A stretch of DNA of 64,000 nucleotides from Gemmatimonadaceae bacterium (GTDB lineage Bacteria > Gemmatimonadota > Gemmatimonadetes > Gemmatimonadales > Gemmatimonadaceae), in contig JAHBVT010000001.1 of the NCBI GenBank assembly GCA_019637355.1, positions 434,001 to 498,000 on the forward strand, written 5' to 3'. Both the position numbers and the translations under genes were made by a program. The notes beneath the pieces were generated by a model. It was not told the DNA's origin. It searched no databases and worked only from the letters and a program-made list of their open reading frames with translations. This document shows, one piece after another, positions 1 to 64,000 of this stretch. Every line of letters begins with the position of its first letter. Positions within the stretch are counted from its first letter, which is position 1.

Positions 1-2
1 CC

Positions 3-467
3 GAGCGGCATCCGCTGAGCCGCAGCGAGGAGAAGGTTCTCATTGACCTCGCTGCCGGCACCTGGCGCGACGGCGAGGGCCCGACCCACCGCCTCGGGCA
101 CGCCGACCCCCTCGACGAACTCTCGTTCCTGTACTTCCTGCGCACCATCCCGCTGGACCGCGATACGACCTTCCAGATCTCGCGGCACTTCGACGCCGCG
201 CGCAACCCCACCACCATCCGCGTGCTTGGCGAGGAATTGGTGGAAACCCCGGTCGGGATATTCCGCACCCGGGTCGTGGAGATGGACGTGCGGGACCCCA
301 AGCGCTACCGGGGCACCGGGACCATCCGGTTGAACATTGACACCGACCAGTGTCGGGTTCCGGTGCGGATTGTCAGCCGGATGCCGGTACTCGGCACCAC
401 GACGCTCCTGCTGATTGGCTGGGTCAGCCCGCCCCGGTACCCCGGCGCGATGAGTTGCGACGCGTAG
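3..467 (+). CDS. DUF3108-like protein, 5' end outside window
   Basis: The reading frame is open from the left edge and ends with TAG at 465-467, so only the C-terminal ~154 residues are visible. The visible part reads as DUF3108: PLDELSFLYFLRTIPL, then IRVLGEELVETPVGIFRTRV, then a final stretch with RVPVRIVSRM. These proteins are exported, beta-rich and of unknown role; many sit next to outer-membrane genes. Here YceI and barrel genes follow on the same strand, which fits an envelope function. The tail after the domain (LLLIGWVSPPRYPGAM) is short. The domain assignment is from motif recognition, and the start, signal peptide and full length cannot be seen. Confidence 0.75.
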   Translation, partial: ERHPLSRSEEKVLIDLAAGTWRDGEGPTHRLGHADPLDELSFLYFLRTIPLDRDTTFQISRHFDAARNPTTIRVLGEELVETPVGIFRTRVVEMDVRDPKRYRGTGTIRLNIDTDQCRVPVRIVSRMPVLGTTTLLLIGWVSPPRYPGAMSCDA

Positions 468-479
468 GGGAATCCCCTA
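465..479. other. Short palindrome at end of DUF3108 gene
   Basis: TAGGGGAATCCCCTA is a palindrome with 7-base arms around one central base. It begins on the stop codon. The loop is too small for a good RNA hairpin, so a DNA-binding site or chance are both possible. Confidence 0.3.
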
Positions 480-615
480 GGAATTAGCCATCAGGGGCCT
501 CACCCAAGTTCCGGCACCGCCTTACTGCCCGAGAACGCCCCCGAGCGGATACTCCAGTCACGAATCGCGCAGTCGGCGCGGCTCGCCACGCAGTCCCCCT
601 ACTGGAGCAGTTCCG

Positions 616-1206
616 ATGCGTGTCTCACCTCCCCGCTGGGCCCTCGTTCTCACGATCCTGACGCTCGCCGCCGCAGCGAGCCCGATCCAGGATGCGCTCC
701 GCCTCAAGCCGGAGAGCAGGCTCTGGTTTGAAGGCACCTCGACCGTGCGCGACTGGAACTGCAAGGCGCCGCAGATCGATGCCGCCATCGCCGCCGACGC
801 CGGCGCGCCGGCGGCCGTCCTCGCCGGCACCAAGGCCGTGCGCACGGTGCAGCTGACCTTCCCGGTGGCCGCGCTCGACTGCGAGAACCGGACGATGAAC
901 AACCATATGCGCACGGCGCTCAACGCCGAGCGGCATCAGCAGATCCGGTTCACGCTGACGGACTACGCGCTGACGCGCGGTGCCAACACGACCGGCACGC
1001 TGCAGGGTACGCTGCTGATCAACGGCCAGACGCGGCCGATTGCGGTGCCGGCGCAGTTCGCCGATGCCGGCGGCGCCCTGCGGGCGACCGGCCGCTATCC
1101 CCTGAATATGAACGATTGGGGCGTCCAGCCCCCGCGGTTGATGATGGGCACGCTCAAGGTGGGCGACACCGTCACCGTGCACTTCGACCTCCTGCTCCAA
1201 CCCTGA
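616..1206 (+). CDS. YceI-family secreted protein
   Basis: A 196-residue protein with an N-terminal signal peptide (hydrophobic VLTILTLAAAAS, cleavage near residue 25). The rest reads as a YceI lipocalin-like beta barrel: LWFEGTSTVRDWNCKAP, a central MNNHMRTALNAERHQQIRF segment matching the family's 'L.s..FFD...yP.i.F' strand, and a late GTLKVGDTVTVHFDL strand. YceI proteins bind isoprenoid-type lipids in the periplasm; the ligand here is unknown. The ATG at 616 has GGAG about ten bases upstream. The next gene starts 40 bases downstream on the same strand, so the two are probably co-transcribed. Confidence 0.85.
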   Translation: MRVSPPRWALVLTILTLAAAASPIQDALRLKPESRLWFEGTSTVRDWNCKAPQIDAAIAADAGAPAAVLAGTKAVRTVQLTFPVAALDCENRTMNNHMRTALNAERHQQIRFTLTDYALTRGANTTGTLQGTLLINGQTRPIAVPAQFADAGGALRATGRYPLNMNDWGVQPPRLMMGTLKVGDTVTVHFDLLLQP

Positions 1207-1246
1207 TCGGCGGTCAGCCGATTCTCTCTCCCTGAGGATTCCAACA

Positions 1247-2548
1247 ATGTCGTCGCTCCGTATCCCCCTCCTCGCCGTCGCCGCGCTCGCGTTCGCGGCC
1301 CCGCTCGCTGCGCAGCAGCCGGCGGTGGACGACGAGTCGAAGTTCCAGCCGCCGACCGTCGTGCAGTACCTGCGCCCCTACGACAAGCGCGGCATCAACA
1401 TCTTCGAGACCCCGAAGGTCGAGAACGTCCCCTACACCGGCTTCGCGCTGCAGTGGGGTGCCGCCTTCACCCAGCAGTTCCAGGGGCTCGACCACGAGAC
1501 CAGCGGCTCGACCGCGCTCAAGCCGATCGGCAACGGCTTCAACAACGCGACCGCGAACCTGTATATGAACGCCCAGGTCGCCCCGGGCATCCGCGTGCAG
1601 CTCACGACCTACCTGTCGTCGCGCCACCACCCGGAGACGTACGTGAAGGACGGCTTCCTGCAGGTGGATGCCTCGCCGCTCGACGTGCCGCTCTTCCACA
1701 AGCTGATGGAGTTCACCACGCTGAAGATCGGGCACTTCCAGGTGAACTACGGCGACTTCCAGTTCCGCCGCACGGACAACGGCAACGCGATGTACAACCC
1801 GCTGGTGGGCAACGCGTTGATGGATGCCTTCACGACGGAAGTGGGCGTCGAGGCGATCGTGCAGCGCAACGGCCTCTTCGGCGTGATCGCCGCGACCGGC
1901 GGTGAGATCAAGGGCCGCGTGGACCTGCCGGATGACCGCGCGCCGGCCTATATGGTGAAGGCGGGCTTCGACCGCCAGCTCAATGACGACCTGCGCGTGC
2001 GCCTCAGCGGCTCGTACCGCACCACCGCCTCGTCGATCAGCAACTCGATCTACTCGGGCGATCGCGCCGGCTCGCGCTACTACTACGTCCTCGAGAACAC
2101 CGCTGCGACGGAATCGGCCCAGTTCACCTCGGGGCGCATCAACCCGGGATTCTCGGACGAACAGACGGGCTATATGATCAACCCGTTCGTCAAGTTCCGT
2201 GGCGCCGAGTTCTTCGGGATGTATGAGGTCGCCAAGGGCCGCAGTGCCGCCGAGACCGACCTGCGCGAGGTCACGCAGCTGATGGCGGAAGGCCTCTACC
2301 GCTTCGGCCGCAACGAGAGCCTCTACCTCGTCGGGCGCTGGAACAACGTGGCGGGCGATGTCGGCGCCGCTGCACCGGACGCGGACGTGACCCGCACGAA
2401 CTTCGGTGGCGGCTGGTTCGTCACCCCGAGCCTCCTGATGAAGGCCGAGTGGGTGAACCAGCAGTACAAGGGCTACACCGGCGCCGCCGACACCCGCAAC
2501 GGCGGCAAGTTCAGCGGTTTCATGATCGAGGCAGTGCTGGCGTTCTGA
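1247..2548 (+). CDS. Porin-like outer-membrane beta-barrel protein
   Basis: 433 residues with a clear signal peptide (LLAVAALAFAAPLAAQ, cleavage after AQ). The mature part has many alternating hydrophobic/polar stretches rich in Tyr, Phe and Asn (e.g. LYMNAQVAPGIRVQLTTYLS, FVKFRGAEFFGMYEVAKGR) and ends in ...IEAVLAF, a terminal Phe as expected of a BAM substrate. It resembles phosphate-selective or alginate-type porins in layout, but I cannot name a substrate. GAGGA precedes the ATG by about 8 bases. A strong hairpin and repeats follow the stop codon, so transcription probably ends there. Confidence 0.75.
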   Translation: MSSLRIPLLAVAALAFAAPLAAQQPAVDDESKFQPPTVVQYLRPYDKRGINIFETPKVENVPYTGFALQWGAAFTQQFQGLDHETSGSTALKPIGNGFNNATANLYMNAQVAPGIRVQLTTYLSSRHHPETYVKDGFLQVDASPLDVPLFHKLMEFTTLKIGHFQVNYGDFQFRRTDNGNAMYNPLVGNALMDAFTTEVGVEAIVQRNGLFGVIAATGGEIKGRVDLPDDRAPAYMVKAGFDRQLNDDLRVRLSGSYRTTASSISNSIYSGDRAGSRYYYVLENTAATESAQFTSGRINPGFSDEQTGYMINPFVKFRGAEFFGMYEVAKGRSAAETDLREVTQLMAEGLYRFGRNESLYLVGRWNNVAGDVGAAAPDADVTRTNFGGGWFVTPSLLMKAEWVNQQYKGYTGAADTRNGGKFSGFMIEAVLAF

Positions 2549-2551
2549 ACA

Positions 2552-2576
2552 GGACGGATGACGGAGGACGGATGAG
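2552..2576. repeat. Heptad repeat, GACGGAT type (single arm)
   Basis: Three GACGG(A/G)(T/G) units at 7-base spacing lie right after the porin-like gene. The same unit recurs as inverted pairs at 22085-22156 and 42606-42658. Only one arm is present here. Confidence 0.7.
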
Positions 2577-2609
2577 AAGGGCGGCGGGAGCATAGCTCCC
2601 GCCGCCCTT
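2577..2609 (+). terminator. GC-rich hairpin after the porin-like gene
   Basis: A perfect 14-bp stem (AAGGGCGGCGGGAG with its complement) closes a 5-base loop, catag. No U-tract follows, so it may be a factor-assisted terminator or mRNA 3' end protector rather than a classical intrinsic terminator. Confidence 0.65.
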
Positions 2610-2616
2610 CGCGCGT

Positions 2617-2688
2617 CTCGCGACCGTCGCCCCTCTCGCGACCGTCGCCCCTCTCCCGACCGTCTCCCCTCTCCCGACCGTCTCCCCT
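2617..2688. repeat. 18-bp tandem repeat, four copies
   Basis: Four direct copies of an 18-base unit (CTCGCGACCGTCGCCCCT in copies 1-2, CTCCCGACCGTCTCCCCT in copies 3-4) followed by a partial pyrimidine tract. It is a pyrimidine-rich minisatellite just upstream of the M28 peptidase promoter. Copy pairs 1/2 and 3/4 are identical, suggesting duplication of a two-unit block or recent slippage. Confidence 0.9.
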
Positions 2689-2734
2689 CTCCCCCTCTCC
2701 CCGCCATCACCCCCCTCACCACCTCCCGTCTCGC

Positions 2735-2740
2735 TATCTT
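2735..2740 (+). promoter_or_regulatory. -10 box of leaderless M28 gene
   Basis: TATCTT ends exactly six bases before the ATG at 2747, placing +1 on the start codon. There is no Shine-Dalgarno sequence. No convincing -35 is visible in the repeat-rich upstream DNA. Confidence 0.55.
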
Positions 2741-2746
2741 CCGCCG

Positions 2747-3688
2747 ATGCGACTCCTCGTCCTCCTCCTCCTCCTCTCCGCCTGCACCGGCGCCGCCTCC
2801 ACACCCGCGCCCGCCGCAGACCCCTCGCCCATCCCCGCGCTCGACTCCGCGCGCCTGATCAGCGACCTCTTCCGCCTCTCGCACGACTCTATGGCCGGCC
2901 GCGCCGCGATGACGGCCGAGAACGCCAAGGCCCGCGCTTTCCTCGCCAGCGAGCTGCGCCGCCTCGGCGTGGATCCCGTGAACGGTCGCCACGAGCATCC
3001 GTTCGCGATGCCGCGGCGTAATCGGCCCGACTCCGTGCAGGGCGTCAACGTACTGGGGATGGTGCGGGGCAACGAGTTCCCCGACCGCGTGATTGTCGTC
3101 AGCGCGCACTTCGACCACGTCCCGCCGCGCAACGGCCAGATCTACAACGGCGCCGACGACAACGCGTCGGGGACCGCGACGCTGCTGCAACTCGCGGCGC
3201 ACTTCCGCCGCCACGCGCCGCGGCACACGCTCATCTTCGCGTTCTTCGACGCCGAGGAGATGGGGCTGCTCGGCGCACGCGCCTTCGTCGCGACCCCGCC
3301 CGTGCCGCTGGCGCAGATCGCCGCCAACGTGAATATGGATATGGTCGCGCGCGGCGATAACGGCATCCTGTGGGCCGTCGGGACGACGCCGTGGCCGCAG
3401 ATGAAGCCCATCGTGGAGTCGCTGGTCCCGTTGGCACCGGTGACGCTCAAGATGGGCTTCGACACCGGCACCGGCCGCGACAACTGGACCTCGCTGTCCG
3501 ACCAAGGCGCGTTCCACGCACAGGGGATTCCGTTCGTGTACTTCGGCGTCGAGGACCACCCCGACTACCACGAGCCCAGCGACGATCCCGAGAAGGTGAA
3601 TCCGGCCTGGTTCTACGCCTCGGCCCGCACCGTCGCGGCCTTCGTCACGCGCCTGGACGCGGCGGTCGCCGGCTGGCCAGCGCGCTGA
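2747..3688 (+). CDS. M28-family metallopeptidase, lipoprotein
   Basis: 313 residues. The N-terminus is a lipoprotein signal with lipobox LLSAC (Cys at residue 13). The rest is a zinc aminopeptidase fold of the M28 family (bacterial aminopeptidase / glutaminyl-cyclase-like). Ligands are visible: His in VSAHFDH, Asp in NGADDNASG, the Glu pair in DAEEMG, Asp in VNMDM, and the late His in FGVEDHPDYHEPSDD. It probably trims peptides in the periplasm, anchored to a membrane. The start is fixed by the -10 box six bases upstream and by the signal sequence. Its 3' end overlaps the convergent pnuC-nadR gene by 44 bases. Confidence 0.88.
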   Translation: MRLLVLLLLLSACTGAASTPAPAADPSPIPALDSARLISDLFRLSHDSMAGRAAMTAENAKARAFLASELRRLGVDPVNGRHEHPFAMPRRNRPDSVQGVNVLGMVRGNEFPDRVIVVSAHFDHVPPRNGQIYNGADDNASGTATLLQLAAHFRRHAPRHTLIFAFFDAEEMGLLGARAFVATPPVPLAQIAANVNMDMVARGDNGILWAVGTTPWPQMKPIVESLVPLAPVTLKMGFDTGTGRDNWTSLSDQGAFHAQGIPFVYFGVEDHPDYHEPSDDPEKVNPAWFYASARTVAAFVTRLDAAVAGWPAR

Positions 3689-4736
3689 GGGCGGCGGCGA
3701 GACGCGCCTCGCCCTGCCCGCCGATCTCGATCACGTCCGCATCCATCGCGCGGAGCTCGTCGCGAAACATCGCGAGGAGCTCCGCCCGCTTCGTGGGGCG
3801 GTCGCGCACGCCGTCGGCTTCCCAGGGCAGGTCGGGCAGGCAGAGCAGGTAGAGGTCGGCGCGGCGCGCGCGGGCTTCGGACACGATCCAGTCGGGGCAG
3901 TGGCCGTAGTAGTGGCGCGCATACACCACCGTGCTCACGAGGTCGGTGTCGTGCACCAGCAGCGTCGGCGCGCCCACGCGTGCGGCATCGTCGAGGCCCA
4001 TCGCGAGCTTGGCGATCGGCTCGACGGTCTCGGCCGAGAGCGGCGTCGGGTCGGTCTCGACGAAGCGACGCGCGCCCTCGGGTACCCACGGCGCGCCGTG
4101 CCGCTCGGCGATGGCCTGTGCGAGCGTGGTCTTGCCGCTGTTCTCGGGACCAGTCAGCACGACGTGGTACGTCGCCTCGCGCGCCCGCAGCGTCGCGCCC
4201 CATTGCCGCCAGCCGTGGATGGCCAGCAAGAGGAAGGCGACGTACAGGCCGGCGGTCGGCCACATCGATTGGTGCAGGTACATCGCGATGTAGGCCACGT
4301 TCACGCCGATCCAAATGGCCCAGTTCTCGCGCAGCTTGCGGGTCAGCATCCACTGGGCGACGAGGCTCACTGCCGTGGTGGCGGCGTCGGGCCAGGGCAG
4401 CGAGGCATCGGTGAACCGCGCCAGGCCGCCGCCGATGAGCAGCGTCGCGGCCACGGCGATGCCGGCGAGGAGCAGCAGCAAGCGCGGCGAGGCCCGCGAG
4501 ACCTGTACGCCGCTGTGCGAGGATCCGCCGTACTTCCACTGGTACCAGCCGTACAGCGACAGCGTGAAGTAGAAGACCTGCAGCCAGGCGTTGGCGTAGA
4601 GCTGGGCCCGCCCGAGGATGATAAAGTACAACGCGGTGTTCACTAGCGCGGTCGGCCAAGCGGCGATGTGCTCGCGCGTGCTGAGCCAGACGCTCAGGAT
4701 GCCGAAGCCGACGGCGATGAGTTCGAGTGGATCCAC
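3645..4736 (-). CDS. PnuC transporter fused to NadR-type ribosylnicotinamide kinase
   Basis: One 363-residue polypeptide carries two functions that are usually separate genes. Residues ~1-180 are a PnuC-type nicotinamide riboside transporter with about seven membrane spans (e.g. WPTALVNTALYFIILGRAQL, QVFYFTLSLYGWYQWKYGG). Residues ~188-350 are a NadR-type kinase with P-loop GPENSGKTT (196-204) and the following EGARRFVE and HDTDLVSTVVYARHYYG segments. The logical reading is uptake of nicotinamide riboside coupled to phosphorylation, trapping NMN for NAD synthesis. The start is GTG with TAGCCT six bases upstream (leaderless pattern). It has no HTH or adenylyltransferase domain of full-length NadR. 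Confidence 0.88.
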   Translation of the reverse strand: MDPLELIAVGFGILSVWLSTREHIAAWPTALVNTALYFIILGRAQLYANAWLQVFYFTLSLYGWYQWKYGGSSHSGVQVSRASPRLLLLLAGIAVAATLLIGGGLARFTDASLPWPDAATTAVSLVAQWMLTRKLRENWAIWIGVNVAYIAMYLHQSMWPTAGLYVAFLLLAIHGWRQWGATLRAREATYHVVLTGPENSGKTTLAQAIAERHGAPWVPEGARRFVETDPTPLSAETVEPIAKLAMGLDDAARVGAPTLLVHDTDLVSTVVYARHYYGHCPDWIVSEARARRADLYLLCLPDLPWEADGVRDRPTKRAELLAMFRDELRAMDADVIEIGGQGEARLAAALSALASRRPPRPGA

Positions 4737-4742
4737 GGAGGC

Positions 4743-4772
4743 AGGCTAACCCGGGGCCGGGGCGGGGGACAA
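4743..4772 (-). promoter_or_regulatory. Promoter of leaderless pnuC-nadR
   Basis: On the minus strand, TTGTCC (4772-4767) is followed after 18 bases by TAGCCT (4748-4743), which ends six bases before the GTG start at 4736. Confidence 0.55.
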
Positions 4773-4830
4773 GCGGGATTGTGACGCGGGCAGGGCAGGT
4801 GGGGTCAGGGAGACGGGGATACCTGCGGCG

Positions 4831-4860
4831 TTGAATCCAGCCCGCGCCCCCCGCTAGATT
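4831..4860 (+). promoter_or_regulatory. Putative sigma-70 promoter of infA
   Basis: TTGAAT (4831-4836), an 18-base spacer and TAGATT (4855-4860) precede infA, leaving a short leader of about 19 bases before the ATG at 4886. Confidence 0.5.
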
Positions 4861-4885
4861 CAGGGATACCCCCCACCCGGACCCA

Positions 4886-5107
4886 ATGGCGAAGGAAGAA
4901 GCGATCGAACTCGAAGGCACCGTGAGCGAAGTGCTCCCCAGCGCGACGTTCCGCGTCCTGCTGTCCAACGGACACGACGTGCTGGCCACGATGGCCGGCA
5001 AGATGCGGCGCTTCCGCATCCGGGTGCTGCAGGGCGATCGCGTGACGGTCGAGGTCTCGCCCTACGACCTCAGCCGCGGTCGCATCACCTTCCGCCACAA
5101 GAACTGA
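4886..5107 (+). CDS. infA: Translation initiation factor IF-1
   Basis: 73 residues, the usual length of IF-1. The S1/OB-fold sequence is clear: [58 protein letters not shown] and the C-terminal [10 protein letters not shown]-1 binds the A site of the 30S subunit during initiation. It stands alone here, not in a ribosomal-protein operon, with its own promoter and a strong downstream terminator. Confidence 0.97.
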
Positions 5108-5114
5108 GCCGGTC

Positions 5115-5162
5115 AAACGACGAGGGGCGCGAATCCATCGGATTCGCGCCCCTCGCGTCGTT
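5115..5162 (+). terminator. Intrinsic terminator between infA and a convergent small gene
   Basis: A long hairpin: AACGACG and AGGGGCGCGAATCC pair with GGATTCGCGCCCCT and CGTCGTT around loop atc, followed by TTTC. The symmetry means it can serve infA and the convergent small gene at 5189-5347. Confidence 0.85.
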
Positions 5163-5188
5163 TCGTATGCGGACCGAGCGGTACCGGC

Positions 5189-5347
5189 TTAGTGCGCGGC
5201 GGCGGCCTTCGGCTTGTCGGGCTTCTGGTACGTGGCCTTGTGGATCGAGAAGGCCGTCAGGTTCGCGACGATCGCCAGCACGATGATGGCGGCGGCGAAG
5301 CCCCACCCGAGCTTGTTCGGATCGTACGAGGTGTCGCTCTTGGACAT
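5189..5347 (-). CDS. Small single-pass membrane protein, 52 aa
   Basis: ATG at 5347-5345 to TAA at 5191-5189 encodes 52 residues. Residues ~1-13 are polar (MSKSDTSYDPNKLGW), ~15-36 form one membrane helix (FAAAIIVLAIVANLTAFSI), and the tail is Lys/Pro/Ala-rich (KPDKPKAAAAH). A GGAG lies eight bases before the ATG. The length, coding pattern and shared terminator support a real gene. I do not recognise a family; a small subunit of a membrane complex is one possibility, but nothing nearby says which. Confidence 0.7.
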   Translation of the reverse strand: MSKSDTSYDPNKLGWGFAAAIIVLAIVANLTAFSIHKATYQKPDKPKAAAAH

Positions 5348-5424
5348 CACGGAATCTCCGCTAACGGGGTCAGGGATGGAATGCTAACGGATTGTCCGTC
5401 GTTCCCGCCACTGGCGAGCGGCGC

Positions 5425-5835
5425 TCAGCGCCCGCGGAAGCGGTTGAGCGCACGGCGGTCCTGCTTGGTGGGCCGCCCCGGCGCCGGCTCCATCGCCGGT
5501 GCGGCCTTGGTCAGCTGCCAGTGCAGCTTCTCGCGCGCCTCGCGCGAGGCGGCGGTCTCTTCGTACAGCCGCTGCGCCTCCGGTGCCGGGCCCCGCCGCT
5601 CGGAGGTGCCGCGCACGACCAGCACGTGCTCGTACGGCCCCATCCTGATGCGCAGCTCGTCGCCGGGACGGACGGCCTTCGCGGGCTTGGCGCGGTCGCC
5701 GTTCACGTACACCTTCCCTCCGTCCACCGCGTCCACAGCCAGCGAGCGTGTCTTGAAGAACCGCGCCGCCCACAGCCACTTGTCCACGCGGACGGGGTCC
5801 GTCCGTAACGCCGGGAGGTCGTCGTGATCCGCCAT
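5425..5835 (-). CDS. hslR: S4-domain RNA-binding protein (Hsp15 / HslR-like)
   Basis: 136 residues. Residues ~15-75 are an S4 RNA-binding domain starting RVDKWLWAARFFKTRSLA and continuing GGKVYVNGDRAKPAKAVRPG. The rest is a basic C-terminal extension (RPTKQDRRALNRFRGR) typical of Hsp15, which rescues stalled 50S subunits carrying nascent chains. The start at 5835 has TAGCTT six bases upstream on the minus strand (leaderless pattern), inside the divergent lipoprotein gene. The two 5' ends overlap by 12 bases. Confidence 0.88.
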   Translation of the reverse strand: MADHDDLPALRTDPVRVDKWLWAARFFKTRSLAVDAVDGGKVYVNGDRAKPAKAVRPGDELRIRMGPYEHVLVVRGTSERRGPAPEAQRLYEETAASREAREKLHWQLTKAAPAMEPAPGRPTKQDRRALNRFRGR

Positions 5836-6339
5836 TCGATGAAGCTAACGCTGCTGCTCGCGGCCGTCTCGGCCTGCGTCGACCGCGCCGCCAAGGCCGA
5901 GGCCGAGCAACAGGCCGTCCGGAGTTCGATGGCCGCTGCCGAGACCACGGCGCGCCAGGCAGCCGCGCTCCCCTCGGACGGCAAGTGGACCGAGGCGCAC
6001 CTGCTGGACCGCCTGCTACGGGCCGGCGTCGCACCCCGCGCCAGCGATCGGCCTGCACCCGCCGCCCCCTGGATGGGGCAGCCCGCCATCGCGCTGCTCG
6101 CGGGGGGCGGGGAAGTCTACGCTTGGATCTACAGTGACTCCGTCGCACGGAAGGCCGCCACCGACCCGCTCAACCCGGCGACCGCGGCCCCACCCGGTGC
6201 GGTGACCCCCTTTCCACCCCCGATGCTGTTCGTCACCAACAACAACATCGCGGTGGTCATCACCGGCGGGCGCGTGACCAACCACGAGCGCATCCAACTG
6301 GCTATCCAGGCGGGCTTGCCGTTCACGCCGTCGCCCTAG
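5824..6339 (+). CDS. Predicted lipoprotein of unknown function
   Basis: 171 residues from GTG 5824, chosen because GGGAGG lies five bases upstream; an internal ATG at 5839 is the alternative. The N-terminus MKLTLLLAAVSAC is a lipobox with Cys at residue 18. Residues ~22-45 are an Ala/Gln/Glu-rich helix. After residue 80 there is a small globular part (GQPAIALLAGGGEVYAWIYS, then PMLFVTNNNIAVVITGGRV). I recognise no family. It probably sits on a periplasmic membrane face. The gene is divergent from hslR. Confidence 0.65.
   Translation: MIRHSMKLTLLLAAVSACVDRAAKAEAEQQAVRSSMAAAETTARQAAALPSDGKWTEAHLLDRLLRAGVAPRASDRPAPAAPWMGQPAIALLAGGGEVYAWIYSDSVARKAATDPLNPATAAPPGAVTPFPPPMLFVTNNNIAVVITGGRVTNHERIQLAIQAGLPFTPSP
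5842..5847 (-). promoter_or_regulatory. -10 box of leaderless hslR
   Basis: TAGCTT on the minus strand ends six bases before the ATG at 5835. The box lies within the first codons of the divergent lipoprotein gene. A -35 is not obvious. Confidence 0.5.
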
Positions 6340-6445
6340 GGTCCCTCGCGGTGGCGCTCGGAACCCCGCAGTTTGCATCGGGTGAAACACGGACCCGCAG
6401 CGGTTGGTAGGGCGGGCTCTTCCCACACTTCGACGCCCCTCCGGT

Positions 6446-7156
6446 ATGACACGCCGATTCCCCCCCGCCCTCGCGACCGCGTTCATCGCGTTGCTCGTCT
6501 CCTCGACCGTCGCGCCGCTGGGCGCGCAGGGCGGCCTTCCGATCAATGCCCAACTGGGCCTGCCGCAGGGTGAGTTCGCGGAGAACGTGAAGGCCGCCGG
6601 CGGCATCGGCTTCGGCGGCATCTTCCCCATCGCCACGGAACTCGGCATTCGCGGCGGACTCGACTTCATGGTGTACGGCAGCGAGACGCGTCGCGTGCCG
6701 CTCGGCGGCGGGGCCCTGGGCCTCATCAACGTGGACGTCACCACCACCAATGCCATCGTCGGCGGCCACATCGGCCTTCAGGTCGGCCTGCCCAGCGAGC
6801 GGCCCAAGCCCTACATCGGCGGGATGCTCGGCTTGAGCAACTTCAACACCACGTCGCGCGCCGCTGGCTCCAACTCCAGCGACCAGACGTTCGCGTCGAG
6901 CACCAACGAGTCGGACAACGCCTTCAGCAAGACCGTGCTCGCTGGCTTCTACTTCCCGTCACGCGGCTCCACGCTGATCGACCTCGGGGTGCGCTACACC
7001 TGGAACGGCGAGTCCGTGCGCTACCTGACGCAGGACGGCATCACGCAGGACATCGCGACGAACTCGCTGATCCTGAATCCCAGCGAGACGCGGGCCGACC
7101 TGCTGACGATCACCATCGGCGTGACGGTGCGCTTCGGCGGGCAGGGGCAGAAGTAG
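6446..7156 (+). CDS. Outer-membrane beta-barrel protein
   Basis: 236 residues from ATG 6446, which begins a good signal peptide (ALATAFIALLVSSTVAPLGAQG). The mature part looks like a small OmpA/OprF-type 8-strand barrel: Gly- and aromatic-rich strands such as GGIGFGGIFPIATELGIRGG, HIGLQVGLPSERPKPYIGG and a last strand LLTITIGVTVRFGGQ. A Ser/Thr/Asn-rich stretch in the middle (about residues 138-162) would be an external loop. No substrate or role can be inferred. A 10-bp-stem hairpin follows. Confidence 0.72.
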   Translation: MTRRFPPALATAFIALLVSSTVAPLGAQGGLPINAQLGLPQGEFAENVKAAGGIGFGGIFPIATELGIRGGLDFMVYGSETRRVPLGGGALGLINVDVTTTNAIVGGHIGLQVGLPSERPKPYIGGMLGLSNFNTTSRAAGSNSSDQTFASSTNESDNAFSKTVLAGFYFPSRGSTLIDLGVRYTWNGESVRYLTQDGITQDIATNSLILNPSETRADLLTITIGVTVRFGGQGQK

Positions 7157-7197
7157 GGCGCGGCGAGGGCGGGGCGCGCCGTCTCGTTCGCCGCGCC
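7157..7197. terminator. Bidirectional hairpin between convergent genes
   Basis: GGCGCGGCGA (7157-7166) and its exact complement TCGCCGCGCC (7188-7197) form a 10-bp stem between the barrel gene and the convergent arfB. The loop is long (21 bases) and there is no T-tract. Confidence 0.45.
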
Positions 7198-7207
7198 GTG
7201 CACCCCC

Positions 7208-7660
7208 TCAGTCGTCGCCGGACCAGCGGCGGTCGCGCTTCACGTGCGACCGCCGCTTCTTTTCGTCGAGGCGGGCCTGGCGCTGCCCGCGGCTCGGCGC
7301 CGTCGCCTTGCGCGTCTTCGGCACGACCAGCGCATCGCGAATGGCCCGCGCCAACCGGGCGAGCGCCAGCGCGCGGTTCTGTGTCTGGCTCCGGGTGTCG
7401 GCGGCGACCACGCGGATCGCCCCACGCGCATCGAGCTTGGGGGCGAGTCGCGACTCCAGTTGCGCGCGCTGGGCGTCCGAGAGCGCATTGGACTCGCGCA
7501 TCACCCAGACCACCTCGACGCGCGTCGAACTGGTGTTCACGTGCTGGCCGCCAGGGCCGCCGGCGCGCGTGGCGCGGATCGTCAGCTCGCTGGCCGGGAT
7601 TCGCACCCGCCCGTTCACGACGAGCCGACCCTCCTCGTCCCAGAGCTCCCGCGCAGTCAC
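7208..7660 (-). CDS. arfB: ArfB-type alternative ribosome-rescue hydrolase
   Basis: About 150 residues with the release-factor GGQ motif in AGGPGGQHVNTSSTRVE and a basic C-terminal tail (SRGQRQARLDEKKRRSHVKR) that in ArfB/YaeJ enters the empty mRNA channel of stalled ribosomes. The reaction is hydrolysis of peptidyl-tRNA on non-stop ribosomes. The start is uncertain: GTG 7660 gives the usual family length; the frame is open further upstream, but a longer protein would run into the pilS promoter and coding sequence. It is divergent from pilS. Confidence 0.85.
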   Translation of the reverse strand: MTARELWDEEGRLVVNGRVRIPASELTIRATRAGGPGGQHVNTSSTRVEVVWVMRESNALSDAQRAQLESRLAPKLDARGAIRVVAADTRSQTQNRALALARLARAIRDALVVPKTRKATAPSRGQRQARLDEKKRRSHVKRDRRWSGDD

Positions 7661-7739
7661 GACGGCGCCCCGGTGTTGCAAAGTGCCATACAGTTCGTCA
7701 CCTTTGGTCCGTTGTGAATTGCAAGACCCGGAGCCCCCA

Positions 7740-9416
7740 ATGAAGACCATCAGCGAGGAGACATCGGAGCGACGGCTGGCGGTGCTCGAGCCTCGCCGGC
7801 TGCTGAATGGGATATATGTCGGGCGCCTGATCGTCGCGAGTGCCAACTTCGCGTGGGCGCTGCTCTTTGCGCTCTTCGCGGACCCCATCAACACGTTCAT
7901 CGCCGCCTCGGCCTTCGTCACCGCGATGGGCCTGACCGCGGTGTCCTACGTGCGCACCGAGGTCAACCGGCAGCGCGCCGGCGCCGGGTTCCTCTACGCC
8001 CAGTTCGCGCACGACCTGTGGCTGATCACGGCGGTGGTGCACGTGACCGGCGGCGGCGATTCGCAGTTTGCTGCGCTGTACATCCTCGTCAACGCGATGG
8101 CGGCGCTGCTGTTGCCAATCGGCAGCTCGCTCCTGCTCGCGATGCTCGGCTCCGTGCTCTATGTGGGCGACGCCTTTCTCGTGAGCGGCGGTGCGATCAC
8201 GATTCCCCTGCTGTTGCAGCTGGTGGTCTTCGTGCTGGTCGTCGTGGGCACGAGTTACATCGCCGGGCGCCTGCAGGAAGCGGGGCAGGGCCGCGCGCAA
8301 CTGCAGGCGGAGCTGGCGAGCGCGCAGCTCCGTGCGGCGGACATCCTCGCCAACATTCGATCCGGCATCATTACCGTGGACGACCTCGGGCGCCTGCTCT
8401 ACGCGAACCCGGCGGCGGCGCAGTTGCTCGGCATACCGCTAGATGCGCTCGGGACGCCGATGCTGCCCGAGCTGCGCCGCGTCGCGCCGCCCGTGGCGGA
8501 CGCCATCCAGGCGCAGATCGAGGACCGACGCACCAGCGGACGCTCAGAAGCGCGACTCGAGCGCGCCGGCGGCAACGTCCCGATCGGCATCACCACCACC
8601 TCCGTGACCGGCGACCTGCGACCGGTCGGCGGCGCGACCACGGTCATCGTGCAGGACATCTCGGACGAGAAGCGGCTTGAGGCATTGCGCCTCCGCGCGC
8701 AGCGGCTGGAGGCGGTGGCCGAGCTCAGCGCCTCGCTGGCGCACGAGATCAAGAATCCGCTGGCGGCCATCCGCTCGGCGGTCGAGCAGATCGCCGGCCG
8801 TCCCAACGCCACCGGCGACGAGCGCACGCTCGGGGGGTTGATCACGCGCGAGTCGGACCGGCTTTCGCGCCTGCTGAGCGAGTTCCTGGACTTCGCCCGC
8901 GTGCAGGCGGCCCGCCGCGATCCGCTGGACCTGCGCGACGTCGTGCGTGCCGCGACGGCGCTGGCCAAGACGCACCCGGACCGTGCGGACGCGGTCGAGC
9001 TGCTGCTCTCGTTGCCCGAGCAGGCGACGCCGATGGATGGCGACGAAGACCTGCTGCATCGGGCCGTCTTCAACCTCGTGCTGAATGCCTGCCAGGCCAG
9101 TGGAGACGGCGGTCGCGTCGACGTCGCGCTACGCCGAGTGCCGTTGCCGCAACAGCCGGCGGGCCTGCCCTTCAGCGCGGACGCATACGCCATCGAGGTG
9201 ACGGACCGTGGCGAGGGCATCCCGGCCGACATCCAGGACCGTCTCTTCGAACCATTCGCGACGACCAAGGTCGGTGGCAGCGGGCTTGGCCTCGCCGTCG
9301 TGCACCGCGCCATCGAAGCCCATCGCGGCGTGATCCTGGTGGACAGCGATCGCGCCGGCACGCGCTTCACCATCTACTTGCCGACCGAGGCGCAGGCCTC
9401 CGGAGCCGTGGTATGA
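7740..9416 (+). CDS. pilS: PilS-like membrane sensor histidine kinase
   Basis: 558 residues. Residues ~20-175 form about six membrane helices with a short cytoplasmic coiled segment after them. Residues ~195-310 are a PAS domain (IRSGIITVDDLGRLLYANPAAAQLLGI). HisKA has phospho-acceptor His335 in ASLAHEIKNPLAAI. The HATPase domain shows the N box (FNLVLNACQAS), DRGEGIP and GGSGLGLAVV. A six-helix N-terminus plus PAS is the PilS plan. The gene overlaps the next by four bases and sits just upstream of the type IV pilus genes, which supports the PilS call. The ATG follows the -rich GGAG at about 7731. Confidence 0.85.
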   Translation: MKTISEETSERRLAVLEPRRLLNGIYVGRLIVASANFAWALLFALFADPINTFIAASAFVTAMGLTAVSYVRTEVNRQRAGAGFLYAQFAHDLWLITAVVHVTGGGDSQFAALYILVNAMAALLLPIGSSLLLAMLGSVLYVGDAFLVSGGAITIPLLLQLVVFVLVVVGTSYIAGRLQEAGQGRAQLQAELASAQLRAADILANIRSGIITVDDLGRLLYANPAAAQLLGIPLDALGTPMLPELRRVAPPVADAIQAQIEDRRTSGRSEARLERAGGNVPIGITTTSVTGDLRPVGGATTVIVQDISDEKRLEALRLRAQRLEAVAELSASLAHEIKNPLAAIRSAVEQIAGRPNATGDERTLGGLITRESDRLSRLLSEFLDFARVQAARRDPLDLRDVVRAATALAKTHPDRADAVELLLSLPEQATPMDGDEDLLHRAVFNLVLNACQASGDGGRVDVALRRVPLPQQPAGLPFSADAYAIEVTDRGEGIPADIQDRLFEPFATTKVGGSGLGLAVVHRAIEAHRGVILVDSDRAGTRFTIYLPTEAQASGAVV

Positions 9417-10789
9417 CCGACCCCGCCCGCCGTCCCACCGTGCTCGTCGTCGACGACGAATCGGGCATTCTCCAGACCCTGGAGATCCTGCTGCGCGCCG
9501 AGGGCTTTGAGGTACACCCGGCGCACGGCGGCAAGGCCGCGCTCGAGCGCATTCCGCAACTGACGCCCGACATCATCATCTCGGACGTGCGGATGCCCGG
9601 TGTCACCGGCGTGGACGTGCTCAACGCGGCACGCGAGCACGATGCGGAGGTGCCGGTGATCCTGATGACGGCGCAGGCCACGCTGCAGACGGCGATGCAG
9701 GCCGTGAACGCCGGTGCCTTCTATTACATCCAGAAACCGTTCCGCAACGACGAGTTGCTGGCGATCCTGCGCCGTGCGGCCGAGCATCGGGCGCTGCGGT
9801 TGGAGAACAAGTCGCTCAAGCGCGAGATCCGTCGCCGCGAACGGCGGGGCGCGGGCGCTCCGGTCGGTACGCACCGGGCGTGGATCGACGCATTGTCGTT
9901 GGCCGAGGCCGTGGCCCACACGGAGAGCACGGTACTCATCACCGGCGAGTCGGGCACGGGCAAGGAAGTCGTGGCACGCTACATCCACGAGCTTTCGCCC
10001 CGTGCCGAAGCGTCGTTCCTGAGCATCAACTGCGGCGCGTTGCCGGAAGGGCTGCTCGAGAGCGAGCTCTTCGGCCACGTGAAGGGTTCTTTCACCGGTG
10101 CAGTCAAGGACAAAGACGGCCTCTTTAGCGCCGCGGCCGGCGGCACCTTCTTCCTCGACGAGATCGGTGAGACCACGCCGGCCACGCAGGTGAAGCTGCT
10201 CCGCGTGCTGCAGCACCGCGAGGTGATTCCGGTGGGCGCCACCGAGGCGGTACCGATCGATACGCGGATCATCGCCGCGACCAATCGCGACCTCGAGGAG
10301 GAGATCAAGCGCGGCGGCTTCCGGCGCGACCTGTTCTACCGTCTGAACGTCATCGCCATCCACCTGCCGCCGCTGCGCGATCGCCGCGAGGACATCCCCT
10401 TGCTCGCGGAGGCCTTCTTGCAGCGCGGCGGAGAGCAGCGCAACGAGGCGCCGAAGCAACTCTCGGCCGAGGCGGCCGAGGCGTTGCTGGCCTATAACTG
10501 GCCGGGCAACGTGCGCGAGCTCGAGAATGCGTTGGAGCGAGCGCTCATCCTCACCACCGGCCCGACGATCGGCCTCGGCGCGCTTCCCGAACGCATCACC
10601 GAGCGCCGCAGTGAGCCGCTCATCACTGAACGCGTCGCGGCCAACCCGACGCTCGAGCTGATTGAGCGCGCGTACATCACGTGGGTGCTGCAGAGCGAAC
10701 AGGGCAACAAGACACGCGCGGCCGAGGTGCTGGGCATCGATCCGTCGACGCTGCACCGCAAGCTCTCGCGCTACGGAGGCGACGCGTGA
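9413..10789 (+). CDS. pilR: PilR-like sigma-54-dependent response regulator
   Basis: 458 residues in NtrC order: receiver (VLVVDDE, phospho-acceptor Asp58 in IIISDVRMPG), AAA+ domain (Walker A GESGTGKE, Walker B GGTFFLDEIGE), and a C-terminal Fis-type helix-turn-helix (NKTRAAEVLGIDPSTLHRKL). The sigma-54 contact loop reads GSFTGA (residues 225-230) instead of the usual GAFTGA. It should activate sigma-54 RNA polymerase when phosphorylated by the adjacent kinase. A -24/-12 element upstream of pilA, 4.2 kb downstream, is the natural target. Confidence 0.88.
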   Translation: MTDPARRPTVLVVDDESGILQTLEILLRAEGFEVHPAHGGKAALERIPQLTPDIIISDVRMPGVTGVDVLNAAREHDAEVPVILMTAQATLQTAMQAVNAGAFYYIQKPFRNDELLAILRRAAEHRALRLENKSLKREIRRRERRGAGAPVGTHRAWIDALSLAEAVAHTESTVLITGESGTGKEVVARYIHELSPRAEASFLSINCGALPEGLLESELFGHVKGSFTGAVKDKDGLFSAAAGGTFFLDEIGETTPATQVKLLRVLQHREVIPVGATEAVPIDTRIIAATNRDLEEEIKRGGFRRDLFYRLNVIAIHLPPLRDRREDIPLLAEAFLQRGGEQRNEAPKQLSAEAAEALLAYNWPGNVRELENALERALILTTGPTIGLGALPERITERRSEPLITERVAANPTLELIERAYITWVLQSEQGNKTRAAEVLGIDPSTLHRKLSRYGGDA

Positions 10790-12354
10790 GCGGGCCGCTG
10801 GACAAGGATCTCTGGCGGGCGGCGGCGCTCGCGGCCATCGGCGCGACGACGGCTGCGCTCTTGCTGATGACCAGCGACCTGATCGGGTTCTTCTTCGACG
10901 ATGCCATCTATGCGCTCACGGCGCAGGCCATCGCCGACGGGCACGGCTTCACATATATGCACCTCCCGGGCCATCCGCCGGCCATCCACTACCCGCCGCT
11001 GTGGCCGCTGCTGCTCTCGCTGGGCTTCATCCTCGGCCCGGAGTTCCCGCAGAACGCCGGTTGGCTGCGCCTGATGAACCCGGTGATCATCGGTGGCGCG
11101 GCGGCGCTCGCGACCTTCTACGTCATTCGCGTACTCGGCTTCCGACCGCGTGCGGCGCTCGGCGTCGTGCTGCTCGGCTTCATCAGCGTGCAGGTGCAGT
11201 TCTTGGTGAACACGATCCTCTCGGAGCCGTTTTTCCTGTTGTGGTTCTTCGCGGCGCTGCTGCTGGCGGAGCGGGCGCGTACGCGCGGGACGGCCACGGA
11301 CTGGGCCTTGCTCGGCGTGGCCGTCGGCTGCGCGGTGCTCACGCGCACCTTGGGTTTCGCACTCGTGCTGGCGGTCCTGAGCGTGGCGGTGCTGGATCGG
11401 CAGTGGCGCGGCGGCGCGGTCTTCGCGGCGGCACTGGGACTGACGCTGCTGCCCTGGCAACTCTTTGTCTGGCGCGTGGCGCCGGGATTCCCGCCCGAGA
11501 TCGCCGGGTCGTACGGCAACTATCTCAGTTTCGTGACGCGCGGCTACGTCGAAGGCGGGTTGACGGTGGTCAGTGAGGTGGTGATGAAGAACCTGCGGGA
11601 CAGCTGGGACTTCATCGGCGTGCCATTGCAACCCTTCGGTGGTGTGCCGTGGCGGTTCCCGCTGGGCGCATTGGCCGTCCTGGCCCTGCTGGGCGGTTGC
11701 ATCGCAAGCCTGTGGCGTCCCGCCGAGCGCGTGCTGGCGCTCGCGACGCTCGGGTACATCGCGGCGGTGATCGTATGGCCATTTCACGTGGAGCGCTTCT
11801 ACTGGGGCCTCTGGCCCGCGTTCATCATCTTGGTCGCGCTTGGGATCCGCGCCCTGTTGGCCTGGGGTGGCAGGCTGGCGCCGCTGCCTCGGCGGCTCGC
11901 GATGGGCGCGGCTGTCACGCTGGGCGGCGTCTTGGCCGTGGGCAACATCGCGTACAACGTGAACGGCCTCAACAAGGGACACGTGTCCTTGGCGCCCGGC
12001 GTGATGACCAACCGCAACCTGCCGATGCTGCGCTACATCAACTCCCGCGAGGACTTCCGAGACAAGGTCGTCTCGGCAGACGTCGCGTCGATGGCGTCGC
12101 TGTACTCGGGGCTCGAACTCATACCCACCGGCGACCTGCGGGTGACCGACCACGTGCGCGGGGCGAACGTTCAGGAATCGGCGAACCGGCTCGTGGCCAT
12201 CGACGCGCGGTATCGTCCCGAGGTGTTCGTGTTCCTGCGCGGGCCGGGAATGGCGCGCGTGATGCCGCTGGCCACGTTCGCGGATGGTCGTACGTTCGTC
12301 GAGGTTCCGTCCGGTGACTCGGCGATCCAACTCTTTGAGCTCGAGGCTCCCTGA
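10786..12354 (+). CDS. GT-C-fold membrane glycosyltransferase (GT39/83-like)
   Basis: 522 residues from GTG 10786, which overlaps the pilR stop (GTGA). About ten membrane helices. The first external loop has the acidic pair of GT-C enzymes (GFFFDDAIYALTAQAIADGH), followed by HYPPLWPLLLSLGF. A soluble C-terminal part of ~130 residues follows the last helix. GT-C enzymes use a polyprenyl-phosphate sugar and act on the periplasmic side. It is translationally coupled to a polyprenyl-phosphate-sugar-synthase-like GT2 and a TMTC-like protein. The acceptor is unknown; the location suggests the pilin. Confidence 0.75.
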   Translation: MSGPLDKDLWRAAALAAIGATTAALLLMTSDLIGFFFDDAIYALTAQAIADGHGFTYMHLPGHPPAIHYPPLWPLLLSLGFILGPEFPQNAGWLRLMNPVIIGGAAALATFYVIRVLGFRPRAALGVVLLGFISVQVQFLVNTILSEPFFLLWFFAALLLAERARTRGTATDWALLGVAVGCAVLTRTLGFALVLAVLSVAVLDRQWRGGAVFAAALGLTLLPWQLFVWRVAPGFPPEIAGSYGNYLSFVTRGYVEGGLTVVSEVVMKNLRDSWDFIGVPLQPFGGVPWRFPLGALAVLALLGGCIASLWRPAERVLALATLGYIAAVIVWPFHVERFYWGLWPAFIILVALGIRALLAWGGRLAPLPRRLAMGAAVTLGGVLAVGNIAYNVNGLNKGHVSLAPGVMTNRNLPMLRYINSREDFRDKVVSADVASMASLYSGLELIPTGDLRVTDHVRGANVQESANRLVAIDARYRPEVFVFLRGPGMARVMPLATFADGRTFVEVPSGDSAIQLFELEAP

Positions 12355-13097
12355 TGCGCGAAGGTCCCTCCGTTCCGCCCCGCGCCCTCACACCGGTCGC
12401 GACCGATGCCCTGGTGCTGTCCGTCCTCATCCCCGTCTACAACGAGCGGCATACGATCGCCCGCATCCTCGATGCGGTGCACGCCGTGCCGGTGCACAAG
12501 CAGGTTATCTGTGTCAACGACTGCTCCACCGACGGGACGGCGGAGATCTTGGCGGACCTGCACACGCAGGGACGCATCGACCTGCTGCTCACGCACGAAG
12601 TGAACCGGGGCAAAGGCGCGGCCATCCGCACGGCGCTGGCAGCCAGCACGGGGAATGTCGTCATCGTGCAGGACGGTGACCTCGAGTATGACCCGGCTGA
12701 CTGGACGACCATCCTCGGTCCCATCCGCGAGGGCAAGGCCGACGCCGTCTTCGGCTCACGCTTCCTCGGTGGCCCGCACCGCGTGCTGTACTACTGGCAC
12801 TCGATGGGCAACAAGGTGCTGACGACCTTCAGCAATATGATGACCAACCTCAACCTCACGGATATGGAGACTTGCTACAAGGCGATTCGTGGGGACCTCG
12901 CGCGTTCGCTGCACCTGACCAGCAACCGTTTCGGTTTCGAGCCCGAGGTCACGGCGCGCTTGGCGCAGGCCAACGCGCGCATCTGGGAAGTGCCGATCTC
13001 CTACTCGGGCCGCACCTACGCCGAAGGCAAGAAGATCGGCTGGCGCGACGGCGTCGCCGCCATCTGGCACATCTTCCGATTCAACCTCTCGCGATGA
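12354..13097 (+). CDS. GT2 glycosyltransferase, polyprenyl-phosphate mannose/glucose synthase-like
   Basis: 247 residues. The DPM1-like GT2 catalytic domain fills nearly the whole protein: LIPVYNERHTIARIL, VNDCSTDGT, RGKGAAIRTAL, the DxD-type VIVQDGDLEYDP, GSRFLGG and TDMETCYKAI. No membrane anchor is visible. Such enzymes load a sugar from a nucleotide donor onto a polyprenyl phosphate on the cytoplasmic side. The ATG overlaps the previous stop by one base (TGATG). Together with its GT-C neighbours it forms a donor-synthesis plus transfer set. Confidence 0.85.
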   Translation: MREGPSVPPRALTPVATDALVLSVLIPVYNERHTIARILDAVHAVPVHKQVICVNDCSTDGTAEILADLHTQGRIDLLLTHEVNRGKGAAIRTALAASTGNVVIVQDGDLEYDPADWTTILGPIREGKADAVFGSRFLGGPHRVLYYWHSMGNKVLTTFSNMMTNLNLTDMETCYKAIRGDLARSLHLTSNRFGFEPEVTARLAQANARIWEVPISYSGRTYAEGKKIGWRDGVAAIWHIFRFNLSR

Positions 13098-14824
13098 ACA
13101 CGGACGCGCCTTCGGGCGCCGGGCCACGGCTCCCGCTGGCGATCGTCCTGGTGGTGCTCGCGGCGCTGCTGGCGTCGGCGGCGTCGCTGGGCAACGGCTT
13201 CGCACTCGACGACCTGCCGATGATCGTGGACAACCCGCGCATCCGCTCGCTGGCCGATCCGCTGGGATTCTTCGAGGGCACCTACTGGACCACGCCCGGC
13301 CTGCGCGCCGCCGCCTGGCGCCCGCTCACCTTGCTGGCCTTCGCCGTGCAGTACGCCATCGGCGACGGGACCCCGCTGGCCTTCCACGTCACCAGCGTGG
13401 CGCTCAATGCGGCGGTGGCGGTGGCGGTGCTGGCGTTCTTGCGCGCGCTGCTGCCGACCGGAGCGGCGCTGATCGGGGCGCTGCTCTTCGCCGTGCATCC
13501 GGTGCACGTCGAGGCCGTCGCCAACGTGGTCGGCCAGGCGGAACTCTGGGTGGCGCTGTTCGTGGTCGCGGCGCTGGCGCTATACGCGCGCGCACGGCGG
13601 CGCGACGCGTTGGGCCTCCCCGCGATGCTGGGCATCCTGCTGTGCTTCGCGCTCGCGCTCGGCTTCAAGGAACACGCGCTGGTGCTGCCGGCCTTGCTAC
13701 TGGCACTCGAACTGCTGGTGCTGCGTCGCAGCCACGCGCCGGCGTCCGACGGCTGGCGGCGCATTCGTGCACTGCACTATGCCCTGGCAGCGCTGGCCGT
13801 ACTCTGGTTCGTCACGCAGATGGAGCAAGTAGGTGGCGTGAACGCCGGCTCCCCGCACGCCGCGCTCGCCGGCCGCGGGATGCTCGAGCGCTCGTGGATT
13901 ATGCTCGCGCTCGTCCCGGAGTTCGCGCGCCTGTTCCTCTGGCCGGCGCGGCTCTATGCGGACTATGCGCCGCAACTGGTCCCCGTATTGCCGACGCCGT
14001 CCGGGACCCACGTTTGGGGTGCGCTCGGTGTCGCCGGGTGGGCCACGGCCCTCATCGCGACGTGGCGCCGCTGGCCGGTCGTCGCGCTGGGGCTGGTCTG
14101 GTTGCCAATCTCACTCGCCCTCGTGGCCAACGTGCTCGTGCCCACCGGAATCCTGCTCGCGGAACGCACGCTGCTGCTGCCGTCGGTTGGCGTGGTGCTG
14201 AGCGTGGCGGCGGCTGGAGCCGCGCTTTGGCCGCGCCTCGGCACACTGCCGCCGGGCGTCCCGCGCGTGACGCTCGTGGCCACGCTGGGCCTCGTCGTGC
14301 TCGGCGCGTCGCACAGCGCGCAGCGCAGCCTCGCGTGGAAGGACAACCTCACCCTCGTGACCACGCTGGTGACCGACGCGCCCCAGTCGTCGCGCGCGCA
14401 GTTCTGGCTCGCCGACGAACTGATTCAGCAACAGGAGCTGGCCGCGGGCGAAGTCGCCCTGCGCCGTGCGATGGCCCTGTGGCCGGAGTATCCCAACGTT
14501 CCGCTCGCGCTTGCCGCGACGTATCAGTCCACCGGCCACTGCGATGCCGCGCTGCCGCTGTTCGAGCGGGTCATCGTCCTCGATCCTACCAACGCGTCGG
14601 CGCACTTCGGCTACGCCGGCTGCCTGCTCAACCTCGGGCGGTTCACTGACGCGAGGATGGAATCGCTGCGGGGGGCGGCCAAAGCGCGAAGCGCGACCGC
14701 GTTCCGGATTGTGCTCTACGCGGCCGACTCGGCCCTAGCGGCCACCGACAGCGTACGTGGGAACAACTTCTGGCTCCGGCGGCAGGCGCAGCAGGCGGGT
14801 CGAACGCCGGGCCCCGGGGCCTGA
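13094..14824 (+). CDS. TMTC-like membrane protein with TPR domain
   Basis: 576 residues, start overlapping the previous stop (ATGA). An N-terminal GT-C-like membrane part of about 10-11 helices carries FALDDLPMIVDNPRI in the first loop and HPVHVEAVANVVGQAELW, both hallmarks of the TMTC family of O-mannosyltransferases. The last ~130 residues hold two to three TPR units (e.g. AGEVALRRAMALWPEYPN, CDAALPLFERVIVLDPTNASAHFGYAGCLLNLGRF). In animals TMTC1-4 transfer mannose from dolichyl-phosphate to proteins; a matching role here is inference. The gene lies right before the pilA promoter. Confidence 0.75.
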   Translation: MNTDAPSGAGPRLPLAIVLVVLAALLASAASLGNGFALDDLPMIVDNPRIRSLADPLGFFEGTYWTTPGLRAAAWRPLTLLAFAVQYAIGDGTPLAFHVTSVALNAAVAVAVLAFLRALLPTGAALIGALLFAVHPVHVEAVANVVGQAELWVALFVVAALALYARARRRDALGLPAMLGILLCFALALGFKEHALVLPALLLALELLVLRRSHAPASDGWRRIRALHYALAALAVLWFVTQMEQVGGVNAGSPHAALAGRGMLERSWIMLALVPEFARLFLWPARLYADYAPQLVPVLPTPSGTHVWGALGVAGWATALIATWRRWPVVALGLVWLPISLALVANVLVPTGILLAERTLLLPSVGVVLSVAAAGAALWPRLGTLPPGVPRVTLVATLGLVVLGASHSAQRSLAWKDNLTLVTTLVTDAPQSSRAQFWLADELIQQQELAAGEVALRRAMALWPEYPNVPLALAATYQSTGHCDAALPLFERVIVLDPTNASAHFGYAGCLLNLGRFTDARMESLRGAAKARSATAFRIVLYAADSALAATDSVRGNNFWLRRQAQQAGRTPGPGA

Positions 14825-14954
14825 TTCGGGGAGCGGGGACTGCTCCGGGGCCTGCAACGGCTCGGGCAATTCGCCCACGTCGCCCCTGCTCGGGCTTCTG
14901 GTAGACGATGCGTAACACGTTGTTCCACTTACGTTTGAGAGCGAGCTGGACGGA

Positions 14955-14969
14955 TGGCAAGCCTCTTGC
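14955..14969 (+). promoter_or_regulatory. Sigma-54 (-24/-12) promoter of pilA
   Basis: TGGCAAGCCTCTTGC matches the sigma-54 consensus TGGCACG-N4-TTGC at all fixed positions but one, with the required GG-N10-GC spacing. Transcription would start near 14980, giving a leader of about 54 bases. Upstream, CGTAA (14911-14915) and TTACG (14929-14933) are inverted and could be activator half-sites; that part is weak. Confidence 0.82.
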
Positions 14970-15033
14970 GTAAGTTTGTGACGGACACTGATCAGTCCCC
15001 GTAGGACCCTCACCCGCACCTAGGAGCACCAGG

Positions 15034-15417
15034 ATGCTGCAGAACAAGAAGGGCTTCACCCTGATCGAGCTGCTGATCGTGGTCGTCATCATCGGCATTC
15101 TTGCCGCGATCGCGATCCCGAAGTTCGCCAACACGAAGGAGAAGGCCTACATCGCCTCGATGAAGGCTGACCTCCGTAACCTCGTGACGGCGCAGGAAGC
15201 GTACTTCTCGGATGGCGCTGTCTACGCCGCCTCGCTGGCCGCGCTGGGCAACAACTACGCGTCGTCCACCGGCACGTCGTCGATGGCGATTGCTGCCAAC
15301 TCCGGCCTCGGCTGGTCGGCGATCATCTCGCACACCGCGACGACGGTGACCTGCCGCATCGGTGTCGGCACGAACGTGACCTCGCCTGATGGCGAGGGCG
15401 AGCCGACCTGCCGCTAA
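15034..15417 (+). CDS. pilA: Type IV pilin
   Basis: 127 residues. A short basic leader MLQNKKG precedes FTLIELLIVVVIIGILAAIA, with prepilin peptidase cleavage after Gly7 and Glu5 of the mature form present. The C-terminal globular part is Ser/Thr-rich (SSTGTSSMAIAANSG) and has two cysteines (TCRIGV and the penultimate residue) that could form the usual D-loop disulfide. AGGAG (15021-15025) precedes the ATG. It is expressed as a single gene between the sigma-54 promoter and a strong terminator, as expected for the major subunit. Confidence 0.93.
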   Translation: MLQNKKGFTLIELLIVVVIIGILAAIAIPKFANTKEKAYIASMKADLRNLVTAQEAYFSDGAVYAASLAALGNNYASSTGTSSMAIAANSGLGWSAIISHTATTVTCRIGVGTNVTSPDGEGEPTCR

Positions 15418-15435
15418 GTCGTTCCACTGTATGAC

Positions 15436-15475
15436 CACGAGGGCCGGACGCCAACGTCCGGCCCTCGTGCTTTCC
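15436..15475 (+). terminator. Intrinsic terminator after pilA
   Basis: A perfect 15-bp stem (CACGAGGGCCGGACG and its complement) with loop CCAA is followed by CTTTCC. It separates highly expressed pilA from the minor pseudopilin operon. Confidence 0.88.
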
Positions 15476-15521
15476 TCCCCATCCGCAATATGGCGATGGG
15501 GCCTCAGGCGTCGGGCCACGC

Positions 15522-15527
15522 TAGTCT
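15522..15527 (+). promoter_or_regulatory. -10 box of leaderless minor pilin operon
   Basis: TAGTCT ends six bases before the ATG at 15534, and no Shine-Dalgarno sequence is present. This gives the pseudopilin genes a promoter of their own after the pilA terminator. Confidence 0.5.
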
Positions 15528-15533
15528 CGGCCA

Positions 15534-15884
15534 ATGCGAACCCGGCCCGGCGTCTCCCTCGTCGAAGTCCTCGTCGCCGCGACCCTGCTCGCGGTCGGCA
15601 TCGGTGGCACGCTGCAGTCATTGTTGCTGAGCGCGCAGTTACGGCACTCGGCCGACCTCCGCGAGGCCGCCGCCGGCTACGCGCTCGACCGCCTCGCGTG
15701 GTTCGAGGCGCGGGCCTGCGTCCAGGCCGACACGGCCGCCGTCGAGCCCAAGGCCCCGGGCATTGAACTGCGCTGGCAGCTCCGCGCGACGGATGTCGAG
15801 CGTCGACTGCTCCTCGAGGTCCACACCGACCTGAAGCCGCCGCGCGCGCCAATCCGCCTGCACGCCGAGGCGCGATGCGAGTGA
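15534..15884 (+). CDS. Minor pseudopilin, PilV/GspI-like
   Basis: 116 residues with a prepilin N-terminus: leader MRTRPG, then VSLVEVLVAATLLAVGIGG with the conserved Glu5. The small C-terminal domain (LRWQLRATDVERRLLLEVHT) resembles PilV/GspI-type minor pilins. It overlaps the next gene by ten bases. Minor pilins form the tip complex that starts pilus assembly. Confidence 0.8.
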   Translation: MRTRPGVSLVEVLVAATLLAVGIGGTLQSLLLSAQLRHSADLREAAAGYALDRLAWFEARACVQADTAAVEPKAPGIELRWQLRATDVERRLLLEVHTDLKPPRAPIRLHAEARCE

Positions 15885-16666
15885 GACGCGGTCACACCCT
15901 CGTGGAAGCGCTCTGCGCCTTGGCGCTTGGCGGCGTCCTGGCCGCAGCATCCGGGCTGGCGCTGACATCGGCACGAGCGGCGCTCGAACGCGCCGAAGCC
16001 CGAGAGCTCGGCGGGCGCGCCGAACGCGAGGCGGCGGGCATCGTCGGCAAGGCCATCGCATCCGGCGCCCACCTCGAACAGTTGGGTGACACGGCGGTGG
16101 AGCTGGACGTGCTCATCGCGACCGGCGTGGTCTGCGCCACCGAGCTGCGCGCCGTGGTGCTCCCCGCCTTGCGCCCGCAGTCCGGCAGCGTGCCGACCGC
16201 CGTTGCGTTGTTCCCGGCGCCGGATGACATCGTGGAGATCCGGCAGTTCGGCAGCGTGGCCGGAGGCGCCTGGTGGTCCGCCTTGGTGGACTCGGCCGCC
16301 GAACGCAAGCTGTCTGTCCACTGCCGCGCCGAAGACGGCTGGCGGGACGCGACTGACGATGCTCCGCTGTTGCGCCTGGTCGTCGGCGACACGGTCCCGG
16401 CGGAACTCGAGCCCGGCGCCGAGATCCGCGTACTGCGACGCGGGCGCTTCGCGCTCTATCACGCAGGCAAGGGCGAGTGGGTGCTCGGCTGGCGACGCTG
16501 CCATCCATATGGCGGGACCTGCAGCAGCATCCAGCCGGTGGCGGGGCCGCTTCGAGCCCCGAGCGCCGGTGGGTTCCGCATCCTGCGCGACGAGGCGGCG
16601 GGCATCTGGGCGGTGCAGAGCGTGGGTGTTGGTGGGCGCGGGGCGCGCACCGAGGTGCCGCGGTGA
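15875..16666 (+). CDS. Minor pseudopilin, PilW/GspJ-like
   Basis: 263 residues with prepilin N-terminus MRVRRG then HTLVEALCALALGGVLAAA, Glu5 present. The long C-terminal domain is beta-rich and contains cysteines (VVCATEL, HCRAEDG, RRCHPYGGTC). Length and position between PilV-like and PilX-like proteins favour a PilW role. The first residue after the cleavage site is His instead of the common Phe/Met. Confidence 0.75.
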   Translation: MRVRRGHTLVEALCALALGGVLAAASGLALTSARAALERAEARELGGRAEREAAGIVGKAIASGAHLEQLGDTAVELDVLIATGVVCATELRAVVLPALRPQSGSVPTAVALFPAPDDIVEIRQFGSVAGGAWWSALVDSAAERKLSVHCRAEDGWRDATDDAPLLRLVVGDTVPAELEPGAEIRVLRRGRFALYHAGKGEWVLGWRRCHPYGGTCSSIQPVAGPLRAPSAGGFRILRDEAAGIWAVQSVGVGGRGARTEVPR

Positions 16667-17121
16667 GGCGACGTGGCATCGCGCTACCGGCGGTGTTGTT
16701 AGTGCTCGTCGCCTTGGCGATGCTGTCGTCGCTGGCCTTGGGCGATGCATTCGCCGCAGCGCGGATGGCGGCGCTGGCCGAGGACGCCGCAGTTGCCCGC
16801 GCGACGGCGTCGCGAGGTGTAGCAGCCGTACGCGAGCCGCCTGACGTACCGTGGCTCTGTCTCCAGCCCCCTACGGCATCTGTTCGCCGCGAGGTCCGTG
16901 TGGAGGGTGGTGGCCGCTCCGACATCTATTGGGTGACCGTGGCTCCCGGCGTCGTGCGCGCCGAGGTGGTGGCCAGCGGCCCAATGGGGGCGCGGCACCG
17001 TCGGCTGGCGTGGCTACGTCCGGACAGCGTGGATCTGGACGATCCGCGCCCAGGCTGCCCTCTGGCTAGCCGACTCCTCCCGGCGGACACGGGCTGGCTC
17101 ACGGCCCACCCCGAGGGATAG
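16663..17121 (+). CDS. Minor pilus assembly protein, PilX/GspK-like
   Basis: 152 residues from GTG 16663, overlapping the previous stop (GTGA). The N-terminus VRRRGIALPAVLLVLVALAM is the PilX/GspK type, which lacks Glu5. The remainder is short for PilX. As last gene of the three-gene operon, it completes a V-W-X tip set. About 160 non-coding bases follow before pilM. Confidence 0.65.
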   Translation: MRRRGIALPAVLLVLVALAMLSSLALGDAFAAARMAALAEDAAVARATASRGVAAVREPPDVPWLCLQPPTASVRREVRVEGGGRSDIYWVTVAPGVVRAEVVASGPMGARHRRLAWLRPDSVDLDDPRPGCPLASRLLPADTGWLTAHPEG

Positions 17122-17279
17122 GCTTCCGGGGCCAAATCACGGCAGGGCGTTACCTTGCGCAGACCCCGCTCGTGTATTGTCGCAAGGAAGTAGCCGTGTC
17201 GCATTGACCCTGACCGGGCGCGCCCGCAACTTAGGCGACCCGAGACTCTTTGTCCCCGCAGGCCGCTCACGGGAATCGT

Positions 17280-18323
17280 ATGGCGCTTTTCGGTCGCAAG
17301 AAGACAACGGTTGGTCTCGATATCGGCTCCGGCCTCATCAAGGTTGCAGTCGTTGACCATTCCAAGTCGCAGCCCGAGCTCGTGCGGGCGGCGATTGCGC
17401 CGCTGTTGGCGGATGCAATCGTCGAAGGCGAGATTATGGACCCGGGCATTGTGTCCGATGCCATCACGGCGGCACTGCAGGATGCCGACGTGAGCACGAA
17501 GGATGTTGTCACGGCCGTCGGCGGGCGCGATGTCATCATCAAGAAGATCCCGATCGAACGTGTGAAGGAGGCCCAGGCGCGGGAGTTGATGCGCTGGGAG
17601 GCGGAGCAACACGTGCCGTTCGATATGGAGTCGGTGGAGCTCGACTTCCAGATTCTCGATCCCGACGGGACCGACCCCGAGATGAGCGTGTTGCTGGTGG
17701 CGGCCAAGCGCGAGCTGGTCGAGGCCAAGGTGCGCGTGCTCCAGGAGACGGGGTTGAACGCCGTGGCGGTGGACGTGGATGCGTTCGCGCTGCACAACGC
17801 GTTCGAGCTGAATTACCCTGACGCGATGAGCGGAACGGTCGCGTTGGTGAACATCGGCAACGAAGTGACGAACGTGAATCTCGTCGAGGATGGCGTGCCG
17901 ATTCTCACACGCGACCTGCCGACCGGGACGCGTCGCATCAAGGAGGACCTCCAGCGCGAGCGCGGGCTCGGTTCGGATGAAGCCGACGCGCTGTTGCGGG
18001 GCTTCGACCGTTCAGAGCATCTCGATGCAGTGCTCGAGTTGCGTGGTGAGGAGATTGCGGTGGGGATCGAGCGTGCCGTGGCTTTCCTCGCCTCGTCGTC
18101 GCGCGCGGGCACCACCGTGTCCGGTGTATACGTGTGCGGCGGCGGGTCGCGCACGCCGGGGCTGTTGGACGTCCTCGGCGACCGGCTGCGCCTGCCCACG
18201 CAGGCCGCCAACCCCTTGGCCAATCTCGTGGTGCGTGACGGTGCCTTCGGATCGCTCGTCACGGACGAGGTGGCTCCCCTGATGATGCTTCCGCTGGGCT
18301 TGGCCCTGCGGAAGCTTTCGTGA
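17280..18323 (+). CDS. pilM: Type IV pilus assembly ATPase-like protein PilM
   Basis: 347 residues. The actin-like PilM/FtsA fold starts with ALFGRKKTTVGLDIGSGLIKVAVVD, continues with EAQARELMRWEAEQHVPFDM and ends with GVYVCGGGSRTPGLLDVLGDRL. PilM is the cytoplasmic platform that binds the N-terminus of PilN. ATG 17280 is chosen over the upstream in-frame codon at 17250 because it begins the conserved MALFGRKK leader. It opens the canonical pilMNOPQ order. Confidence 0.93.
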   Translation: MALFGRKKTTVGLDIGSGLIKVAVVDHSKSQPELVRAAIAPLLADAIVEGEIMDPGIVSDAITAALQDADVSTKDVVTAVGGRDVIIKKIPIERVKEAQARELMRWEAEQHVPFDMESVELDFQILDPDGTDPEMSVLLVAAKRELVEAKVRVLQETGLNAVAVDVDAFALHNAFELNYPDAMSGTVALVNIGNEVTNVNLVEDGVPILTRDLPTGTRRIKEDLQRERGLGSDEADALLRGFDRSEHLDAVLELRGEEIAVGIERAVAFLASSSRAGTTVSGVYVCGGGSRTPGLLDVLGDRLRLPTQAANPLANLVVRDGAFGSLVTDEVAPLMMLPLGLALRKLS

Positions 18324-18339
18324 CCGTCCGGACGGATCG

Positions 18340-19032
18340 ATGATCGAAATCAACCTCCTCCCTGGCGCCCGCAAGAAGAAGGGCAGTTCCAGGGGCGCGT
18401 CGCTGAATCTCGGCGCGCTCCTCGAGGACCTGCGTGGGCGCTTCAAGGACCCTTGGCTGATGTTCGCCATCGCCGGCCTCGTCGTCGGCGTGTCGATTAT
18501 CGGTGCGATGTGGTATCTGCAGGACGGCAAGGGCAAGGAGCTGGCCGAACGCGAACGCATCGCGGTGCAGGACTCGACGCGCTATGCGGCAGTGCTGGCG
18601 CAGCGCACGGCCGCCGAGGCACAGCGCGACTCCATCCTCCGGCAGATCGCGGTCATCTCGGCCATCGACGGCGACCGCTTCATCTGGCCGCACCTGATGG
18701 ACGAAATCGCCCGCGCCCTGCCGACGTATACGTGGCTGCGCACCGTGCAGCAATCCAACCAGACGCCGGCGGTGTCGCCGGAAGCGCTGGCCGCGACGGG
18801 TGCGCCCGTCATCGGGATCCGGCTGATGGCCTACACCGTGGACCTGCAGGCCGTGACCCTCTTTATGAAGGACCTGGAAGCCTCGCCGTTCATCCGGAAT
18901 GTCACCATCTCCAGCTCGGAGTCGGCGACGGTGGACGGCAAGGATGTCCACCAGTTCCAGCTTGATATGCAGTACCAGAAGCCGGATTCGACCGCGATCC
19001 GTACCGTTCCCCTCTCGATCGCGGTGAGGTAG
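18340..19032 (+). CDS. pilN: Type IV pilus alignment protein PilN
   Basis: 230 residues. The cytoplasmic N-terminus starts IEINLLPGARKKK, the conserved INLLP motif that docks on PilM. One membrane helix (LMFAIAGLVVGVSIIGAMWY) is followed by a coiled coil and a periplasmic ferredoxin-like domain. The linker between the motif and the membrane helix is longer than usual (about 25 residues). It lies 16 bases after pilM. Confidence 0.9.
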   Translation: MIEINLLPGARKKKGSSRGASLNLGALLEDLRGRFKDPWLMFAIAGLVVGVSIIGAMWYLQDGKGKELAERERIAVQDSTRYAAVLAQRTAAEAQRDSILRQIAVISAIDGDRFIWPHLMDEIARALPTYTWLRTVQQSNQTPAVSPEALAATGAPVIGIRLMAYTVDLQAVTLFMKDLEASPFIRNVTISSSESATVDGKDVHQFQLDMQYQKPDSTAIRTVPLSIAVR

Positions 19033-19035
19033 CCA

Positions 19036-19644
19036 ATGGCCGGAATGCCGACTAGCCAACGCGACCAGTTGCTGCTCGTGCTCGGGGTGGTGGGAATCCT
19101 CGGGGCCGGTGCCTACTGGTACATGCCGTACCAGACGAAGGCGACTGCGCTCGCCGCGACGGAGACGCGCTTGGAGCGCCTCGACGCCTCGAACCAACGC
19201 GCGAAGGCACTGCTGGCCCGCGGTACGGTGGAGCAAATGCGTGAGGAAGCCAAGGTGCTGCAGGACAACCTGGCCCTGATGCGCACCTTGATCCCCGCGA
19301 GCAACGAGGTGCCGGCGCTGCTGGACCAGATTCTCGGCGCGGCGCGTCGAGTGGGTCTCGAGCAGGACAGCTTCGTCCCGGGCTCCGTCGTGCAAGGCGA
19401 GGCTTTCGACACCTACAGATATCGGCTGTCGTTCAACGGCACGTACCATCAGATTGGCGAACTGCTGGCCTCCATTGGCTCACTGCGACGGATTATGAGC
19501 CCGGTGAACCTGTCGCTGACGCCGACCCCGGACGGTCGCTCGCGCCTGCGCGCCAATCCCGGGGAGCAGTTGCTGACCGCGAACTTCGAGATTCAGACCT
19601 ACGTCGTCCGAAGCACGCCCGGTGAGGAGGGGCCGACCCGATGA
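19036..19644 (+). CDS. pilO: Type IV pilus alignment protein PilO
   Basis: 202 residues: one membrane helix near the N-terminus (LLLVLGVVGILGAGAYWYM), a coiled coil (about residues 38-80) and a periplasmic domain with FNGTYHQIGELLASIGSLRR, the PilO signature region. It pairs with PilN to form the inner-membrane alignment complex. The ATG lies three bases after the pilN stop. One of the rare CATG sites of the window is here (19122). Confidence 0.9.
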   Translation: MAGMPTSQRDQLLLVLGVVGILGAGAYWYMPYQTKATALAATETRLERLDASNQRAKALLARGTVEQMREEAKVLQDNLALMRTLIPASNEVPALLDQILGAARRVGLEQDSFVPGSVVQGEAFDTYRYRLSFNGTYHQIGELLASIGSLRRIMSPVNLSLTPTPDGRSRLRANPGEQLLTANFEIQTYVVRSTPGEEGPTR

Positions 19645-20120
19645 ACCCACGCCTGCTGCTCATTGCTAGCCTCGTCGCGGCCTTGGCCTGGCCGGGAGTC
19701 GCCGAGGCGCAGCGGCGGCCGACGCCGGCGGCGCCGGCACGTCCGCGCGTCAGTACCGATGCCGTCCAGCGTGACTCGTCCGGTAATGTCATCTTTCATC
19801 GCGAAGTCTATGCGTACCCGCGGACGGGGCGGCGGGACCCCTTCTCGTCGCTGATCCAGACCGGCGACGTCCGTCCGATGGTGGCGGACCTCGAAATCGT
19901 GGCCATCACGGTCGGGCAGAGCGAGCGGCAAGCCATCGCGACCTTGCGCGACAAGTCGGCTAATGAGGTGTACCGCGTGCGGGTGGGGTCGACGTTTGGA
20001 CGCCTGCGTGTGGTGGCAATCCGCGCGCGCGATGTCGTGCTCGCCATTGATGAATTCGGATATACCCGGCAGGAGACCCTGTCGATCACTGTACCCGCTG
20101 GTGGAGGAAGGACGCCATGA
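19641..20120 (+). CDS. pilP: PilP-like pilus alignment protein
   Basis: 159 residues; start overlaps the pilO stop by four bases. A signal peptide (LLLIASLVAALAWPGVAEAQ) is followed by a disordered Pro-rich linker and then a PilP beta domain: GRRDPFSSLI, LEIVAITVGQSERQAIATLRDKS and RVRVGSTFGRLRVVAI. PilP bridges PilN/O to the secretin PilQ. Typical PilP is a lipoprotein, but this one has no lipobox Cys, so it is probably soluble in the periplasm or held by its signal anchor. Confidence 0.85.
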   Translation: MNPRLLLIASLVAALAWPGVAEAQRRPTPAAPARPRVSTDAVQRDSSGNVIFHREVYAYPRTGRRDPFSSLIQTGDVRPMVADLEIVAITVGQSERQAIATLRDKSANEVYRVRVGSTFGRLRVVAIRARDVVLAIDEFGYTRQETLSITVPAGGGRTP

Positions 20121-22021
20121 GGCGCATTCAGATGCTGGCCACCGTCGTGGCCGGCCTACTCTTGACGGGCGCTGCTGCGCCGGGTCCGGTGCCTGTCGCG
20201 CGCACGGAGGGCACCGCGACGGTGACCGCCGTGCGTGTGGTTCCGGGCGCCGGGCGCGCGGACGTCATCCTGTCGTTCGCCGGGGAGCTCGAGGTGTCCG
20301 ACTTCGTGCTCGACGGACCCGCCCGGATCGTCGTGGACCTTCGCGGCGCGACGCTGCAGTCCCGCGCTCCGAGCTACGACCGCGTCAACCGCGCCGGCAT
20401 TCGGAACGTGCGCCTCGGGCAGTTCGACACCGAGGTCGTCCGGCTGGTGCTCGACGTCGATTCGCCGCGGCGGTATGAGGTCACGCGGACGGCCACCGAG
20501 GTGCGCGTGAGCGTCTTTGGCGCCGATGACTTCTCGCCGTGGTCGGCGGCCGCCGTCGCCACCCGCGACGTGCCCCAGACGCCGGTTGCCCCCGTACGTG
20601 AAGTCGCGGCCGAGGCGCCGCGGTTCGAACCGCTGCCAAGTGCGCAGCGCAGCGAGCTGCCACGCATCTCCATCACGATCGCCAACCAGAGCATCTTCGA
20701 CGTGCTCGCGCACTTCTCCGCATTTTCCGGTCGCACGTTCGTGACGGGCCAAGGCGTCACCGGAACCGTGCGGTTCACCGAGATTGTGAACCAGCCCTGG
20801 GACGTGGCGCTTTCGAAGGTGCTGCAGGCGAATGGGCTGCAGGCGGTCGAGGACTCGACTGGCATCATCATGATCGACAGCTACGCCAATCTCGCGCGAC
20901 GTGTGGCCGCCGAGCCCTTGGTCACGCAACTGGTGCCGGTGAACTATGCCAAGGCAGCGCAACTGGCGGTCACGATTCGCCAACTCATTGCGGCCTGTTC
21001 GTCGGGCTCGGCGGGCTCCGAGTCGGCGACCATCGACGTCGCCACCGGTGGCACCACGGACGCCGATCCGGTAGCGCGTGCTGCGGGGGACGCATCCGCG
21101 CAGCAGACCTGTGGCCGTGGCGTCGTTACCTTCGACGAGAAGACGAACACCCTGCTCATCACCGAGACGGTCTCGCGACTGCCGGAGATCATCAGCTATG
21201 TCCGTGACCTCGACTTCCGGACGCCGCAGGTCGCCATCAGGGCCAAGATCATCGCCGTGGACCGCACCGCCACGGAAGAACTCGGCATCAGCTACGATTT
21301 CGGCTCGCCGACCAATTTCAGCCAGGCGCTCATCAATCGCGGTGTTCCGGGAGAGTTCCAGATTGGCCTCGGAGGCGACGCCTTCATCGGCGTGGCGAAC
21401 TCCAATCGCACGTTCCAGGGCACCGGGGCACTGAGTCTCATCTACAACGTGGTGATTGGCGGCAACAACCTGACTGCGTTCCTCGATGCCTTGAGCACGC
21501 AGAACCTTTCCGATGTGCAGGCGGAGCCCAGCACGACGACCGTCGACAATCGTCAGGCGACGCTCTTTGCCGGCACGGAGATCGCCTTCCTGCTCACGCC
21601 CCCGACGGTTCCTGGGCAGATTCAGGCCGTGGCGCCGGTCATCCAGCGCCAGAAGGTCGGCATCACGCTCGAAGTCACCCCCCGCGTTACTGCCAACCGA
21701 CAGATCTCGATGGAGATCAATGCCATCCAGCAGTCCCTGATCGGTATCACGATTGCCGGTCCCGAGATTTCCGAGCGTCAGGCAACCAATGAAGTCCTTG
21801 TCGGGGACGGCGAGACCGCCGTCATTGCCGGCCTGACGCAGACGCAGGTGACGCGCTTGGAGAGCGGCATTCCGTATCTGATGAAGCTGCCGTGGGTTGG
21901 TCGACTCTTCCGCGAGACGCGCGTCATCGAGCGCAAGCAGGACCTGCTGATCCTCGTTACGCCGCACATCGTCGATGAAGGCGAAGCCGTGCGCGCCACC
22001 TCGGCGCGGCCGCGCGAGTAG
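20117..22021 (+). CDS. pilQ: Type IV pilus secretin PilQ
   Basis: 634 residues, overlapping pilP. Order: signal peptide, one AMIN domain (residues ~35-130, ADVILSFAGELEVSDFVLDGPARIVVDL) that would bind peptidoglycan, a secretin/TonB short N-terminal domain (ISITIANQSIFDVLAHFSAFSGR), an N1 domain with a Ser/Thr/Gly-rich insert (~residues 290-330), and the secretin core with VQAEPSTTTVDNRQATLFAGTEI and the late VPYL-type GIPYLMKLPWVGRLFRE plus LLILVTPHIV. It forms the outer-membrane pore for the pilus. Confidence 0.94.
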   Translation: MRRIQMLATVVAGLLLTGAAAPGPVPVARTEGTATVTAVRVVPGAGRADVILSFAGELEVSDFVLDGPARIVVDLRGATLQSRAPSYDRVNRAGIRNVRLGQFDTEVVRLVLDVDSPRRYEVTRTATEVRVSVFGADDFSPWSAAAVATRDVPQTPVAPVREVAAEAPRFEPLPSAQRSELPRISITIANQSIFDVLAHFSAFSGRTFVTGQGVTGTVRFTEIVNQPWDVALSKVLQANGLQAVEDSTGIIMIDSYANLARRVAAEPLVTQLVPVNYAKAAQLAVTIRQLIAACSSGSAGSESATIDVATGGTTDADPVARAAGDASAQQTCGRGVVTFDEKTNTLLITETVSRLPEIISYVRDLDFRTPQVAIRAKIIAVDRTATEELGISYDFGSPTNFSQALINRGVPGEFQIGLGGDAFIGVANSNRTFQGTGALSLIYNVVIGGNNLTAFLDALSTQNLSDVQAEPSTTTVDNRQATLFAGTEIAFLLTPPTVPGQIQAVAPVIQRQKVGITLEVTPRVTANRQISMEINAIQQSLIGITIAGPEISERQATNEVLVGDGETAVIAGLTQTQVTRLESGIPYLMKLPWVGRLFRETRVIERKQDLLILVTPHIVDEGEAVRATSARPRE

Positions 22022-22045
22022 GCCATAGCCAATGGCAGGTGAGGG

Positions 22046-22073
22046 GGCCGCTTCGCGATATTGCGGGGCGGCC
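22046..22073 (+). terminator. Weak hairpin after pilQ
   Basis: GGCCGC (22046-22051) and GCGGCC (22068-22073) can pair, with CTCTCTG after. It is a modest candidate terminator for pilMNOPQ. Confidence 0.4.
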
Positions 22074-22084
22074 TCTCTGCTGTT

Positions 22085-22156
22085 GGACGGATGACGGATG
22101 ACGGCAGCGCGTTCGGCGCGCACCGTCAGCACGCATCCGTCCTCCGTCCTCCGTCC
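22085..22156. repeat. Inverted heptad repeat, GACGGAT type, between pilQ and aroC
   Basis: The left arm (22085-22104) is built of GACGGAT units and the right arm (22135-22156) of the complementary CCGTCCT/CCGTCAT-type units, so the arms pair with two mismatches. A GC-rich inner region lies between. The element sits between two transcription units, like the copy at 42606-42658. Confidence 0.75.
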
Positions 22157-22163
22157 ATTCCCG

Positions 22164-23360
22164 ATGCCCCACCTCACCTTCCGCACCGCCGGCGAATCCC
22201 ACGGTCCCGCCCTCATCGCACTCGTCGAGGGCGTCCCGGCTGGACTGCCGCTGCTCGCCGCACAGGTGGACCACGAGCTCGCGCGGCGGCAGCAGGGCTA
22301 TGGCCGCGGGCGGCGGATGGTAATCGAGACGGACCGCGTGGAGTTCCTGGCGGGCGTCCGCGCAGGCGAGACGCTCGGCGCGCCGGTGGCGATGATGATC
22401 CGCAACAAGGACTGGGCGAACTGGGAGGCGATTATGGATCCCGCGCCCCGGCCGGAGGACGAGGCGCCGGAAGGGCGCAAGCGACAGGTCACGCGCGTGC
22501 GGCCTGGCCACGCCGACCTCACCGGCCTGCTCAAGTTCGACCGCGACGACGCCCGCGACATCCTCGAGCGCGCCTCCGCCCGCGAGACCACGGCGCGCGT
22601 CGCCGCAGGGGCCGTCGCGAAAGCGCTGCTCGCCGAGCTCGGCGTGCGCATCGGCTCACACCTCGTGCACCTCGGCGGCGTGGACGCCAAGCCCGCGGCG
22701 CTGCCGGAGGACATCAACACGGCAGCCGACGCGTCGCCGCTGCGCTGCCTCGACGCCGACGCCGAGCGCGAGATGATCGCGCGCATCGACGCCGCCAAAG
22801 CTGACGGCAACACACTGGGTGGCATTTGCGAAGTTGTCGTGACGGGACTGCCGGTAGGGCTGGGCGCGCACGTGAGTTGGGACCGCAAGCTCGACGGTCG
22901 CCTGGCCGCAGCCATCTGCTCCATCCCGGCGGTGAAGGGCGTGGAGATGGGAATGGGCTTCGAGGCAGCGCGGCGCACCGGCGCCGACGTGCACGATGAG
23001 ATCGAGCCCGCGCCGAACAGCCCGCGCACGGGCAACGTGCGTCGCCGGACCAACCGCGCAGGCGGGCTTGAGGGCGGGATGACCACCGGTGAGCCGCTGG
23101 TACTTCGCGTGGCGATGAAGCCGATCTCCACGCTGATGCGTCCGCTGCAGACGGTGGACGTGCGCACCGGTGAGCCGGCGGCGGCTGCCGCCGAACGCAG
23201 CGACGTCACGGCTGTGCCGGCGATGGGCGTGATTGCCGAGGCGATGGCGGCGCTGGTGCTGGCCGACGCGGCGCTGGAGAAGTTCGGGGGGGACTCGGTA
23301 GGCGAGTTCCGCCGCAACCACGACGCCTACCTGGCGCGGGTGGCCGAGCGCCTCGGATGA
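22164..23360 (+). CDS. aroC: Chorismate synthase
   Basis: 398 residues from ATG 22164, which begins the conserved MPHLTFRTAGESHGPALIALVEG. Further signatures are RRQQGYGRGRRMVIETD, RPGHADLTGLLKF, RASARETTARVAAGAVAK and GGMTTGEPLVLRVAMKPISTL. It makes chorismate from EPSP with reduced FMN, the last shikimate pathway step. It overlaps aroK by four bases; the pair forms an aromatic biosynthesis operon. The start at 22164 lies eight bases after the inverted repeat. Confidence 0.97.
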   Translation: MPHLTFRTAGESHGPALIALVEGVPAGLPLLAAQVDHELARRQQGYGRGRRMVIETDRVEFLAGVRAGETLGAPVAMMIRNKDWANWEAIMDPAPRPEDEAPEGRKRQVTRVRPGHADLTGLLKFDRDDARDILERASARETTARVAAGAVAKALLAELGVRIGSHLVHLGGVDAKPAALPEDINTAADASPLRCLDADAEREMIARIDAAKADGNTLGGICEVVVTGLPVGLGAHVSWDRKLDGRLAAAICSIPAVKGVEMGMGFEAARRTGADVHDEIEPAPNSPRTGNVRRRTNRAGGLEGGMTTGEPLVLRVAMKPISTLMRPLQTVDVRTGEPAAAAAERSDVTAVPAMGVIAEAMAALVLADAALEKFGGDSVGEFRRNHDAYLARVAERLG

Positions 23361-23902
23361 GCACGGTGCCCAAGCGCATCGTGCTGGTGGGGCTCAGCGG
23401 GGCGGGGAAGAGCACGGCGGGGCGACTAGCCGCCGAGCAGTTGGCCGCGCGCGGGACGCCTTGGGGTTTCGTGGACCTAGACGAAGAGATCGAGCGACGG
23501 GCGGGCCGGCGCGTGGAGGAGATTTTCGCGCGGCAGGGCGAAGCGGCCTTTCGGAAGCTGGAACGGGCCGTGTCGCAGGAGCTCCACGCCCGGGAGCGCC
23601 TGCTGCTGGCCACGGGCGGGGGCTGGGTGGAGCTGGGGGAGGTTCTGGGGCGGTTTCTGGCGGATTCCGAGCTCGTGTACCTCCGGGTGAGCCCGGCGGT
23701 CGCGGCGGCCAGAATTGGGGCTGAAGGGGGCGGACGCCCCCTGCTGGCGGGTCCCGAACCCGAGATTCGGCTCGAAAAATTGCTGGGGCGCCGAGAGGCG
23801 GCCTATATGCAATCGCAGCATACACTTAGCGTTGATTCGATGTCACCCGAACAGGTGGCCTCTTATATAGTTGCGCTTGCGACGGCGGATGCGGGGGACT
23901 AG
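23357..23902 (+). CDS. aroK: Shikimate kinase
   Basis: 181 residues. P-loop GLSGAGKS (12-19), shikimate-binding FVDLDEEIERRAGRRVEEIF, LATGGGWV and the lid region GRPLLAG are all present. It phosphorylates shikimate at the 3-hydroxyl. The GTG/ATG context overlaps the aroC stop (ATGA), so translation is coupled. The C-terminal ~30 residues are variable. Confidence 0.95.
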   Translation: MSTVPKRIVLVGLSGAGKSTAGRLAAEQLAARGTPWGFVDLDEEIERRAGRRVEEIFARQGEAAFRKLERAVSQELHARERLLLATGGGWVELGEVLGRFLADSELVYLRVSPAVAAARIGAEGGGRPLLAGPEPEIRLEKLLGRREAAYMQSQHTLSVDSMSPEQVASYIVALATADAGD

Positions 23903-23937
23903 GATGACCTCCCTGTTCCGTACGCAATCCCCGAGTA

Positions 23938-26355
23938 ATGGCAACGACCAAGAAATCAGCCGCCAAGAAGGCGACCAAGAAGAAGGCAGCCGCCAAGCGC
24001 GGCGCCCCCAAGACCCGCGCGCGGGCTGCTGAGCCGGAGCTTCCGCACGACGAGGAAGCAGCCCGTTCCGCCGCCGGCAAGTCGCTGGTGATCGTCGAGT
24101 CGCCGGCCAAGGCCAAGACCATCGGCAAGTACCTGGGCTCCGGCTACGCCGTGAAGGCGACCGTTGGCCATATCCGCGACCTGCCGGTGAAGAGCATCGG
24201 CATCGATCCGGACGGAGGCTTCGAGCCCGAGTACGTCACCATCCCGGGTAAGGAGAAGACCGTCGCCGAGCTCAAGAGCGCGGCCAAGACGGCCAAGGCC
24301 GTGTTCATCGCCACCGACCCTGACCGCGAAGGCGAGGCGATTGCCTGGCACGTGGAGCAGCAGGTGAAGGGCAAGCACGCACCGCCGATCAAGCGCGCGC
24401 TGTTCTTCGAAATCACCAAGGATGCAGTGAGCAGGGCGCTGGGCGAGGCGCGCGCGATCGACAGCAAGAAGGTGGACGCGCAGCAGGCGCGCCGCGTGCT
24501 GGACCGGCTCGTGGGCTACAAGGCCAGCCCGGTGCTCTGGAAGACCGTCAAGAAGGGACTCTCGGCCGGCCGTGTGCAGACCGTGGCGCTGCGCCTCCTG
24601 GTGGAGCGCGAGCGCGAGATTCGCGCCTTCGTGCCGCGCGAGTACTGGAGCATCGCCGCGCGCCTCGAGCACGACGGGCAGGAGTTCACGGCCAAGCTGC
24701 ATCACGTGGACGGCGAGAAGCCGGACATCCCGAACCAGGCCGTGGCCGACGCCATCCTCAAGGATCTCTCGGGCCGTTCGCACTTCGACGTCACGGACAT
24801 CAAACGTCGCGAGCGCCGCAAGAATCCCGAGGCGCCGTTCAAGACCTCGACGCTGCAGCAGGAGGCCGCCAAGAAGCTGGGCTTCGGCTCCAAGCGCACG
24901 ATGCGTCTCGCGCAGAACCTCTACGAAGGCGTGGAGCTCGGAAAGAGCGAAGGCGCGGTCGGTCTCATCACGTATATGCGTACCGACCACGTGCGCGTGG
25001 CCGACTCGGCTGCCGCTGCGGCGCGCGAGTACCTCGGCCAGCACTTCGCCAAGGAGTATCTCGCCGACGCGCCGCGGCTCTTCCCCGCCGGCAAGGACGA
25101 TGCGGCGCAGGGCGCGCACGAAGGCATCCGGCCCACCGATCCCTCGCGCTCTCCGGAAAGTGTGGCCAAGTATCTCTCGCCGGAGCAGCTGAAGCTCTAC
25201 ACGCTCATCTGGCAGCGCTTTATGGCCTCGCAGATGGCGCCAGCGGTGTTCGATACCACGACCGTGGACTTCGATCTCGGCCGCTACTTGTTCCGCGCCA
25301 CCGGCTCGGTCATCAAATTCAACGGCTTCCTCGCGCTGTACAAGGAAGCGCGCGAAGAGGGCGACTCCAAGGCGCTTGAGGACGAGCAGGCGCTGCCGGC
25401 TATCGAACCCGGCGAGCACGCGCCGGTGCGCAGCATCGACCCGACGCAGCACTTCACCGAACCGCCACCGCGCTACTCCGAGGCCTCGCTGGTCAAGGAG
25501 CTCGAAAAGCGCGGCATCGGCCGGCCGTCCACCTACGCGAGCATCATCTCCACGCTGACGGAGCGGCATTACGCCGAGCTGCAGCAGCGGCGCTTCTTCC
25601 CCACGCCGCTGGGCGAGAGCGTGGAGAAGGTGATGGTGAAGCAGTTCCCGCGCGAGTTCGACGTCGGCTTCACGGCGCAGATGGAAGCCGAGCTCGACAA
25701 GGTCGAGGACGGGCAGATGGGCTGGAAGGACGTGCTCGAGGAGTTCTGGGGCCCCTTCGCCCATTCGCTGGAGTCGGTGGACGCCGAGGCGTTGATCCGC
25801 GAGGCGCACGACCTCTCGGCGCTTGCCGACGAGAAGTGCCCCGACTGCGGCGGCCGCCTGCTGCCCAAGGGCGGATTCTTCGGGCCCTTCGTGGCCTGCG
25901 AGAACCATCCCAAGACCTGCAAGTTCACGCGGCCGCTCAAGGGCAAGAAGGAGCCGCCGGTGCTCACCAAGTATCTCTGCCCGCTCTGCAGCCAGCCGAT
26001 GGTCGTGCGGCGCTCACGCTCGGGCGAGTTCCTCGGCTGCTCCACCTTCCCCAAGTGCAAGGGCACGCGCTCGATGCCCACCGGCGTGCTCTGCCCCAAG
26101 GACGGCGGCGACATCGCGGCGCGGCGCTCCAAGAAGCGCGGCAAGGCCTTCTACGGCTGCGAGAACTATCCCAACTGCGACTTCGTCTGTTGGGACAAGC
26201 CGGTGCTGGAGAAGTGTGCCGAGTGCGGCTTCGAAGGCGCGGAGGCCAAGAGCAACAAGACCCGCGGGCATTTCCGGAAGTGCCTCAAGTGCGGGAATGA
26301 GTGGGACGTGCAGGTGGCCGAGGGCACGGAAGGCGCGGAGGCCGTGCCGGCGTGA
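23938..26355 (+). CDS. topA: DNA topoisomerase I with N-terminal basic tail
   Basis: 805 residues. Residues 1-45 are a Lys/Ala-rich basic tail (TTKKSAAKKATKKKAAAK). The Toprim domain begins SLVIVESPAKAKTIGKYLG with ATDPDREGEAIAWH. The catalytic Tyr is Y346 in GLITYMRTD. Three to four C-terminal zinc-ribbon units follow (CPDCGGRLLPK, CPLCSQPMVV, CPKDGGDI, CAECGFEGAE with CLKCG). It relaxes negative supercoils. A histone-H1-like tail in TopA is more often at the C-terminus, so its position here is unusual. It is followed after two bases by trmFO. Confidence 0.95.
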   Translation: MATTKKSAAKKATKKKAAAKRGAPKTRARAAEPELPHDEEAARSAAGKSLVIVESPAKAKTIGKYLGSGYAVKATVGHIRDLPVKSIGIDPDGGFEPEYVTIPGKEKTVAELKSAAKTAKAVFIATDPDREGEAIAWHVEQQVKGKHAPPIKRALFFEITKDAVSRALGEARAIDSKKVDAQQARRVLDRLVGYKASPVLWKTVKKGLSAGRVQTVALRLLVEREREIRAFVPREYWSIAARLEHDGQEFTAKLHHVDGEKPDIPNQAVADAILKDLSGRSHFDVTDIKRRERRKNPEAPFKTSTLQQEAAKKLGFGSKRTMRLAQNLYEGVELGKSEGAVGLITYMRTDHVRVADSAAAAAREYLGQHFAKEYLADAPRLFPAGKDDAAQGAHEGIRPTDPSRSPESVAKYLSPEQLKLYTLIWQRFMASQMAPAVFDTTTVDFDLGRYLFRATGSVIKFNGFLALYKEAREEGDSKALEDEQALPAIEPGEHAPVRSIDPTQHFTEPPPRYSEASLVKELEKRGIGRPSTYASIISTLTERHYAELQQRRFFPTPLGESVEKVMVKQFPREFDVGFTAQMEAELDKVEDGQMGWKDVLEEFWGPFAHSLESVDAEALIREAHDLSALADEKCPDCGGRLLPKGGFFGPFVACENHPKTCKFTRPLKGKKEPPVLTKYLCPLCSQPMVVRRSRSGEFLGCSTFPKCKGTRSMPTGVLCPKDGGDIAARRSKKRGKAFYGCENYPNCDFVCWDKPVLEKCAECGFEGAEAKSNKTRGHFRKCLKCGNEWDVQVAEGTEGAEAVPA

Positions 26356-26357
26356 CG

Positions 26358-27725
26358 ATGCGACGCGAACTCCACGTCGTCGGAGGCGGCCTCGCTGGCA
26401 GCGAGGCCGCCTTTCAGTTGGCGGAGCGCGGCCACCAGGTGCTGCTGCACGAGATGCGCGGTGCCAGCGGCAACCGCGGCACGCCGGCGCATCGCACGGA
26501 GAGGCTCGCCGAGCTCGTGTGCTCCAACACCTTCAAGAGCACGGACGTGAGCAACGCCCACGGCCTGCTGAAGGCGGAAATGCGCGCGCTGGGCTCGCTG
26601 ATCCTCGAGTGCGCGGATGTGGCGCGGATTCCGGCGGGGACGGCCCTGGCCGTGGACCGCGAGATTTTCGCGGCGGCGGTGCAGGCCCGCATCGAGGCGC
26701 ATCCGAACATCACCATCGTCCGCGACGAAGTCACGGCGCTGCCGGACGTGGGCATCATCGCCACCGGCCCGCTCACCAGCGACGCGCTGGCTGCGGCGAT
26801 CGCCGCGCGGCTGGGCGAGCGCTCGCTGGCGTTCTATGACGCCATCGCGCCGGTGGTCGCCGCCGAGTCCATCGACACGTCCATCGCCTTCCGTGCGGCG
26901 CGCTGGGGCAAGGAGACGATGGCCGAGGCGGGGGCAGAGGGAGCGTATCTCAACTGCGCGATGAACAGGGACGAGTACGACGCCTTCATCGCCGCGATGG
27001 TCGAGGCCGACCTGTACCATTCGCACGAGTTCGAGGACATCCCGTACTTCGAGGGCTGTATGCCGGTCGAGGAGATGGCGCGCCGCGGCCCGGAGACGTT
27101 GCGCCACGGTCCGATGCGCCCCGTCGGCCTGCGCGATCCCCGCACGGGCAAGCGGCCCTGGGCGGTGCTGCAGCTGCGCCAGGAGGACCGCGCCGGCCGG
27201 ATGTGGAATCTCGTCGGTTGCCAGACGCGGATGCGCTACCCCGAGCAGACGAAGGTCTTCCGGATGGTGCCGGGGCTGGCCAACGCCGAGTTCCTGCGCT
27301 TCGGCAGCATCCATCGCAACTCGTACCTGAATGCGCCGCGCGCGCTGACGCCGCAGCTCTCGCTCAAGGACTCGGCCACCACGCTCTTCGCCGGTCAGCT
27401 CACGGGCGTGGAGGGCTACACCGAGAGCACCGCCACCGGATTGCTGGCGGGCATCAACCTCGACCGCTTGCTACGTGGCGAGGCGCCGGTGCTGCCACCG
27501 CCGACCACGATGCTGGGCGCGCTGTACCGCCATCTGCGCGAGGCCGACGCGGCGCACTTCCAGCCGATGAATGCCAACTTCGGGTTGCTCGAGGAGCTGG
27601 CCGACCCGCCGCGGGACAAGGCGCTCAAGCGCGAGCGCTACGCCGAACGCGCGTTACAGGCGCTGGGGTCGTGGCGTCTGGAGTATGGCATCGTGCCCGC
27701 CGCCGTCACCGGAGTCCCCCTATGA
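26358..27725 (+). CDS. trmFO: TrmFO tRNA (uracil-54-C5)-methyltransferase, folate-dependent
   Basis: 455 residues. The FAD-binding motif ELHVVGGGLAGSEAAFQLAERG opens the protein. The two regions with catalytic cysteines are visible: RLAELVCSNTFKS and YFEGCMPVEEMARRG. Further signatures include AVVQLRQEDRAG-type AVLQLRQEDRAGRMWNLVG and GQLTGVEGYTESTATGLLAG. It makes T54 in tRNA with methylene-THF and FADH2. The topA-trmFO-xer order matches the topA-gid-codV order of Firmicutes. An in-frame GTG at 26352 is an alternative start. Confidence 0.95.
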   Translation: MRRELHVVGGGLAGSEAAFQLAERGHQVLLHEMRGASGNRGTPAHRTERLAELVCSNTFKSTDVSNAHGLLKAEMRALGSLILECADVARIPAGTALAVDREIFAAAVQARIEAHPNITIVRDEVTALPDVGIIATGPLTSDALAAAIAARLGERSLAFYDAIAPVVAAESIDTSIAFRAARWGKETMAEAGAEGAYLNCAMNRDEYDAFIAAMVEADLYHSHEFEDIPYFEGCMPVEEMARRGPETLRHGPMRPVGLRDPRTGKRPWAVLQLRQEDRAGRMWNLVGCQTRMRYPEQTKVFRMVPGLANAEFLRFGSIHRNSYLNAPRALTPQLSLKDSATTLFAGQLTGVEGYTESTATGLLAGINLDRLLRGEAPVLPPPTTMLGALYRHLREADAAHFQPMNANFGLLEELADPPRDKALKRERYAERALQALGSWRLEYGIVPAAVTGVPL

Positions 27726-28246
27726 AGACGCTGCTCAAACTCGTTATTCTCGTCGCCGTGTTGGTCCTGGGCGGCGCCTATCTGTACGGCCGCGGGCTGC
27801 CGCGCGACCACATCGTCTCGAGCAACGTCCTGCTCGTGGCGCCGGCGGATTCGGTGTACAAGATCATCCGGAACATCGAGGCCACGCCGAGCTGGTGGAG
27901 CGACGTGAAGTCGGTGTCGAGGATCCAGGGGGCGCCGCGCGAGGCGTGGGTGGAGGACCTGGGCGCGGCGGGGAAGATCGAGATCGAGATCACGCGGGCC
28001 GTCCCGAACGCCTCGATGGTCGTGACCATCCTCAACGCCGACGCGCAGGGCTGGGGCGGCGTGTGGTACTACGAGGTGCGCAACACGCCGGCCGGCACCG
28101 AGGTTACGATCACCGAGGAAGGCTTCGTGGACTCGCCGATCTTCCGGACGCTGATGAAGCTGCGGGGTAAGCACCGCACCGTGGACTCCTACCTGCGTTC
28201 GCTGGGTGCGCATTTCGGCGAGCACGTCACGCCGCGGCACGGCTGA
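27722..28246 (+). CDS. SRPBCC-family protein, membrane-anchored
   Basis: 174 residues, start overlapping the trmFO stop (ATGA). One N-terminal membrane helix (LLKLVILVAVLVLGGAYLYG) precedes a START/Bet v1-like domain: VLLVAPADSVYKIIRNIEATPSWWSDVKSV and later GVWYYEVRNTPAGTEVTITEEGFV. These domains bind hydrophobic ligands. The ligand is unknown. It is inserted between trmFO and xer, which are adjacent in the classical arrangement. Confidence 0.8.
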   Translation: MKTLLKLVILVAVLVLGGAYLYGRGLPRDHIVSSNVLLVAPADSVYKIIRNIEATPSWWSDVKSVSRIQGAPREAWVEDLGAAGKIEIEITRAVPNASMVVTILNADAQGWGGVWYYEVRNTPAGTEVTITEEGFVDSPIFRTLMKLRGKHRTVDSYLRSLGAHFGEHVTPRHG

Positions 28247-28250
28247 GGCG

Positions 28251-29201
28251 ATGGCTGCGGACGCCGCCGCCGGCGCGCCGCCGCGTGACGCGCTCGTCGC
28301 CGAGTTCCTGACGCATCTCGAGAAGGAGCGCGACGTGTCGCCGCACACCGTGGCGGCGTATGCGCGCGACTTGGGCGAGCTGGCCGCTGTGCTGGCGCGG
28401 CACTTGGCCGTGGACGAGGTGGACTGGGCGACCGTAGACCGGCTCGCGCTGCGGGCCTGGCTGGCGCATCTCTCGCGGCGCGGGCTCTCCAAGCGTTCCA
28501 GCGCGCGGGCGCTCTCGGCGGCGCGCAGTTTCTTCCGCTGGTTGCATCGCAACGACCTCGTCGAGGCCAATCCGGCGCGGGCGGTGAACTCGCCCAAGCT
28601 CGACAAGCACCTGCCCGGCCACCTCGACCGCGCGCAGGTCGAGACGCTGCTGCAGGCGGCGGCCACGCGGGCGCAGGAGGGGTCGTTCACCGCCGTACGC
28701 GACGTGGCGATTCTCGAGCTGTTCTATTCCGCCGGCCTGCGGCTCTCCGAACTGCGCGGCATCGATTGCCGCGACCTCGACCTGCTGGCCGGTGCGGTGA
28801 AGGTGCGGGGCAAGGGGCGGAAGGAGCGCATCATCCCCGTGGGTGGGCCGGCGCAGCGGGCGCTGCACGAGTACGAGCGCGTTCGCGACCAACTCGTCGC
28901 CAAGGTCGGGGCCAAGGCCGATCGCGTGGCGTTCTTCCTGAGCTCGCGAGGCGCGCGCCTGAGTGCCAAGGCGCTGCACAACGCCGTCACCGCCTCGTTG
29001 GGTGAGGTGGACGAGGGCGCGGGGCTTTCGGCCCACGCGCTGCGGCATACGTTTGCCACGCATCTGCTGGATGGCGGCGCGGACCTGCGGGCGGTGCAGG
29101 AGTTGCTGGGGCACGCCAGCGTGAGCACGACGCAGATCTACACGCATACCAGCGTGGAGCGGCTGAAGCAGGTGTATCGCGGGGCGCATCCGCGGGCTTG
29201 A
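28251..29201 (+). CDS. xerC: XerC/XerD-type tyrosine recombinase
   Basis: 316 residues. SAM-like N-terminal domain (FLTHLEKERDVSPHTVAAYARDL), then the catalytic domain with Arg in YSAGLRLSELRGI, Lys in GKGRKERIIPVG, HALRHTFATHLL, LLGHASVSTTQIYTH and the nucleophile Tyr in that last segment. Length and lack of an integrase-type DNA arm domain fit chromosome dimer resolution at dif. It is the last gene of the topA operon; position before hslVU supports the XerC (CodV) assignment over XerD. Confidence 0.9.
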   Translation: MAADAAAGAPPRDALVAEFLTHLEKERDVSPHTVAAYARDLGELAAVLARHLAVDEVDWATVDRLALRAWLAHLSRRGLSKRSSARALSAARSFFRWLHRNDLVEANPARAVNSPKLDKHLPGHLDRAQVETLLQAAATRAQEGSFTAVRDVAILELFYSAGLRLSELRGIDCRDLDLLAGAVKVRGKGRKERIIPVGGPAQRALHEYERVRDQLVAKVGAKADRVAFFLSSRGARLSAKALHNAVTASLGEVDEGAGLSAHALRHTFATHLLDGGADLRAVQELLGHASVSTTQIYTHTSVERLKQVYRGAHPRA

Positions 29202-29259
29202 GGAGGTGGTCGGTTTGCGTGGCCTAGGTCACGCTTGGGGGGCGCGAGCAAGGTTGCTC

Positions 29260-29289
29260 TTGACAGCCCCCCCCCATAGCGTGTCGAAA
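29260..29289 (+). promoter_or_regulatory. Possible promoter of the secreted-peptide cassette
   Basis: TTGACA (29260-29265) is a perfect -35 box, but 17-18 bases on only GTCGAA/TCGAAA is found, a poor -10. A C9-10 tract fills the spacer. An alternative sigma factor that tolerates GTCGAA is possible. Confidence 0.35.
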
Positions 29290-29345
29290 CGGGCCGGACC
29301 AAGTGAGTCCTCGTGCACGTGGATCAACTCTCAGGAGGAATGCAA

Positions 29346-29588
29346 ATGAAGACGCTTCTCCGTGCGATGGCGGTAGGCTTGTTGATTCTTGGTGTGGGTG
29401 CCCTTGATGCAGGTGCTGAGGGACACGACGAGGGTTGCTACATCTGTGGTGGCGATACGAGCTGCGTGATTCGAGATCATCACGATGCGGAGTGCAAGGG
29501 GGTGTGTGGCATTCATTCATATGCGGGGGGATGCACGTTGGTAGGGCCGTGCCCGCAGGAAACCATTTGGTGCTACCAACCTTCGTAA
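29346..29588 (+). CDS. Secreted small cysteine-rich protein
   Basis: 80 residues with a signal peptide (MKTLLRAMAVGLLILGVGAL, cleavage near Ala24). The ~56-residue mature part has eight cysteines at 31, 34, 40, 50, 54, 63, 69 and 76, with CYIC and CKGVC pairs, four histidines and several Gly. AGGAGG lies about seven bases before the ATG at 29346. The even number of Cys in an exported protein suggests four disulfides or a metal site. The next gene encodes a DsbA-like oxidoreductase. I recognise no family. It could be a structural peptide, a signal, a toxin-like protein or a metal-binding protein. Confidence 0.78.
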   Translation: MKTLLRAMAVGLLILGVGALDAGAEGHDEGCYICGGDTSCVIRDHHDAECKGVCGIHSYAGGCTLVGPCPQETIWCYQPS

Positions 29589-29683
29589 CGTCCAAGTGAG
29601 AGGTTAGGCCCAACCTCACCGGCGTACATCGGTCGGGCGTTTGGGAGGATGCACCATCAGGCATTCAAGCAAGGGGGCGCGTG

Positions 29684-30337
29684 ATGGCCAAGTGGGTGGA
29701 CACGACCGCGAATATCGTGCTCGCAGTGTCAGCGGCGACCGTCGCTGTCCTGTTGCTGTTGCAGCCCGCGAGAACTCGCGCCCCTAGCGGGTCGCGACCG
29801 CCTGCGGACGTGCCTGTCGCCGACGCGGGAACGGAGGCTCTCAACGGCCTGTTCCCGGCAAGCGTTCGCGCCGGCACTCGGATGGTTGTTTTCGTTGACG
29901 TAGAGTGCCCGTACTGTGCGCGCTATCACGAGACTGTGGATCGAATTTCGAGAGAGCTTCCCGGGGTCTCCGTCGAGATTGCGCACTTCCCGCTTCCGCA
30001 GCACCGTTTCGCTCGGTCTGGTGCGCTCGCGCTCGAGTGTGCACGCGAGTTCGGCCACCTCGAGGCGTTCTTGACCGCAGCATACGCGACCCAAGACTCA
30101 CTAGGGCTGCTATCCTGGGCACACCTTGCTAATCGCACGCCGATTGACAGCGGACGTTTCCGAGGCTGTATTGAGTCTGGGCGGTACGAGGCGACCGTCG
30201 CCCGGCATCTCGAGGTGGCTCACCTGATTGGGGTTCGTGGAACGCCCACGGTTGTTGTCGGTGCTACGATGTTCGGCCGCCCGCCATCGTTTGAAGAGTT
30301 GGCGCGGTTAGTCGGCGGCGAGGGAGAACGGCAGTAG
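29684..30337 (+). CDS. DsbA/Com1-like periplasmic thiol oxidoreductase
   Basis: 217 residues. One N-terminal membrane segment (ANIVLAVSAATVAVLLLLQ), a Pro/Arg-rich linker, then a thioredoxin fold with active site C75-P-Y-C78 in VDVECPYCARYHETVDR, helical insertion, and cis-Pro loop GVRGTPTVVV. The two further Cys (LECAREF, GCIESG) lie in the insertion, as in BdbD/DsbA-like proteins. It probably forms or exchanges disulfides outside the cytoplasm. Its natural client is the eight-cysteine protein encoded 95 bases upstream. GTG 29681 directly precedes the ATG and could also be used. Confidence 0.85.
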   Translation: MAKWVDTTANIVLAVSAATVAVLLLLQPARTRAPSGSRPPADVPVADAGTEALNGLFPASVRAGTRMVVFVDVECPYCARYHETVDRISRELPGVSVEIAHFPLPQHRFARSGALALECAREFGHLEAFLTAAYATQDSLGLLSWAHLANRTPIDSGRFRGCIESGRYEATVARHLEVAHLIGVRGTPTVVVGATMFGRPPSFEELARLVGGEGERQ

Positions 30338-30398
30338 GAACAATTCGGAGAACCGCTGTCCGTGCCCTTCGCCTCGTGTATGCTCTCGGAGGTCCGCA

Positions 30399-31247
30399 AT
30401 GAGTTCGTGCGCACGACACTGCCTCACCGTTGCCGCGGCTGTACTGGCGATGCTCTGCGCACAGCCGACCTCGGCCAACGCACAGTCCAGCGTCACCGTG
30501 TCCATCGTCGACCAAACAGGCGCCGCCGTCCCATTCGCCTATGTGTCCCTGGTCGGCCGGTCGTCGCACACGGCGGATGACAGCGGCCGCGTGAGCTTCG
30601 ACACGCGTCGCCTTAACGAGCTGCGCTTCAACGTCCGGCGGCTGGGCTACTATCCGCTGGATACCACGCTCAGCAGTCGCAGCGTAGACACGGTGACGCT
30701 GCGAATGCGGCCGATCGCGAGGTCGCTCGACGCGGTGACGGTCTCGGCGCGGCCTGAGGACGTCCTCACGCAGCGCGGCTTCTACGACCGGATGATGCGC
30801 GTGCAGCGCGGTGCAATGACGGCGGACTTCATCGGCCCCGAGGAGTTGAACGCGCGCAACCCGATGACGGTCTCGCGCGCGCTCAGCGGCTCCCGCTATG
30901 CCGCCTCGAGAACCGTAGGCGGCGGGCGTGTCGGGCGGGTGATCATCACCGGACGCGGCGGGTGCTCAATGTCGATTCTCGTGGACGGTCTTCCGATAAC
31001 TCAGAGCACCCAGGACATCACGCGGGGGGATCCGACGTCGATATCGCCGGGCGGGACTCGGCAGACTGGACAGACCTACGAAGAGGCTCGCCTGCCAGAC
31101 ATCGACGAACTCCTACCCGGGTCGGAGATACTTGCAATCGAGATTTATCCGAGCGTCGCGAACGCGCCGGTCGAACTGCAACGGGTCACCCAGCGCGGCT
31201 CCTGCGGCATCGTCGCGATCTGGACCGGGGGGCGCGGGAACCCGTAG
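30399..31247 (+). CDS. Orphan carboxypeptidase-regulatory-like / TonB-plug protein
   Basis: 282 residues. Signal peptide ([20 protein letters not shown]), then a CarboxypepD_reg-like beta-sandwich ([22 protein letters not shown] through [10 protein letters not shown], residues ~30-105) and a TonB-receptor plug-like domain ([12 protein letters not shown], later [19 protein letters not shown] and a [20 protein letters not shown] segment). The 22-strand barrel of a TonB receptor is absent. Three Cys in the mature part could be oxidised by the preceding thiol oxidoreductase. GGAGG precedes the ATG. It closes the inserted cassette before hslV. Function unknown. Confidence 0.75.
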
Positions 31248-31297
31248 GGCACTGTCCCCGGGTGGCCACAGGCGAAGATGCAGAGGGGCGAAACCTG

Positions 31298-31303
31298 TAT
31301 ATT
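31298..31303 (+). promoter_or_regulatory. -10 box of leaderless hslV
   Basis: TATATT (preceded by CCTG) ends six bases before the ATG at 31310. No Shine-Dalgarno is present. hslVU therefore has its own promoter after the inserted cassette. Confidence 0.6.
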
Positions 31304-31309
31304 CCCCCA

Positions 31310-31855
31310 ATGCCACTCCCCGTCTTCCACGCCACGACCATCCTCGCCGTCCGCCGCGACGGCAAGGTCGCCATCGGCGGCGACGGCCAGGTCTCAGTCG
31401 GCGACACGGTGATGAAAGCCGGCGCCGTGAAGGTGCGTGCCCTCAAGGGAGGCCGCGTGCTGGCGGGCTTCGCCGGGGCCGCCGCCGACGCCTTCACGCT
31501 CTTCGAGAAGTTCGAGGAGAAGCTCGAACGCCACCCGGGCAACCTGCCCAAGGCCGCCGTGGAGCTGGCCAAGGAATGGCGTTCGGACCGCGTGCTGCGG
31601 CGCCTGGAGGCCCTGCTGGTGGTGGTGGACGCCCAGCACGGCTTCGTGATCAGCGGCAACGGCGAGCTCATCGAGCCCGACGACGGCCTCCTCGCCATCG
31701 GCTCGGGCGGCTCCTACGCCCTCGCCGCCGCGCGCGCCCTGCTGCGCGAGACGACGCTGCCGCCGACCGAAATCGTCAAGCGCGCGCTCACCATCGCCGG
31801 CGAGATCTGCGTCTACACCAACACGCACATCACCGTGGTGGAACCCTCGGCCTGA
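31310..31855 (+). CDS. hslV: HslV, catalytic subunit of the HslUV protease
   Basis: 181 residues. After an eight-residue propeptide (MPLPVFHA) comes the N-terminal nucleophile Thr9 in [21 protein letters not shown]. Further family marks: [20 protein letters not shown] and [15 protein letters not shown]. It forms the double-hexamer proteolytic core. The stop overlaps the hslU start (TGATG), giving coupled translation. The FHATTI context resembles ClpQ of Gram-positives and many HslV proteins. Confidence 0.95.
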
Positions 31856-33288
31856 TGACGGGACCGCGCACCGAACAGGCGCTGGCCCGCCTCGCCGATC
31901 TCACGCCACGCCGCATCGTCGCCGAACTGGACCGCTATATCGTGGGCCAGGCGGAGGCCAAGAAGGCGGTGGCCATCGCCCTGCGCAACCGCTGGCGGCG
32001 CCAGCGCGCGCCGGAAGGCATCCGCCAAGAGATCGCGCCCAACAACATCATCCTCATCGGCCCCACGGGCGTGGGCAAGACGGAGATCGCGCGGCGCCTG
32101 GCCAAGCTCTCCGGCGCGCCCTTCGTGAAGGTCGAGGCCTCCAAGTTCACCGAAGTGGGCTATGTGGGCCGCGACGTCGAAGGGATGGTCCGCGATTTGG
32201 TCGACAGCGCGATCGAGATGGTACGCACCGAGCGCGAGACGGAGGTCGAGGACCTCGCCAACGACCGCGTGGACGAGCGCCTGCTGGACCTACTGCTGCC
32301 GCCGCCGATCGCGACGCCGGCCCGCCCGGCCAGCGAGGCCGAGCGCGTGTTCGTCGCCGGCCCCGAAGGCAACGTGCAGCAGGAGCAGACGCTAGCCGAA
32401 GAGCGGCACAAGCGCACGCGCGAGAAGCTCAAGCAGTTGCTGCGCGACGGACAGTTGGAGCAGCGCGAGGTGGAGGTAGAGGTCGCCCAGCAGCCCCCGG
32501 CGATGGACGCGCTCTCGCAACCCGGCGCGCCGGAAGGAATGCAGAACTTCACCGATATGCTCGCCGACTTGCTGCCGAAGCGCACCAAGAAACGCACGGT
32601 GAAGGTCAGCGAGGCGCGGCGCATCCTGCTGGACCAGGAGTTCGACAAGCTCATCGACCTCGACGACGTGGTCGTGGACGCGATCGAACGCGTGGAGTCG
32701 TTGGGCATCATCTTCCTCGACGAGATCGACAAGATCGCGGGCGGCAAGGGTGACTTCGGCGGACCGGACGTCTCGCGCGAAGGCGTCCAGCGCGACCTGC
32801 TGCCGATCGTCGAGGGCAGCAACGTGCAGACGCGGCACGGGATGGTGAAGACGGACCACGTGCTGTTCATCGCCGCCGGCGCCTTCCACGTCTCCAAGCC
32901 CAGCGACCTGATTCCCGAGCTGCAGGGACGCTTCCCGATCCGCGTGGAGCTCAAGCCGCTCACCGAGGCGGACTTCGTGCGCATTATGACGGAGCCCGAG
33001 AACGCGCTCACCAAGCAGTACGCGGCGCTGGTGCAGGCGGATGGCTGCGAACTCAGCTTCACGCCCGACGGCATCGCGGCGATCGCCCGCATTGCGGCGC
33101 AGGTGAACGCGAAGATGGAGAACATCGGCGCGCGGCGCCTGCATACGGTGATGACGACGCTGCTCGAAGACCTGCTCTACGACCTGCCGGACCGCGGCAC
33201 CGCGCCGGAACTGGTGGACGCGAAGGTGGTGAAGGCGCGCCTCAGCGCCATCGCCGAGGACGAAGACCTGCGGAAGTACATCCTGTGA
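31855..33288 (+). CDS. hslU: HslU, ATPase subunit of the HslUV protease
   Basis: 477 residues. Starts LTPRRIVAELDRYIVGQAEAKKAVA; Walker A GPTGVGKTE, then FVKVEASKFTEVGYVGRDVEGM with the pore GYVG loop; variable I-domain (~residues 110-240); Walker B IIFLDEIDKIA; and the C-terminal RKYIL-type tail (DLRKYIL) that activates HslV. It unfolds and threads substrates into HslV. The I-domain is somewhat long and acidic. Confidence 0.96.
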   Translation: MTGPRTEQALARLADLTPRRIVAELDRYIVGQAEAKKAVAIALRNRWRRQRAPEGIRQEIAPNNIILIGPTGVGKTEIARRLAKLSGAPFVKVEASKFTEVGYVGRDVEGMVRDLVDSAIEMVRTERETEVEDLANDRVDERLLDLLLPPPIATPARPASEAERVFVAGPEGNVQQEQTLAEERHKRTREKLKQLLRDGQLEQREVEVEVAQQPPAMDALSQPGAPEGMQNFTDMLADLLPKRTKKRTVKVSEARRILLDQEFDKLIDLDDVVVDAIERVESLGIIFLDEIDKIAGGKGDFGGPDVSREGVQRDLLPIVEGSNVQTRHGMVKTDHVLFIAAGAFHVSKPSDLIPELQGRFPIRVELKPLTEADFVRIMTEPENALTKQYAALVQADGCELSFTPDGIAAIARIAAQVNAKMENIGARRLHTVMTTLLEDLLYDLPDRGTAPELVDAKVVKARLSAIAEDEDLRKYIL

Positions 33289-33296
33289 GGACGCCG

Positions 33297-33929
33297 ATGC
33301 GCTCGTTGCACCACGCCCTGCCGTTGCTTGCTGCCCTCGCGCTCGCCGCCTGCGGCGAACGGCGCGACATCTCCGACCTCGCGGCGGGGCAGGCGCCCTT
33401 CAACGAGCTGCGCGGCACCAACGTCGCGACGCTGCGCGCCGGTGAGGTGCGCGCCTTCCGCCGTAACGCCGAGCGCAGCCCGCTCGAGGGCTATCGCGAG
33501 CAGGTGGGGGCCTGGGACGTGCTCTACGCCGTGCGCGGGTACGACGGCTCGGACGGCAGCTATCCCGCCGAGGACGTGCAGATCCTTGAAGTAGAGGCGA
33601 CGCGCGAGTGGCCGTCGGATTCCGTCGCCCTGGCCACCTGGGAAGGCACGGTGCGCGACATCCGCAACGCGACCGGCGCGACGCCGCACTGCCTGACCAT
33701 CAGCGGGCCGGGCTTCTCGCTGCGCGTCGTGGAGTTCGACCGCGGCGGCCAGTGGCGCCTCGCCGCGTCAGTCGCGCCGTCGGTGCGCCTGCCCAACCGC
33801 CAGACGCTCTCGGCGCGGCACGCCGTCGCCGTGCGGAGGCTCTCGCTCACGGAGCGCTTCCCGGAGCAGGGTGGGGCCAACCCGGATTCGCTGCCCACCT
33901 GGACCCGCACCGAGTGCCCCGGCCAATGA
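33297..33929 (+). CDS. Predicted lipoprotein of unknown function
   Basis: 210 residues from ATG 33297, with GAGG about six bases upstream overlapping the hslU stop; GTG 33285 is an alternative. Lipobox LALAAC. The rest is a mixed beta protein without recognised motifs (EGYREQVGAWDVLYAVRGYD, DSVALATWEGTVRDIRNA, CLTISGPGFSLRVVEFDRGG) and looks like a secreted globular domain. It overlaps the argF-type gene by four bases, an odd operon partner. Confidence 0.65.
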   Translation: MRSLHHALPLLAALALAACGERRDISDLAAGQAPFNELRGTNVATLRAGEVRAFRRNAERSPLEGYREQVGAWDVLYAVRGYDGSDGSYPAEDVQILEVEATREWPSDSVALATWEGTVRDIRNATGATPHCLTISGPGFSLRVVEFDRGGQWRLAASVAPSVRLPNRQTLSARHAVAVRRLSLTERFPEQGGANPDSLPTWTRTECPGQ

Positions 33930-34843
33930 CCGCGCACCGCGACTTCCTCGCCCTCACGGACTTCTCGCCGGCGGAGCTGCGCGCGCTCTTTGCGCTCTCC
34001 GACCAGATGCGCACCGGCGCGTACCGCAAGCGCCCGCTCGAGGGAATGGCGCTGGCGATGCTGTTTATGAAGTCGAGCACCCGCACGCGCGTGTCGTTCG
34101 AGGTCGGGGCCTGGCAGCTTGGCGCGCACGCGCTGTTCCTCTCGCCGCGCGACGTGCAACTGGGCCGCGGCGAACCGGTGGCCGACACCGCCCGCGTGCT
34201 CGACCGGATGGTGCAGGGAATGATGATCCGTACCTTCGCCCACGCCGACGTCGAAGAGTACGCGCGGCACTCGCAGGTGCCGGTGATCAACGGCCTCACC
34301 GACCTGCAGCATCCCTGCCAGATCCTCGCCGACTTGCTCACGGTGCAGCAACACCTTGGCAGCTTCGAGGGCAAGACGATCGCGTGGATTGGCGACGGCA
34401 ACAATATGGCCAACAGTTGGTGCGACGCCGCGCAGTTGCTGGGCTTCACGCTGCGCCTGGCCTGCCCGGAAGGCTACGATCCGGACCCGGCGATCCTTGC
34501 GCGCGCCACGGCAGGCGGCAACGTGCAGTTGCTGCGCGACCCGCAGGCCGCCGCCGATGGTGCCGATGTCGTCACCACGGATGTGTGGGCATCGATGGGG
34601 CAGGAGGAAGAGCAGGCCACGCGCGCCAAGGCCTTCGCGCCCTTCCAGGTGAATGCGGCGCTGATGGCCCGCGCGAAGCGAAACGGCATCTTCCTGCACT
34701 GCCTGCCCGCGCATCGCGGCGAGGAAGTCAGCGCCGAGGTGATCGACGGCGCGCAGAGCCGCGTGTGGGACGAAGCCGAGAACCGCCTGCACGCGCAGAA
34801 GGCCGTGATGGCGGTGTTGATGGGCGGCGAGCCCCTGGGCTGA
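33926..34843 (+). CDS. argF: Ornithine carbamoyltransferase-type enzyme
   Basis: 305 residues. Carbamoyl-phosphate site SSTRTRVSFE, HPCQILADLLT, the amino-acid-binding DVWASMGQEEE and HCLPAHRGEEV are all present. DVWASMG with HCLPA is the ornithine/acetylornithine family pattern. The loop after the STRT motif is close to OTC, but N-acetylornithine or N-succinylornithine specificity cannot be ruled out from sequence reading alone. It would make citrulline (or its acyl form) for arginine synthesis. No other arg genes are nearby. ATG overlaps the previous stop. Confidence 0.88.
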   Translation: MTAHRDFLALTDFSPAELRALFALSDQMRTGAYRKRPLEGMALAMLFMKSSTRTRVSFEVGAWQLGAHALFLSPRDVQLGRGEPVADTARVLDRMVQGMMIRTFAHADVEEYARHSQVPVINGLTDLQHPCQILADLLTVQQHLGSFEGKTIAWIGDGNNMANSWCDAAQLLGFTLRLACPEGYDPDPAILARATAGGNVQLLRDPQAAADGADVVTTDVWASMGQEEEQATRAKAFAPFQVNAALMARAKRNGIFLHCLPAHRGEEVSAEVIDGAQSRVWDEAENRLHAQKAVMAVLMGGEPLG

Positions 34844-34850
34844 GCGCCGC

Positions 34851-36143
34851 GTGTACGCCGTGATCGGGGCGGGGCCGATGGGACTCGCCACCGCGCGCGT
34901 CCTGCAGAAACACGGCCTGCCGTTCACGGGATTCGAGCTGCACGCCGACGTGGGCGGACTCTGGGACATCGCCAATCCGCAGAGCACGGTGTACGAGAGC
35001 GCGCATTTGATCTCGTCCAAGCGGATGACGGAGTTCGCCGAGTTCCCGATGCGGGACGAGGTGGCGCCGTACCCGCGGCACGATGAGCTCCGGCGCTACT
35101 TCGCCGACTTCGCCACGCACTTCGACCTGCGGCGCCACTACGAGTTCTCCACGCGCGTCGTGCGCTGCGTGCGCGCCGCCGAGGGCGGATGGGACGTCAC
35201 CACCGAGCACGCAGGCGCGCAACGCACGCGACGCTTTGCCGGCGTGCTGATCGCCACCGGCACGCTGCACCATCCCTACCAGCCGGCGCTGCCGGGCCAC
35301 TTTGCCGGCACGCTGATGCACTCGGCGCAGTACAAGTCGCCGGCGCAGCTCGCAGGCCAGCGCGTGTTGGTGATCGGCTGCGGCAACTCCGGCGCCGACA
35401 TCGCGGTGGACGCGGTGCGCAGCGCGGCGTCGGTGGATCTCTCGGTGCGCCGCGGATATTGGTTCCTGCCCAAGTTCCTGAAAGGCCGCCCGATCGACAC
35501 CTTGGGTGGGCTCATCAAGTTGCCGCGGCCGCTCAAGCAGCGACTCGACGGACTGATGGTGCGGCTGGTCGTAGGCAAGCCCAGCGACTACGGCCTGCCC
35601 GATCCCGACTATCGCCTGTACGAGTCGCACCCGGTGATGAACTCCCTGGTGCTGCATCACCTCGCGCACGGCGATATCACGGCGCGGCGCGACGTGGCGG
35701 CGGTGGAGGGACGGCGCGTCCGCTTCACCGATGGCGCGGAGGGCGAGTACGACACCATTCTCCAGGCCACGGGCTATGCGCTGCACTATCCGTTCGTCGC
35801 GCGCGAAGAGTTGAACTGGGCCAGCGGTGGCGCGGCACCGGCGCTCTATTTGAACGCGATGCATCCCACCGACGACAGCATCTTCCTGATGGGGATGGTG
35901 GAGGCCAGCGGACTCGGCTGGTAGGGACGCTACGAGCAGGCGGAGCTGGTGGCCTTGTACCTGAAGGGTCTCGCGGCGGGGCATCCGGCGGCGCGGGCGC
36001 TGCAAGCGGAGAAGCGCCGCAAGTTCGCCGAGCGCGTGGACGGCGGGTTCCGCTACCTCAAGCTCGACCGGATGGCCTACTACGTGCACAAGGACAGCTA
36101 TCTGCGCGCGCTGCGTCGGCACATCCGCGCGCTCTCGCGCTAG
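34851..36143 (+). pseudogene. Flavin-containing monooxygenase interrupted by an in-frame amber codon
   Basis: From GTG 34851 the frame encodes a class B flavoprotein monooxygenase: FAD site VIGAGPMGLATARVLQ, NADPH site VIGCGNSGADIAVDAV and the late TILQATGYALHYPF. A TAG at 35922-35924 stops it after GLGW at 357 residues. The same frame continues at once with GRYEQAELVALYLKGLAAG and runs to TAG at 36141-36143, giving the normal ~430 residues. In relatives a residue (likely Gln, CAG) sits at the TAG position. A single C-to-T change, suppression or a sequencing error can explain this. The truncated product may be inactive because the C-terminal helices are lost. Confidence 0.85.
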
Positions 36144-36149
36144 CCGATC

Positions 36150-37055
36150 GTGGACGACGCGATCCCGCTCAAGTTCGATCCCTCGGGGCTGATGGTGCTC
36201 AACGCCATCGTCGCGCTGATGGTCTTCGGCGCGTCGCTGGACCTGCGGATGGCGGACCTGCGTCGCGTGGCGCAGCGGCCCAAGGGCGTGCTCGCCGGAC
36301 TCTCGGCGCAGGCGCTGCTCACGCCGGGGCTCACCTGTCTGCTCACCTGGGTGTTCCGCGTGGATCCGGCCCTGGCGCTGGGAATGATCCTCGTCGCGGC
36401 CTGCCCCAGCGGCGCGCTCTCGAACGTGCTCACCTGGCGCTCGCGCGGCAACGTCGCGCTCTCGGTGGGGCTGACGACCGTATCCAGCCTCGCGGCGACC
36501 GTACTCACGCCGCTGAACTTCGCGCTCTACGGCTGGCTGAATCCGCGCACGCGCGAGCTGCTGCAGGAGGTCTCGTTGCCCGTGGGTGGCATTCTCGCGC
36601 AGGTGGCGCTGGTGCTGGCGTTGCCCGTGCTGCTCGGGATGCTTGTGGGCGTGAAGTTGCCGGCGGTGGCCGAGCGGCTTGAGCGGCCGCTGCGGCAGCT
36701 TTCGTTTGTCATCTTGATTGCGTTCATCGCGGGTGCGTTCTGGGAGAACCGCACGCTGTTCGTGGCGCGCTTCGGCGACTTCTTCTGGCTGGTGGTGCTG
36801 CAGAACGCGATGGCGCTCGGGCTCGGCGCTTGGGTGGCGCGGCTCGCGCGCCTGAACGAGGCGGATAGCCGCGCCGTCACGCTGGAGGTGGGCATCCACA
36901 ACTCCGGCCTCGGCTTGGCGATCCTCTTCACGTTCTTCCCGACGGCCGGCTCGATGATGCTGATCACGGCGTTCTGGGGCGTGTGGCACTTGGTGAGCGG
37001 CCTGCTGCTCAGCGGTTACTGGGGCCGGCGGCCTCCGCTCCCGGCGGCCGCGTGA
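36150..37055 (+). CDS. Bile acid:sodium symporter family (BASS) transporter
   Basis: 301 residues, 9-10 membrane helices. Family marks: LMVFGASLDLRMADLRRV, ILVAACPSGALSNVLTWRSRGNVALS (the P-S-G and N-V crossover) and LEVGIHNSGLGLAILF. BASS proteins move organic anions with sodium; the substrate is unknown. Start GTG 36150 follows the previous stop by six bases. It overlaps the next gene by four bases, so the monooxygenase, transporter and epimerase genes form one operon. Confidence 0.88.
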   Translation: MDDAIPLKFDPSGLMVLNAIVALMVFGASLDLRMADLRRVAQRPKGVLAGLSAQALLTPGLTCLLTWVFRVDPALALGMILVAACPSGALSNVLTWRSRGNVALSVGLTTVSSLAATVLTPLNFALYGWLNPRTRELLQEVSLPVGGILAQVALVLALPVLLGMLVGVKLPAVAERLERPLRQLSFVILIAFIAGAFWENRTLFVARFGDFFWLVVLQNAMALGLGAWVARLARLNEADSRAVTLEVGIHNSGLGLAILFTFFPTAGSMMLITAFWGVWHLVSGLLLSGYWGRRPPLPAAA

Positions 37056-37984
37056 CGGCCAAGCGCATCCTCATCACCGGCGCCACGGGCTACGTGGGGC
37101 GCATCGTGGGCGCGCGGCTGGCGCAGGAGCATCACGTCGTCGGCACGGACCTGCGCGTCGTCAGCGACCTCGGCTTCGAGACGCTCGCGATGGACGTGCG
37201 CGATCCCGCGCTCGCCACGCTGCTCACGGACCGCGGCATTACGCACGTCGTGCATCTCGCGTCCGTGCTCGAAGGGCGCGGCGACCGTGCGGTCGCCTAC
37301 GACATCGACGTACAGGGGACGAAGAACGTGGTCGACTCCGCCCTCGCGGCGGGCGTGCGGCACCTCACCGTGGCCAGCTCCGGCGCGGCCTATGGCTACT
37401 TCGCCGACAACCCCGACTGGATCGACGAGGACTTTCCGCTGCGCGCGGGCTTCGCGTTTGCGTATGCCCACCACAAGCGCCTCGTCGAGGAGCTGCTGGC
37501 GGGGTATCGTGCGACGCACCCGGAGCTCGCGCAATTGGTGCTGCGCATCGGCACGGTGCTCGGCGCTGGCACCCAGAACCAGATCACGGCGCTGTTCCAG
37601 AAGCGTCGCATCCTCGCCGTGCGTGGCAGCGACTCGCGCTTCGTGTTCATCTGGGACGAGGACGTCGCGGGCGCCGTCGCGCACGGCGTCGCGGGCGACC
37701 GCACCGGCATCTACAACGTCGCGGGCGACGGCGCGCTGACCATCCACGAGATCGCGGCGCAGCTCGGCAAACGGACGCTGGTGTTGCCGGCCTTCGTGCT
37801 CCAACAGGCGCTCGAGATCGGGCAGTTCTTCCATCTCAGTCGCTACGGCCCGGAGCAGTTGGACTTCCTGCGCTACAGGCCGGTGCTGAGCAACCGGCGG
37901 CTCAAGGACGTGTTCGGCTACCGGCCGGCGAAGACGTCGGGAGAAGCGTTCACCGTGTGGGCGCAGGCACAGCGGCATCGATGA
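37052..37984 (+). CDS. NAD(P)-dependent epimerase / extended SDR
   Basis: 310 residues from GTG 37052. Rossmann motif LITGATGYVGRIVGARL, then VVHLASVLEG, catalytic Tyr-x3-Lys present as YAHHK within FAFAYAHHKRLVEEL, and a substrate domain ending in FGYRPAKTSGEAF. This is the NAD-dependent epimerase/dehydratase family; the specific sugar or other substrate is not clear. Coupled to the transporter upstream; the peroxiredoxin starts at the stop. Confidence 0.85.
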   Translation: MTAKRILITGATGYVGRIVGARLAQEHHVVGTDLRVVSDLGFETLAMDVRDPALATLLTDRGITHVVHLASVLEGRGDRAVAYDIDVQGTKNVVDSALAAGVRHLTVASSGAAYGYFADNPDWIDEDFPLRAGFAFAYAHHKRLVEELLAGYRATHPELAQLVLRIGTVLGAGTQNQITALFQKRRILAVRGSDSRFVFIWDEDVAGAVAHGVAGDRTGIYNVAGDGALTIHEIAAQLGKRTLVLPAFVLQQALEIGQFFHLSRYGPEQLDFLRYRPVLSNRRLKDVFGYRPAKTSGEAFTVWAQAQRHR

Positions 37985-38530
37985 ATGGGCGGGAAGATGA
38001 AGCTGGGCACTGAATACTCGACTGTCCGGGTGGGCGACATCGCGCCCGATTTCACCTTGCCGACCGACGCCGGCGAGCCGCTCACGCTCTCGTCGCTGCG
38101 CGGCAAGCGCGTCGTCCTGTTCTTCTATCCCAAGGACTCGTCGCCGGGCTGCACGATCGAGGCCTGCGGCTTCCGCGACCTGGTGCCGCGCTTCAAGCGA
38201 CGCGGTGTGGCGGTGCTGGGCATCGCACCGGGCACCGTGCGCTCGAAGGCGCGCTTCAAGGCGGCGCAGGGTCTGAACTTCCCCCTGCTCAACGACGCCG
38301 AACAGCAGGCCGCCGAGGCCTACGGTGTGTGGCGGGAGAAGCTGCTCTTCGGGCACCGGTATATGGGGGTGATGCGGACGACGTATGTGATCGGGACGGA
38401 CGGCCGAGTGGAAGCCGTCTGGGAGCACGTGGAGCACGAGGGCCACGCCACGGAGGTGGACGCGTTCCTACGAGGGGCGCCGCCGCCGGTCCGGGCGTCC
38501 CAGGTCGGGCGAGCGGCCAAGAAGAAATAG
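37985..38530 (+). CDS. bcp: Bcp-type peroxiredoxin (thioredoxin-dependent thiol peroxidase)
   Basis: 181 residues. VGDIAPDFTLPTDAGEPLTLSS opens the fold; active site DSSPGCTIEACGFRD holds the peroxidatic Cys and the resolving Cys five residues later, the atypical 2-Cys pattern of Bcp/PrxQ. It reduces peroxides in the cytoplasm. A Lys-rich C-terminal tail (QVGRAAKKK) extends past the family norm. ATG 37985 or 37997 may be the start. Confidence 0.92.
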   Translation: MGGKMKLGTEYSTVRVGDIAPDFTLPTDAGEPLTLSSLRGKRVVLFFYPKDSSPGCTIEACGFRDLVPRFKRRGVAVLGIAPGTVRSKARFKAAQGLNFPLLNDAEQQAAEAYGVWREKLLFGHRYMGVMRTTYVIGTDGRVEAVWEHVEHEGHATEVDAFLRGAPPPVRASQVGRAAKKK

Positions 38531-38546
38531 TCGTAGGTTGGAGGCG

Positions 38547-39437
38547 ATGTCGGACGCCTTCCTGTCCACCCTCCAAGCCGCCCTCGGCGACGAGTATGTC
38601 GTCGAGCGGGAACTCACGGCTGGCGGGCAGAGCCGCTTGTTCCTCGCCAGCGACGCCGAGTTGCCGCGCAAGGTCGTCATCAAGCTGCTGCCGCCGGAGC
38701 TCGCGGGCGAGGTCGCGCTCAAGCGCTTCAAGCGCGAGATTGCCGTGCTCGTCAAGCTGCAGCATCCGCACATCGTGCCGATCATCGGGATGGGCGCCAC
38801 CGACGACATCATCTGGTACGTGATGCCGTACATCCCCGGCGAATCGCTCGAGGAGCGCCTCCGGCCCGGCCCGCTGCCGCTGCGCGAGGGGTTGCACGTG
38901 CTGCACGAGGTGGCCGATGCGCTGGCGCACGCGCACGAGATCGGCGTGGTGCATCGCGACCTCAAGCCGGCCAACGTGCTCTTCCAGTCCGGGCACGCCG
39001 TGCTGGCCGACTTCGGCGTCGCGCACGCGCGGCTGGAGATGATGCGCGAGTCCAGTGGCGTGCCGCTGGGCACGGTGCGCAAGAGCCTGGCCGCCAGCGG
39101 CGGCCGACTCACCGACAAAGGCTTTGCCGTCGGGACGCCGGGCTATATGGCGCCGGAGCAGTTCCACGGCGACGACCCCGCCGACGCCCGCGCCGATGTG
39201 TACTCGTTGGCGATGCTCGGTTATGAAATCCTCACCGGTCGCGCGCCCTTCGCCGAGTACCGTGGGGCGCGGTTGATGGTGGCGCATTTCACCGAGATGC
39301 CGCGCCCCGCGCACGAGGTGAACGCCGAGGTCCCGGAGCCGGTGGCGCGGTTGTTCGAGCGCGGAATGGCGAAGGACCCCGACCAGCGATTCGCCGACGC
39401 CGGCGAGTTCCGCGAGGCCTTAGGCGCTCACTGGTAG
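38547..39437 (+). CDS. Eukaryotic-type serine/threonine protein kinase
   Basis: 296 residues with only a kinase domain. Gly-loop ELTAGGQSRLFLAS, catalytic Lys in KVVIKLLPPELAG, HRDLKPANVL, DFGVAHAR, and a long activation segment followed by VGTPGYMAPEQ. All catalytic residues are there, so it should be active. There is no membrane helix or sensor domain, unlike many PknB relatives. ATG 38547 has GGAGG four bases upstream and also TAGGTT seven bases upstream. The 3' end overlaps the convergent GGDEF-EAL gene by 18 bases. Confidence 0.9.
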   Translation: MSDAFLSTLQAALGDEYVVERELTAGGQSRLFLASDAELPRKVVIKLLPPELAGEVALKRFKREIAVLVKLQHPHIVPIIGMGATDDIIWYVMPYIPGESLEERLRPGPLPLREGLHVLHEVADALAHAHEIGVVHRDLKPANVLFQSGHAVLADFGVAHARLEMMRESSGVPLGTVRKSLAASGGRLTDKGFAVGTPGYMAPEQFHGDDPADARADVYSLAMLGYEILTGRAPFAEYRGARLMVAHFTEMPRPAHEVNAEVPEPVARLFERGMAKDPDQRFADAGEFREALGAHW

Positions 39438-41273
39438 GGCCCGCGCGCCGAAGAGAGGGATCGTTTCCTCGGGCCGAAGCGGATGCGAGAGCAGGAAGCC
39501 CTGCACGTGCTCGCAGCCCATCGCGCGAAGCTGCGCCAGCTGTGCTTCCTGCTCCACGCCCTCGGCCACCACGTCCATCGACAGGCTCTTGGCCAACGCG
39601 ACTACCGAGCGGACGATCTCCAGACACTCTGTGCTCACGTCCATCCGTCCGACGAAGTAGCGATCGATCTTGATGCTCGCGATGGGCAAGCGGTGTAGGT
39701 AGCTCAGCGACGCGTGACCGGTACCGAAGTCGTCCATCAGGATGGCGATGCCGCGTGCGCGCAGCGCCTGCAGCACCGTCCGTGCCGTGTCCTCGTCGTG
39801 CAGGATGACATTCTCGGTCACCTCGAGCCGCAGGCGGCGCGCGTCGAGTCCGGTGGTCGCGAGGGCGCGCTCGACGATCTCCACGAGCGCGGGATCCGCC
39901 AACTGCTTGGCCGCCAGGTTCACGCTCACCCAGGGCGCATCGGGGCCGTTGGGCGCGAGTTCGGCGAGGTGGCGGCAGGCTTCGCCGATCGCCCAGGTGC
40001 CCAGCGGCACGATCATCCCCGTCTCCTCGGCCACCGGCACGAACTCGCCCGGGCCGAGTAGGCCGCGCGTGGGGTGCGCCCAGCGCAGCAGCGCTTCGAA
40101 GCCCGCCATCCGCGTGGGGCTGCCCTCGCGCGCGGTGAACACCGGCTGGTACCAGACCATCATCTCGCCGCGCGCGATCGCCGTGCGCAGGTCGTGCTCC
40201 AGCGAGGCGCGGTGCCGCACGCCCTCGCGCATTTCCGGCCGGTAGTGCGTGTGGCGAGCGCCGCCGAGTCCCTTGGCTTCGGTCATCGCGAGTTCGGCGT
40301 TGCGCAGGTAGTCCGTGGCTGATTCCACGCCCGGCTCGTGGAGCGCGATGCCGATGCTTGCCGTGACCGGCACGTCGTGGGTGAGTACGTGCAGCGGCTC
40401 CTGCAGCACCAGTGCCACGCGATCGGCGACGCGCTCGACTTCTTCCGGTTCGTGGACGGCGTCGAGGATCAGCAGGAAGACGTCGCTGCCGAGCCGGGAG
40501 ATGACGTCGCCCGGGCGGACGGCCGTCGCGAGCCGACGGGCGAAGGTGCGGAGCAGTTCGTCGCCAGCGCCGTGGCCCAGCGCGTCGTTATGGCCGGTGA
40601 ACCGGTCGATGTTCACCATCAGCGCGGCGAAGCGGCGCTCGCCCTGGCGCCGCGTACGCGAGATGGCGCGGCGCAGCAGGTCGAGCGCGAGGGCGCGGTT
40701 GGGGAGGCCCGTGAGCGTGTCGTAGAACGCCTCGCGGCGCACCTGCTCCTCGACGCTGCGTTGCGCCGTGGCGTCGCGGACGGAGCCCGCCACGCGCAGC
40801 GCACGCCCGGTCGCGTCGCGGACGATGATGCCCGTCCACTGCACCGTCATCCAGTGGCCGTTCTCGTGCCGCAGGCGGTGTTCGCTGCTGAAGCGCACCC
40901 CCGTGCCGGAGGTCTGCGCGGCGATGTCCACCTGCACCTGGGCGCGGTCGGAGGGATGCACGCGGCCCAGCCACTCTTCCGTGGAGGCCAGGACCTCATC
41001 GGCGGTGAGCCCGAGCATCTCCCGCCAGCGTGGGGAGAAGCGGATGTGATCGTCGGCCAGATCCCAATCCCACAGTGCCTCGTGGGCACTGCGCGCCGGG
41101 AGCAGCAGCCACTCGGCGCTGGTGCGCGTCGGTCGGCGCAGGGCCGCGTCGAGGTCGGCCTGCGAGGGAACCACTTGTTGTGCGAGGCGCTCGGTGGCTC
41201 GGAGCCGGAGGTAAAGCCACGCGCTCAAAGCCCCGGTTGCAGCGAGCGCGATTGAGAGGGCAAGAACCAGCAT
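39420..41273 (-). CDS. PAS-GGDEF-EAL protein, probable c-di-GMP phosphodiesterase
   Basis: 617 residues: one N-terminal membrane helix (LVLALSIALAATGALSAWLYLRL), PAS domain (~65-185, WDWDLADDHIRFSPRWREMLGL), GGDEF (~190-350) and EAL (~365-605). The GGDEF signature reads LGSDVF, so the cyclase site is degenerate and probably inactive. The EAL site is complete: FEALLRW, SVNLAAKQL, LEVTENV, MDDFGTGHASLSYL, IKIDRYF, VAEGVE and QGFLL. It most likely degrades c-di-GMP under PAS control. Confidence 0.9.
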   Translation of the reverse strand: MLVLALSIALAATGALSAWLYLRLRATERLAQQVVPSQADLDAALRRPTRTSAEWLLLPARSAHEALWDWDLADDHIRFSPRWREMLGLTADEVLASTEEWLGRVHPSDRAQVQVDIAAQTSGTGVRFSSEHRLRHENGHWMTVQWTGIIVRDATGRALRVAGSVRDATAQRSVEEQVRREAFYDTLTGLPNRALALDLLRRAISRTRRQGERRFAALMVNIDRFTGHNDALGHGAGDELLRTFARRLATAVRPGDVISRLGSDVFLLILDAVHEPEEVERVADRVALVLQEPLHVLTHDVPVTASIGIALHEPGVESATDYLRNAELAMTEAKGLGGARHTHYRPEMREGVRHRASLEHDLRTAIARGEMMVWYQPVFTAREGSPTRMAGFEALLRWAHPTRGLLGPGEFVPVAEETGMIVPLGTWAIGEACRHLAELAPNGPDAPWVSVNLAAKQLADPALVEIVERALATTGLDARRLRLEVTENVILHDEDTARTVLQALRARGIAILMDDFGTGHASLSYLHRLPIASIKIDRYFVGRMDVSTECLEIVRSVVALAKSLSMDVVAEGVEQEAQLAQLRAMGCEHVQGFLLSHPLRPEETIPLFGARALPVSA

Positions 41274-41491
41274 CAGTGGAGGTATCGGTCGAGAGGAAGT
41301 CTGCCTTGCCCGGAGAAGTAACCTAGGGCAACCTCGGAAAGACTGCGGTATCGGCCGTCACGTTTCAAGACGAATTCCGAGTCATATTCTTGCCAGTGCA
41401 AAGCAAGCGAACAGTGCCGCGAAGTAGACTGACGCCTGCCGTTCCGGCATATTGAAGGCTCCCCAGTTCGCCACCCAACGAGTCCTGAGCA

Positions 41492-42601
41492 ATGACCGCG
41501 AGCACGAGCCTCAAGCGCACGCCCTTCCACGCCCTGCACCTTGCCGCCGGCGCCAAGATGGTGCCCTTCGCCGGCTTCGAGATGCCAATCCAGTATCCGA
41601 GCGGCATCACCGCCGAGCACAACGCCGTGCGCAAGAGCTGCGGTGTGTTCGACGTGTCGCATATGGGCGAGTTCATCGTGCGCGGCCCGCAGGCCATCGA
41701 CTTCGTCACGTACGTCACCAGCAATGACGTCGCGGCGCTCAAGGACGGCCAGGTGCACTACTCGGGGATCCTCACGGAACGCGGCACCTTCGTGGACGAC
41801 TGCCTCGTCTACCGCTACGCCGCCGACCACCTGATGATGGTCGTGAACGGCTCCAACAAGGACAAGGACCTCGCCCACATCCAGCAGTACAAGGGCAAGT
41901 TCGACTGCACGCTCGAGGACGTGAGCGACGACATCGGCCTGCTCGCCGTGCAGGGCCCGCAGGCGCAGGAGATCCTCCAGGCGCTGACGCCTGCCGCGCT
42001 CGACGACATCAAGTACTACTGGTTCACCGAAACCACCGTCGCCGGCGTGCCGATGACGCTCTCGCGCACGGGGTACACCGGCGAGGACGGCTTCGAACTG
42101 TACCACGGTGCCAAGGACTCCGAGAAGCTCTGGGCGGCGCTGATGGCCACGGGCCGCATCACGCCGACCGGACTCGGCTGTCGCGACTCGCTGCGCCTCG
42201 AGATGGGGATGGCGCTCTACGGCAATGACATCGACGACAGCTACACCCCGCTTGAAGCCGGACTCGGCTGGCTCGTCAAGATGAAGAAGGGCGACTTCGT
42301 CGGTCGCGCCGCGCTCGAGGCGCAGAAGGCCGTTGGCGTCCCGCGCAAGCTCGTCGGCTTCACCTTCGAAGAGAAGGCCATCCCGCGCCACGGCTACCCG
42401 GTGTTCGTGGGCGGCGAGCCCAGCGGCGTGGTGATGAGCGGCATTATGAGTCCCAGCGTCGGCTGCGGACTCGGCACCGCCTATGTGCCCACCGCGCACG
42501 CCAAGGAAGGCAACACGCTCGAAGTCGAGATCCGCGGCAAGCGCGTGGTGGGGACGATTGTCGGGTTCCCGTTCTGGAAGCAGGGGACGGTGAAGCGTTG
42601 A
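41492..42601 (+). CDS. gcvT: Glycine cleavage system T protein (aminomethyltransferase)
   Basis: 369 residues. [32 protein letters not shown]-type opening ([20 protein letters not shown]), [20 protein letters not shown], and [17 protein letters not shown] are classic GcvT motifs. It transfers the methylene group from the H-protein to THF, releasing ammonia. No gcvH or gcvP is adjacent. The 218-base upstream gap has a possible -10 (TATTGA at 41452-41457); I looked for a glycine riboswitch there and found none. Confidence 0.95.
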
Positions 42602-42605
42602 ACTC

Positions 42606-42658
42606 GGACGGATGACGGATGACGGACGCCGTCAGCATCCGTCATCCGTCATCCGTCC
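42606..42658. repeat. Perfect inverted heptad repeat, GACGGAT type
   Basis: Two 21-base arms (42606-42626 and 42638-42658) are perfect inverted complements built of three GACGGAT units each. The 11-base loop is at 42627-42637. It lies between gcvT and the sigma-54 activator gene, and as RNA would make a long hairpin able to end or protect gcvT mRNA. Confidence 0.92.
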
Positions 42659-42674
42659 ATCTCTGGGTTAAGCA

Positions 42675-44309
<1,635 letters not shown>

Positions 44310-44376
44310 ATGGGGCGTTTTTCGCCTGCAGCCCCTTCCCAAGTGACTAGATATTGCACAGGTTGAAGGGTGCGCG

Positions 44377-45207
44377 GTGGACTTGTCCGCCGTGCAGCCT
44401 AGGCCGACTCCCACCGTCTCGCCCCAGGAATCCGTGACTCGTTCGCATCAGCCCGCTTCAAGCGAGGTCAGCCCGCTGATTGCAGGCAGCGTGCTCCCGC
44501 TCCAGCGTGCGGAGGAGTTGATCGCGACGTTGAAGGACGTGGTGTCCGCGCGGATCACCGCGACCGAGAACGGGTCAGTGGATGCGATCCACGTGCTCGT
44601 GACGGGCGACACTCCGGCGAAGGCCGTGGTGCGGAACATCGAGAGCGCGCTGATGGCGCAGCTGGGGCTCAAGGTGGATCATCGAAAGATTTCGGTGGCG
44701 GCGACGACGCGCCGGCCGGTGACGGGCGAACAGCCGATCGTCGAGGCGCCCTCGGCGCCGCGAGCGGGCATTGGGCGCCCCGTGTACTTCGAGGATGTGG
44801 AGCTTCGCGGTTCCCGCGCGCGCGGCGTGACCTGCAAGGTGACGCTGCGGATTGGGGCCGAGCAGTTTGCGGGCGAAGCCGAGGAGACCGTGCAGAGCGA
44901 CCGCAGCCGCGTGGATGTCAGCGCGCGCGCGGCGCTGATGGCGCTCAGCCTGGCCGGTCCGACGGGCGGGATTTTTTCGCTCGAGGGCGCGAAGCTGATC
45001 ACCGCGTTCGAGCGGGAGTTCGTGTTTGCGGCGGTGATGGCGCGCAGCGGTCGGGAGCAGGTGTTGCTGACCGGGAGCGCGGAGGTCCGCGATAGCGCCG
45101 AGACCGCGGCCGTGCTGGCCGTGCTCGATGCGACGAATCGATGGATGGCGACGTTGGCGGCCGGCGAGACGATGCCGGTGATTGAGGAGCGTCGCGGTCT
45201 GCGGTAG
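44377..45207 (+). CDS. Conserved-looking protein of unknown function
   Basis: 276 residues from GTG 44377. Residues 1-40 are Pro/Ser-rich. Residues ~43-110 form one domain (ARITATENGSVDAIHVLVTG, then VVRNIESALMAQLGLKVDHRKISVA), which resembles a small alpha/beta regulatory unit. After a Pro-rich linker, residues ~137-265 form a second alpha/beta unit (YFEDVELRGSRARGVTCKVTLRIG, SRVDVSARAALMALSLAG). No membrane helix or signal. I recognise no named family. A possible promoter TAGATA/ATATTG lies near 44347, right after the activator gene. Confidence 0.65.
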   Translation: MDLSAVQPRPTPTVSPQESVTRSHQPASSEVSPLIAGSVLPLQRAEELIATLKDVVSARITATENGSVDAIHVLVTGDTPAKAVVRNIESALMAQLGLKVDHRKISVAATTRRPVTGEQPIVEAPSAPRAGIGRPVYFEDVELRGSRARGVTCKVTLRIGAEQFAGEAEETVQSDRSRVDVSARAALMALSLAGPTGGIFSLEGAKLITAFEREFVFAAVMARSGREQVLLTGSAEVRDSAETAAVLAVLDATNRWMATLAAGETMPVIEERRGLR

Positions 45208-45395
45208 GGATGAGTAGGTGTAGGGAACGGAAGGACGAGCGGTCAGAAGGGAAGCGAACCGACGAAAGAGGTACCCCTCGTTCTCTCTGAGAGGAGAGGA
45301 CACAAGCGGTGCGCCTGACGGCGCGACGAGCGGAGCCGACCTGATGTGATGGGCACCTGGAGACGGGTGATCTCATTGACGGGAGGTGATTCTCG
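45208..45395. other. Non-coding stretch before the micro-ORF
   Basis: Purine-rich DNA with short complementary blocks (e.g. CTCTC-TGA-GAGAG-like at ~45281-45298). I see no convincing gene, riboswitch or strong terminator here. The full gap between flanking genes (45208-45514) holds only the micro-ORF described next. Confidence 0.5.
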
Positions 45396-45467
45396 ATGAC
45401 GTACATCTGTTCACTCTGTGCCGCGCTGGCGGCGTTTGTGATGGGTGATTCGCAGAGCTGGGCATAA
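45396..45467 (+). CDS. Micro-ORF of 23 codons with a perfect ribosome binding site
   Basis: ATG 45396 to TAA 45467. GGAGGTGAT (45382-45390) is fully complementary to the usual 3' end of bacterial 16S rRNA and lies five bases from the ATG, the best Shine-Dalgarno in the window. The peptide has a hydrophobic, Cys-containing first half (TYICSLCAALAAFVMG) and a polar end (DSQSWA). It is 47 bases upstream of the membrane HD-GYP gene. It could be a leader peptide, a small membrane peptide or a signal; none is proven. Confidence 0.5.
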   Translation: MTYICSLCAALAAFVMGDSQSWA

Positions 45468-45513
45468 GAAGGTGCGAGGGCGAGGGGTCCTCCGGTTAGC
45501 ATCAAAGGAGACG

Positions 45514-48500
45514 CATGAGGTCCTCTGGGGTGGAGCGGATTGTCGAGGTTGTCGTCGCGGGGGCCATGGTGTCCATCGCGGCTTTTTTTGCTTTGGGTGA
45601 CGCTCCGAGCGCTTACGACTGGCAGGCCGCAGGTTTCTTCACAGGACTTGGGATTCTCGCGGCTGCTCTGTCGTACCCCGTAGGGCGCGCGACGTCAGGA
45701 ACCATAGGCTTTCTGCCCTACCTAAGCATATCCATCATCGCGCCAAATCTCGCGGCGGTTCTCTCTGTTGCGATCAGTACGGCATTTGCGGAACTCATTC
45801 AGAAGCGCGCACGGCAGAAAGCTGCCTTCAACATCGGTCAGCACACGTTTGCTATCGCCTGTGGGATCTGGGTATACCACTCGCTGGGGGGCACGTCGGT
45901 CATCGCTGGCGGTCCGCGAGTCTGGCCGTTTCTTGGTCTCGCTGCGACATACTTTGCGCTCAACAAGCTTGCGGTAAGCACCGTAGTCGCTAAGACCGCC
46001 GGTGATAGTGTCCTTCTTCACTGGCTGAAGAGTGTGCGAGGGTCTAGCCTTTACGACGCACTCTCTCTGCCGCTGGTCGTCGTTCTCTCGTTGGTGTTCG
46101 TTTCGAAAGGGGCAGCCTGGACAGCGGTTGCAGCGCTACCGATGCTGGGCATTCGTCAGCTCTATCGCATGGTCTTCGCACTTGAGAAGATCAACGAAGA
46201 GCTGTTGCAGCTAATGGTGGCCTCAATCGAAGCGAGGGATCCCTACACGTCTGGTCATTCGCAGCGTGTGGCGCGATACGCGCGCGAAATTGCCCGTTCA
46301 GCTGGGTTGAGTGCCAAGGGCATTGAGCGTGTCGAGATGGCGGCGCTCCTTCACGACGTCGGCAAGATCCATGAGGAGTTTGCCACGATACTAAGAAAGC
46401 CCGGCAGGCTGACAGTCGAGGAGTTTGCTCGCATGAAGCTGCACCCCGTCAGGAGCGCCGACCTCGTGGCAAAGGTATCTCACTTCCGAGACCTAGTGGC
46501 GGTAGTGCGCGCTCACCATGAGGCCTGGAATGGCACCGGATATCCCGATCAGCTTCATGGCGACGCGATACCACATCACTCACGAATCATCGCGATAGCT
46601 GACACTGTCGATGCGATGACGACATCTCGTCCGTACAGGGCCGGAATGACACCTGCTCGGGTGCGAGAGGAACTCGCAGCTGAGAGTGGGAGGCAGTTCG
46701 ACCCACGCATCTGCGCTGCATTGCTGGCTCCCGCGAACTGGACTCGTCTCGAGCAGACGATCACATCGGCTCAGGCGGAGTTTCCGGCCAATGAGTCCGG
46801 TGTAGAGGGGCAGGGAACGAACGGCAACACGGGAGAGTTCGTTTCGGCGTTAGTCTCAGCTTAAGGCGGCGAGTTCGATGTAGAACGGGGGCACGGGAGG
46901 GCGACTGGACTCCCTGAATCGGCGCATGTGGGCAGAGGCAACTTGGTACGCTTTCGAGTCGTCGCCGAGAGTCTTGAGTCCTCGCACGGTAAGTTCCACG
47001 GCAAAGTGGCTTCCAATCATGCCGTACGATTTCGGCGCAAGCTCAAGCAACTCATCAGAAAGCGCTGCGGCTTGTCGCGACATCCCCGATTTCGCGAAGC
47101 AGTAGCACGCGAGCGATAGCTCGCCGAGTTTGCTCGGTACGTCGCCAAACCTCCGTGCTATAGGCAGTCGCTCGCCGATGCGAACTGCGACCTTCTCGAA
47201 CAATCCCATCTGCATCCAGAGTCGATCCTGCGCGTGCACCGCAGATGTTCGTGTTGTACCAAAGGCTGCTACTGAATCAAGTTTCATCCCCTTGTCTATC
47301 CACTGCTCGGCCCGGCCTGTGTCACAGTAGTCGAGAAACAGAAACGAAAGCGCGTCTGCAGCGACCCGAGCTAAGTGCGGAAGCCCGTGTTCAATTGCGA
47401 TCGCGAAGGCCGCTTCACCTCGACGAGCAGCGCCCTCGAGGTCGCCAGCGTGTCGAAGAGCATTGCACGCAACTCGCTCGATGTGACAGCGCTCGGCCAC
47501 ATCTGCGGAATCGGGCCACTGAGCTGGCGACTCAGACACAGCAGCAACAATATCCGTTGCGCACCCCAGTTCGGATGCGCCAATCACTCGGGTCAGCCAA
47601 GCGGCAACGCTTGGAGCGTCCAGCTTATCCTCCAGCCTTCGTGATTCCTCAACAAGTTCCACAAGAAGAGAGCGGTTGTGTCTGTTCACGGCAAGGCGAG
47701 CTCCGACAAGACATGCGCGCAGTCTAGACTCTAGCCCGAGCTGTCCGCTTCTTGCTAGAGAAGCGATCTCCGCCACCGGTCCATCGCTCAACATATCAAG
47801 TCGCAGTTCTGCCTCGCCGACCGTCACTAGAGCCGAGAGACGCTCAGGCGCCAACCTAGGATCACGTAGAGCTGAGGACTGGAGGCATTGTTTCGCCACC
47901 TCAAGCGCCGTGGCAGGATCGCCGTCGAGTAGGTGGGCGCGAGCGCGGCGAGCAGCGATTCGCGCGTGAGGCGCAGGCGAGCTCGCAAGCTCCGCGAGGC
48001 TGTCGAGGCTCGAGAGCGTCTCTGCGACCAGTCCTAGTGCGTATAGAGTGTCTGATGCGCCAATGAGATGCTCAAGTGCGCGCTCCTTCTCGCCGGCAAG
48101 GTTTAGCAAGTGGGCAACGCGACGTGAGAGGGAGATGTCATCAACGTGCGCTTCCCGCTCTAGGTCTTCGGCGCACTCGAGCGCGAGTGCCATCGTAAGG
48201 GTGGCAGGAGTACTTGACACGACAGCTTCCTTCCAGCAGTCGTGCAGCTGTAAGACGCCAGTGTCGCGAGCGGAAATCATCCCATCGAGTTCGAGAGTTT
48301 CTATGGTGTGTTGAAGTGATTCGTGGCTAGTAGCGCACAGTCGGCGCAGACGCGCCAGGGTAGCTGTGTCCCCTAGAAGAGTGATAAGTCGCAGCGTCCG
48401 TACTCCGAGCTCGGACAGGGATGCCAGGCGAGAGCTGATTACTTTCTGAAGTGTGTCCGGTAGGAGCTTCGCCGCCACGGCAAGTGACTGGGACAGCGAC

Positions 48501-49202
48501 AGTTCACGAAGGAAGAGCGGATTGCCGCCAGCAGCCTCTACAACGCGGTCCAGCGAGTGCCCGCTTGAAGTGAGATGAAGCTGCGCAAGAGTCTCATGAG
48601 CAAGAGTGCGCGACTCCGCCCGGGAGAGGGTGTGGATGCGAACGGTGGTGTGTGCAGACTGCGATAGAGGTGCGCTGAGACGAGCGAGCGCTTCCGGTCG
48701 GTACGCACATATCATTGCACAGTTCGTAGAAATCGCAGCGAGTTCAAGTGTGCCGATGAGCACCGCTGAGAATTCATCTGCCCAGTGCAGGTCGTCAATT
48801 GTTACAAGCAGCTTCCCCTCCTCCGCAATCGCACGGATGAGACGGCTTGCTGCAGCGGCAATGTGGTCTCGAGTCTGCGCCACCGGACCTGCAACAGCGC
48901 CCGGGTCAAACGATCCATCATGATATACGAGCTTGCGAAGAAGGTTGATGTCATTCGGTGGGGCGGCCGCGGCACCTGGAACATCCAGCAGCTGTCTAAG
49001 TAGGCCTTGGAAGAGCGCGAGCGGCAAAGTGGTCATGATTGGTTCGGCACTGACTGCAATCGTTCGCGTTCCTCGCACCCTCCCGAACTCTCGGGCCTCG
49101 GCAAGTAGCCTCGACTTGCCGATGCCAGGCCCACCGATAAGGTGTGAGTGCGTGCTTTTTCCGGCGATGGCGCCCTCGATGCAGGCAGTGACGATCTGCA
49201 TG
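45514..49202. other. Lower-GC, CATG-containing segment (probable recent acquisition)
   Basis: I count 14 CATG sites here (first at 45514, last at 49199) against five in the other ~60 kb. Codon use is also less GC-biased than in neighbours (e.g. frequent A/T third positions). It covers the HD-GYP gene and most of the large regulator, but not that gene's N-terminal ~220 codons. No flanking repeats or integrase were found. Confidence 0.65.
45515..46864 (+). CDS. Membrane HD-GYP-domain phosphodiesterase-like protein
   Basis: 449 residues. Residues ~8-215 hold about seven to eight membrane helices (e.g. VVVAGAMVSIAAFFALG, ALSLPLVVVLSLVFVS) resembling a MASE-type sensor. The HD-GYP domain (~230-400) has SIEARDPYTSGHSQRVARYA, LLHDVGKIHEEFATILRKPG, HPVRSADL and HHEAWNGTGYPDQLHG, with the metal ligands and GYP intact. 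It probably degrades c-di-GMP or a related dinucleotide in response to a membrane signal. GGAG precedes the ATG. It overlaps the convergent regulator by nine bases. Confidence 0.87.
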   Translation: MRSSGVERIVEVVVAGAMVSIAAFFALGDAPSAYDWQAAGFFTGLGILAAALSYPVGRATSGTIGFLPYLSISIIAPNLAAVLSVAISTAFAELIQKRARQKAAFNIGQHTFAIACGIWVYHSLGGTSVIAGGPRVWPFLGLAATYFALNKLAVSTVVAKTAGDSVLLHWLKSVRGSSLYDALSLPLVVVLSLVFVSKGAAWTAVAALPMLGIRQLYRMVFALEKINEELLQLMVASIEARDPYTSGHSQRVARYAREIARSAGLSAKGIERVEMAALLHDVGKIHEEFATILRKPGRLTVEEFARMKLHPVRSADLVAKVSHFRDLVAVVRAHHEAWNGTGYPDQLHGDAIPHHSRIIAIADTVDAMTTSRPYRAGMTPARVREELAAESGRQFDPRICAALLAPANWTRLEQTITSAQAEFPANESGVEGQGTNGNTGEFVSALVSA

Positions 49203-49981
49203 GTGGACTCGCGACCAATCAGCCGTGTATCTCGCGCTGAAGGTGCGGACCAGTCCGCTCGCCTTTCAGCAATGCGACGGCGCATCGAGAGAGCTGGCTT
49301 GCCCAGTTCCGATGAGATGTGGCCGACCTCCGTCAGGTACTCATCGAGAATCCCCAGCGCTGCCACCTTCGACCCTTCCATAGCAGTCGCCTCAGCGCGC
49401 GCCAACGTCGCCTCCTCATTCAACGGATCCGATCGCAAAATCACCTTCGCCCACCGATCCAGATCCGCCCACCGCCCCTCCCGACGCGCCTGAACCACCT
49501 GCCGCTGCGCCGCCCGCCGCTGCTGCGCCTCCACCTCGCTCCGCACCCCGTCAAACCACTCCAGCACCTTCTCCGGCATCCGCCCACTAAACGTCGGCCC
49601 CAACGCCAACGACGCCTCCACCACCTCCGCTGGCGCCGACTCCGCCCACTCCGCCGCCAAACACTCCCGCAAATCACTATCCACCCGCGACGGATCCAGC
49701 CGCAGGAACTCCCCCTCCTCGTCAAACACCAACCCCTTCTGCCGGAGCCGATACAGCATCTGCCGCATCGCGTGCCGCCGCGCGTCCTCCTCACCCGTGG
49801 GCCAGAAGACCTCCAGCAGCTCCTCGCGAGGAATGCGCTCCCCGGCTCGCGTGGTCAGGTACAACGCCAAGGCGAACATCGCCTCGGTGTTCATCCCGAT
49901 CTTCCGCGACCCGACGTGGATCTCGGCCTTCCCCAGCACGCGGACCCGCACGAGGTCCGGCTTCACCGGTTTCTTCGCCAT
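46856..49981 (-). CDS. Large BTAD-ATPase-TPR transcriptional regulator-like protein
   Basis: 1041 residues from ATG 49981; GTG 49999 is an alternative. Residues ~10-90 are a winged-helix (OmpR/SARP-like) DNA-binding domain (VRVRVLGKAEIHVGSRKIGM, RHAMRQMLYRLRQKGLVF). Residues ~95-240 are a BTAD-like helical domain. Residues ~255-560 are an AAA/STAND ATPase with Walker A GGPGIGKSR and Walker B LLVTIDDLHWAD. The rest (~600-1041) is helical repeat, TPR-like. It resembles SARP/AfsR-type activators. The coding DNA of the first ~220 codons is G-rich like the host, the rest is not. Confidence 0.85.
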   Translation of the reverse strand: MAKKPVKPDLVRVRVLGKAEIHVGSRKIGMNTEAMFALALYLTTRAGERIPREELLEVFWPTGEEDARRHAMRQMLYRLRQKGLVFDEEGEFLRLDPSRVDSDLRECLAAEWAESAPAEVVEASLALGPTFSGRMPEKVLEWFDGVRSEVEAQQRRAAQRQVVQARREGRWADLDRWAKVILRSDPLNEEATLARAEATAMEGSKVAALGILDEYLTEVGHISSELGKPALSMRRRIAERRADWSAPSARDTRLIGRESTMQIVTACIEGAIAGKSTHSHLIGGPGIGKSRLLAEAREFGRVRGTRTIAVSAEPIMTTLPLALFQGLLRQLLDVPGAAAAPPNDINLLRKLVYHDGSFDPGAVAGPVAQTRDHIAAAASRLIRAIAEEGKLLVTIDDLHWADEFSAVLIGTLELAAISTNCAMICAYRPEALARLSAPLSQSAHTTVRIHTLSRAESRTLAHETLAQLHLTSSGHSLDRVVEAAGGNPLFLRELSLSQSLAVAAKLLPDTLQKVISSRLASLSELGVRTLRLITLLGDTATLARLRRLCATSHESLQHTIETLELDGMISARDTGVLQLHDCWKEAVVSSTPATLTMALALECAEDLEREAHVDDISLSRRVAHLLNLAGEKERALEHLIGASDTLYALGLVAETLSSLDSLAELASSPAPHARIAARRARAHLLDGDPATALEVAKQCLQSSALRDPRLAPERLSALVTVGEAELRLDMLSDGPVAEIASLARSGQLGLESRLRACLVGARLAVNRHNRSLLVELVEESRRLEDKLDAPSVAAWLTRVIGASELGCATDIVAAVSESPAQWPDSADVAERCHIERVACNALRHAGDLEGAARRGEAAFAIAIEHGLPHLARVAADALSFLFLDYCDTGRAEQWIDKGMKLDSVAAFGTTRTSAVHAQDRLWMQMGLFEKVAVRIGERLPIARRFGDVPSKLGELSLACYCFAKSGMSRQAAALSDELLELAPKSYGMIGSHFAVELTVRGLKTLGDDSKAYQVASAHMRRFRESSRPPVPPFYIELAALS

Positions 49982-50122
49982 AGCACCATATCCTCGCACC
50001 CCCCGTCACCCGCCCGTCACTCGGCGGATTCTGCGCCTGGGGGCAGCAGTCCGCTAGGGATGCGAAACGCGCCGCCGGTCCTGAGGACCGACGGCGCGCG
50101 TGACTGCCGTGAGACGCGGGAT

Positions 50123-51139
50123 CTACCGCCCGGAACGCCCGCCGAGCCCGAGGATCTGCTCGATCCCCACACCCTCGGCCTCGGCCTGGAAGTTGAGCAC
50201 CACACGGTGCCTGAGCACGCTGAAGGCCACGGCGTCGACGTCCTCGAGGTCAGGGACCGCGCGGCCGTCCATCGCGGCACGCGCCTTGGCCCCCAGCACG
50301 AGGTTCTGCCCAGCGCGCGGACCGGCGCCGAAGCTCACGTACTTCTTCACCGCCGGCGTGGCCTCGGGCTCGCCAGGCCGCGTCGCGCGCGCGAGTCCGA
50401 CGGCATACTGCACCAACGACGGCGGTGCAGGCAGACGACGCACCAACTGCTGCATCTCCAAGACCTCGGCGGCCGTCAGCACCGGCTTCACGACGCCCTT
50501 CTGCACGCCGGTGGTGGTGGAGACGATGTCCTCTTCCTCACCGACGCTGGGGTAGCCCATCCGCAACTCGTACATAAAACGGTCGAGCTGCGCTTCGGGC
50601 AGGTGGTAGGTGCCCTCCTGCTCGATGGGGTTCTGCGTCGCGAGCACAAAGAAGGGCTCGGGCAAGGTGTAGGTCTTGCCCGCCACGGTCACCGTGTGCT
50701 CCTGCATCGCCTGCAGCAGCGCGGCCTGCGTCTTCGGCGGCGCACGGTTGATCTCGTCGGCCAGCACGATGTTGCCGAACACGGGACCGCGCGCGAACGT
50801 GAACGCCCGCTTGCCGGTGCCGTGGTCCTCCTCGAGCAGCTCGGTCCCGGTGATGTCGCTGGGCATCAGGTCGGGTGTGAACTGGATGCGGCTGAACTCG
50901 AGGTCGAGCGCCTGACTCAGCGTCTGGATCAGCAGCGTCTTGGCGAGCCCCGGCACGCCGACCAGCAGCACGTGGCCCCCGGCGAGCACTGCCGACGTAA
51001 GCATATCGACGATCTCGCCCTGGCCGACGATGCGCTGCGCAATCTGCCGCCCCATCTCGCGACGGGCCTCGGCGAGGCGTGCCAACAGCTCCAAGTCTCG
51101 CGCGTCCGCGGCGGCGTCGCGCACTGCAGTCTGGCTCAC
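50123..51139 (-). CDS. MoxR-family AAA+ ATPase
   Basis: 338 residues from GTG 51139. ADARDLELLARLAEARREMG leads into QRIVGQGEIVDMLTSAVLAGGHVLLVGVPGLAKT (Walker A GVPGLAKT), FTPDLMPSDITGTELL, Walker B NIVLADEINRAPPKTQAALL and ATQNPIEQEGTYHLPEAQLDRF. MoxR proteins act as chaperone-like ATPases, often with VWA-domain partners; none is adjacent here. It is divergent from a two-component system with a 173-base gap. Confidence 0.93.
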   Translation of the reverse strand: MSQTAVRDAAADARDLELLARLAEARREMGRQIAQRIVGQGEIVDMLTSAVLAGGHVLLVGVPGLAKTLLIQTLSQALDLEFSRIQFTPDLMPSDITGTELLEEDHGTGKRAFTFARGPVFGNIVLADEINRAPPKTQAALLQAMQEHTVTVAGKTYTLPEPFFVLATQNPIEQEGTYHLPEAQLDRFMYELRMGYPSVGEEEDIVSTTTGVQKGVVKPVLTAAEVLEMQQLVRRLPAPPSLVQYAVGLARATRPGEPEATPAVKKYVSFGAGPRAGQNLVLGAKARAAMDGRAVPDLEDVDAVAFSVLRHRVVLNFQAEAEGVGIEQILGLGGRSGR

Positions 51140-51312
51140 GGGCTCTCTCGGAATGGGTCCGGCGGGGGGTCCGGCAATCTAACGCGCGACGCCCGCAAGT
51201 CGCTCAACCCATCGGGATTGGGGAGGCAGAAGCCGCGACAATCGACCACATTGAGAAGGATGCCACTTCCCGTTCTGCCGAAGCCCGCCGCCGACGCCAT
51301 CGCGGAGCCGGC

Positions 51313-52329
51313 GTGAGTCCGTTGCCATCCCACAGTGGCCCCAACCGCGCGCCGTCCACCCGCAGCGTCCAAGTCGGGTTCTTCCTGTTGCTGCTGGTCT
51401 GCGCCGCCCAGCTCGCGTTCTGGATGTGGGACGAGTGGCGCTACACGCAGGTGATGACGGAGCGTCTGGCTGAGGCGCTCACCGCCACCGGGGCGGGCGC
51501 CGAGCAGATCGCCCAGCTGGGCCGCGAACGCGCGCAACGCCTCAACCGCTACGCCTGGGAGGGTGCGTTCTTCCTCGCCGTGCTCCTGGCCGCGATGGCC
51601 GTGGTACTGAAGGCGCTGCGCGAAGAGGCCGAGCTGCGCCGCCGGCAGGAGCGTTTCCTCGCCGCCGTCTCGCACGAGTTCAAGAGTCCGCTCGCCAGCC
51701 TGCGCCTCTCCGTGGAGACGCTCGCGCTGCGTGAGCCCGCCGCCGCCGAGCGCGCGGAGTTGATGCGGCGCATCGTCGTGGAGCTGGGACGGCTGGAACG
51801 GATGGTCGCCAACACGCTGGACACCTCGCGCCTGGCCAGCGGCGGCGAGGCGCACCCCGAGCAGGTCGCGTTGGACGAGGTGGTCGCGGAGATGAACGAA
51901 GAGCTCGCGGCGTTCGCCGACGAGTGCGAGGTGCGCGTGGAGACGGCGGTGTCGCACCGCTTGGTGGTGCACGCCGACCGGGATGGCCTGCGCACGGTGG
52001 TGCGCAACCTCCTGCACAACGCGATCAAGGCGAGTCCGCGCGGCGGCGTGGTGCAGGTGCAGGCGCAGGCCGAGGGCCACGACGTGGTGCTCGAGGTCAG
52101 TGACGACGGTGTCGGGTTCCCCCCGAGGGAGGCAGCGCGGTTGTTCGAGCAGTTCTATCGCCTGGAAGGCGACGGTCGCGGACGGATGCAGGGCACGGGC
52201 CTGGGATTGTATCTCGTCGAACGCCTGGTGACGCACGCGGGCGGCCGCGTGCGCGCCCAGAGTGCCGGGCACGGGCTTGGCGCGGTCTTCACGGTGCGCT
52301 GGCCGCGTCCGGCCGAGGAACGCTCGTGA
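51313..52329 (+). CDS. Two-component sensor histidine kinase
   Basis: 338 residues from GTG 51313 (GGAG seven bases upstream). Two membrane helices (~19-40 VGFFLLLLVCAAQLAFWMW and ~84-106 GAFFLAVLLAAMAVVLKAL) enclose a short periplasmic loop of about 45 residues. HisKA with His121 in AAVSHEFKSPLASL; HATPase with LLHNAIKASPRG, DDGVGFPP and GTGLGLYLV. The stop overlaps the regulator's GTG (GTGA). The small sensor loop suggests sensing within or at the membrane. Confidence 0.92.
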   Translation: MSPLPSHSGPNRAPSTRSVQVGFFLLLLVCAAQLAFWMWDEWRYTQVMTERLAEALTATGAGAEQIAQLGRERAQRLNRYAWEGAFFLAVLLAAMAVVLKALREEAELRRRQERFLAAVSHEFKSPLASLRLSVETLALREPAAAERAELMRRIVVELGRLERMVANTLDTSRLASGGEAHPEQVALDEVVAEMNEELAAFADECEVRVETAVSHRLVVHADRDGLRTVVRNLLHNAIKASPRGGVVQVQAQAEGHDVVLEVSDDGVGFPPREAARLFEQFYRLEGDGRGRMQGTGLGLYLVERLVTHAGGRVRAQSAGHGLGAVFTVRWPRPAEERS

Positions 52330-53057
52330 GCGCGCCCGGCGGTGCCCGTGTGCTCCTCGTGGAGGACGAGCCGAATCTCGCGCGCGGCATCCGCGAGAAC
52401 CTCGTGCACGAGGGCTACGCGGTGGACTTCGTCAGCGACGGGCCCAGTGCCCTGGCGCAGGTGCGCGCGCACGACTACGCCGTCGTCGTGCTCGACGTGA
52501 TGCTGCCGGGGATGGACGGCTTCACCGTGTGCGAGACGCTGCGTCGGGAGGGCAACGACACGCCGGTGCTGTTCCTGACGGCCAAGGGCGGTGCGCACGA
52601 CCGCATCCGCGGGCTCGAGGCCGGCGGCGACGACTATCTGCCCAAGCCCTTCCACCTGAAGGAGCTGCTGCTGCGAGTGGCAGCCATCGTCCGGCGGCGC
52701 ACGCGCTTCGATGCGCTGCTCGGCAGCCGCGAGCTGCTGCGCTTCGGCGGAAACGAGTTTGACTTCACCAGCTTCCGCGGCCGCAACTGGGACGGCCAGG
52801 AGCAGCAGCTCACGCCCAAGGAAGCGCTGATCCTCGCCGAGCTGGCCAAGCGCGACGGGCGCGTGGTGTGGCGCGAGGACCTGCTGGAGCGCGTGTGGGG
52901 CGGGGAGGTGCTGCCGAGTTCACGCACGATCGACAACTTCATCGTGAAGTTGCGGAAGCGCTTCGAGCGCGAGCCGGAGCGGCCGCGGCATTTCCATACG
53001 GTGCGCGGCGTGGGCTACCGCTTCACCGCTGCCGGCGAGGAGCCCAGCGAAGGCTGA
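52326..53057 (+). CDS. OmpR-family response regulator
   Basis: 243 residues. Receiver domain VLLVEDEPNLARGIRENL with Asp57 in VVVLDVMLPGMDG and the Lys in YLPKPFHLKELLLR; then a winged helix: LTPKEALILAELAKRDGRVV, SSRTIDNFIVKLRKRFE and HTVRGVGYRF. It pairs with the kinase encoded immediately upstream. Target genes unknown. A small GC hairpin (CGCCGC/GCGGCG, 53067-53088) follows the stop. Confidence 0.94.
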   Translation: MSAPGGARVLLVEDEPNLARGIRENLVHEGYAVDFVSDGPSALAQVRAHDYAVVVLDVMLPGMDGFTVCETLRREGNDTPVLFLTAKGGAHDRIRGLEAGGDDYLPKPFHLKELLLRVAAIVRRRTRFDALLGSRELLRFGGNEFDFTSFRGRNWDGQEQQLTPKEALILAELAKRDGRVVWREDLLERVWGGEVLPSSRTIDNFIVKLRKRFEREPERPRHFHTVRGVGYRFTAAGEEPSEG

Positions 53058-53115
53058 ATGCACGAACGCCGCACCCGAGGGCGCGGCGCTGTCATTCACT
53101 GCGGCGGAGCGGCTC

Positions 53116-53577
53116 CTACTGGACGACGAAGGCGACGCGCTGCTCGACGGGATGGTTGCGCGCCGGCATCGTGGCGACGGCCACGTAGTGTCCGGGCTGC
53201 GGATCGCGCCAGGACTCGGCGAAGCGTAGCGTGTCGCTGGCGCGCAGCACGCGCATCTGCACCGCCTGCGTGAACATCCGGCCTTCGCTCCAGCGCCACA
53301 CTTCGCGGCCGAGCGTGTCGAGCACGACGATGTCGTGCGTGCGTCCGTCGTTGAAGAGCAGCTCGAGCTTGCGCGCGCTGGCGTTGGTGACGTCGAAGCT
53401 GAACTGCACGCCGTCGTTGACGGCGACGTCGAGCGAAGGCGCGAGCGGCGCGCGGGAATCGATCGCAGCGTTGCGCTTCACCGTGCGCTCAGTGGTTCCT
53501 TCACTTCGTGGACGAGGCCCGCACGCGAATGCGAGCACTGCAATGCACACGAGGGTGAATGGAACCTTTTCACGCAT
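53116..53577 (-). CDS. BsuPI-domain lipoprotein
   Basis: 153 residues. Lipobox LAFAC (Cys19) after a short signal. The remainder fits the BsuPI intracellular-proteinase-inhibitor fold: VQFSFDVTNASARKLELLFNDG, THDIVVLDTLGREVWRWSEGRMFTQ (cut here to its key residues RTHDIVVLD and VWRWSEG) and a final AVATMP strand. BsuPI of Bacillus inhibits a serine protease; the domain is also found in secreted proteins of unknown role. It is convergent with the response regulator. Confidence 0.78.
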   Translation of the reverse strand: MREKVPFTLVCIAVLAFACGPRPRSEGTTERTVKRNAAIDSRAPLAPSLDVAVNDGVQFSFDVTNASARKLELLFNDGRTHDIVVLDTLGREVWRWSEGRMFTQAVQMRVLRASDTLRFAESWRDPQPGHYVAVATMPARNHPVEQRVAFVVQ

Positions 53578-53827
53578 TTGGACCGCACCGGTGGGGAGTG
53601 GTGGCTAACTTATCAACAGTTGGACGATTCGTCAAATGCCTAGGTCACGGCTAACTGAATACGCCACGGCCACTTGCCTGCTAGTCACGAAAATTCGTCC
53701 AGATTTCGCGGGCCGTGGAAAACCAGTCTTCTGTGTCTGTTCGGGTTTCGTGAATGGTCCCTCGCCGCGTGGACGCACTGCGGTGAGTGGAGGTCACGGC
53801 CGCGCACGCAAGGTGGGTGTTTTTTGC

Positions 53828-53856
53828 TTGCGAAAAATTTCACAAGCCCCTATTTT
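53828..53856 (+). promoter_or_regulatory. Promoter of the atp (F0) operon
   Basis: TTGCGA (53828-53833), a 17-base spacer and TATTTT (53851-53856) precede the first atp gene. Transcription would begin around 53863, only about five bases before ATG 53868. The surrounding AT-rich tract (53815-53860) is unusual for this GC-rich DNA. Confidence 0.65.
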
Positions 53857-53867
53857 TCGTGGCTGAA

Positions 53868-54167
53868 ATGGAACAGGAACCCCGTCGAGACGACGACCCG
53901 TTAGCCCGGGTCCGAGGAGGGGCTTGGGGAGCGGGTTCGCTGGGGGCCGCGGGCAAGTACGTGGGCCTCGGGTTCCAGATGATGTTGTCCATCCTGCTGT
54001 TCCTGTGGGTGGGGCAGTGGGTGGATCGCTGGGCCGGTACCAAGGGCCTGTTTATGCTGCTGGGCGTCTTTGTCGGGGCGGGGGCCTCCTTCTACTCGAT
54101 GTATAAGAGCCTGATGGCAGACCAGGCCCGCGAAGAGGCGGCCGAGCGGGCGCGGAAGGGCAAGTGA
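53868..54167 (+). CDS. AtpZ/AtpI-family protein of F0 operon
   Basis: 99 residues. Polar N-terminus, then two membrane helices: GKYVGLGFQMMLSILLFLWVGQW-type first helix (LGFQMMLSILLFLWVG) and GLFMLLGVFVGAGASFYSMY, with a charged C-terminal tail. This is the small AtpZ/AtpI-type protein found at the head of many atp operons, linked to c-ring assembly or Mg transport. GTG 53859 in frame is an alternative start. It overlaps the next gene by four bases. Confidence 0.8.
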   Translation: MEQEPRRDDDPLARVRGGAWGAGSLGAAGKYVGLGFQMMLSILLFLWVGQWVDRWAGTKGLFMLLGVFVGAGASFYSMYKSLMADQAREEAAERARKGK

Positions 54168-54502
54168 GGCAGACGGCCGGATTCGTGGCCGTGGCGGCGT
54201 TGCTGGTCCTCGGCGGCGCCTGGGGCCTCGCGGCGCTCAAGCCGGAGCTGGCGCGGGCGTTCTGGGTCAGCGCGGGGATTGCGATGCTGGTGCAGGTGCT
54301 GGCGTTCTCGGTGGCGCGTCCCTTCGTGCGGACGAACCCGATCGCCGGCTGGGGCCTCGGGGCCCTGCTGCGGTTTGCGGCGGTGGGCATTCACGCCGTG
54401 GTGGGAGCGAAGGCGCTGGGGCTGCCGTTCGGGCCCGCGCTGATGAGCCTGGTGGGATTCCTGTTCGTCACGATGCTGGTCGAGCCATTCTTCCTGAAAT
54501 GA
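54164..54502 (+). CDS. AtpI-like ATP synthase accessory protein
   Basis: 112 residues from GTG 54164, overlapping the previous stop. Four hydrophobic helices (FVAVAALLVLGGAWGLAAL, AFWVSAGIAMLVQVLAFSV, GALLRFAAVGIHAVVG, ALMSLVGFLFVTMLVEPF). It fits the AtpI (subunit I, ~110-130 residues) family by size and position. Coupled to atpB (ATGA overlap). Confidence 0.7.
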   Translation: MRQTAGFVAVAALLVLGGAWGLAALKPELARAFWVSAGIAMLVQVLAFSVARPFVRTNPIAGWGLGALLRFAAVGIHAVVGAKALGLPFGPALMSLVGFLFVTMLVEPFFLK

Positions 54503-55428
54503 TCAAGATCCGTACGCTGGTCGCCCTTGCCCTTGCGCTGTTCGCGTCCGCCGCGCCGCTGCGCGCGTCCGAGCCCGCGCAGGGCGAGAAGGTCGACATC
54601 ATCACGCCGCACATCACGGACGGGGATCATATGGAGATCCCCTGGATCCTGCCCCCGTTCTTCAAGGAGATCCATCTCCCGAAGTACGAGGCGCTGCAGT
54701 TCCACGTCGGTGGCGTGCTGGTTGACCTCTCGCCGACCAAGCACGTGTACTTCCTGCTGATCGGCGCGACGCTGCTGGTGCTGCTGATGACGTCGATCTC
54801 GCGCTCGCTCACGCGGGCCCGCGCGGCGGGCACGGCGCCCAAGGGCGCGGCCAATGCCTTCGAGGCGATCATCCTCTACATCCGCAACGAGGTGATCCTG
54901 CCCAACGTCGGCCACCACGGCGAGGGCTTCGTGCCCTACCTGCTGACGGTGTTCTTCTTCATCCTCACGCTGAACCTGCTCGGCCTGGTGCCCTACGGCG
55001 CCACCGCCACCGGCAACATCTCGGTGACGGCCACGCTGGCCCTGCTGACCTTCCTGACGGTCGAGATCGCCGGTATCCGCGCCAATGGCTGGGGCTACCT
55101 GAGCACGATCTTCTACTGGAACAAGGACCTGCCGGTCGTGATGCGGCCGCTGATGTTCATCATCATCTCGCCGGTGGAACTGCTCGGGAAGTTCACCAAG
55201 CCGTTCGCGCTGGCGATTCGTCTCTTCGCCAATATGACCGCCGGCCACATCGTGCTGCTCGCGATGATGGGCCTGTTCTTCAGCTTCGGCCTCCCGATCG
55301 GCGTCGCGCCGCTGGGAATGGCCGTGGCCATTATGTTCCTCGAGATTTTCGTGGCGTTCCTCCAGGCCTTCGTGTTCACGCTGCTGTCGAGCGTGTTCAT
55401 CGGGCTGATCCGGGAGGCGCACCACTAG
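54499..55428 (+). CDS. atpB: ATP synthase subunit a
   Basis: 309 residues, longer than the usual ~270 because of an N-terminal signal-peptide-like segment (LVALALALFASAAPLRAS) and a ~60-residue region before the first core helix. The core contains the essential Arg in FALAIRLFANMTAGHI and the conserved PVELLGKFTKPF. It forms the proton half-channels of F0. A similar extended, signal-bearing subunit a occurs in other diderm phyla. A heptad repeat separates it from atpE. Confidence 0.95.
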   Translation: MIKIRTLVALALALFASAAPLRASEPAQGEKVDIITPHITDGDHMEIPWILPPFFKEIHLPKYEALQFHVGGVLVDLSPTKHVYFLLIGATLLVLLMTSISRSLTRARAAGTAPKGAANAFEAIILYIRNEVILPNVGHHGEGFVPYLLTVFFFILTLNLLGLVPYGATATGNISVTATLALLTFLTVEIAGIRANGWGYLSTIFYWNKDLPVVMRPLMFIIISPVELLGKFTKPFALAIRLFANMTAGHIVLLAMMGLFFSFGLPIGVAPLGMAVAIMFLEIFVAFLQAFVFTLLSSVFIGLIREAHH

Positions 55429-55430
55429 AA

Positions 55431-55497
55431 GACGTGAGAGTTGAGACGGGAGACTTGGGGGCGCGTCCCTCACGTCTCAAGTCCCAAGTCTCACGTC
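55431..55497. repeat. Inverted heptad repeat, GACNTGA type, between atpB and atpE
   Basis: Left part: GACGTGA, GAGTTGA, GACGGGA, GACTTGG in phase at 7 bases (55431-55458). Right part is the complement of GACGTGA, GACTTGG, GACTTGA, GACGTGA. The two parts can pair over most of their length. The period and leading GAC match the GACGGAT elements at 2552, 22085 and 42606, though the unit differs. Confidence 0.85.
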
Positions 55498-55502
55498 CGT
55501 AA

Positions 55503-55886
<384 letters not shown>

Positions 55887-56052
55887 GCTGGACCGGTGTG
55901 CCGGAGCACCGCTCGGTGCTCCGGCGCGCCACCCGGGTGCCGCGCAGGCCGGCGCACCCGTGACGTCGCGCTGGCCCGGCGACGTCGACCATCACCCGAC
56001 GCAGCTCCCGATCCTCCCTCGGCCTCGCGCCGATTTCCTCTCGGATACTCCG

Positions 56053-56622
56053 ATGCGCACGCTCCTCTCCGCCGTTGCCCTGCTCCTCCTGACTGCCTCG
56101 CCGGCGTCCGCCGCGGCCGAAGGCGGCAAGGTCAACCTGCTCCTGCCGCACACCGGGCTGATCTTCTGGACGATCGTCGTCTTCTTCGTGACGTTCTTCC
56201 TGCTCTACAAGTTCGCCTGGGGCCCGATCCTCGCCGCCGTGCAGGGCCGCGAGCAGGCGATCCTCGACGCGATGGCCTCGGCCGAGCGTGACCGCAACGA
56301 GGCGGCCAAGATGGTCGCCGAGCAGAAGGCTGCGATCGAAGCCGCGCGCACCGAGGCGCAGCGCTACATCGCCGAGGGCCGCGCGACGGCCGAGTCGATG
56401 CGCGCCGAGATGCTGGAGCAGACGCGGCAGCAGCAGGCCGAGCTGCTCGAGCGCGCCCGCAAGGAGATCGAGTCCGAGAAGTCCAAGGCCATCGACGAGC
56501 TCCGGCGCGAGGCGGTGGACCTAGCCCTCGCCGGCGCCGGCAAGCTCGTCGGGCAGAAGCTCGACGCCGCCACCGACCGCCAGATGGTCGAGCAGTACCT
56601 CGCCTCGCTCGGGAAGAAGTAA
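56053..56622 (+). CDS. atpF: ATP synthase subunit b with signal-peptide-like N-terminus
   Basis: 189 residues from ATG 56053. Residues ~1-20 look like a cleavable signal (LLSAVALLLLTASPASAAA), followed by the membrane helix (GLIFWTIVVFFVTFFLLYKFAW) and a long charged coiled coil (about 60-165), ending with GQKLDAATDRQMVEQYLASL. It is the peripheral stator. The 5' extension matches the signal-bearing subunit a in the same operon. Confidence 0.93.
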   Translation: MRTLLSAVALLLLTASPASAAAEGGKVNLLLPHTGLIFWTIVVFFVTFFLLYKFAWGPILAAVQGREQAILDAMASAERDRNEAAKMVAEQKAAIEAARTEAQRYIAEGRATAESMRAEMLEQTRQQQAELLERARKEIESEKSKAIDELRREAVDLALAGAGKLVGQKLDAATDRQMVEQYLASLGKK

Positions 56623-57165
56623 ATGCGCGAGTCCTCGATCGCGCGGAACTACGCCGAAGCCCTGCTGACCCTTGCCGGCAAGGCGAAGGACACGGCCGGC
56701 TTCGGCGCGCTCATCGGCGCGCTGGGCGACGCGGTGAGCGGTGACGCGCAGCTGCAGCACTTCCTCGAGGCGCCGCGGATCAGCGCCGCGCAGAAGGGCG
56801 CGGTGCTGGGCAAGGCGCTGGCCGACAAGGCGCCGCGCAGCTTCGTGCTCTTCGTGCAGAAGCTGATCACCAACCGCCGGCAGATGCTGATCCCGGCGAT
56901 CGCCACCGAGTACCACGACCTGCTCGATGCCGCCGAAGGCCGCGTGCACGCGCGCGTGACCGTGGCGCGCAGCTATGACGCCGCGGCGACGGCGTCGCTG
57001 GCCAAGGCGCTGAGCGCGGCGATCGGCAAGACCGTGGTGCCGCACGTGACGGTGGACGAGCGCATCATCGGCGGCGTGGTGGTGCGCGTCGGCGACCAGG
57101 TGATGGACGGGTCGATGCGGCGGAAGCTCGGCAAGCTGCGCACGGCGTTGGTGGGCGCGCGCTAG
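56623..57165 (+). CDS. atpH: ATP synthase subunit delta
   Basis: 180 residues, ATG directly after the atpF stop. SSIARNYAEALLTLAGKAKD is the family opening; the C-terminal part has VTVDERIIGGVVVRVGDQVMDGSMRRKLGKL, the delta/OSCP signature (here key residues GGVVVRVGDQVMDGS). It ties the stator to F1. The operon ends here: no atpA, G, D or C follow, and a terminator does. Confidence 0.96.
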   Translation: MRESSIARNYAEALLTLAGKAKDTAGFGALIGALGDAVSGDAQLQHFLEAPRISAAQKGAVLGKALADKAPRSFVLFVQKLITNRRQMLIPAIATEYHDLLDAAEGRVHARVTVARSYDAAATASLAKALSAAIGKTVVPHVTVDERIIGGVVVRVGDQVMDGSMRRKLGKLRTALVGAR

Positions 57166-57193
57166 GCGACCCCCCGCCCCGAAGTGCAATCGG

Positions 57194-57220
57194 AAGGCCA
57201 TCCGCGAAGGGTGGCCTTTT
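57194..57220 (+). terminator. Intrinsic terminator of the F0 operon
   Basis: AAGGCCATCC and GGGTGGCCTT pair (one G-T pair) around loop GCGAA and are followed by TTTT. Strong evidence that the F0 plus delta operon is separate from the F1 genes. Confidence 0.85.
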
Positions 57221-57240
57221 CGTATATGGGGGCTCCCCGC

Positions 57241-57271
57241 TTGACAGGTCAGTGATAATACCGAGTATTAC
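57241..57271 (+). promoter_or_regulatory. Promoter and palindromic operator of the RHH module
   Basis: TTGACA (57241-57246) with a -10 at GTATTA/TATTAC (about 57265-57271). The palindrome TAATAC-CGA-GTATTA (57256-57270) covers the spacer end and -10. It is well placed for autorepression by the RHH protein encoded four bases on. Confidence 0.72.
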
Positions 57272-57275
57272 TCCT

Positions 57276-57656
57276 ATGGCCGACGCCTCCCCGCTTGCCC
57301 GCATCAGTATGACGATTCCGCCGGACGCGCTCCGGCGGGCCGACCGACTCGCGAAGCAGGCCGGCCGCTCGCGCAGTTGGGTGCTGGCCGAGGCGGTGCG
57401 GCGCTTGGAGCTGTCGGAGGAGGCGCCAGCTCCATCACCATCGAGGGCCCCCGCGTCCATCCCGCCACGTCTCGACGCCTCGCGTCGTGCGCAGCTGCGT
57501 GCGGACCTCGCGCTCACGCCGCTCGAGCGCGTCCTCGCCGCGGAGCGGACGGCACGCGAGGTACCGCGGCGACGCTTTGCTGCGCTGTACGCGGGCTTCG
57601 ATCGCTTCGAGGACTATCTGGAATGGAAGCGCTTGGAAGCGACCGGCCTCCTGTAG
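57276..57656 (+). CDS. Ribbon-helix-helix antitoxin-like protein
   Basis: 126 residues. Residues ~8-50 read as an RHH DNA-binding fold: ARISMTIPPDALRRADRLAKQAGRSRSWVLAEAVRRL (core parts shown: RISMTIPPDALRRADRLA and RSRSWVLAEAV). A Pro/Ser-rich linker leads to a helical C-terminal part (LTPLERVLAAERTAREVPRR, FDRFEDYLEWKRLE) that would bind the partner. The palindrome over its promoter supports autoregulation. It overlaps the nucleotidyltransferase gene by 34 bases, typical of toxin-antitoxin pairs. Confidence 0.8.
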   Translation: MADASPLARISMTIPPDALRRADRLAKQAGRSRSWVLAEAVRRLELSEEAPAPSPSRAPASIPPRLDASRRAQLRADLALTPLERVLAAERTAREVPRRRFAALYAGFDRFEDYLEWKRLEATGLL

Positions 57657-58114
57657 GCCCGCCGTTCCGTACGGAACTCGCCGAGGTCTGCTGGCGGCTC
57701 AATGCGACCGGTGCCCGCTATCTCGTGGCGGGGGCGCGCGCGCTGCAGCTCTGGGGCAGTGCCCGCGCCACGCGCGACATCGACATCCTGATCGAGCCCA
57801 CCGAGGCCAACGCTCGGCGCGTGCTCGATGCGCTGTCGACGATGGGGTACGGCTTCGCCAAGGAGTGGGCGGCAGCCGAGGTGGCGAGGAAGTTCGTGAC
57901 CATCATCGGGGATGACCCGCGCGTGGACATCCTCACCGTGGCCTGGAGCGTCCGTTACCGCGACGCGGTACGCAGCGCCGAGCATTTCGAGCTGGAGGGG
58001 GTCGAGATTCCCACGCTGTCGCTCGAGGACCTGATGGCATCCAAGCGCACGGGGCGTCCGCAGGATGACGCAGACCTCGTGGTGCTGGAGGAGATTAGGC
58101 GGTTGCGTGGTTAG
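57623..58114 (+). CDS. Nucleotidyltransferase, toxin-like (MNT/AbiEii-type fold)
   Basis: 163 residues from ATG 57623 inside the end of the RHH gene. The minimal nucleotidyltransferase signature is YLVAGARALQLWGSARATRDIDILIEP, with R-x-T-x-D-x-D (residues RATRDID); a third acidic residue is in PRVDILTVAW. Such proteins (DUF6036/AbiEii-like) modify tRNA or proteins when unchecked by the antitoxin. It is paired with the RHH protein. The C-terminal part (LSLEDLMASKRTGRPQDDADL) is the usual tail of these enzymes. Confidence 0.82.
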   Translation: MEALGSDRPPVGPPFRTELAEVCWRLNATGARYLVAGARALQLWGSARATRDIDILIEPTEANARRVLDALSTMGYGFAKEWAAAEVARKFVTIIGDDPRVDILTVAWSVRYRDAVRSAEHFELEGVEIPTLSLEDLMASKRTGRPQDDADLVVLEEIRRLRG

Positions 58115-58145
58115 CTTTCACGGTGCTTTCGCAGCCGGGATTGCC

Positions 58146-58724
58146 GTGACGGATAGCTCGGGACCGCTCGACCGCCGCTCGTTCTTCTCGCAGGGCCTCA
58201 CCCGGGCCCTGCGCGAGCTCGTGGGTGCGGTTGAGCACAAGGTCGTGCAGTCGCAGTACCTGCGGCCCCCGGGCGCCTTGCCGGAGGCGGCGTTCCTCGC
58301 GGCCTGCACGCGCTGCGGGGCCTGCGCGGACGTGTGCCCGGTGCACGCCATCACCAAGCTGCCACCGAAGGCGGGCTTGGCGGCCGGGACGCCGACGCTG
58401 GACGTGGGCCTGACGGCCTGCCTGATGTGCGAGACGATGCCCTGCGCCGCAGTCTGTCCGACGCCGGCGCTGGACGTGCCGCCCTGGGGCTGGCGCGATG
58501 TGAAGATGGCGCAGGTGGAGATCGACACGGGGCGGTGTATCACGTACCGCGACGTGGAATGCGGGATTTGTGCGCGGGTCTGCCCGGTGGGCGAGGACGC
58601 GCTGAAGATGGACGACCGTGGTCGCCCGGTGATCGGGGCGGCCTGTACCGGCTGCGGGCAGTGCTTGAACGCGTGCGTGACGACGCCGACAAGCCTGAGT
58701 GCGCGGCCCTTGGAGATGCTCTGA
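58146..58724 (+). CDS. NapF/NapG-like ferredoxin with four [4Fe-4S] motifs
   Basis: 192 residues from GTG 58146; GTG 58107 is a longer alternative. Near the start lies DRRSFFSQG, a twin-Arg motif without a clear hydrophobic region. Four cysteine sets follow: CTRCGACADVCP, CLMCETMPCAAVCP, CGICARVCP and CTGCGQCLNAC. This is the layout of MauM/NapG or NapF proteins that pass electrons to a periplasmic reductase or assemble it. No reductase is adjacent. It sits between the RHH module and a cupin, coupled to the latter (TGATG). Confidence 0.82.
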   Translation: MTDSSGPLDRRSFFSQGLTRALRELVGAVEHKVVQSQYLRPPGALPEAAFLAACTRCGACADVCPVHAITKLPPKAGLAAGTPTLDVGLTACLMCETMPCAAVCPTPALDVPPWGWRDVKMAQVEIDTGRCITYRDVECGICARVCPVGEDALKMDDRGRPVIGAACTGCGQCLNACVTTPTSLSARPLEML

Positions 58725-59104
58725 TGAAGCCAGGGTCTGGCCCTCAACCGGTGCGCGTGGTGCCCAAGCCGTGGGGGCACGAGGTGATCTGGGCGCACAC
58801 GGACCAGTACGTGGGCAAGCTGCTGTACGTGAAGGCCGGGCACGCGCTGTCCGTGCAGTACCACAACACGAAGGACGAGACCCTGCACCTGCTGCGCGGC
58901 GAGATGACGTATCGCATCGACCGCGGCAACGGGCTGGAGGAGTACCCGCTGCGCGCCGGCGAGAGCTTCCGGAACACGCCGGGGCAGATCCACCAGATGG
59001 AAGCCATCACCGACTGCGAGGTCCTCGAGGCCTCCACGCCGCACCTGGACGACGTGGTGCGGCTCACCGACCGCTACGGACGAGAGGGGACGAGCGCACC
59101 GTGA
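58724..59104 (+). CDS. Cupin protein, mannose-6-phosphate isomerase-like
   Basis: 126 residues from ATG 58724. VRVVPKPWGHEVIWAHTDQYVGKLLYVKAGHALSVQYHNTK (parts: PKPWGHEVIW and AGHALSVQYH) and FRNTPGQIHQMEAITDCEVLEASTPHLDDVVRL (parts: TPGQIHQMEAITDCEVLE) match the C-terminal cupin of type II phosphomannose isomerase. The metal-binding His/Glu positions appear retained. It overlaps the sugar nucleotidyltransferase gene by four bases; both would act in sugar activation. Confidence 0.8.
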   Translation: MKPGSGPQPVRVVPKPWGHEVIWAHTDQYVGKLLYVKAGHALSVQYHNTKDETLHLLRGEMTYRIDRGNGLEEYPLRAGESFRNTPGQIHQMEAITDCEVLEASTPHLDDVVRLTDRYGREGTSAP

Positions 59105-60081
59105 AAGTGATCATCCCGTTGGCCGGCAAGGGCACGCGCCTGAGGCCGCACACGCACACCGTGCCCAAGCCGATGCTCAAGGTGGCCGGCAAGCCGGTGA
59201 TGGACTACGTGATGGACGACGTCGCCAAGCTCACGGGCGTCGAACAGGTCGTCTACATCACCGGGCACCTGAAGGAGAAGGTCGAGGCGCACGCCAAGGC
59301 GACGTACTCGATTCCGGGTGTGTACGTGGAGCAGAAGGTGCAGGACGGCACCGCCGGCGCGGTGGAACTCGCGCGGCCGTACGTGGACCAGCCGGTGCTG
59401 ATCATCTTCGTCGATACCATCTTCGACGCCGACCTGTCGGTGGTGGAGACCAGCGACGATGACGGCATCATCTGGACGAAGGAGGTCGAGGACTATCAGC
59501 GTTTCGGCGTCGTGGTCACCGACGCCAACGGCCATATGACGAAGATCGTCGAGAAGCCGAGCACGCCGATCAGCAAGCGGGCGAACATCGGGCTCTACTA
59601 CATCAAGAACTGGAAGCTGCTGTACGAGGGCATCGCCCACACGCTGCAGCAGCCGGCGAACAAGGGGGAGTGGTATCTCACCGACGCGTTCCAGTATATG
59701 ATCGACCACGGGGCCAAGATCCGCGTGATTGACGTGGGCGGCTGGTACGACGCCGGCAAGCTCGACACGCTGCTCGAGACGAACCGCACGATGCTCGAGA
59801 AGGGCCGCGCGGCGCAGATGGGCACGGTGAAGGACTCGAAGATCATCGAGCCGGTGCGGATCGAGGCAGGCGCAGTGGTCGAGGGCTCGACGGTGGGGCC
59901 GAACGTCGTGATCGGGGCGGGGACGTCGGTGAGGGGCTGCACCCTGCGGGATACGATCGTGGGGGATCGCTCGACGCTGGATGGCTGCACGCTGCACGAT
60001 TCGATGATCGGGGACTCGGTAGTGCTCGAGGGGGTCACGGGGGCGGTGACGCTCGGGGATAATGCTGAGGTGAAGCGGTAA
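59101..60081 (+). CDS. Sugar-1-phosphate nucleotidyltransferase
   Basis: 326 residues from GTG 59101. IIPLAGKGTRLRPHTHTVPKPMLKVAGKPV is the NTP-transferase signature (GKGTRLRPHT, PKPMLKVAGKPV). Then VEQKVQDGTAGAVELARPYV and FVDTIFDADLSVVE. The C-terminal ~100 residues are left-handed beta-helix hexapeptide repeats (VRIEAGAVVEGSTVGPNVVIGAG region), like glucose-1-phosphate thymidylyltransferase of the long type or GlmU relatives. With the cupin it suggests nucleotide-sugar synthesis; the sugar is not determined. Confidence 0.86.
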   Translation: MKVIIPLAGKGTRLRPHTHTVPKPMLKVAGKPVMDYVMDDVAKLTGVEQVVYITGHLKEKVEAHAKATYSIPGVYVEQKVQDGTAGAVELARPYVDQPVLIIFVDTIFDADLSVVETSDDDGIIWTKEVEDYQRFGVVVTDANGHMTKIVEKPSTPISKRANIGLYYIKNWKLLYEGIAHTLQQPANKGEWYLTDAFQYMIDHGAKIRVIDVGGWYDAGKLDTLLETNRTMLEKGRAAQMGTVKDSKIIEPVRIEAGAVVEGSTVGPNVVIGAGTSVRGCTLRDTIVGDRSTLDGCTLHDSMIGDSVVLEGVTGAVTLGDNAEVKR

Positions 60082-60092
60082 CGGCGGTTCAC

Positions 60093-60150
60093 CACAGAGG
60101 GCACAGAGGACTGCGAGCTACTTTTCAACGCAGAGACGCAGAGGGCGCAG
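60093..60150. repeat. CACAGAGG / CGCAGAGG short repeat
   Basis: Two CACAGAGG units (60093-60100, 60102-60109) and, after ~20 bases, CGCAGAGA and CGCAGAGG with a partial third unit. The period is 8-9 bases. It fills the gap (60082-60328) before the MmeI-like gene, in which I see no other gene. Confidence 0.7.
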
Positions 60151-60328
60151 CGAACGGCAACAGCAAGTGCTTGGGGGGTCCGCACCGAGGGATTGGTGCG
60201 GGCCCTCGTCGTTTCTGGTGCGCGGTGGTGATGGGAGGGGCAATGGACTGAGTACGGCGGAGGTGCAGGCCGCGGAGAAGCTTTCGTCCTATGGCTATCG
60301 CTGGCGTCGCCGCCCATATTCCGCCCCA

Positions 60329-63121
60329 ATGCGACTCCCGTGGAACGAGATTCGGCCGCGCGCCGCGGCCTTCGCGAAGAAGTGGGCGGGTAAGGGCTAC
60401 GAGAAGGGCGAGACCCAGCTCTTCTACCGAGATTTCTTCGACGTCTTCGGGGTCCCGGTGCAGCGCGTGGCACAGTTCGAGCGACCGGTCAAGGCGCTCG
60501 ATGCCGGGAAGTCGGGGTTCATCGACCTCTTCTGGAAGGGCGTGCTGCTCGTGGAGCAGAAGAGCAAGGGCCGTGACCTGGCGTCGGCGCGCGAGCAGGC
60601 GCTCGACTACTTCCCGGGGCTCAAGGACAGCGAGCTGCCGCGGTTCCTGCTCGTGAGCGACTTCCAGAACTTTGAACTCAAGGACCTGGTCACCGATGCT
60701 TCGGTGAGCTTTGCGCTGGCGGAGCTCCCCAAGCACGTCGAGAAGTTCGGATTCATCCTCGGCGTGGAGAAGCGGGCCTTCGACGACCAGGATCCGGTCA
60801 ACATCAAGGCCGCAGAGCTGGTCGGGAAGATCCACGACCGCCTTGAGGAGTCCGGCTACACGGGGCACGACCTCGAGGTCTTTCTCGTGCGCCTGGTCTT
60901 CTGCCTGTTCGCGGACGACACGGGTATCTTCGAGCCCCGCGAGAGCTTCCTCGACTACCTGCAGCACCGGACGCAGGACGACGGGTCGGACCTCGGGCCG
61001 AAGCTCGCGCTGCTGTTCCAGACGCTCAACACGCCTGAGGACCGGCGCAACAGCACGCTCGACGAGGACTTGGCGCGGTTCCCCTACGTGAACGGCCAGC
61101 TGTTCAGCGATGCGATCTCGATCCCGTCGTTCGATGCACCGACGCGGAAGCTGCTCCTCGAGGCCTGTGAGTTCGACTGGGCCGGCATCTCACCGGCCAT
61201 ATTCGGCTCGCTGTTCCAGTCGGTAATGGACGCCAAGGAGCGCCGTGCGCAGGGAGCGCATTACACCACCGAGAAGAACATCCTCAAGGTCATCAAGCCG
61301 CTGTTCCTCGATGCGCTGTGGGCGGAGTTCCGCCGGCTCGACGCACTCAGGTCGGATCGGCGCAAGCGGCTGCTCGAGTTCCAGCAGAAGCTCGGCACGC
61401 TGCGCTTCCTCGACCCGGCCTGCGGCTGCGGCAACTTCCTCATCATCGCCTACCGTGAGCTGCGCACGCTCGAGATCGAGGTCTTGCGCGCGTTGCGCGG
61501 CAAGTCGGATCAGCTCGAAGCTGACACCGCGGTGCTGTCCGTGGTGGACGTGGACCAGTTCTTCGGCATCGAGTTCAGCGAGTTCCCGGCGCGCATCGCC
61601 GAGACGGCGATGTGGATGATGGACCACATTATGAACAATCGGCTGTCGTTGGAGTTCGGGCAGTCGTATGCGCGTATCCCGCTGCGGAAGTCGCCGACGA
61701 TCAAGCACGGGGATGCGCTCGAAATGGACTGGGCGGAGGTGTTGTCGCCGGAGCGCTGCAGCTATGTACTCGGCAATCCGCCCTTCATCGGGAGCAAGTT
61801 CCAGAGTCCGGAGCAGCGTGCGCAGGTGCGGCGCGTGGCAAACCTCGGCGGCAGCGGCGGGTCGTTGGACTATGTGGCCGCGTGGTTTATTCTCGCGGGT
61901 CGCTATGTGGGGGCGAGGCCGATTGGCATTGGATTCGTGGCGACGAACAGCATCACGCAGGGCGAGCAGGTGGCGCAGCTGTGGCCGCTGCTGTTCGAGC
62001 AGAGCAAGCTGGAGATTGCCTTCGCGCACCGGACCTTCGCGTGGGGCAGCGATGCGCGGGGGAAGGCGCACGTGCACGTGGTGATTATCGGGCTCGCGCG
62101 CGCCGAGCACGCGCCGCCGGCGCGCCGGCTGTACTCGTATGAGGACATCAACGGGGAGCCGTTTGAGAGCGTGCATTCGGTGTTGAGTCCATATCTGTTC
62201 GATGCGTCGCAGTTGGCGAATCCGCACGTGGTGGTGGCGGAGGTTTCGCGGCCAGTCAACGGCTTGCCGCGTCTGCTGAGCGGATCGCAGCCCATTGATG
62301 GCGGTCACTACGTCTTCACTCCCGATGAGCGCAGGGCATTCCTGAGGCTTGAACCCGAGGCTCGGCCGCTCTTCCGGCCGTTCGTGGGCGCGGAAGAGTT
62401 CCTGAACGGAGGCGAGCGCTATCTCCTGTTCGCGCGCGATGCTTCGCCCGAGACGCTGAAGCGGCTTCCGATGGTCAGGGAACGCGTTGCGGCGGTACGG
62501 ACGTTTCGTCGAACCAGTAAGCGAGAGGGCACGCAGCAGCTGGCGGACACGCCGACCCTATTCCAGGTCAACGTGATTCCAGACTCGACGTTCCTGGTCG
62601 TGCCCGAGGTGAGCTCGGAGCGTCGCGAGTATATCCCCATTGGCTGGCTCGAGCCGCCGGTGATACCGAGCAACCTTGTGCGCGTGATGGAACAGGCCAC
62701 CCTGGGCCAGTTCGGGCTCCTCACGTCAGCGATGCATATGAGCTGGATGCGTCACATCGGTGGCCGGCTCAAGAGCGATTATCGCTACGCCATCGGGCTC
62801 GTGTACAACACGTTCCCGCTACCGGCCGGTGGTACCGCCGTGCTCGCCCAGATTGAACCGATGGCGCAGGCCGTGCTCGATGCCCGCGCCGAGCACCGGG
62901 AGGCCACCCTCGCCGACCTCTACGACCCCGACACGATGCCGTCCGCGCTCCGCAGGGCGCACCAGGCCCTCGACCGCGCGGTCGAGCGGCTCTACCGCAA
63001 GGCACCGTTCAAGACCGACCGCGAACGCGCGGAGTACCTGCTGGGCTTCTACGAGAAGATGGTGAGCCCGCTCGGCGTCGGCGCAGCCCCGCGGCGCGGG
63101 ACGCGCAAACCGAGAGGCTAG
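60329..63121 (+). CDS. MmeI-like (type IIL) combined restriction-modification enzyme
   Basis: 930 residues from ATG 60329, close to MmeI's ~919. Residues ~55-85 hold the nuclease signature in one chain: FIDLFWKGVLLVEQKSKG (D-x(n)-ExK). Helical spacer to ~300, then N6-adenine methyltransferase: motif I FLDPACGCGNFLIIAYREL and motif IV LGNPPFIGS. The last ~350 residues match the target-recognition and C-terminal parts (TNSITQGEQ, FNTFPLP-type YNTFPLPAG). Such enzymes methylate one strand and cut ~20 bases from a 6-7 base site. Specificity cannot be read from sequence. CATATT/TATTCC lies 6-8 bases before the ATG. Confidence 0.88.
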   Translation: MRLPWNEIRPRAAAFAKKWAGKGYEKGETQLFYRDFFDVFGVPVQRVAQFERPVKALDAGKSGFIDLFWKGVLLVEQKSKGRDLASAREQALDYFPGLKDSELPRFLLVSDFQNFELKDLVTDASVSFALAELPKHVEKFGFILGVEKRAFDDQDPVNIKAAELVGKIHDRLEESGYTGHDLEVFLVRLVFCLFADDTGIFEPRESFLDYLQHRTQDDGSDLGPKLALLFQTLNTPEDRRNSTLDEDLARFPYVNGQLFSDAISIPSFDAPTRKLLLEACEFDWAGISPAIFGSLFQSVMDAKERRAQGAHYTTEKNILKVIKPLFLDALWAEFRRLDALRSDRRKRLLEFQQKLGTLRFLDPACGCGNFLIIAYRELRTLEIEVLRALRGKSDQLEADTAVLSVVDVDQFFGIEFSEFPARIAETAMWMMDHIMNNRLSLEFGQSYARIPLRKSPTIKHGDALEMDWAEVLSPERCSYVLGNPPFIGSKFQSPEQRAQVRRVANLGGSGGSLDYVAAWFILAGRYVGARPIGIGFVATNSITQGEQVAQLWPLLFEQSKLEIAFAHRTFAWGSDARGKAHVHVVIIGLARAEHAPPARRLYSYEDINGEPFESVHSVLSPYLFDASQLANPHVVVAEVSRPVNGLPRLLSGSQPIDGGHYVFTPDERRAFLRLEPEARPLFRPFVGAEEFLNGGERYLLFARDASPETLKRLPMVRERVAAVRTFRRTSKREGTQQLADTPTLFQVNVIPDSTFLVVPEVSSERREYIPIGWLEPPVIPSNLVRVMEQATLGQFGLLTSAMHMSWMRHIGGRLKSDYRYAIGLVYNTFPLPAGGTAVLAQIEPMAQAVLDARAEHREATLADLYDPDTMPSALRRAHQALDRAVERLYRKAPFKTDRERAEYLLGFYEKMVSPLGVGAAPRRGTRKPRG

Positions 63122-63157
63122 CGGGACGGGGAAGAACTCGCCGTCGAAAGGTGGGGC

Positions 63158-63185
63158 TTGATGAAATATGACTATGGGTTATATT
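63158..63185 (+). promoter_or_regulatory. Promoter and imperfect palindromic operator of the XRE module
   Basis: TTGATG (63158-63163), 16 bases, TATATT (63180-63185). An imperfect palindrome AATATGAC-TATGG-GTTATATT (63165-63185, 7 of 8 positions paired) lies over the -10. The ATG is ten bases beyond, so the leader would be very short. Confidence 0.65.
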
Positions 63186-63195
63186 CCAATCAGTT

Positions 63196-63594
63196 ATGTC
63201 GCTCAAGCCACTTCAATTGCTCCGTGAAGCGCGCGCCGTGACACAGGCCAGCGTAGCCGCTGCGATGCGGTTGACCCAGCCCGCCGTGTCAAAGCTCGAG
63301 CGCCGCGCGGACGTGTCGGTGCGAGCGTTGCGCGACTATATCGCGGCGCTCGGCGGGACGCTCGAGGTGACTGCGAAATTCACGGACGGTGCGGTTCCGC
63401 TGCTCGATGCTGACGAGACGTACGTGTCGCGAGTTCCGCTGCGAAAGGTCGCGGAGCGCCGGCCCGCGTGGGGCAATACACTGCCCCCTGACTGGATCGC
63501 CGAGATCGAACGCGTGCGTCGCCTCACGCCAGAGGACCGCCTCGAAGAGGCCGCTGAGCTCTCGGCGTTCTTGGCGGAGACGCGACGTGTTTGA
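63196..63594 (+). CDS. XRE-family HTH antitoxin-like protein
   Basis: 132 residues. Residues ~6-58 form an XRE HTH: LLREARAVTQASVAAAMRLTQPAVSKLERR (parts LLREARAVTQASVAAAM and TQPAVSKLER). The rest (ETYVSRVPLRKVAERRPAWG, a helical C-terminus) probably contacts the toxin. Its stop lies eight bases inside the nucleotidyltransferase gene. It most likely represses its own promoter through the palindrome at 63165-63185. Compare the RHH antitoxin at 57276, which pairs with a similar toxin. Confidence 0.85.
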   Translation: MSLKPLQLLREARAVTQASVAAAMRLTQPAVSKLERRADVSVRALRDYIAALGGTLEVTAKFTDGAVPLLDADETYVSRVPLRKVAERRPAWGNTLPPDWIAEIERVRRLTPEDRLEEAAELSAFLAETRRV

Positions 63595-64000
63595 GCCGCC
63601 GGTCTTCCGTCGGTTCAGGCCAGGGGTGTTGGCCGAGGCGCTGACTCGCCATCAAGTGGACTATGTCTTGGTTGGGGCCCTGGCGGGTCGCTTGGCTGGA
63701 CTGCCACGACTCACGGCGGATGCAGATATCACCCCCGCGCTGGATCGTCCCAACCTAGAGCGCCTCGCCGCCGCCCTCCGCGAGCTCAATGCGAAGGTGT
63801 ACACGCAGGACCTGCCAGAGGGGCTTCCCTTCGATTGCTCCGCGCCGATGCTCGCGCGGGCTGAGGTGTGGAACCTGACCACAGACGCCGGTCGCGTGGA
63901 TGTGCTGTTCAAGCCTGTCGGGAGCTCCGGCTACGCCGGCCTGATGGAGGATGCCATCGAGTATCCGGCCTACGGCACCACGCTCTGGGCGGCATCGCTG
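63587..64000 (+). CDS. Nucleotidyltransferase, toxin-like, 3' end outside window
   Basis: From GTG 63587 (overlapping the XRE gene by eight bases) the frame stays open to the window end: 138 residues visible. The signature is YVLVGALAGRLAGLPRLTADADITPAL, with R-x-T-x-D-x-D (RLTADAD) and a later VDVLF. It fits the AbiEii/MNT-type nucleotidyltransferase toxins. The C-terminal part is missing from the window. Confidence 0.8.
   Translation, partial: MFEPPVFRRFRPGVLAEALTRHQVDYVLVGALAGRLAGLPRLTADADITPALDRPNLERLAAALRELNAKVYTQDLPEGLPFDCSAPMLARAEVWNLTTDAGRVDVLFKPVGSSGYAGLMEDAIEYPAYGTTLWAASL

Follow-up and report, generated by a model that had tools for sequence, protein, structure and literature searches.

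CATG sites in a two-gene signalling locus of a CATG-depleted Gemmatimonadaceae genome suggest in-place allele replacement from a near relative

The tetranucleotide CATG is nearly absent from the window analysed here (the whole stretch of 64,000 nucleotides, positions 434,001 to 498,000 of the 3.14-Mb contig C1 of a Gemmatimonadaceae genome, G000), apart from a short segment formed by a gene for an HD-GYP protein and most of a convergent regulator gene. We consider it likely that, after CATG had been purged from the lineage, the allele resident at this locus was replaced in place by that of a near relative outside the sampled genomes, at what looks like a site of recurrent exchange; the best reading of the event is therefore a substitution of one allele for another and not the gain of new genes. 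A word that is taboo throughout a genome marks the time at which DNA arrived independently of its GC content, and can expose replacements by near relatives' alleles that composition-based methods miss, donor and recipient being alike.

Distribution of CATG in the window and the genome

Dinucleotide shuffles of the window gave an expectation of 243.7 +/- 12.1 CATG, against 19 observed, and CATG was the sole one of the 16 palindromic tetranucleotides to be so depleted. Under a Markov model the segment (Table 1) carries 14 sites for 15.0 expected (observed/expected ratio, o/e, 0.93) and the remaining 60.3 kb of the window 5 for 179 expected (o/e 0.03), which bears out the preliminary description both in the chance level that it reported inside the segment beside near-absence elsewhere and in its coordinates, within which all 14 sites lie. 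Genome statistics were obtained from sampled stretches and not from the whole genome: twenty evenly spaced 20-kb stretches of G000 (400 kb) held 79 CATG vs. 1183 expected, mostly in a few islands, while in 734 kb 193 of the 239 sites fell in eleven clusters over 63 kb, leaving 46 in about 671 kb. At this native density, the probability of at least 14 CATG in 3.69 kb is about 4e-20. To our knowledge, the depletion in G000 is among the deeper ones for a tetranucleotide. The small contigs C2 (8761 bp) and C3 (3754 bp) of G000 carry 19 and 10 CATG, respectively, near chance and unlike C1, and may be misbinned or mobile.

The first gene of the pair contains six CATG, with a seventh overlapping its start codon, and its product shows an HD_5 match (E 6e-33) together with the motifs HDVGK and HHEAWNGTGYP in the translation; by domain and motifs it qualifies as an HD-GYP phosphodiesterase, with cyclic-di-GMP hydrolysis as its predicted function. 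The convergent gene, for a candidate AAA_16 (STAND-like) transcription regulator, overlaps it by 9 bp and carries the other seven sites; its AAA_16 match (E 5e-16) is above the cut-off, while the Trans_reg_C match reaches 20.3 bits, below the cut-off of 26.2. The segment had been described as spanning the HD-GYP gene, which it does entirely, and about 80% of the regulator, for which we measured about 75%. A synonymous escape is open to all 13 coding CATG of the segment, and the matching parts of orthologues carry 9-16 sites as compared to its 14.

Table 1. Features of the locus and its neighbours, in window coordinates; boundaries of genes other than the main ones come from simple ORF calling.
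Feature	Position	Strand	Remarks
CATG-bearing segment	45514..49202		14 sites, chance density, CATG-depleted genome around
Membrane-anchored HD-GYP protein, 449 aa	45515..46864	+	MASE9-like N-terminus, HD_5 domain
Large regulator, 1047 aa	46856..49999	-	AAA_16 ATPase, weak winged-helix match N-terminal
gcvT, native left flank	41492..42601	+	no CATG
Sigma-54 dependent activator, native left flank	42675..44309	+	no CATG
276-aa protein, family not recognised, native left flank	44377..45207	+	90% identical to G011 orthologue; no CATG
MoxR-type AAA ATPase, native right flank	50123..51139	-	94% identical to G011; no CATG
Replaced unit, probable extent	45150..50150		edges approximate, placed by the drop in identity to G011

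Selection against the word and its candidate agent

The depletion is specific to the lineage, being absent or partial in relatives, whose o/e ranges overall from about 0.28 to 1.0 (0.76 in the sister genome G011, 0.89 in G009, 0.48 in G015 and 0.28 in G001). Where the flanks of the segment were aligned to G011, only 1 of the 127 CATG of the latter was kept in G000, whereas comparable words were mostly kept at 40-65%, and none was kept of the 22 flank sites that have CATG in both G011 and G015. In sampled stretches, the congeners G001 and G015 combine their partial avoidance with the same codon signature as G000, which suggests that the taboo has been gained and lost within the genus.

This signature differs with codon context. 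At fourfold sites preceding an ATG codon, C falls to 1.1% (59% before other codons starting with A), G rises to 88.5% and T, at 2.1%, is unchanged; twofold C/T codons before ATG take T in 91% of cases vs. 7% elsewhere, and histidine before G is encoded by CAC in 98.8% vs. 71% elsewhere. Since the synonymous escape that is used changes from one context to the next, unlike what a single mutational bias would yield, the loss of CATG is due to selection on the word, and C-to-T loss through cytosine deamination is rejected as its cause, fourfold sites having moved to G with no rise in T. The rRNA operon, in which no synonymous escape is available, retains CATG sites found in relatives, indicating that carrying CATG is not lethal.

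Avoidance of restriction sites deepens with the residence time of the restriction system, is strongest for long-resident systems and can outlive the system itself (Rusinov et al., 2015; PMC4687349). The strong, genome-wide under-representation of a palindromic word in G000 resembles this phenomenon, and its ratio of 0.03, like the counts in the 400 kb sampled, falls within the threshold of 0.78 adopted in that study; G000 differs in how far under this value the o/e of about 0.03 outside the islands lies, and in that no cognate CATG system can be named. By this analogy, the selecting agent is most likely a CATG-recognising restriction-modification system, past or present. Methylases of the D12, N6_N4 and C5 families were found, although sequence alone does not give their specificity; a CATG methylase was sought in these three families across six genomes and none could be assigned, while a plasmid search for one returned generic methylase names only. 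The D12 methylase at 2.82 Mb has same-family matches in G009 and G011, two genomes in which avoidance of CATG is slight or absent, and the methylase locus at 539-542.7 kb is itself CATG-normal. The latter island (about 538.9-542.7 kb of C1; L088:8892-12682) groups a gene with weak PADLOC matches with D12-class and N6_N4 methylases; its normal CATG content points to a probable arrival later than the purge, which makes it an unlikely cause. In the literature searched, nothing was found for this phylum on avoidance or methylation of CATG.

The locus in related genomes

The same convergent pair, with the same neighbours, occurs in most of the genus and family genomes that were read, flanked on the left by gcvT, the sigma-54 activator and the 276-aa gene, and on the right usually by MoxR; the exceptions are G001, which has the HD-GYP gene only, and G010, which has the regulator only. 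In G011 the two genes are separated by about 1.06 kb (L056:13504-14565), containing a reading frame that we take to resemble an IS481-type transposase. GC content in G000 is 0.58-0.60 over 45.5-49.5 kb vs. about 0.67-0.70 alongside, and GC3 is 0.64 in the HD-GYP gene and 0.59 in the last 75% of the regulator, vs. 0.86-0.92 in the neighbours. The dip in GC is also present in the relatives that carry the pair, and that in GC3 likewise where it was measured, so that neither constitutes an independent sign of import, and the composition of the segment is native to the locus. The lower GC and less GC-biased codon use of the preliminary description are thus real as a shift, but lose their value as evidence of import: judged from the relatives, GC and codon use are normal for this locus, and CATG alone sets the segment apart. 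A call first made on composition is in this way corrected, with the GC dip a property of the locus in all relatives that carry the pair and CATG the marker of the event.

Trees of the HD-GYP protein and of the regulator both place G000 with G011 and G002 (99-100 support), as do trees of the flanks. A conflict of topology between segment and flanks was sought in these HD-GYP, regulator and flank trees and none was found, nor was a donor, the closest HD-GYP protein among the genomes compared having 62-63% identity. As the grouping is the same in segment and flanks, any donor has to be a close relative outside the sampled genomes. The earlier view of a foreign segment has to be corrected, in light of the conserved position, the shared dip and the agreement of both gene trees with the flanks; of the recent transfer then proposed, what survives is the late escape from a genome-wide purge of CATG, and what does not is that the genes were foreign to their locus. 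Orthologues in place with a vertical topology and no shift in composition had been named as the outcome contrary to transfer: the first two were found, and the shift is present, although common to relatives.

The segment is nonetheless far more divergent than its surroundings. Nucleotide identity to G011 falls near 45.15 kb and returns near 50.1-50.2 kb (150-bp steps), and five flanking genes have a normalised synonymous similarity to G011 of 0.25-0.52, as compared to about zero for the HD-GYP gene (0.03) and for both portions of the regulator (-0.05 and -0.02). The distance ratio of the HD-GYP gene, 1.11, is high, although other genes among the 88 neighbouring ones reach such values (the median is 0.75 and the maximum 1.45). 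When G016 is compared with G003, identity is 78-97% in twelve genes of the neighbourhood and 61 and 42% in the two genes of the locus, and in other pairs of relatives, too, synonymous sites are saturated at the locus and not in the neighbours. Because these other pairs are also saturated, weaker codon selection in genes of low GC3 may partly explain the effect. In G015, a half-purged genome, the locus holds 13 CATG in 3.5 kb, where about 5 would fit the other low-GC windows of that genome (17 in 12 kb), an independent check in that the locus had been chosen beforehand from another genome.

Origin of the segment and alternative explanations

With the homologous-recombination mode of allele replacement the locus shares an unchanged position and neighbours combined with alleles that diverge much more strongly than the flanks do, the divergence being subject to the reservation on codon selection; it differs from it in the absence of a topology conflict and of a recognised donor, and in that the time of arrival rests on unpurged CATG. 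A donor near the G000 lineage would produce no such conflict, and replacement by a near relative is preferred because it accommodates both the unpurged, divergent sequence and the vertical topology. In the proposed course of events, selection, most likely exerted by a CATG restriction-modification system, has removed about 97% of the CATG of the lineage; with most of the purge completed, the allele of a close relative outside our sampling, in which CATG had presumably not been purged, would have taken the place of the two-gene unit at about 45.2-50.1 kb, the probable route being homologous recombination across its conserved neighbours. The locus appears to be a site of recurrent exchange, since between close relatives its alleles differ far more than the genes beside them; this hyperdivergence and the CATG of G015 lend support to repeated replacement, and point to a two-gene signalling locus that has seemingly been exchanged several times. 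We advance more tentatively, and with some doubt, the wider proposal that the pair is a locus of recurrent exchange between lineages, with alleles maintained in extreme diversity, as at recognition or sensor loci, and that the CATG taboo can date its individual exchanges.

The late arrival of the segment has to be weighed against the rRNA operon, where native DNA under constraint has been able to retain CATG. An exemption of the locus, inherited vertically and out of reach of the selection on CATG, for instance through a shielding of low-GC or silenced DNA, would agree with the tree topology, with the increase in CATG density as GC falls in G000 and with the CATG-normal state of the locus in G015, itself half purged, and possibly in G001. 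We regard it as unlikely: a stretch of low GC at 519-532 kb, which G011 does not share over the region compared, is largely purged (6 CATG in 17.5 kb), as are native genes of G000 at GC 0.63-0.64, which together weaken low GC as a shield, the other low-GC windows of G015 are depleted where the locus is not, and a mechanism by which a single locus could be shielded is not known to us. Fast protein evolution was rejected as the cause of the CATG content, since native genes that evolve equally fast (38-58% identical to G011) are free of CATG, and so was an effect of the AAA_16 class, in which, among the 30 best matches, only the regulator of the window and one further ATPase gene of low GC, near 1.41 Mb, are rich in CATG. 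That large gene (G000:C1:1409484-1412861; L045:9484-12861), with AAA_22 and AAA_16 matches, forms a CATG island of a single gene, like the regulator.

Transfer from a distant organism, bringing a segment of foreign composition, would account for the CATG content and for a GC lower than that of the genome, and genomic islands marked by composition resemble the segment in departing from the genome signature; yet with GC and codon use normal for the locus in relatives and only CATG differing, with orthologues at the same place in genus and family, and with both proteins joining those of G011 and G002 in the trees (99-100 support), such an origin is refuted in the main and scarcely credible. An assembly artefact, in which the contig switches to the sequence of a co-occurring relative over the locus, appears improbable. 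The genome does seem to be metagenome-assembled (the named relatives are) and a chimera would look alike; gene order and reading frames are, however, unbroken across both edges, and other parts of the same contig contain comparable unpurged islands whose accessory genes are ordinary.

These other CATG-rich islands carry IS110 transposases, transposases that we take to be IS3-like, DNA methylases and further accessory genes. The suggestion that CATG content can serve in this lineage as a marker of transferred DNA is thus well founded where late-arriving DNA is meant; the rRNA operon is an exception. Two related transposase copies, presumably IS3-like as well, differ in the word: the one at 646340-647565 of C1 (L090) lies within a CATG-rich island, lacks CATG altogether and is very high in GC3, and the one at 1707539-1708683 (L047) has two CATG. 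The transposases at these islands may be older residents than the islands that surround them.
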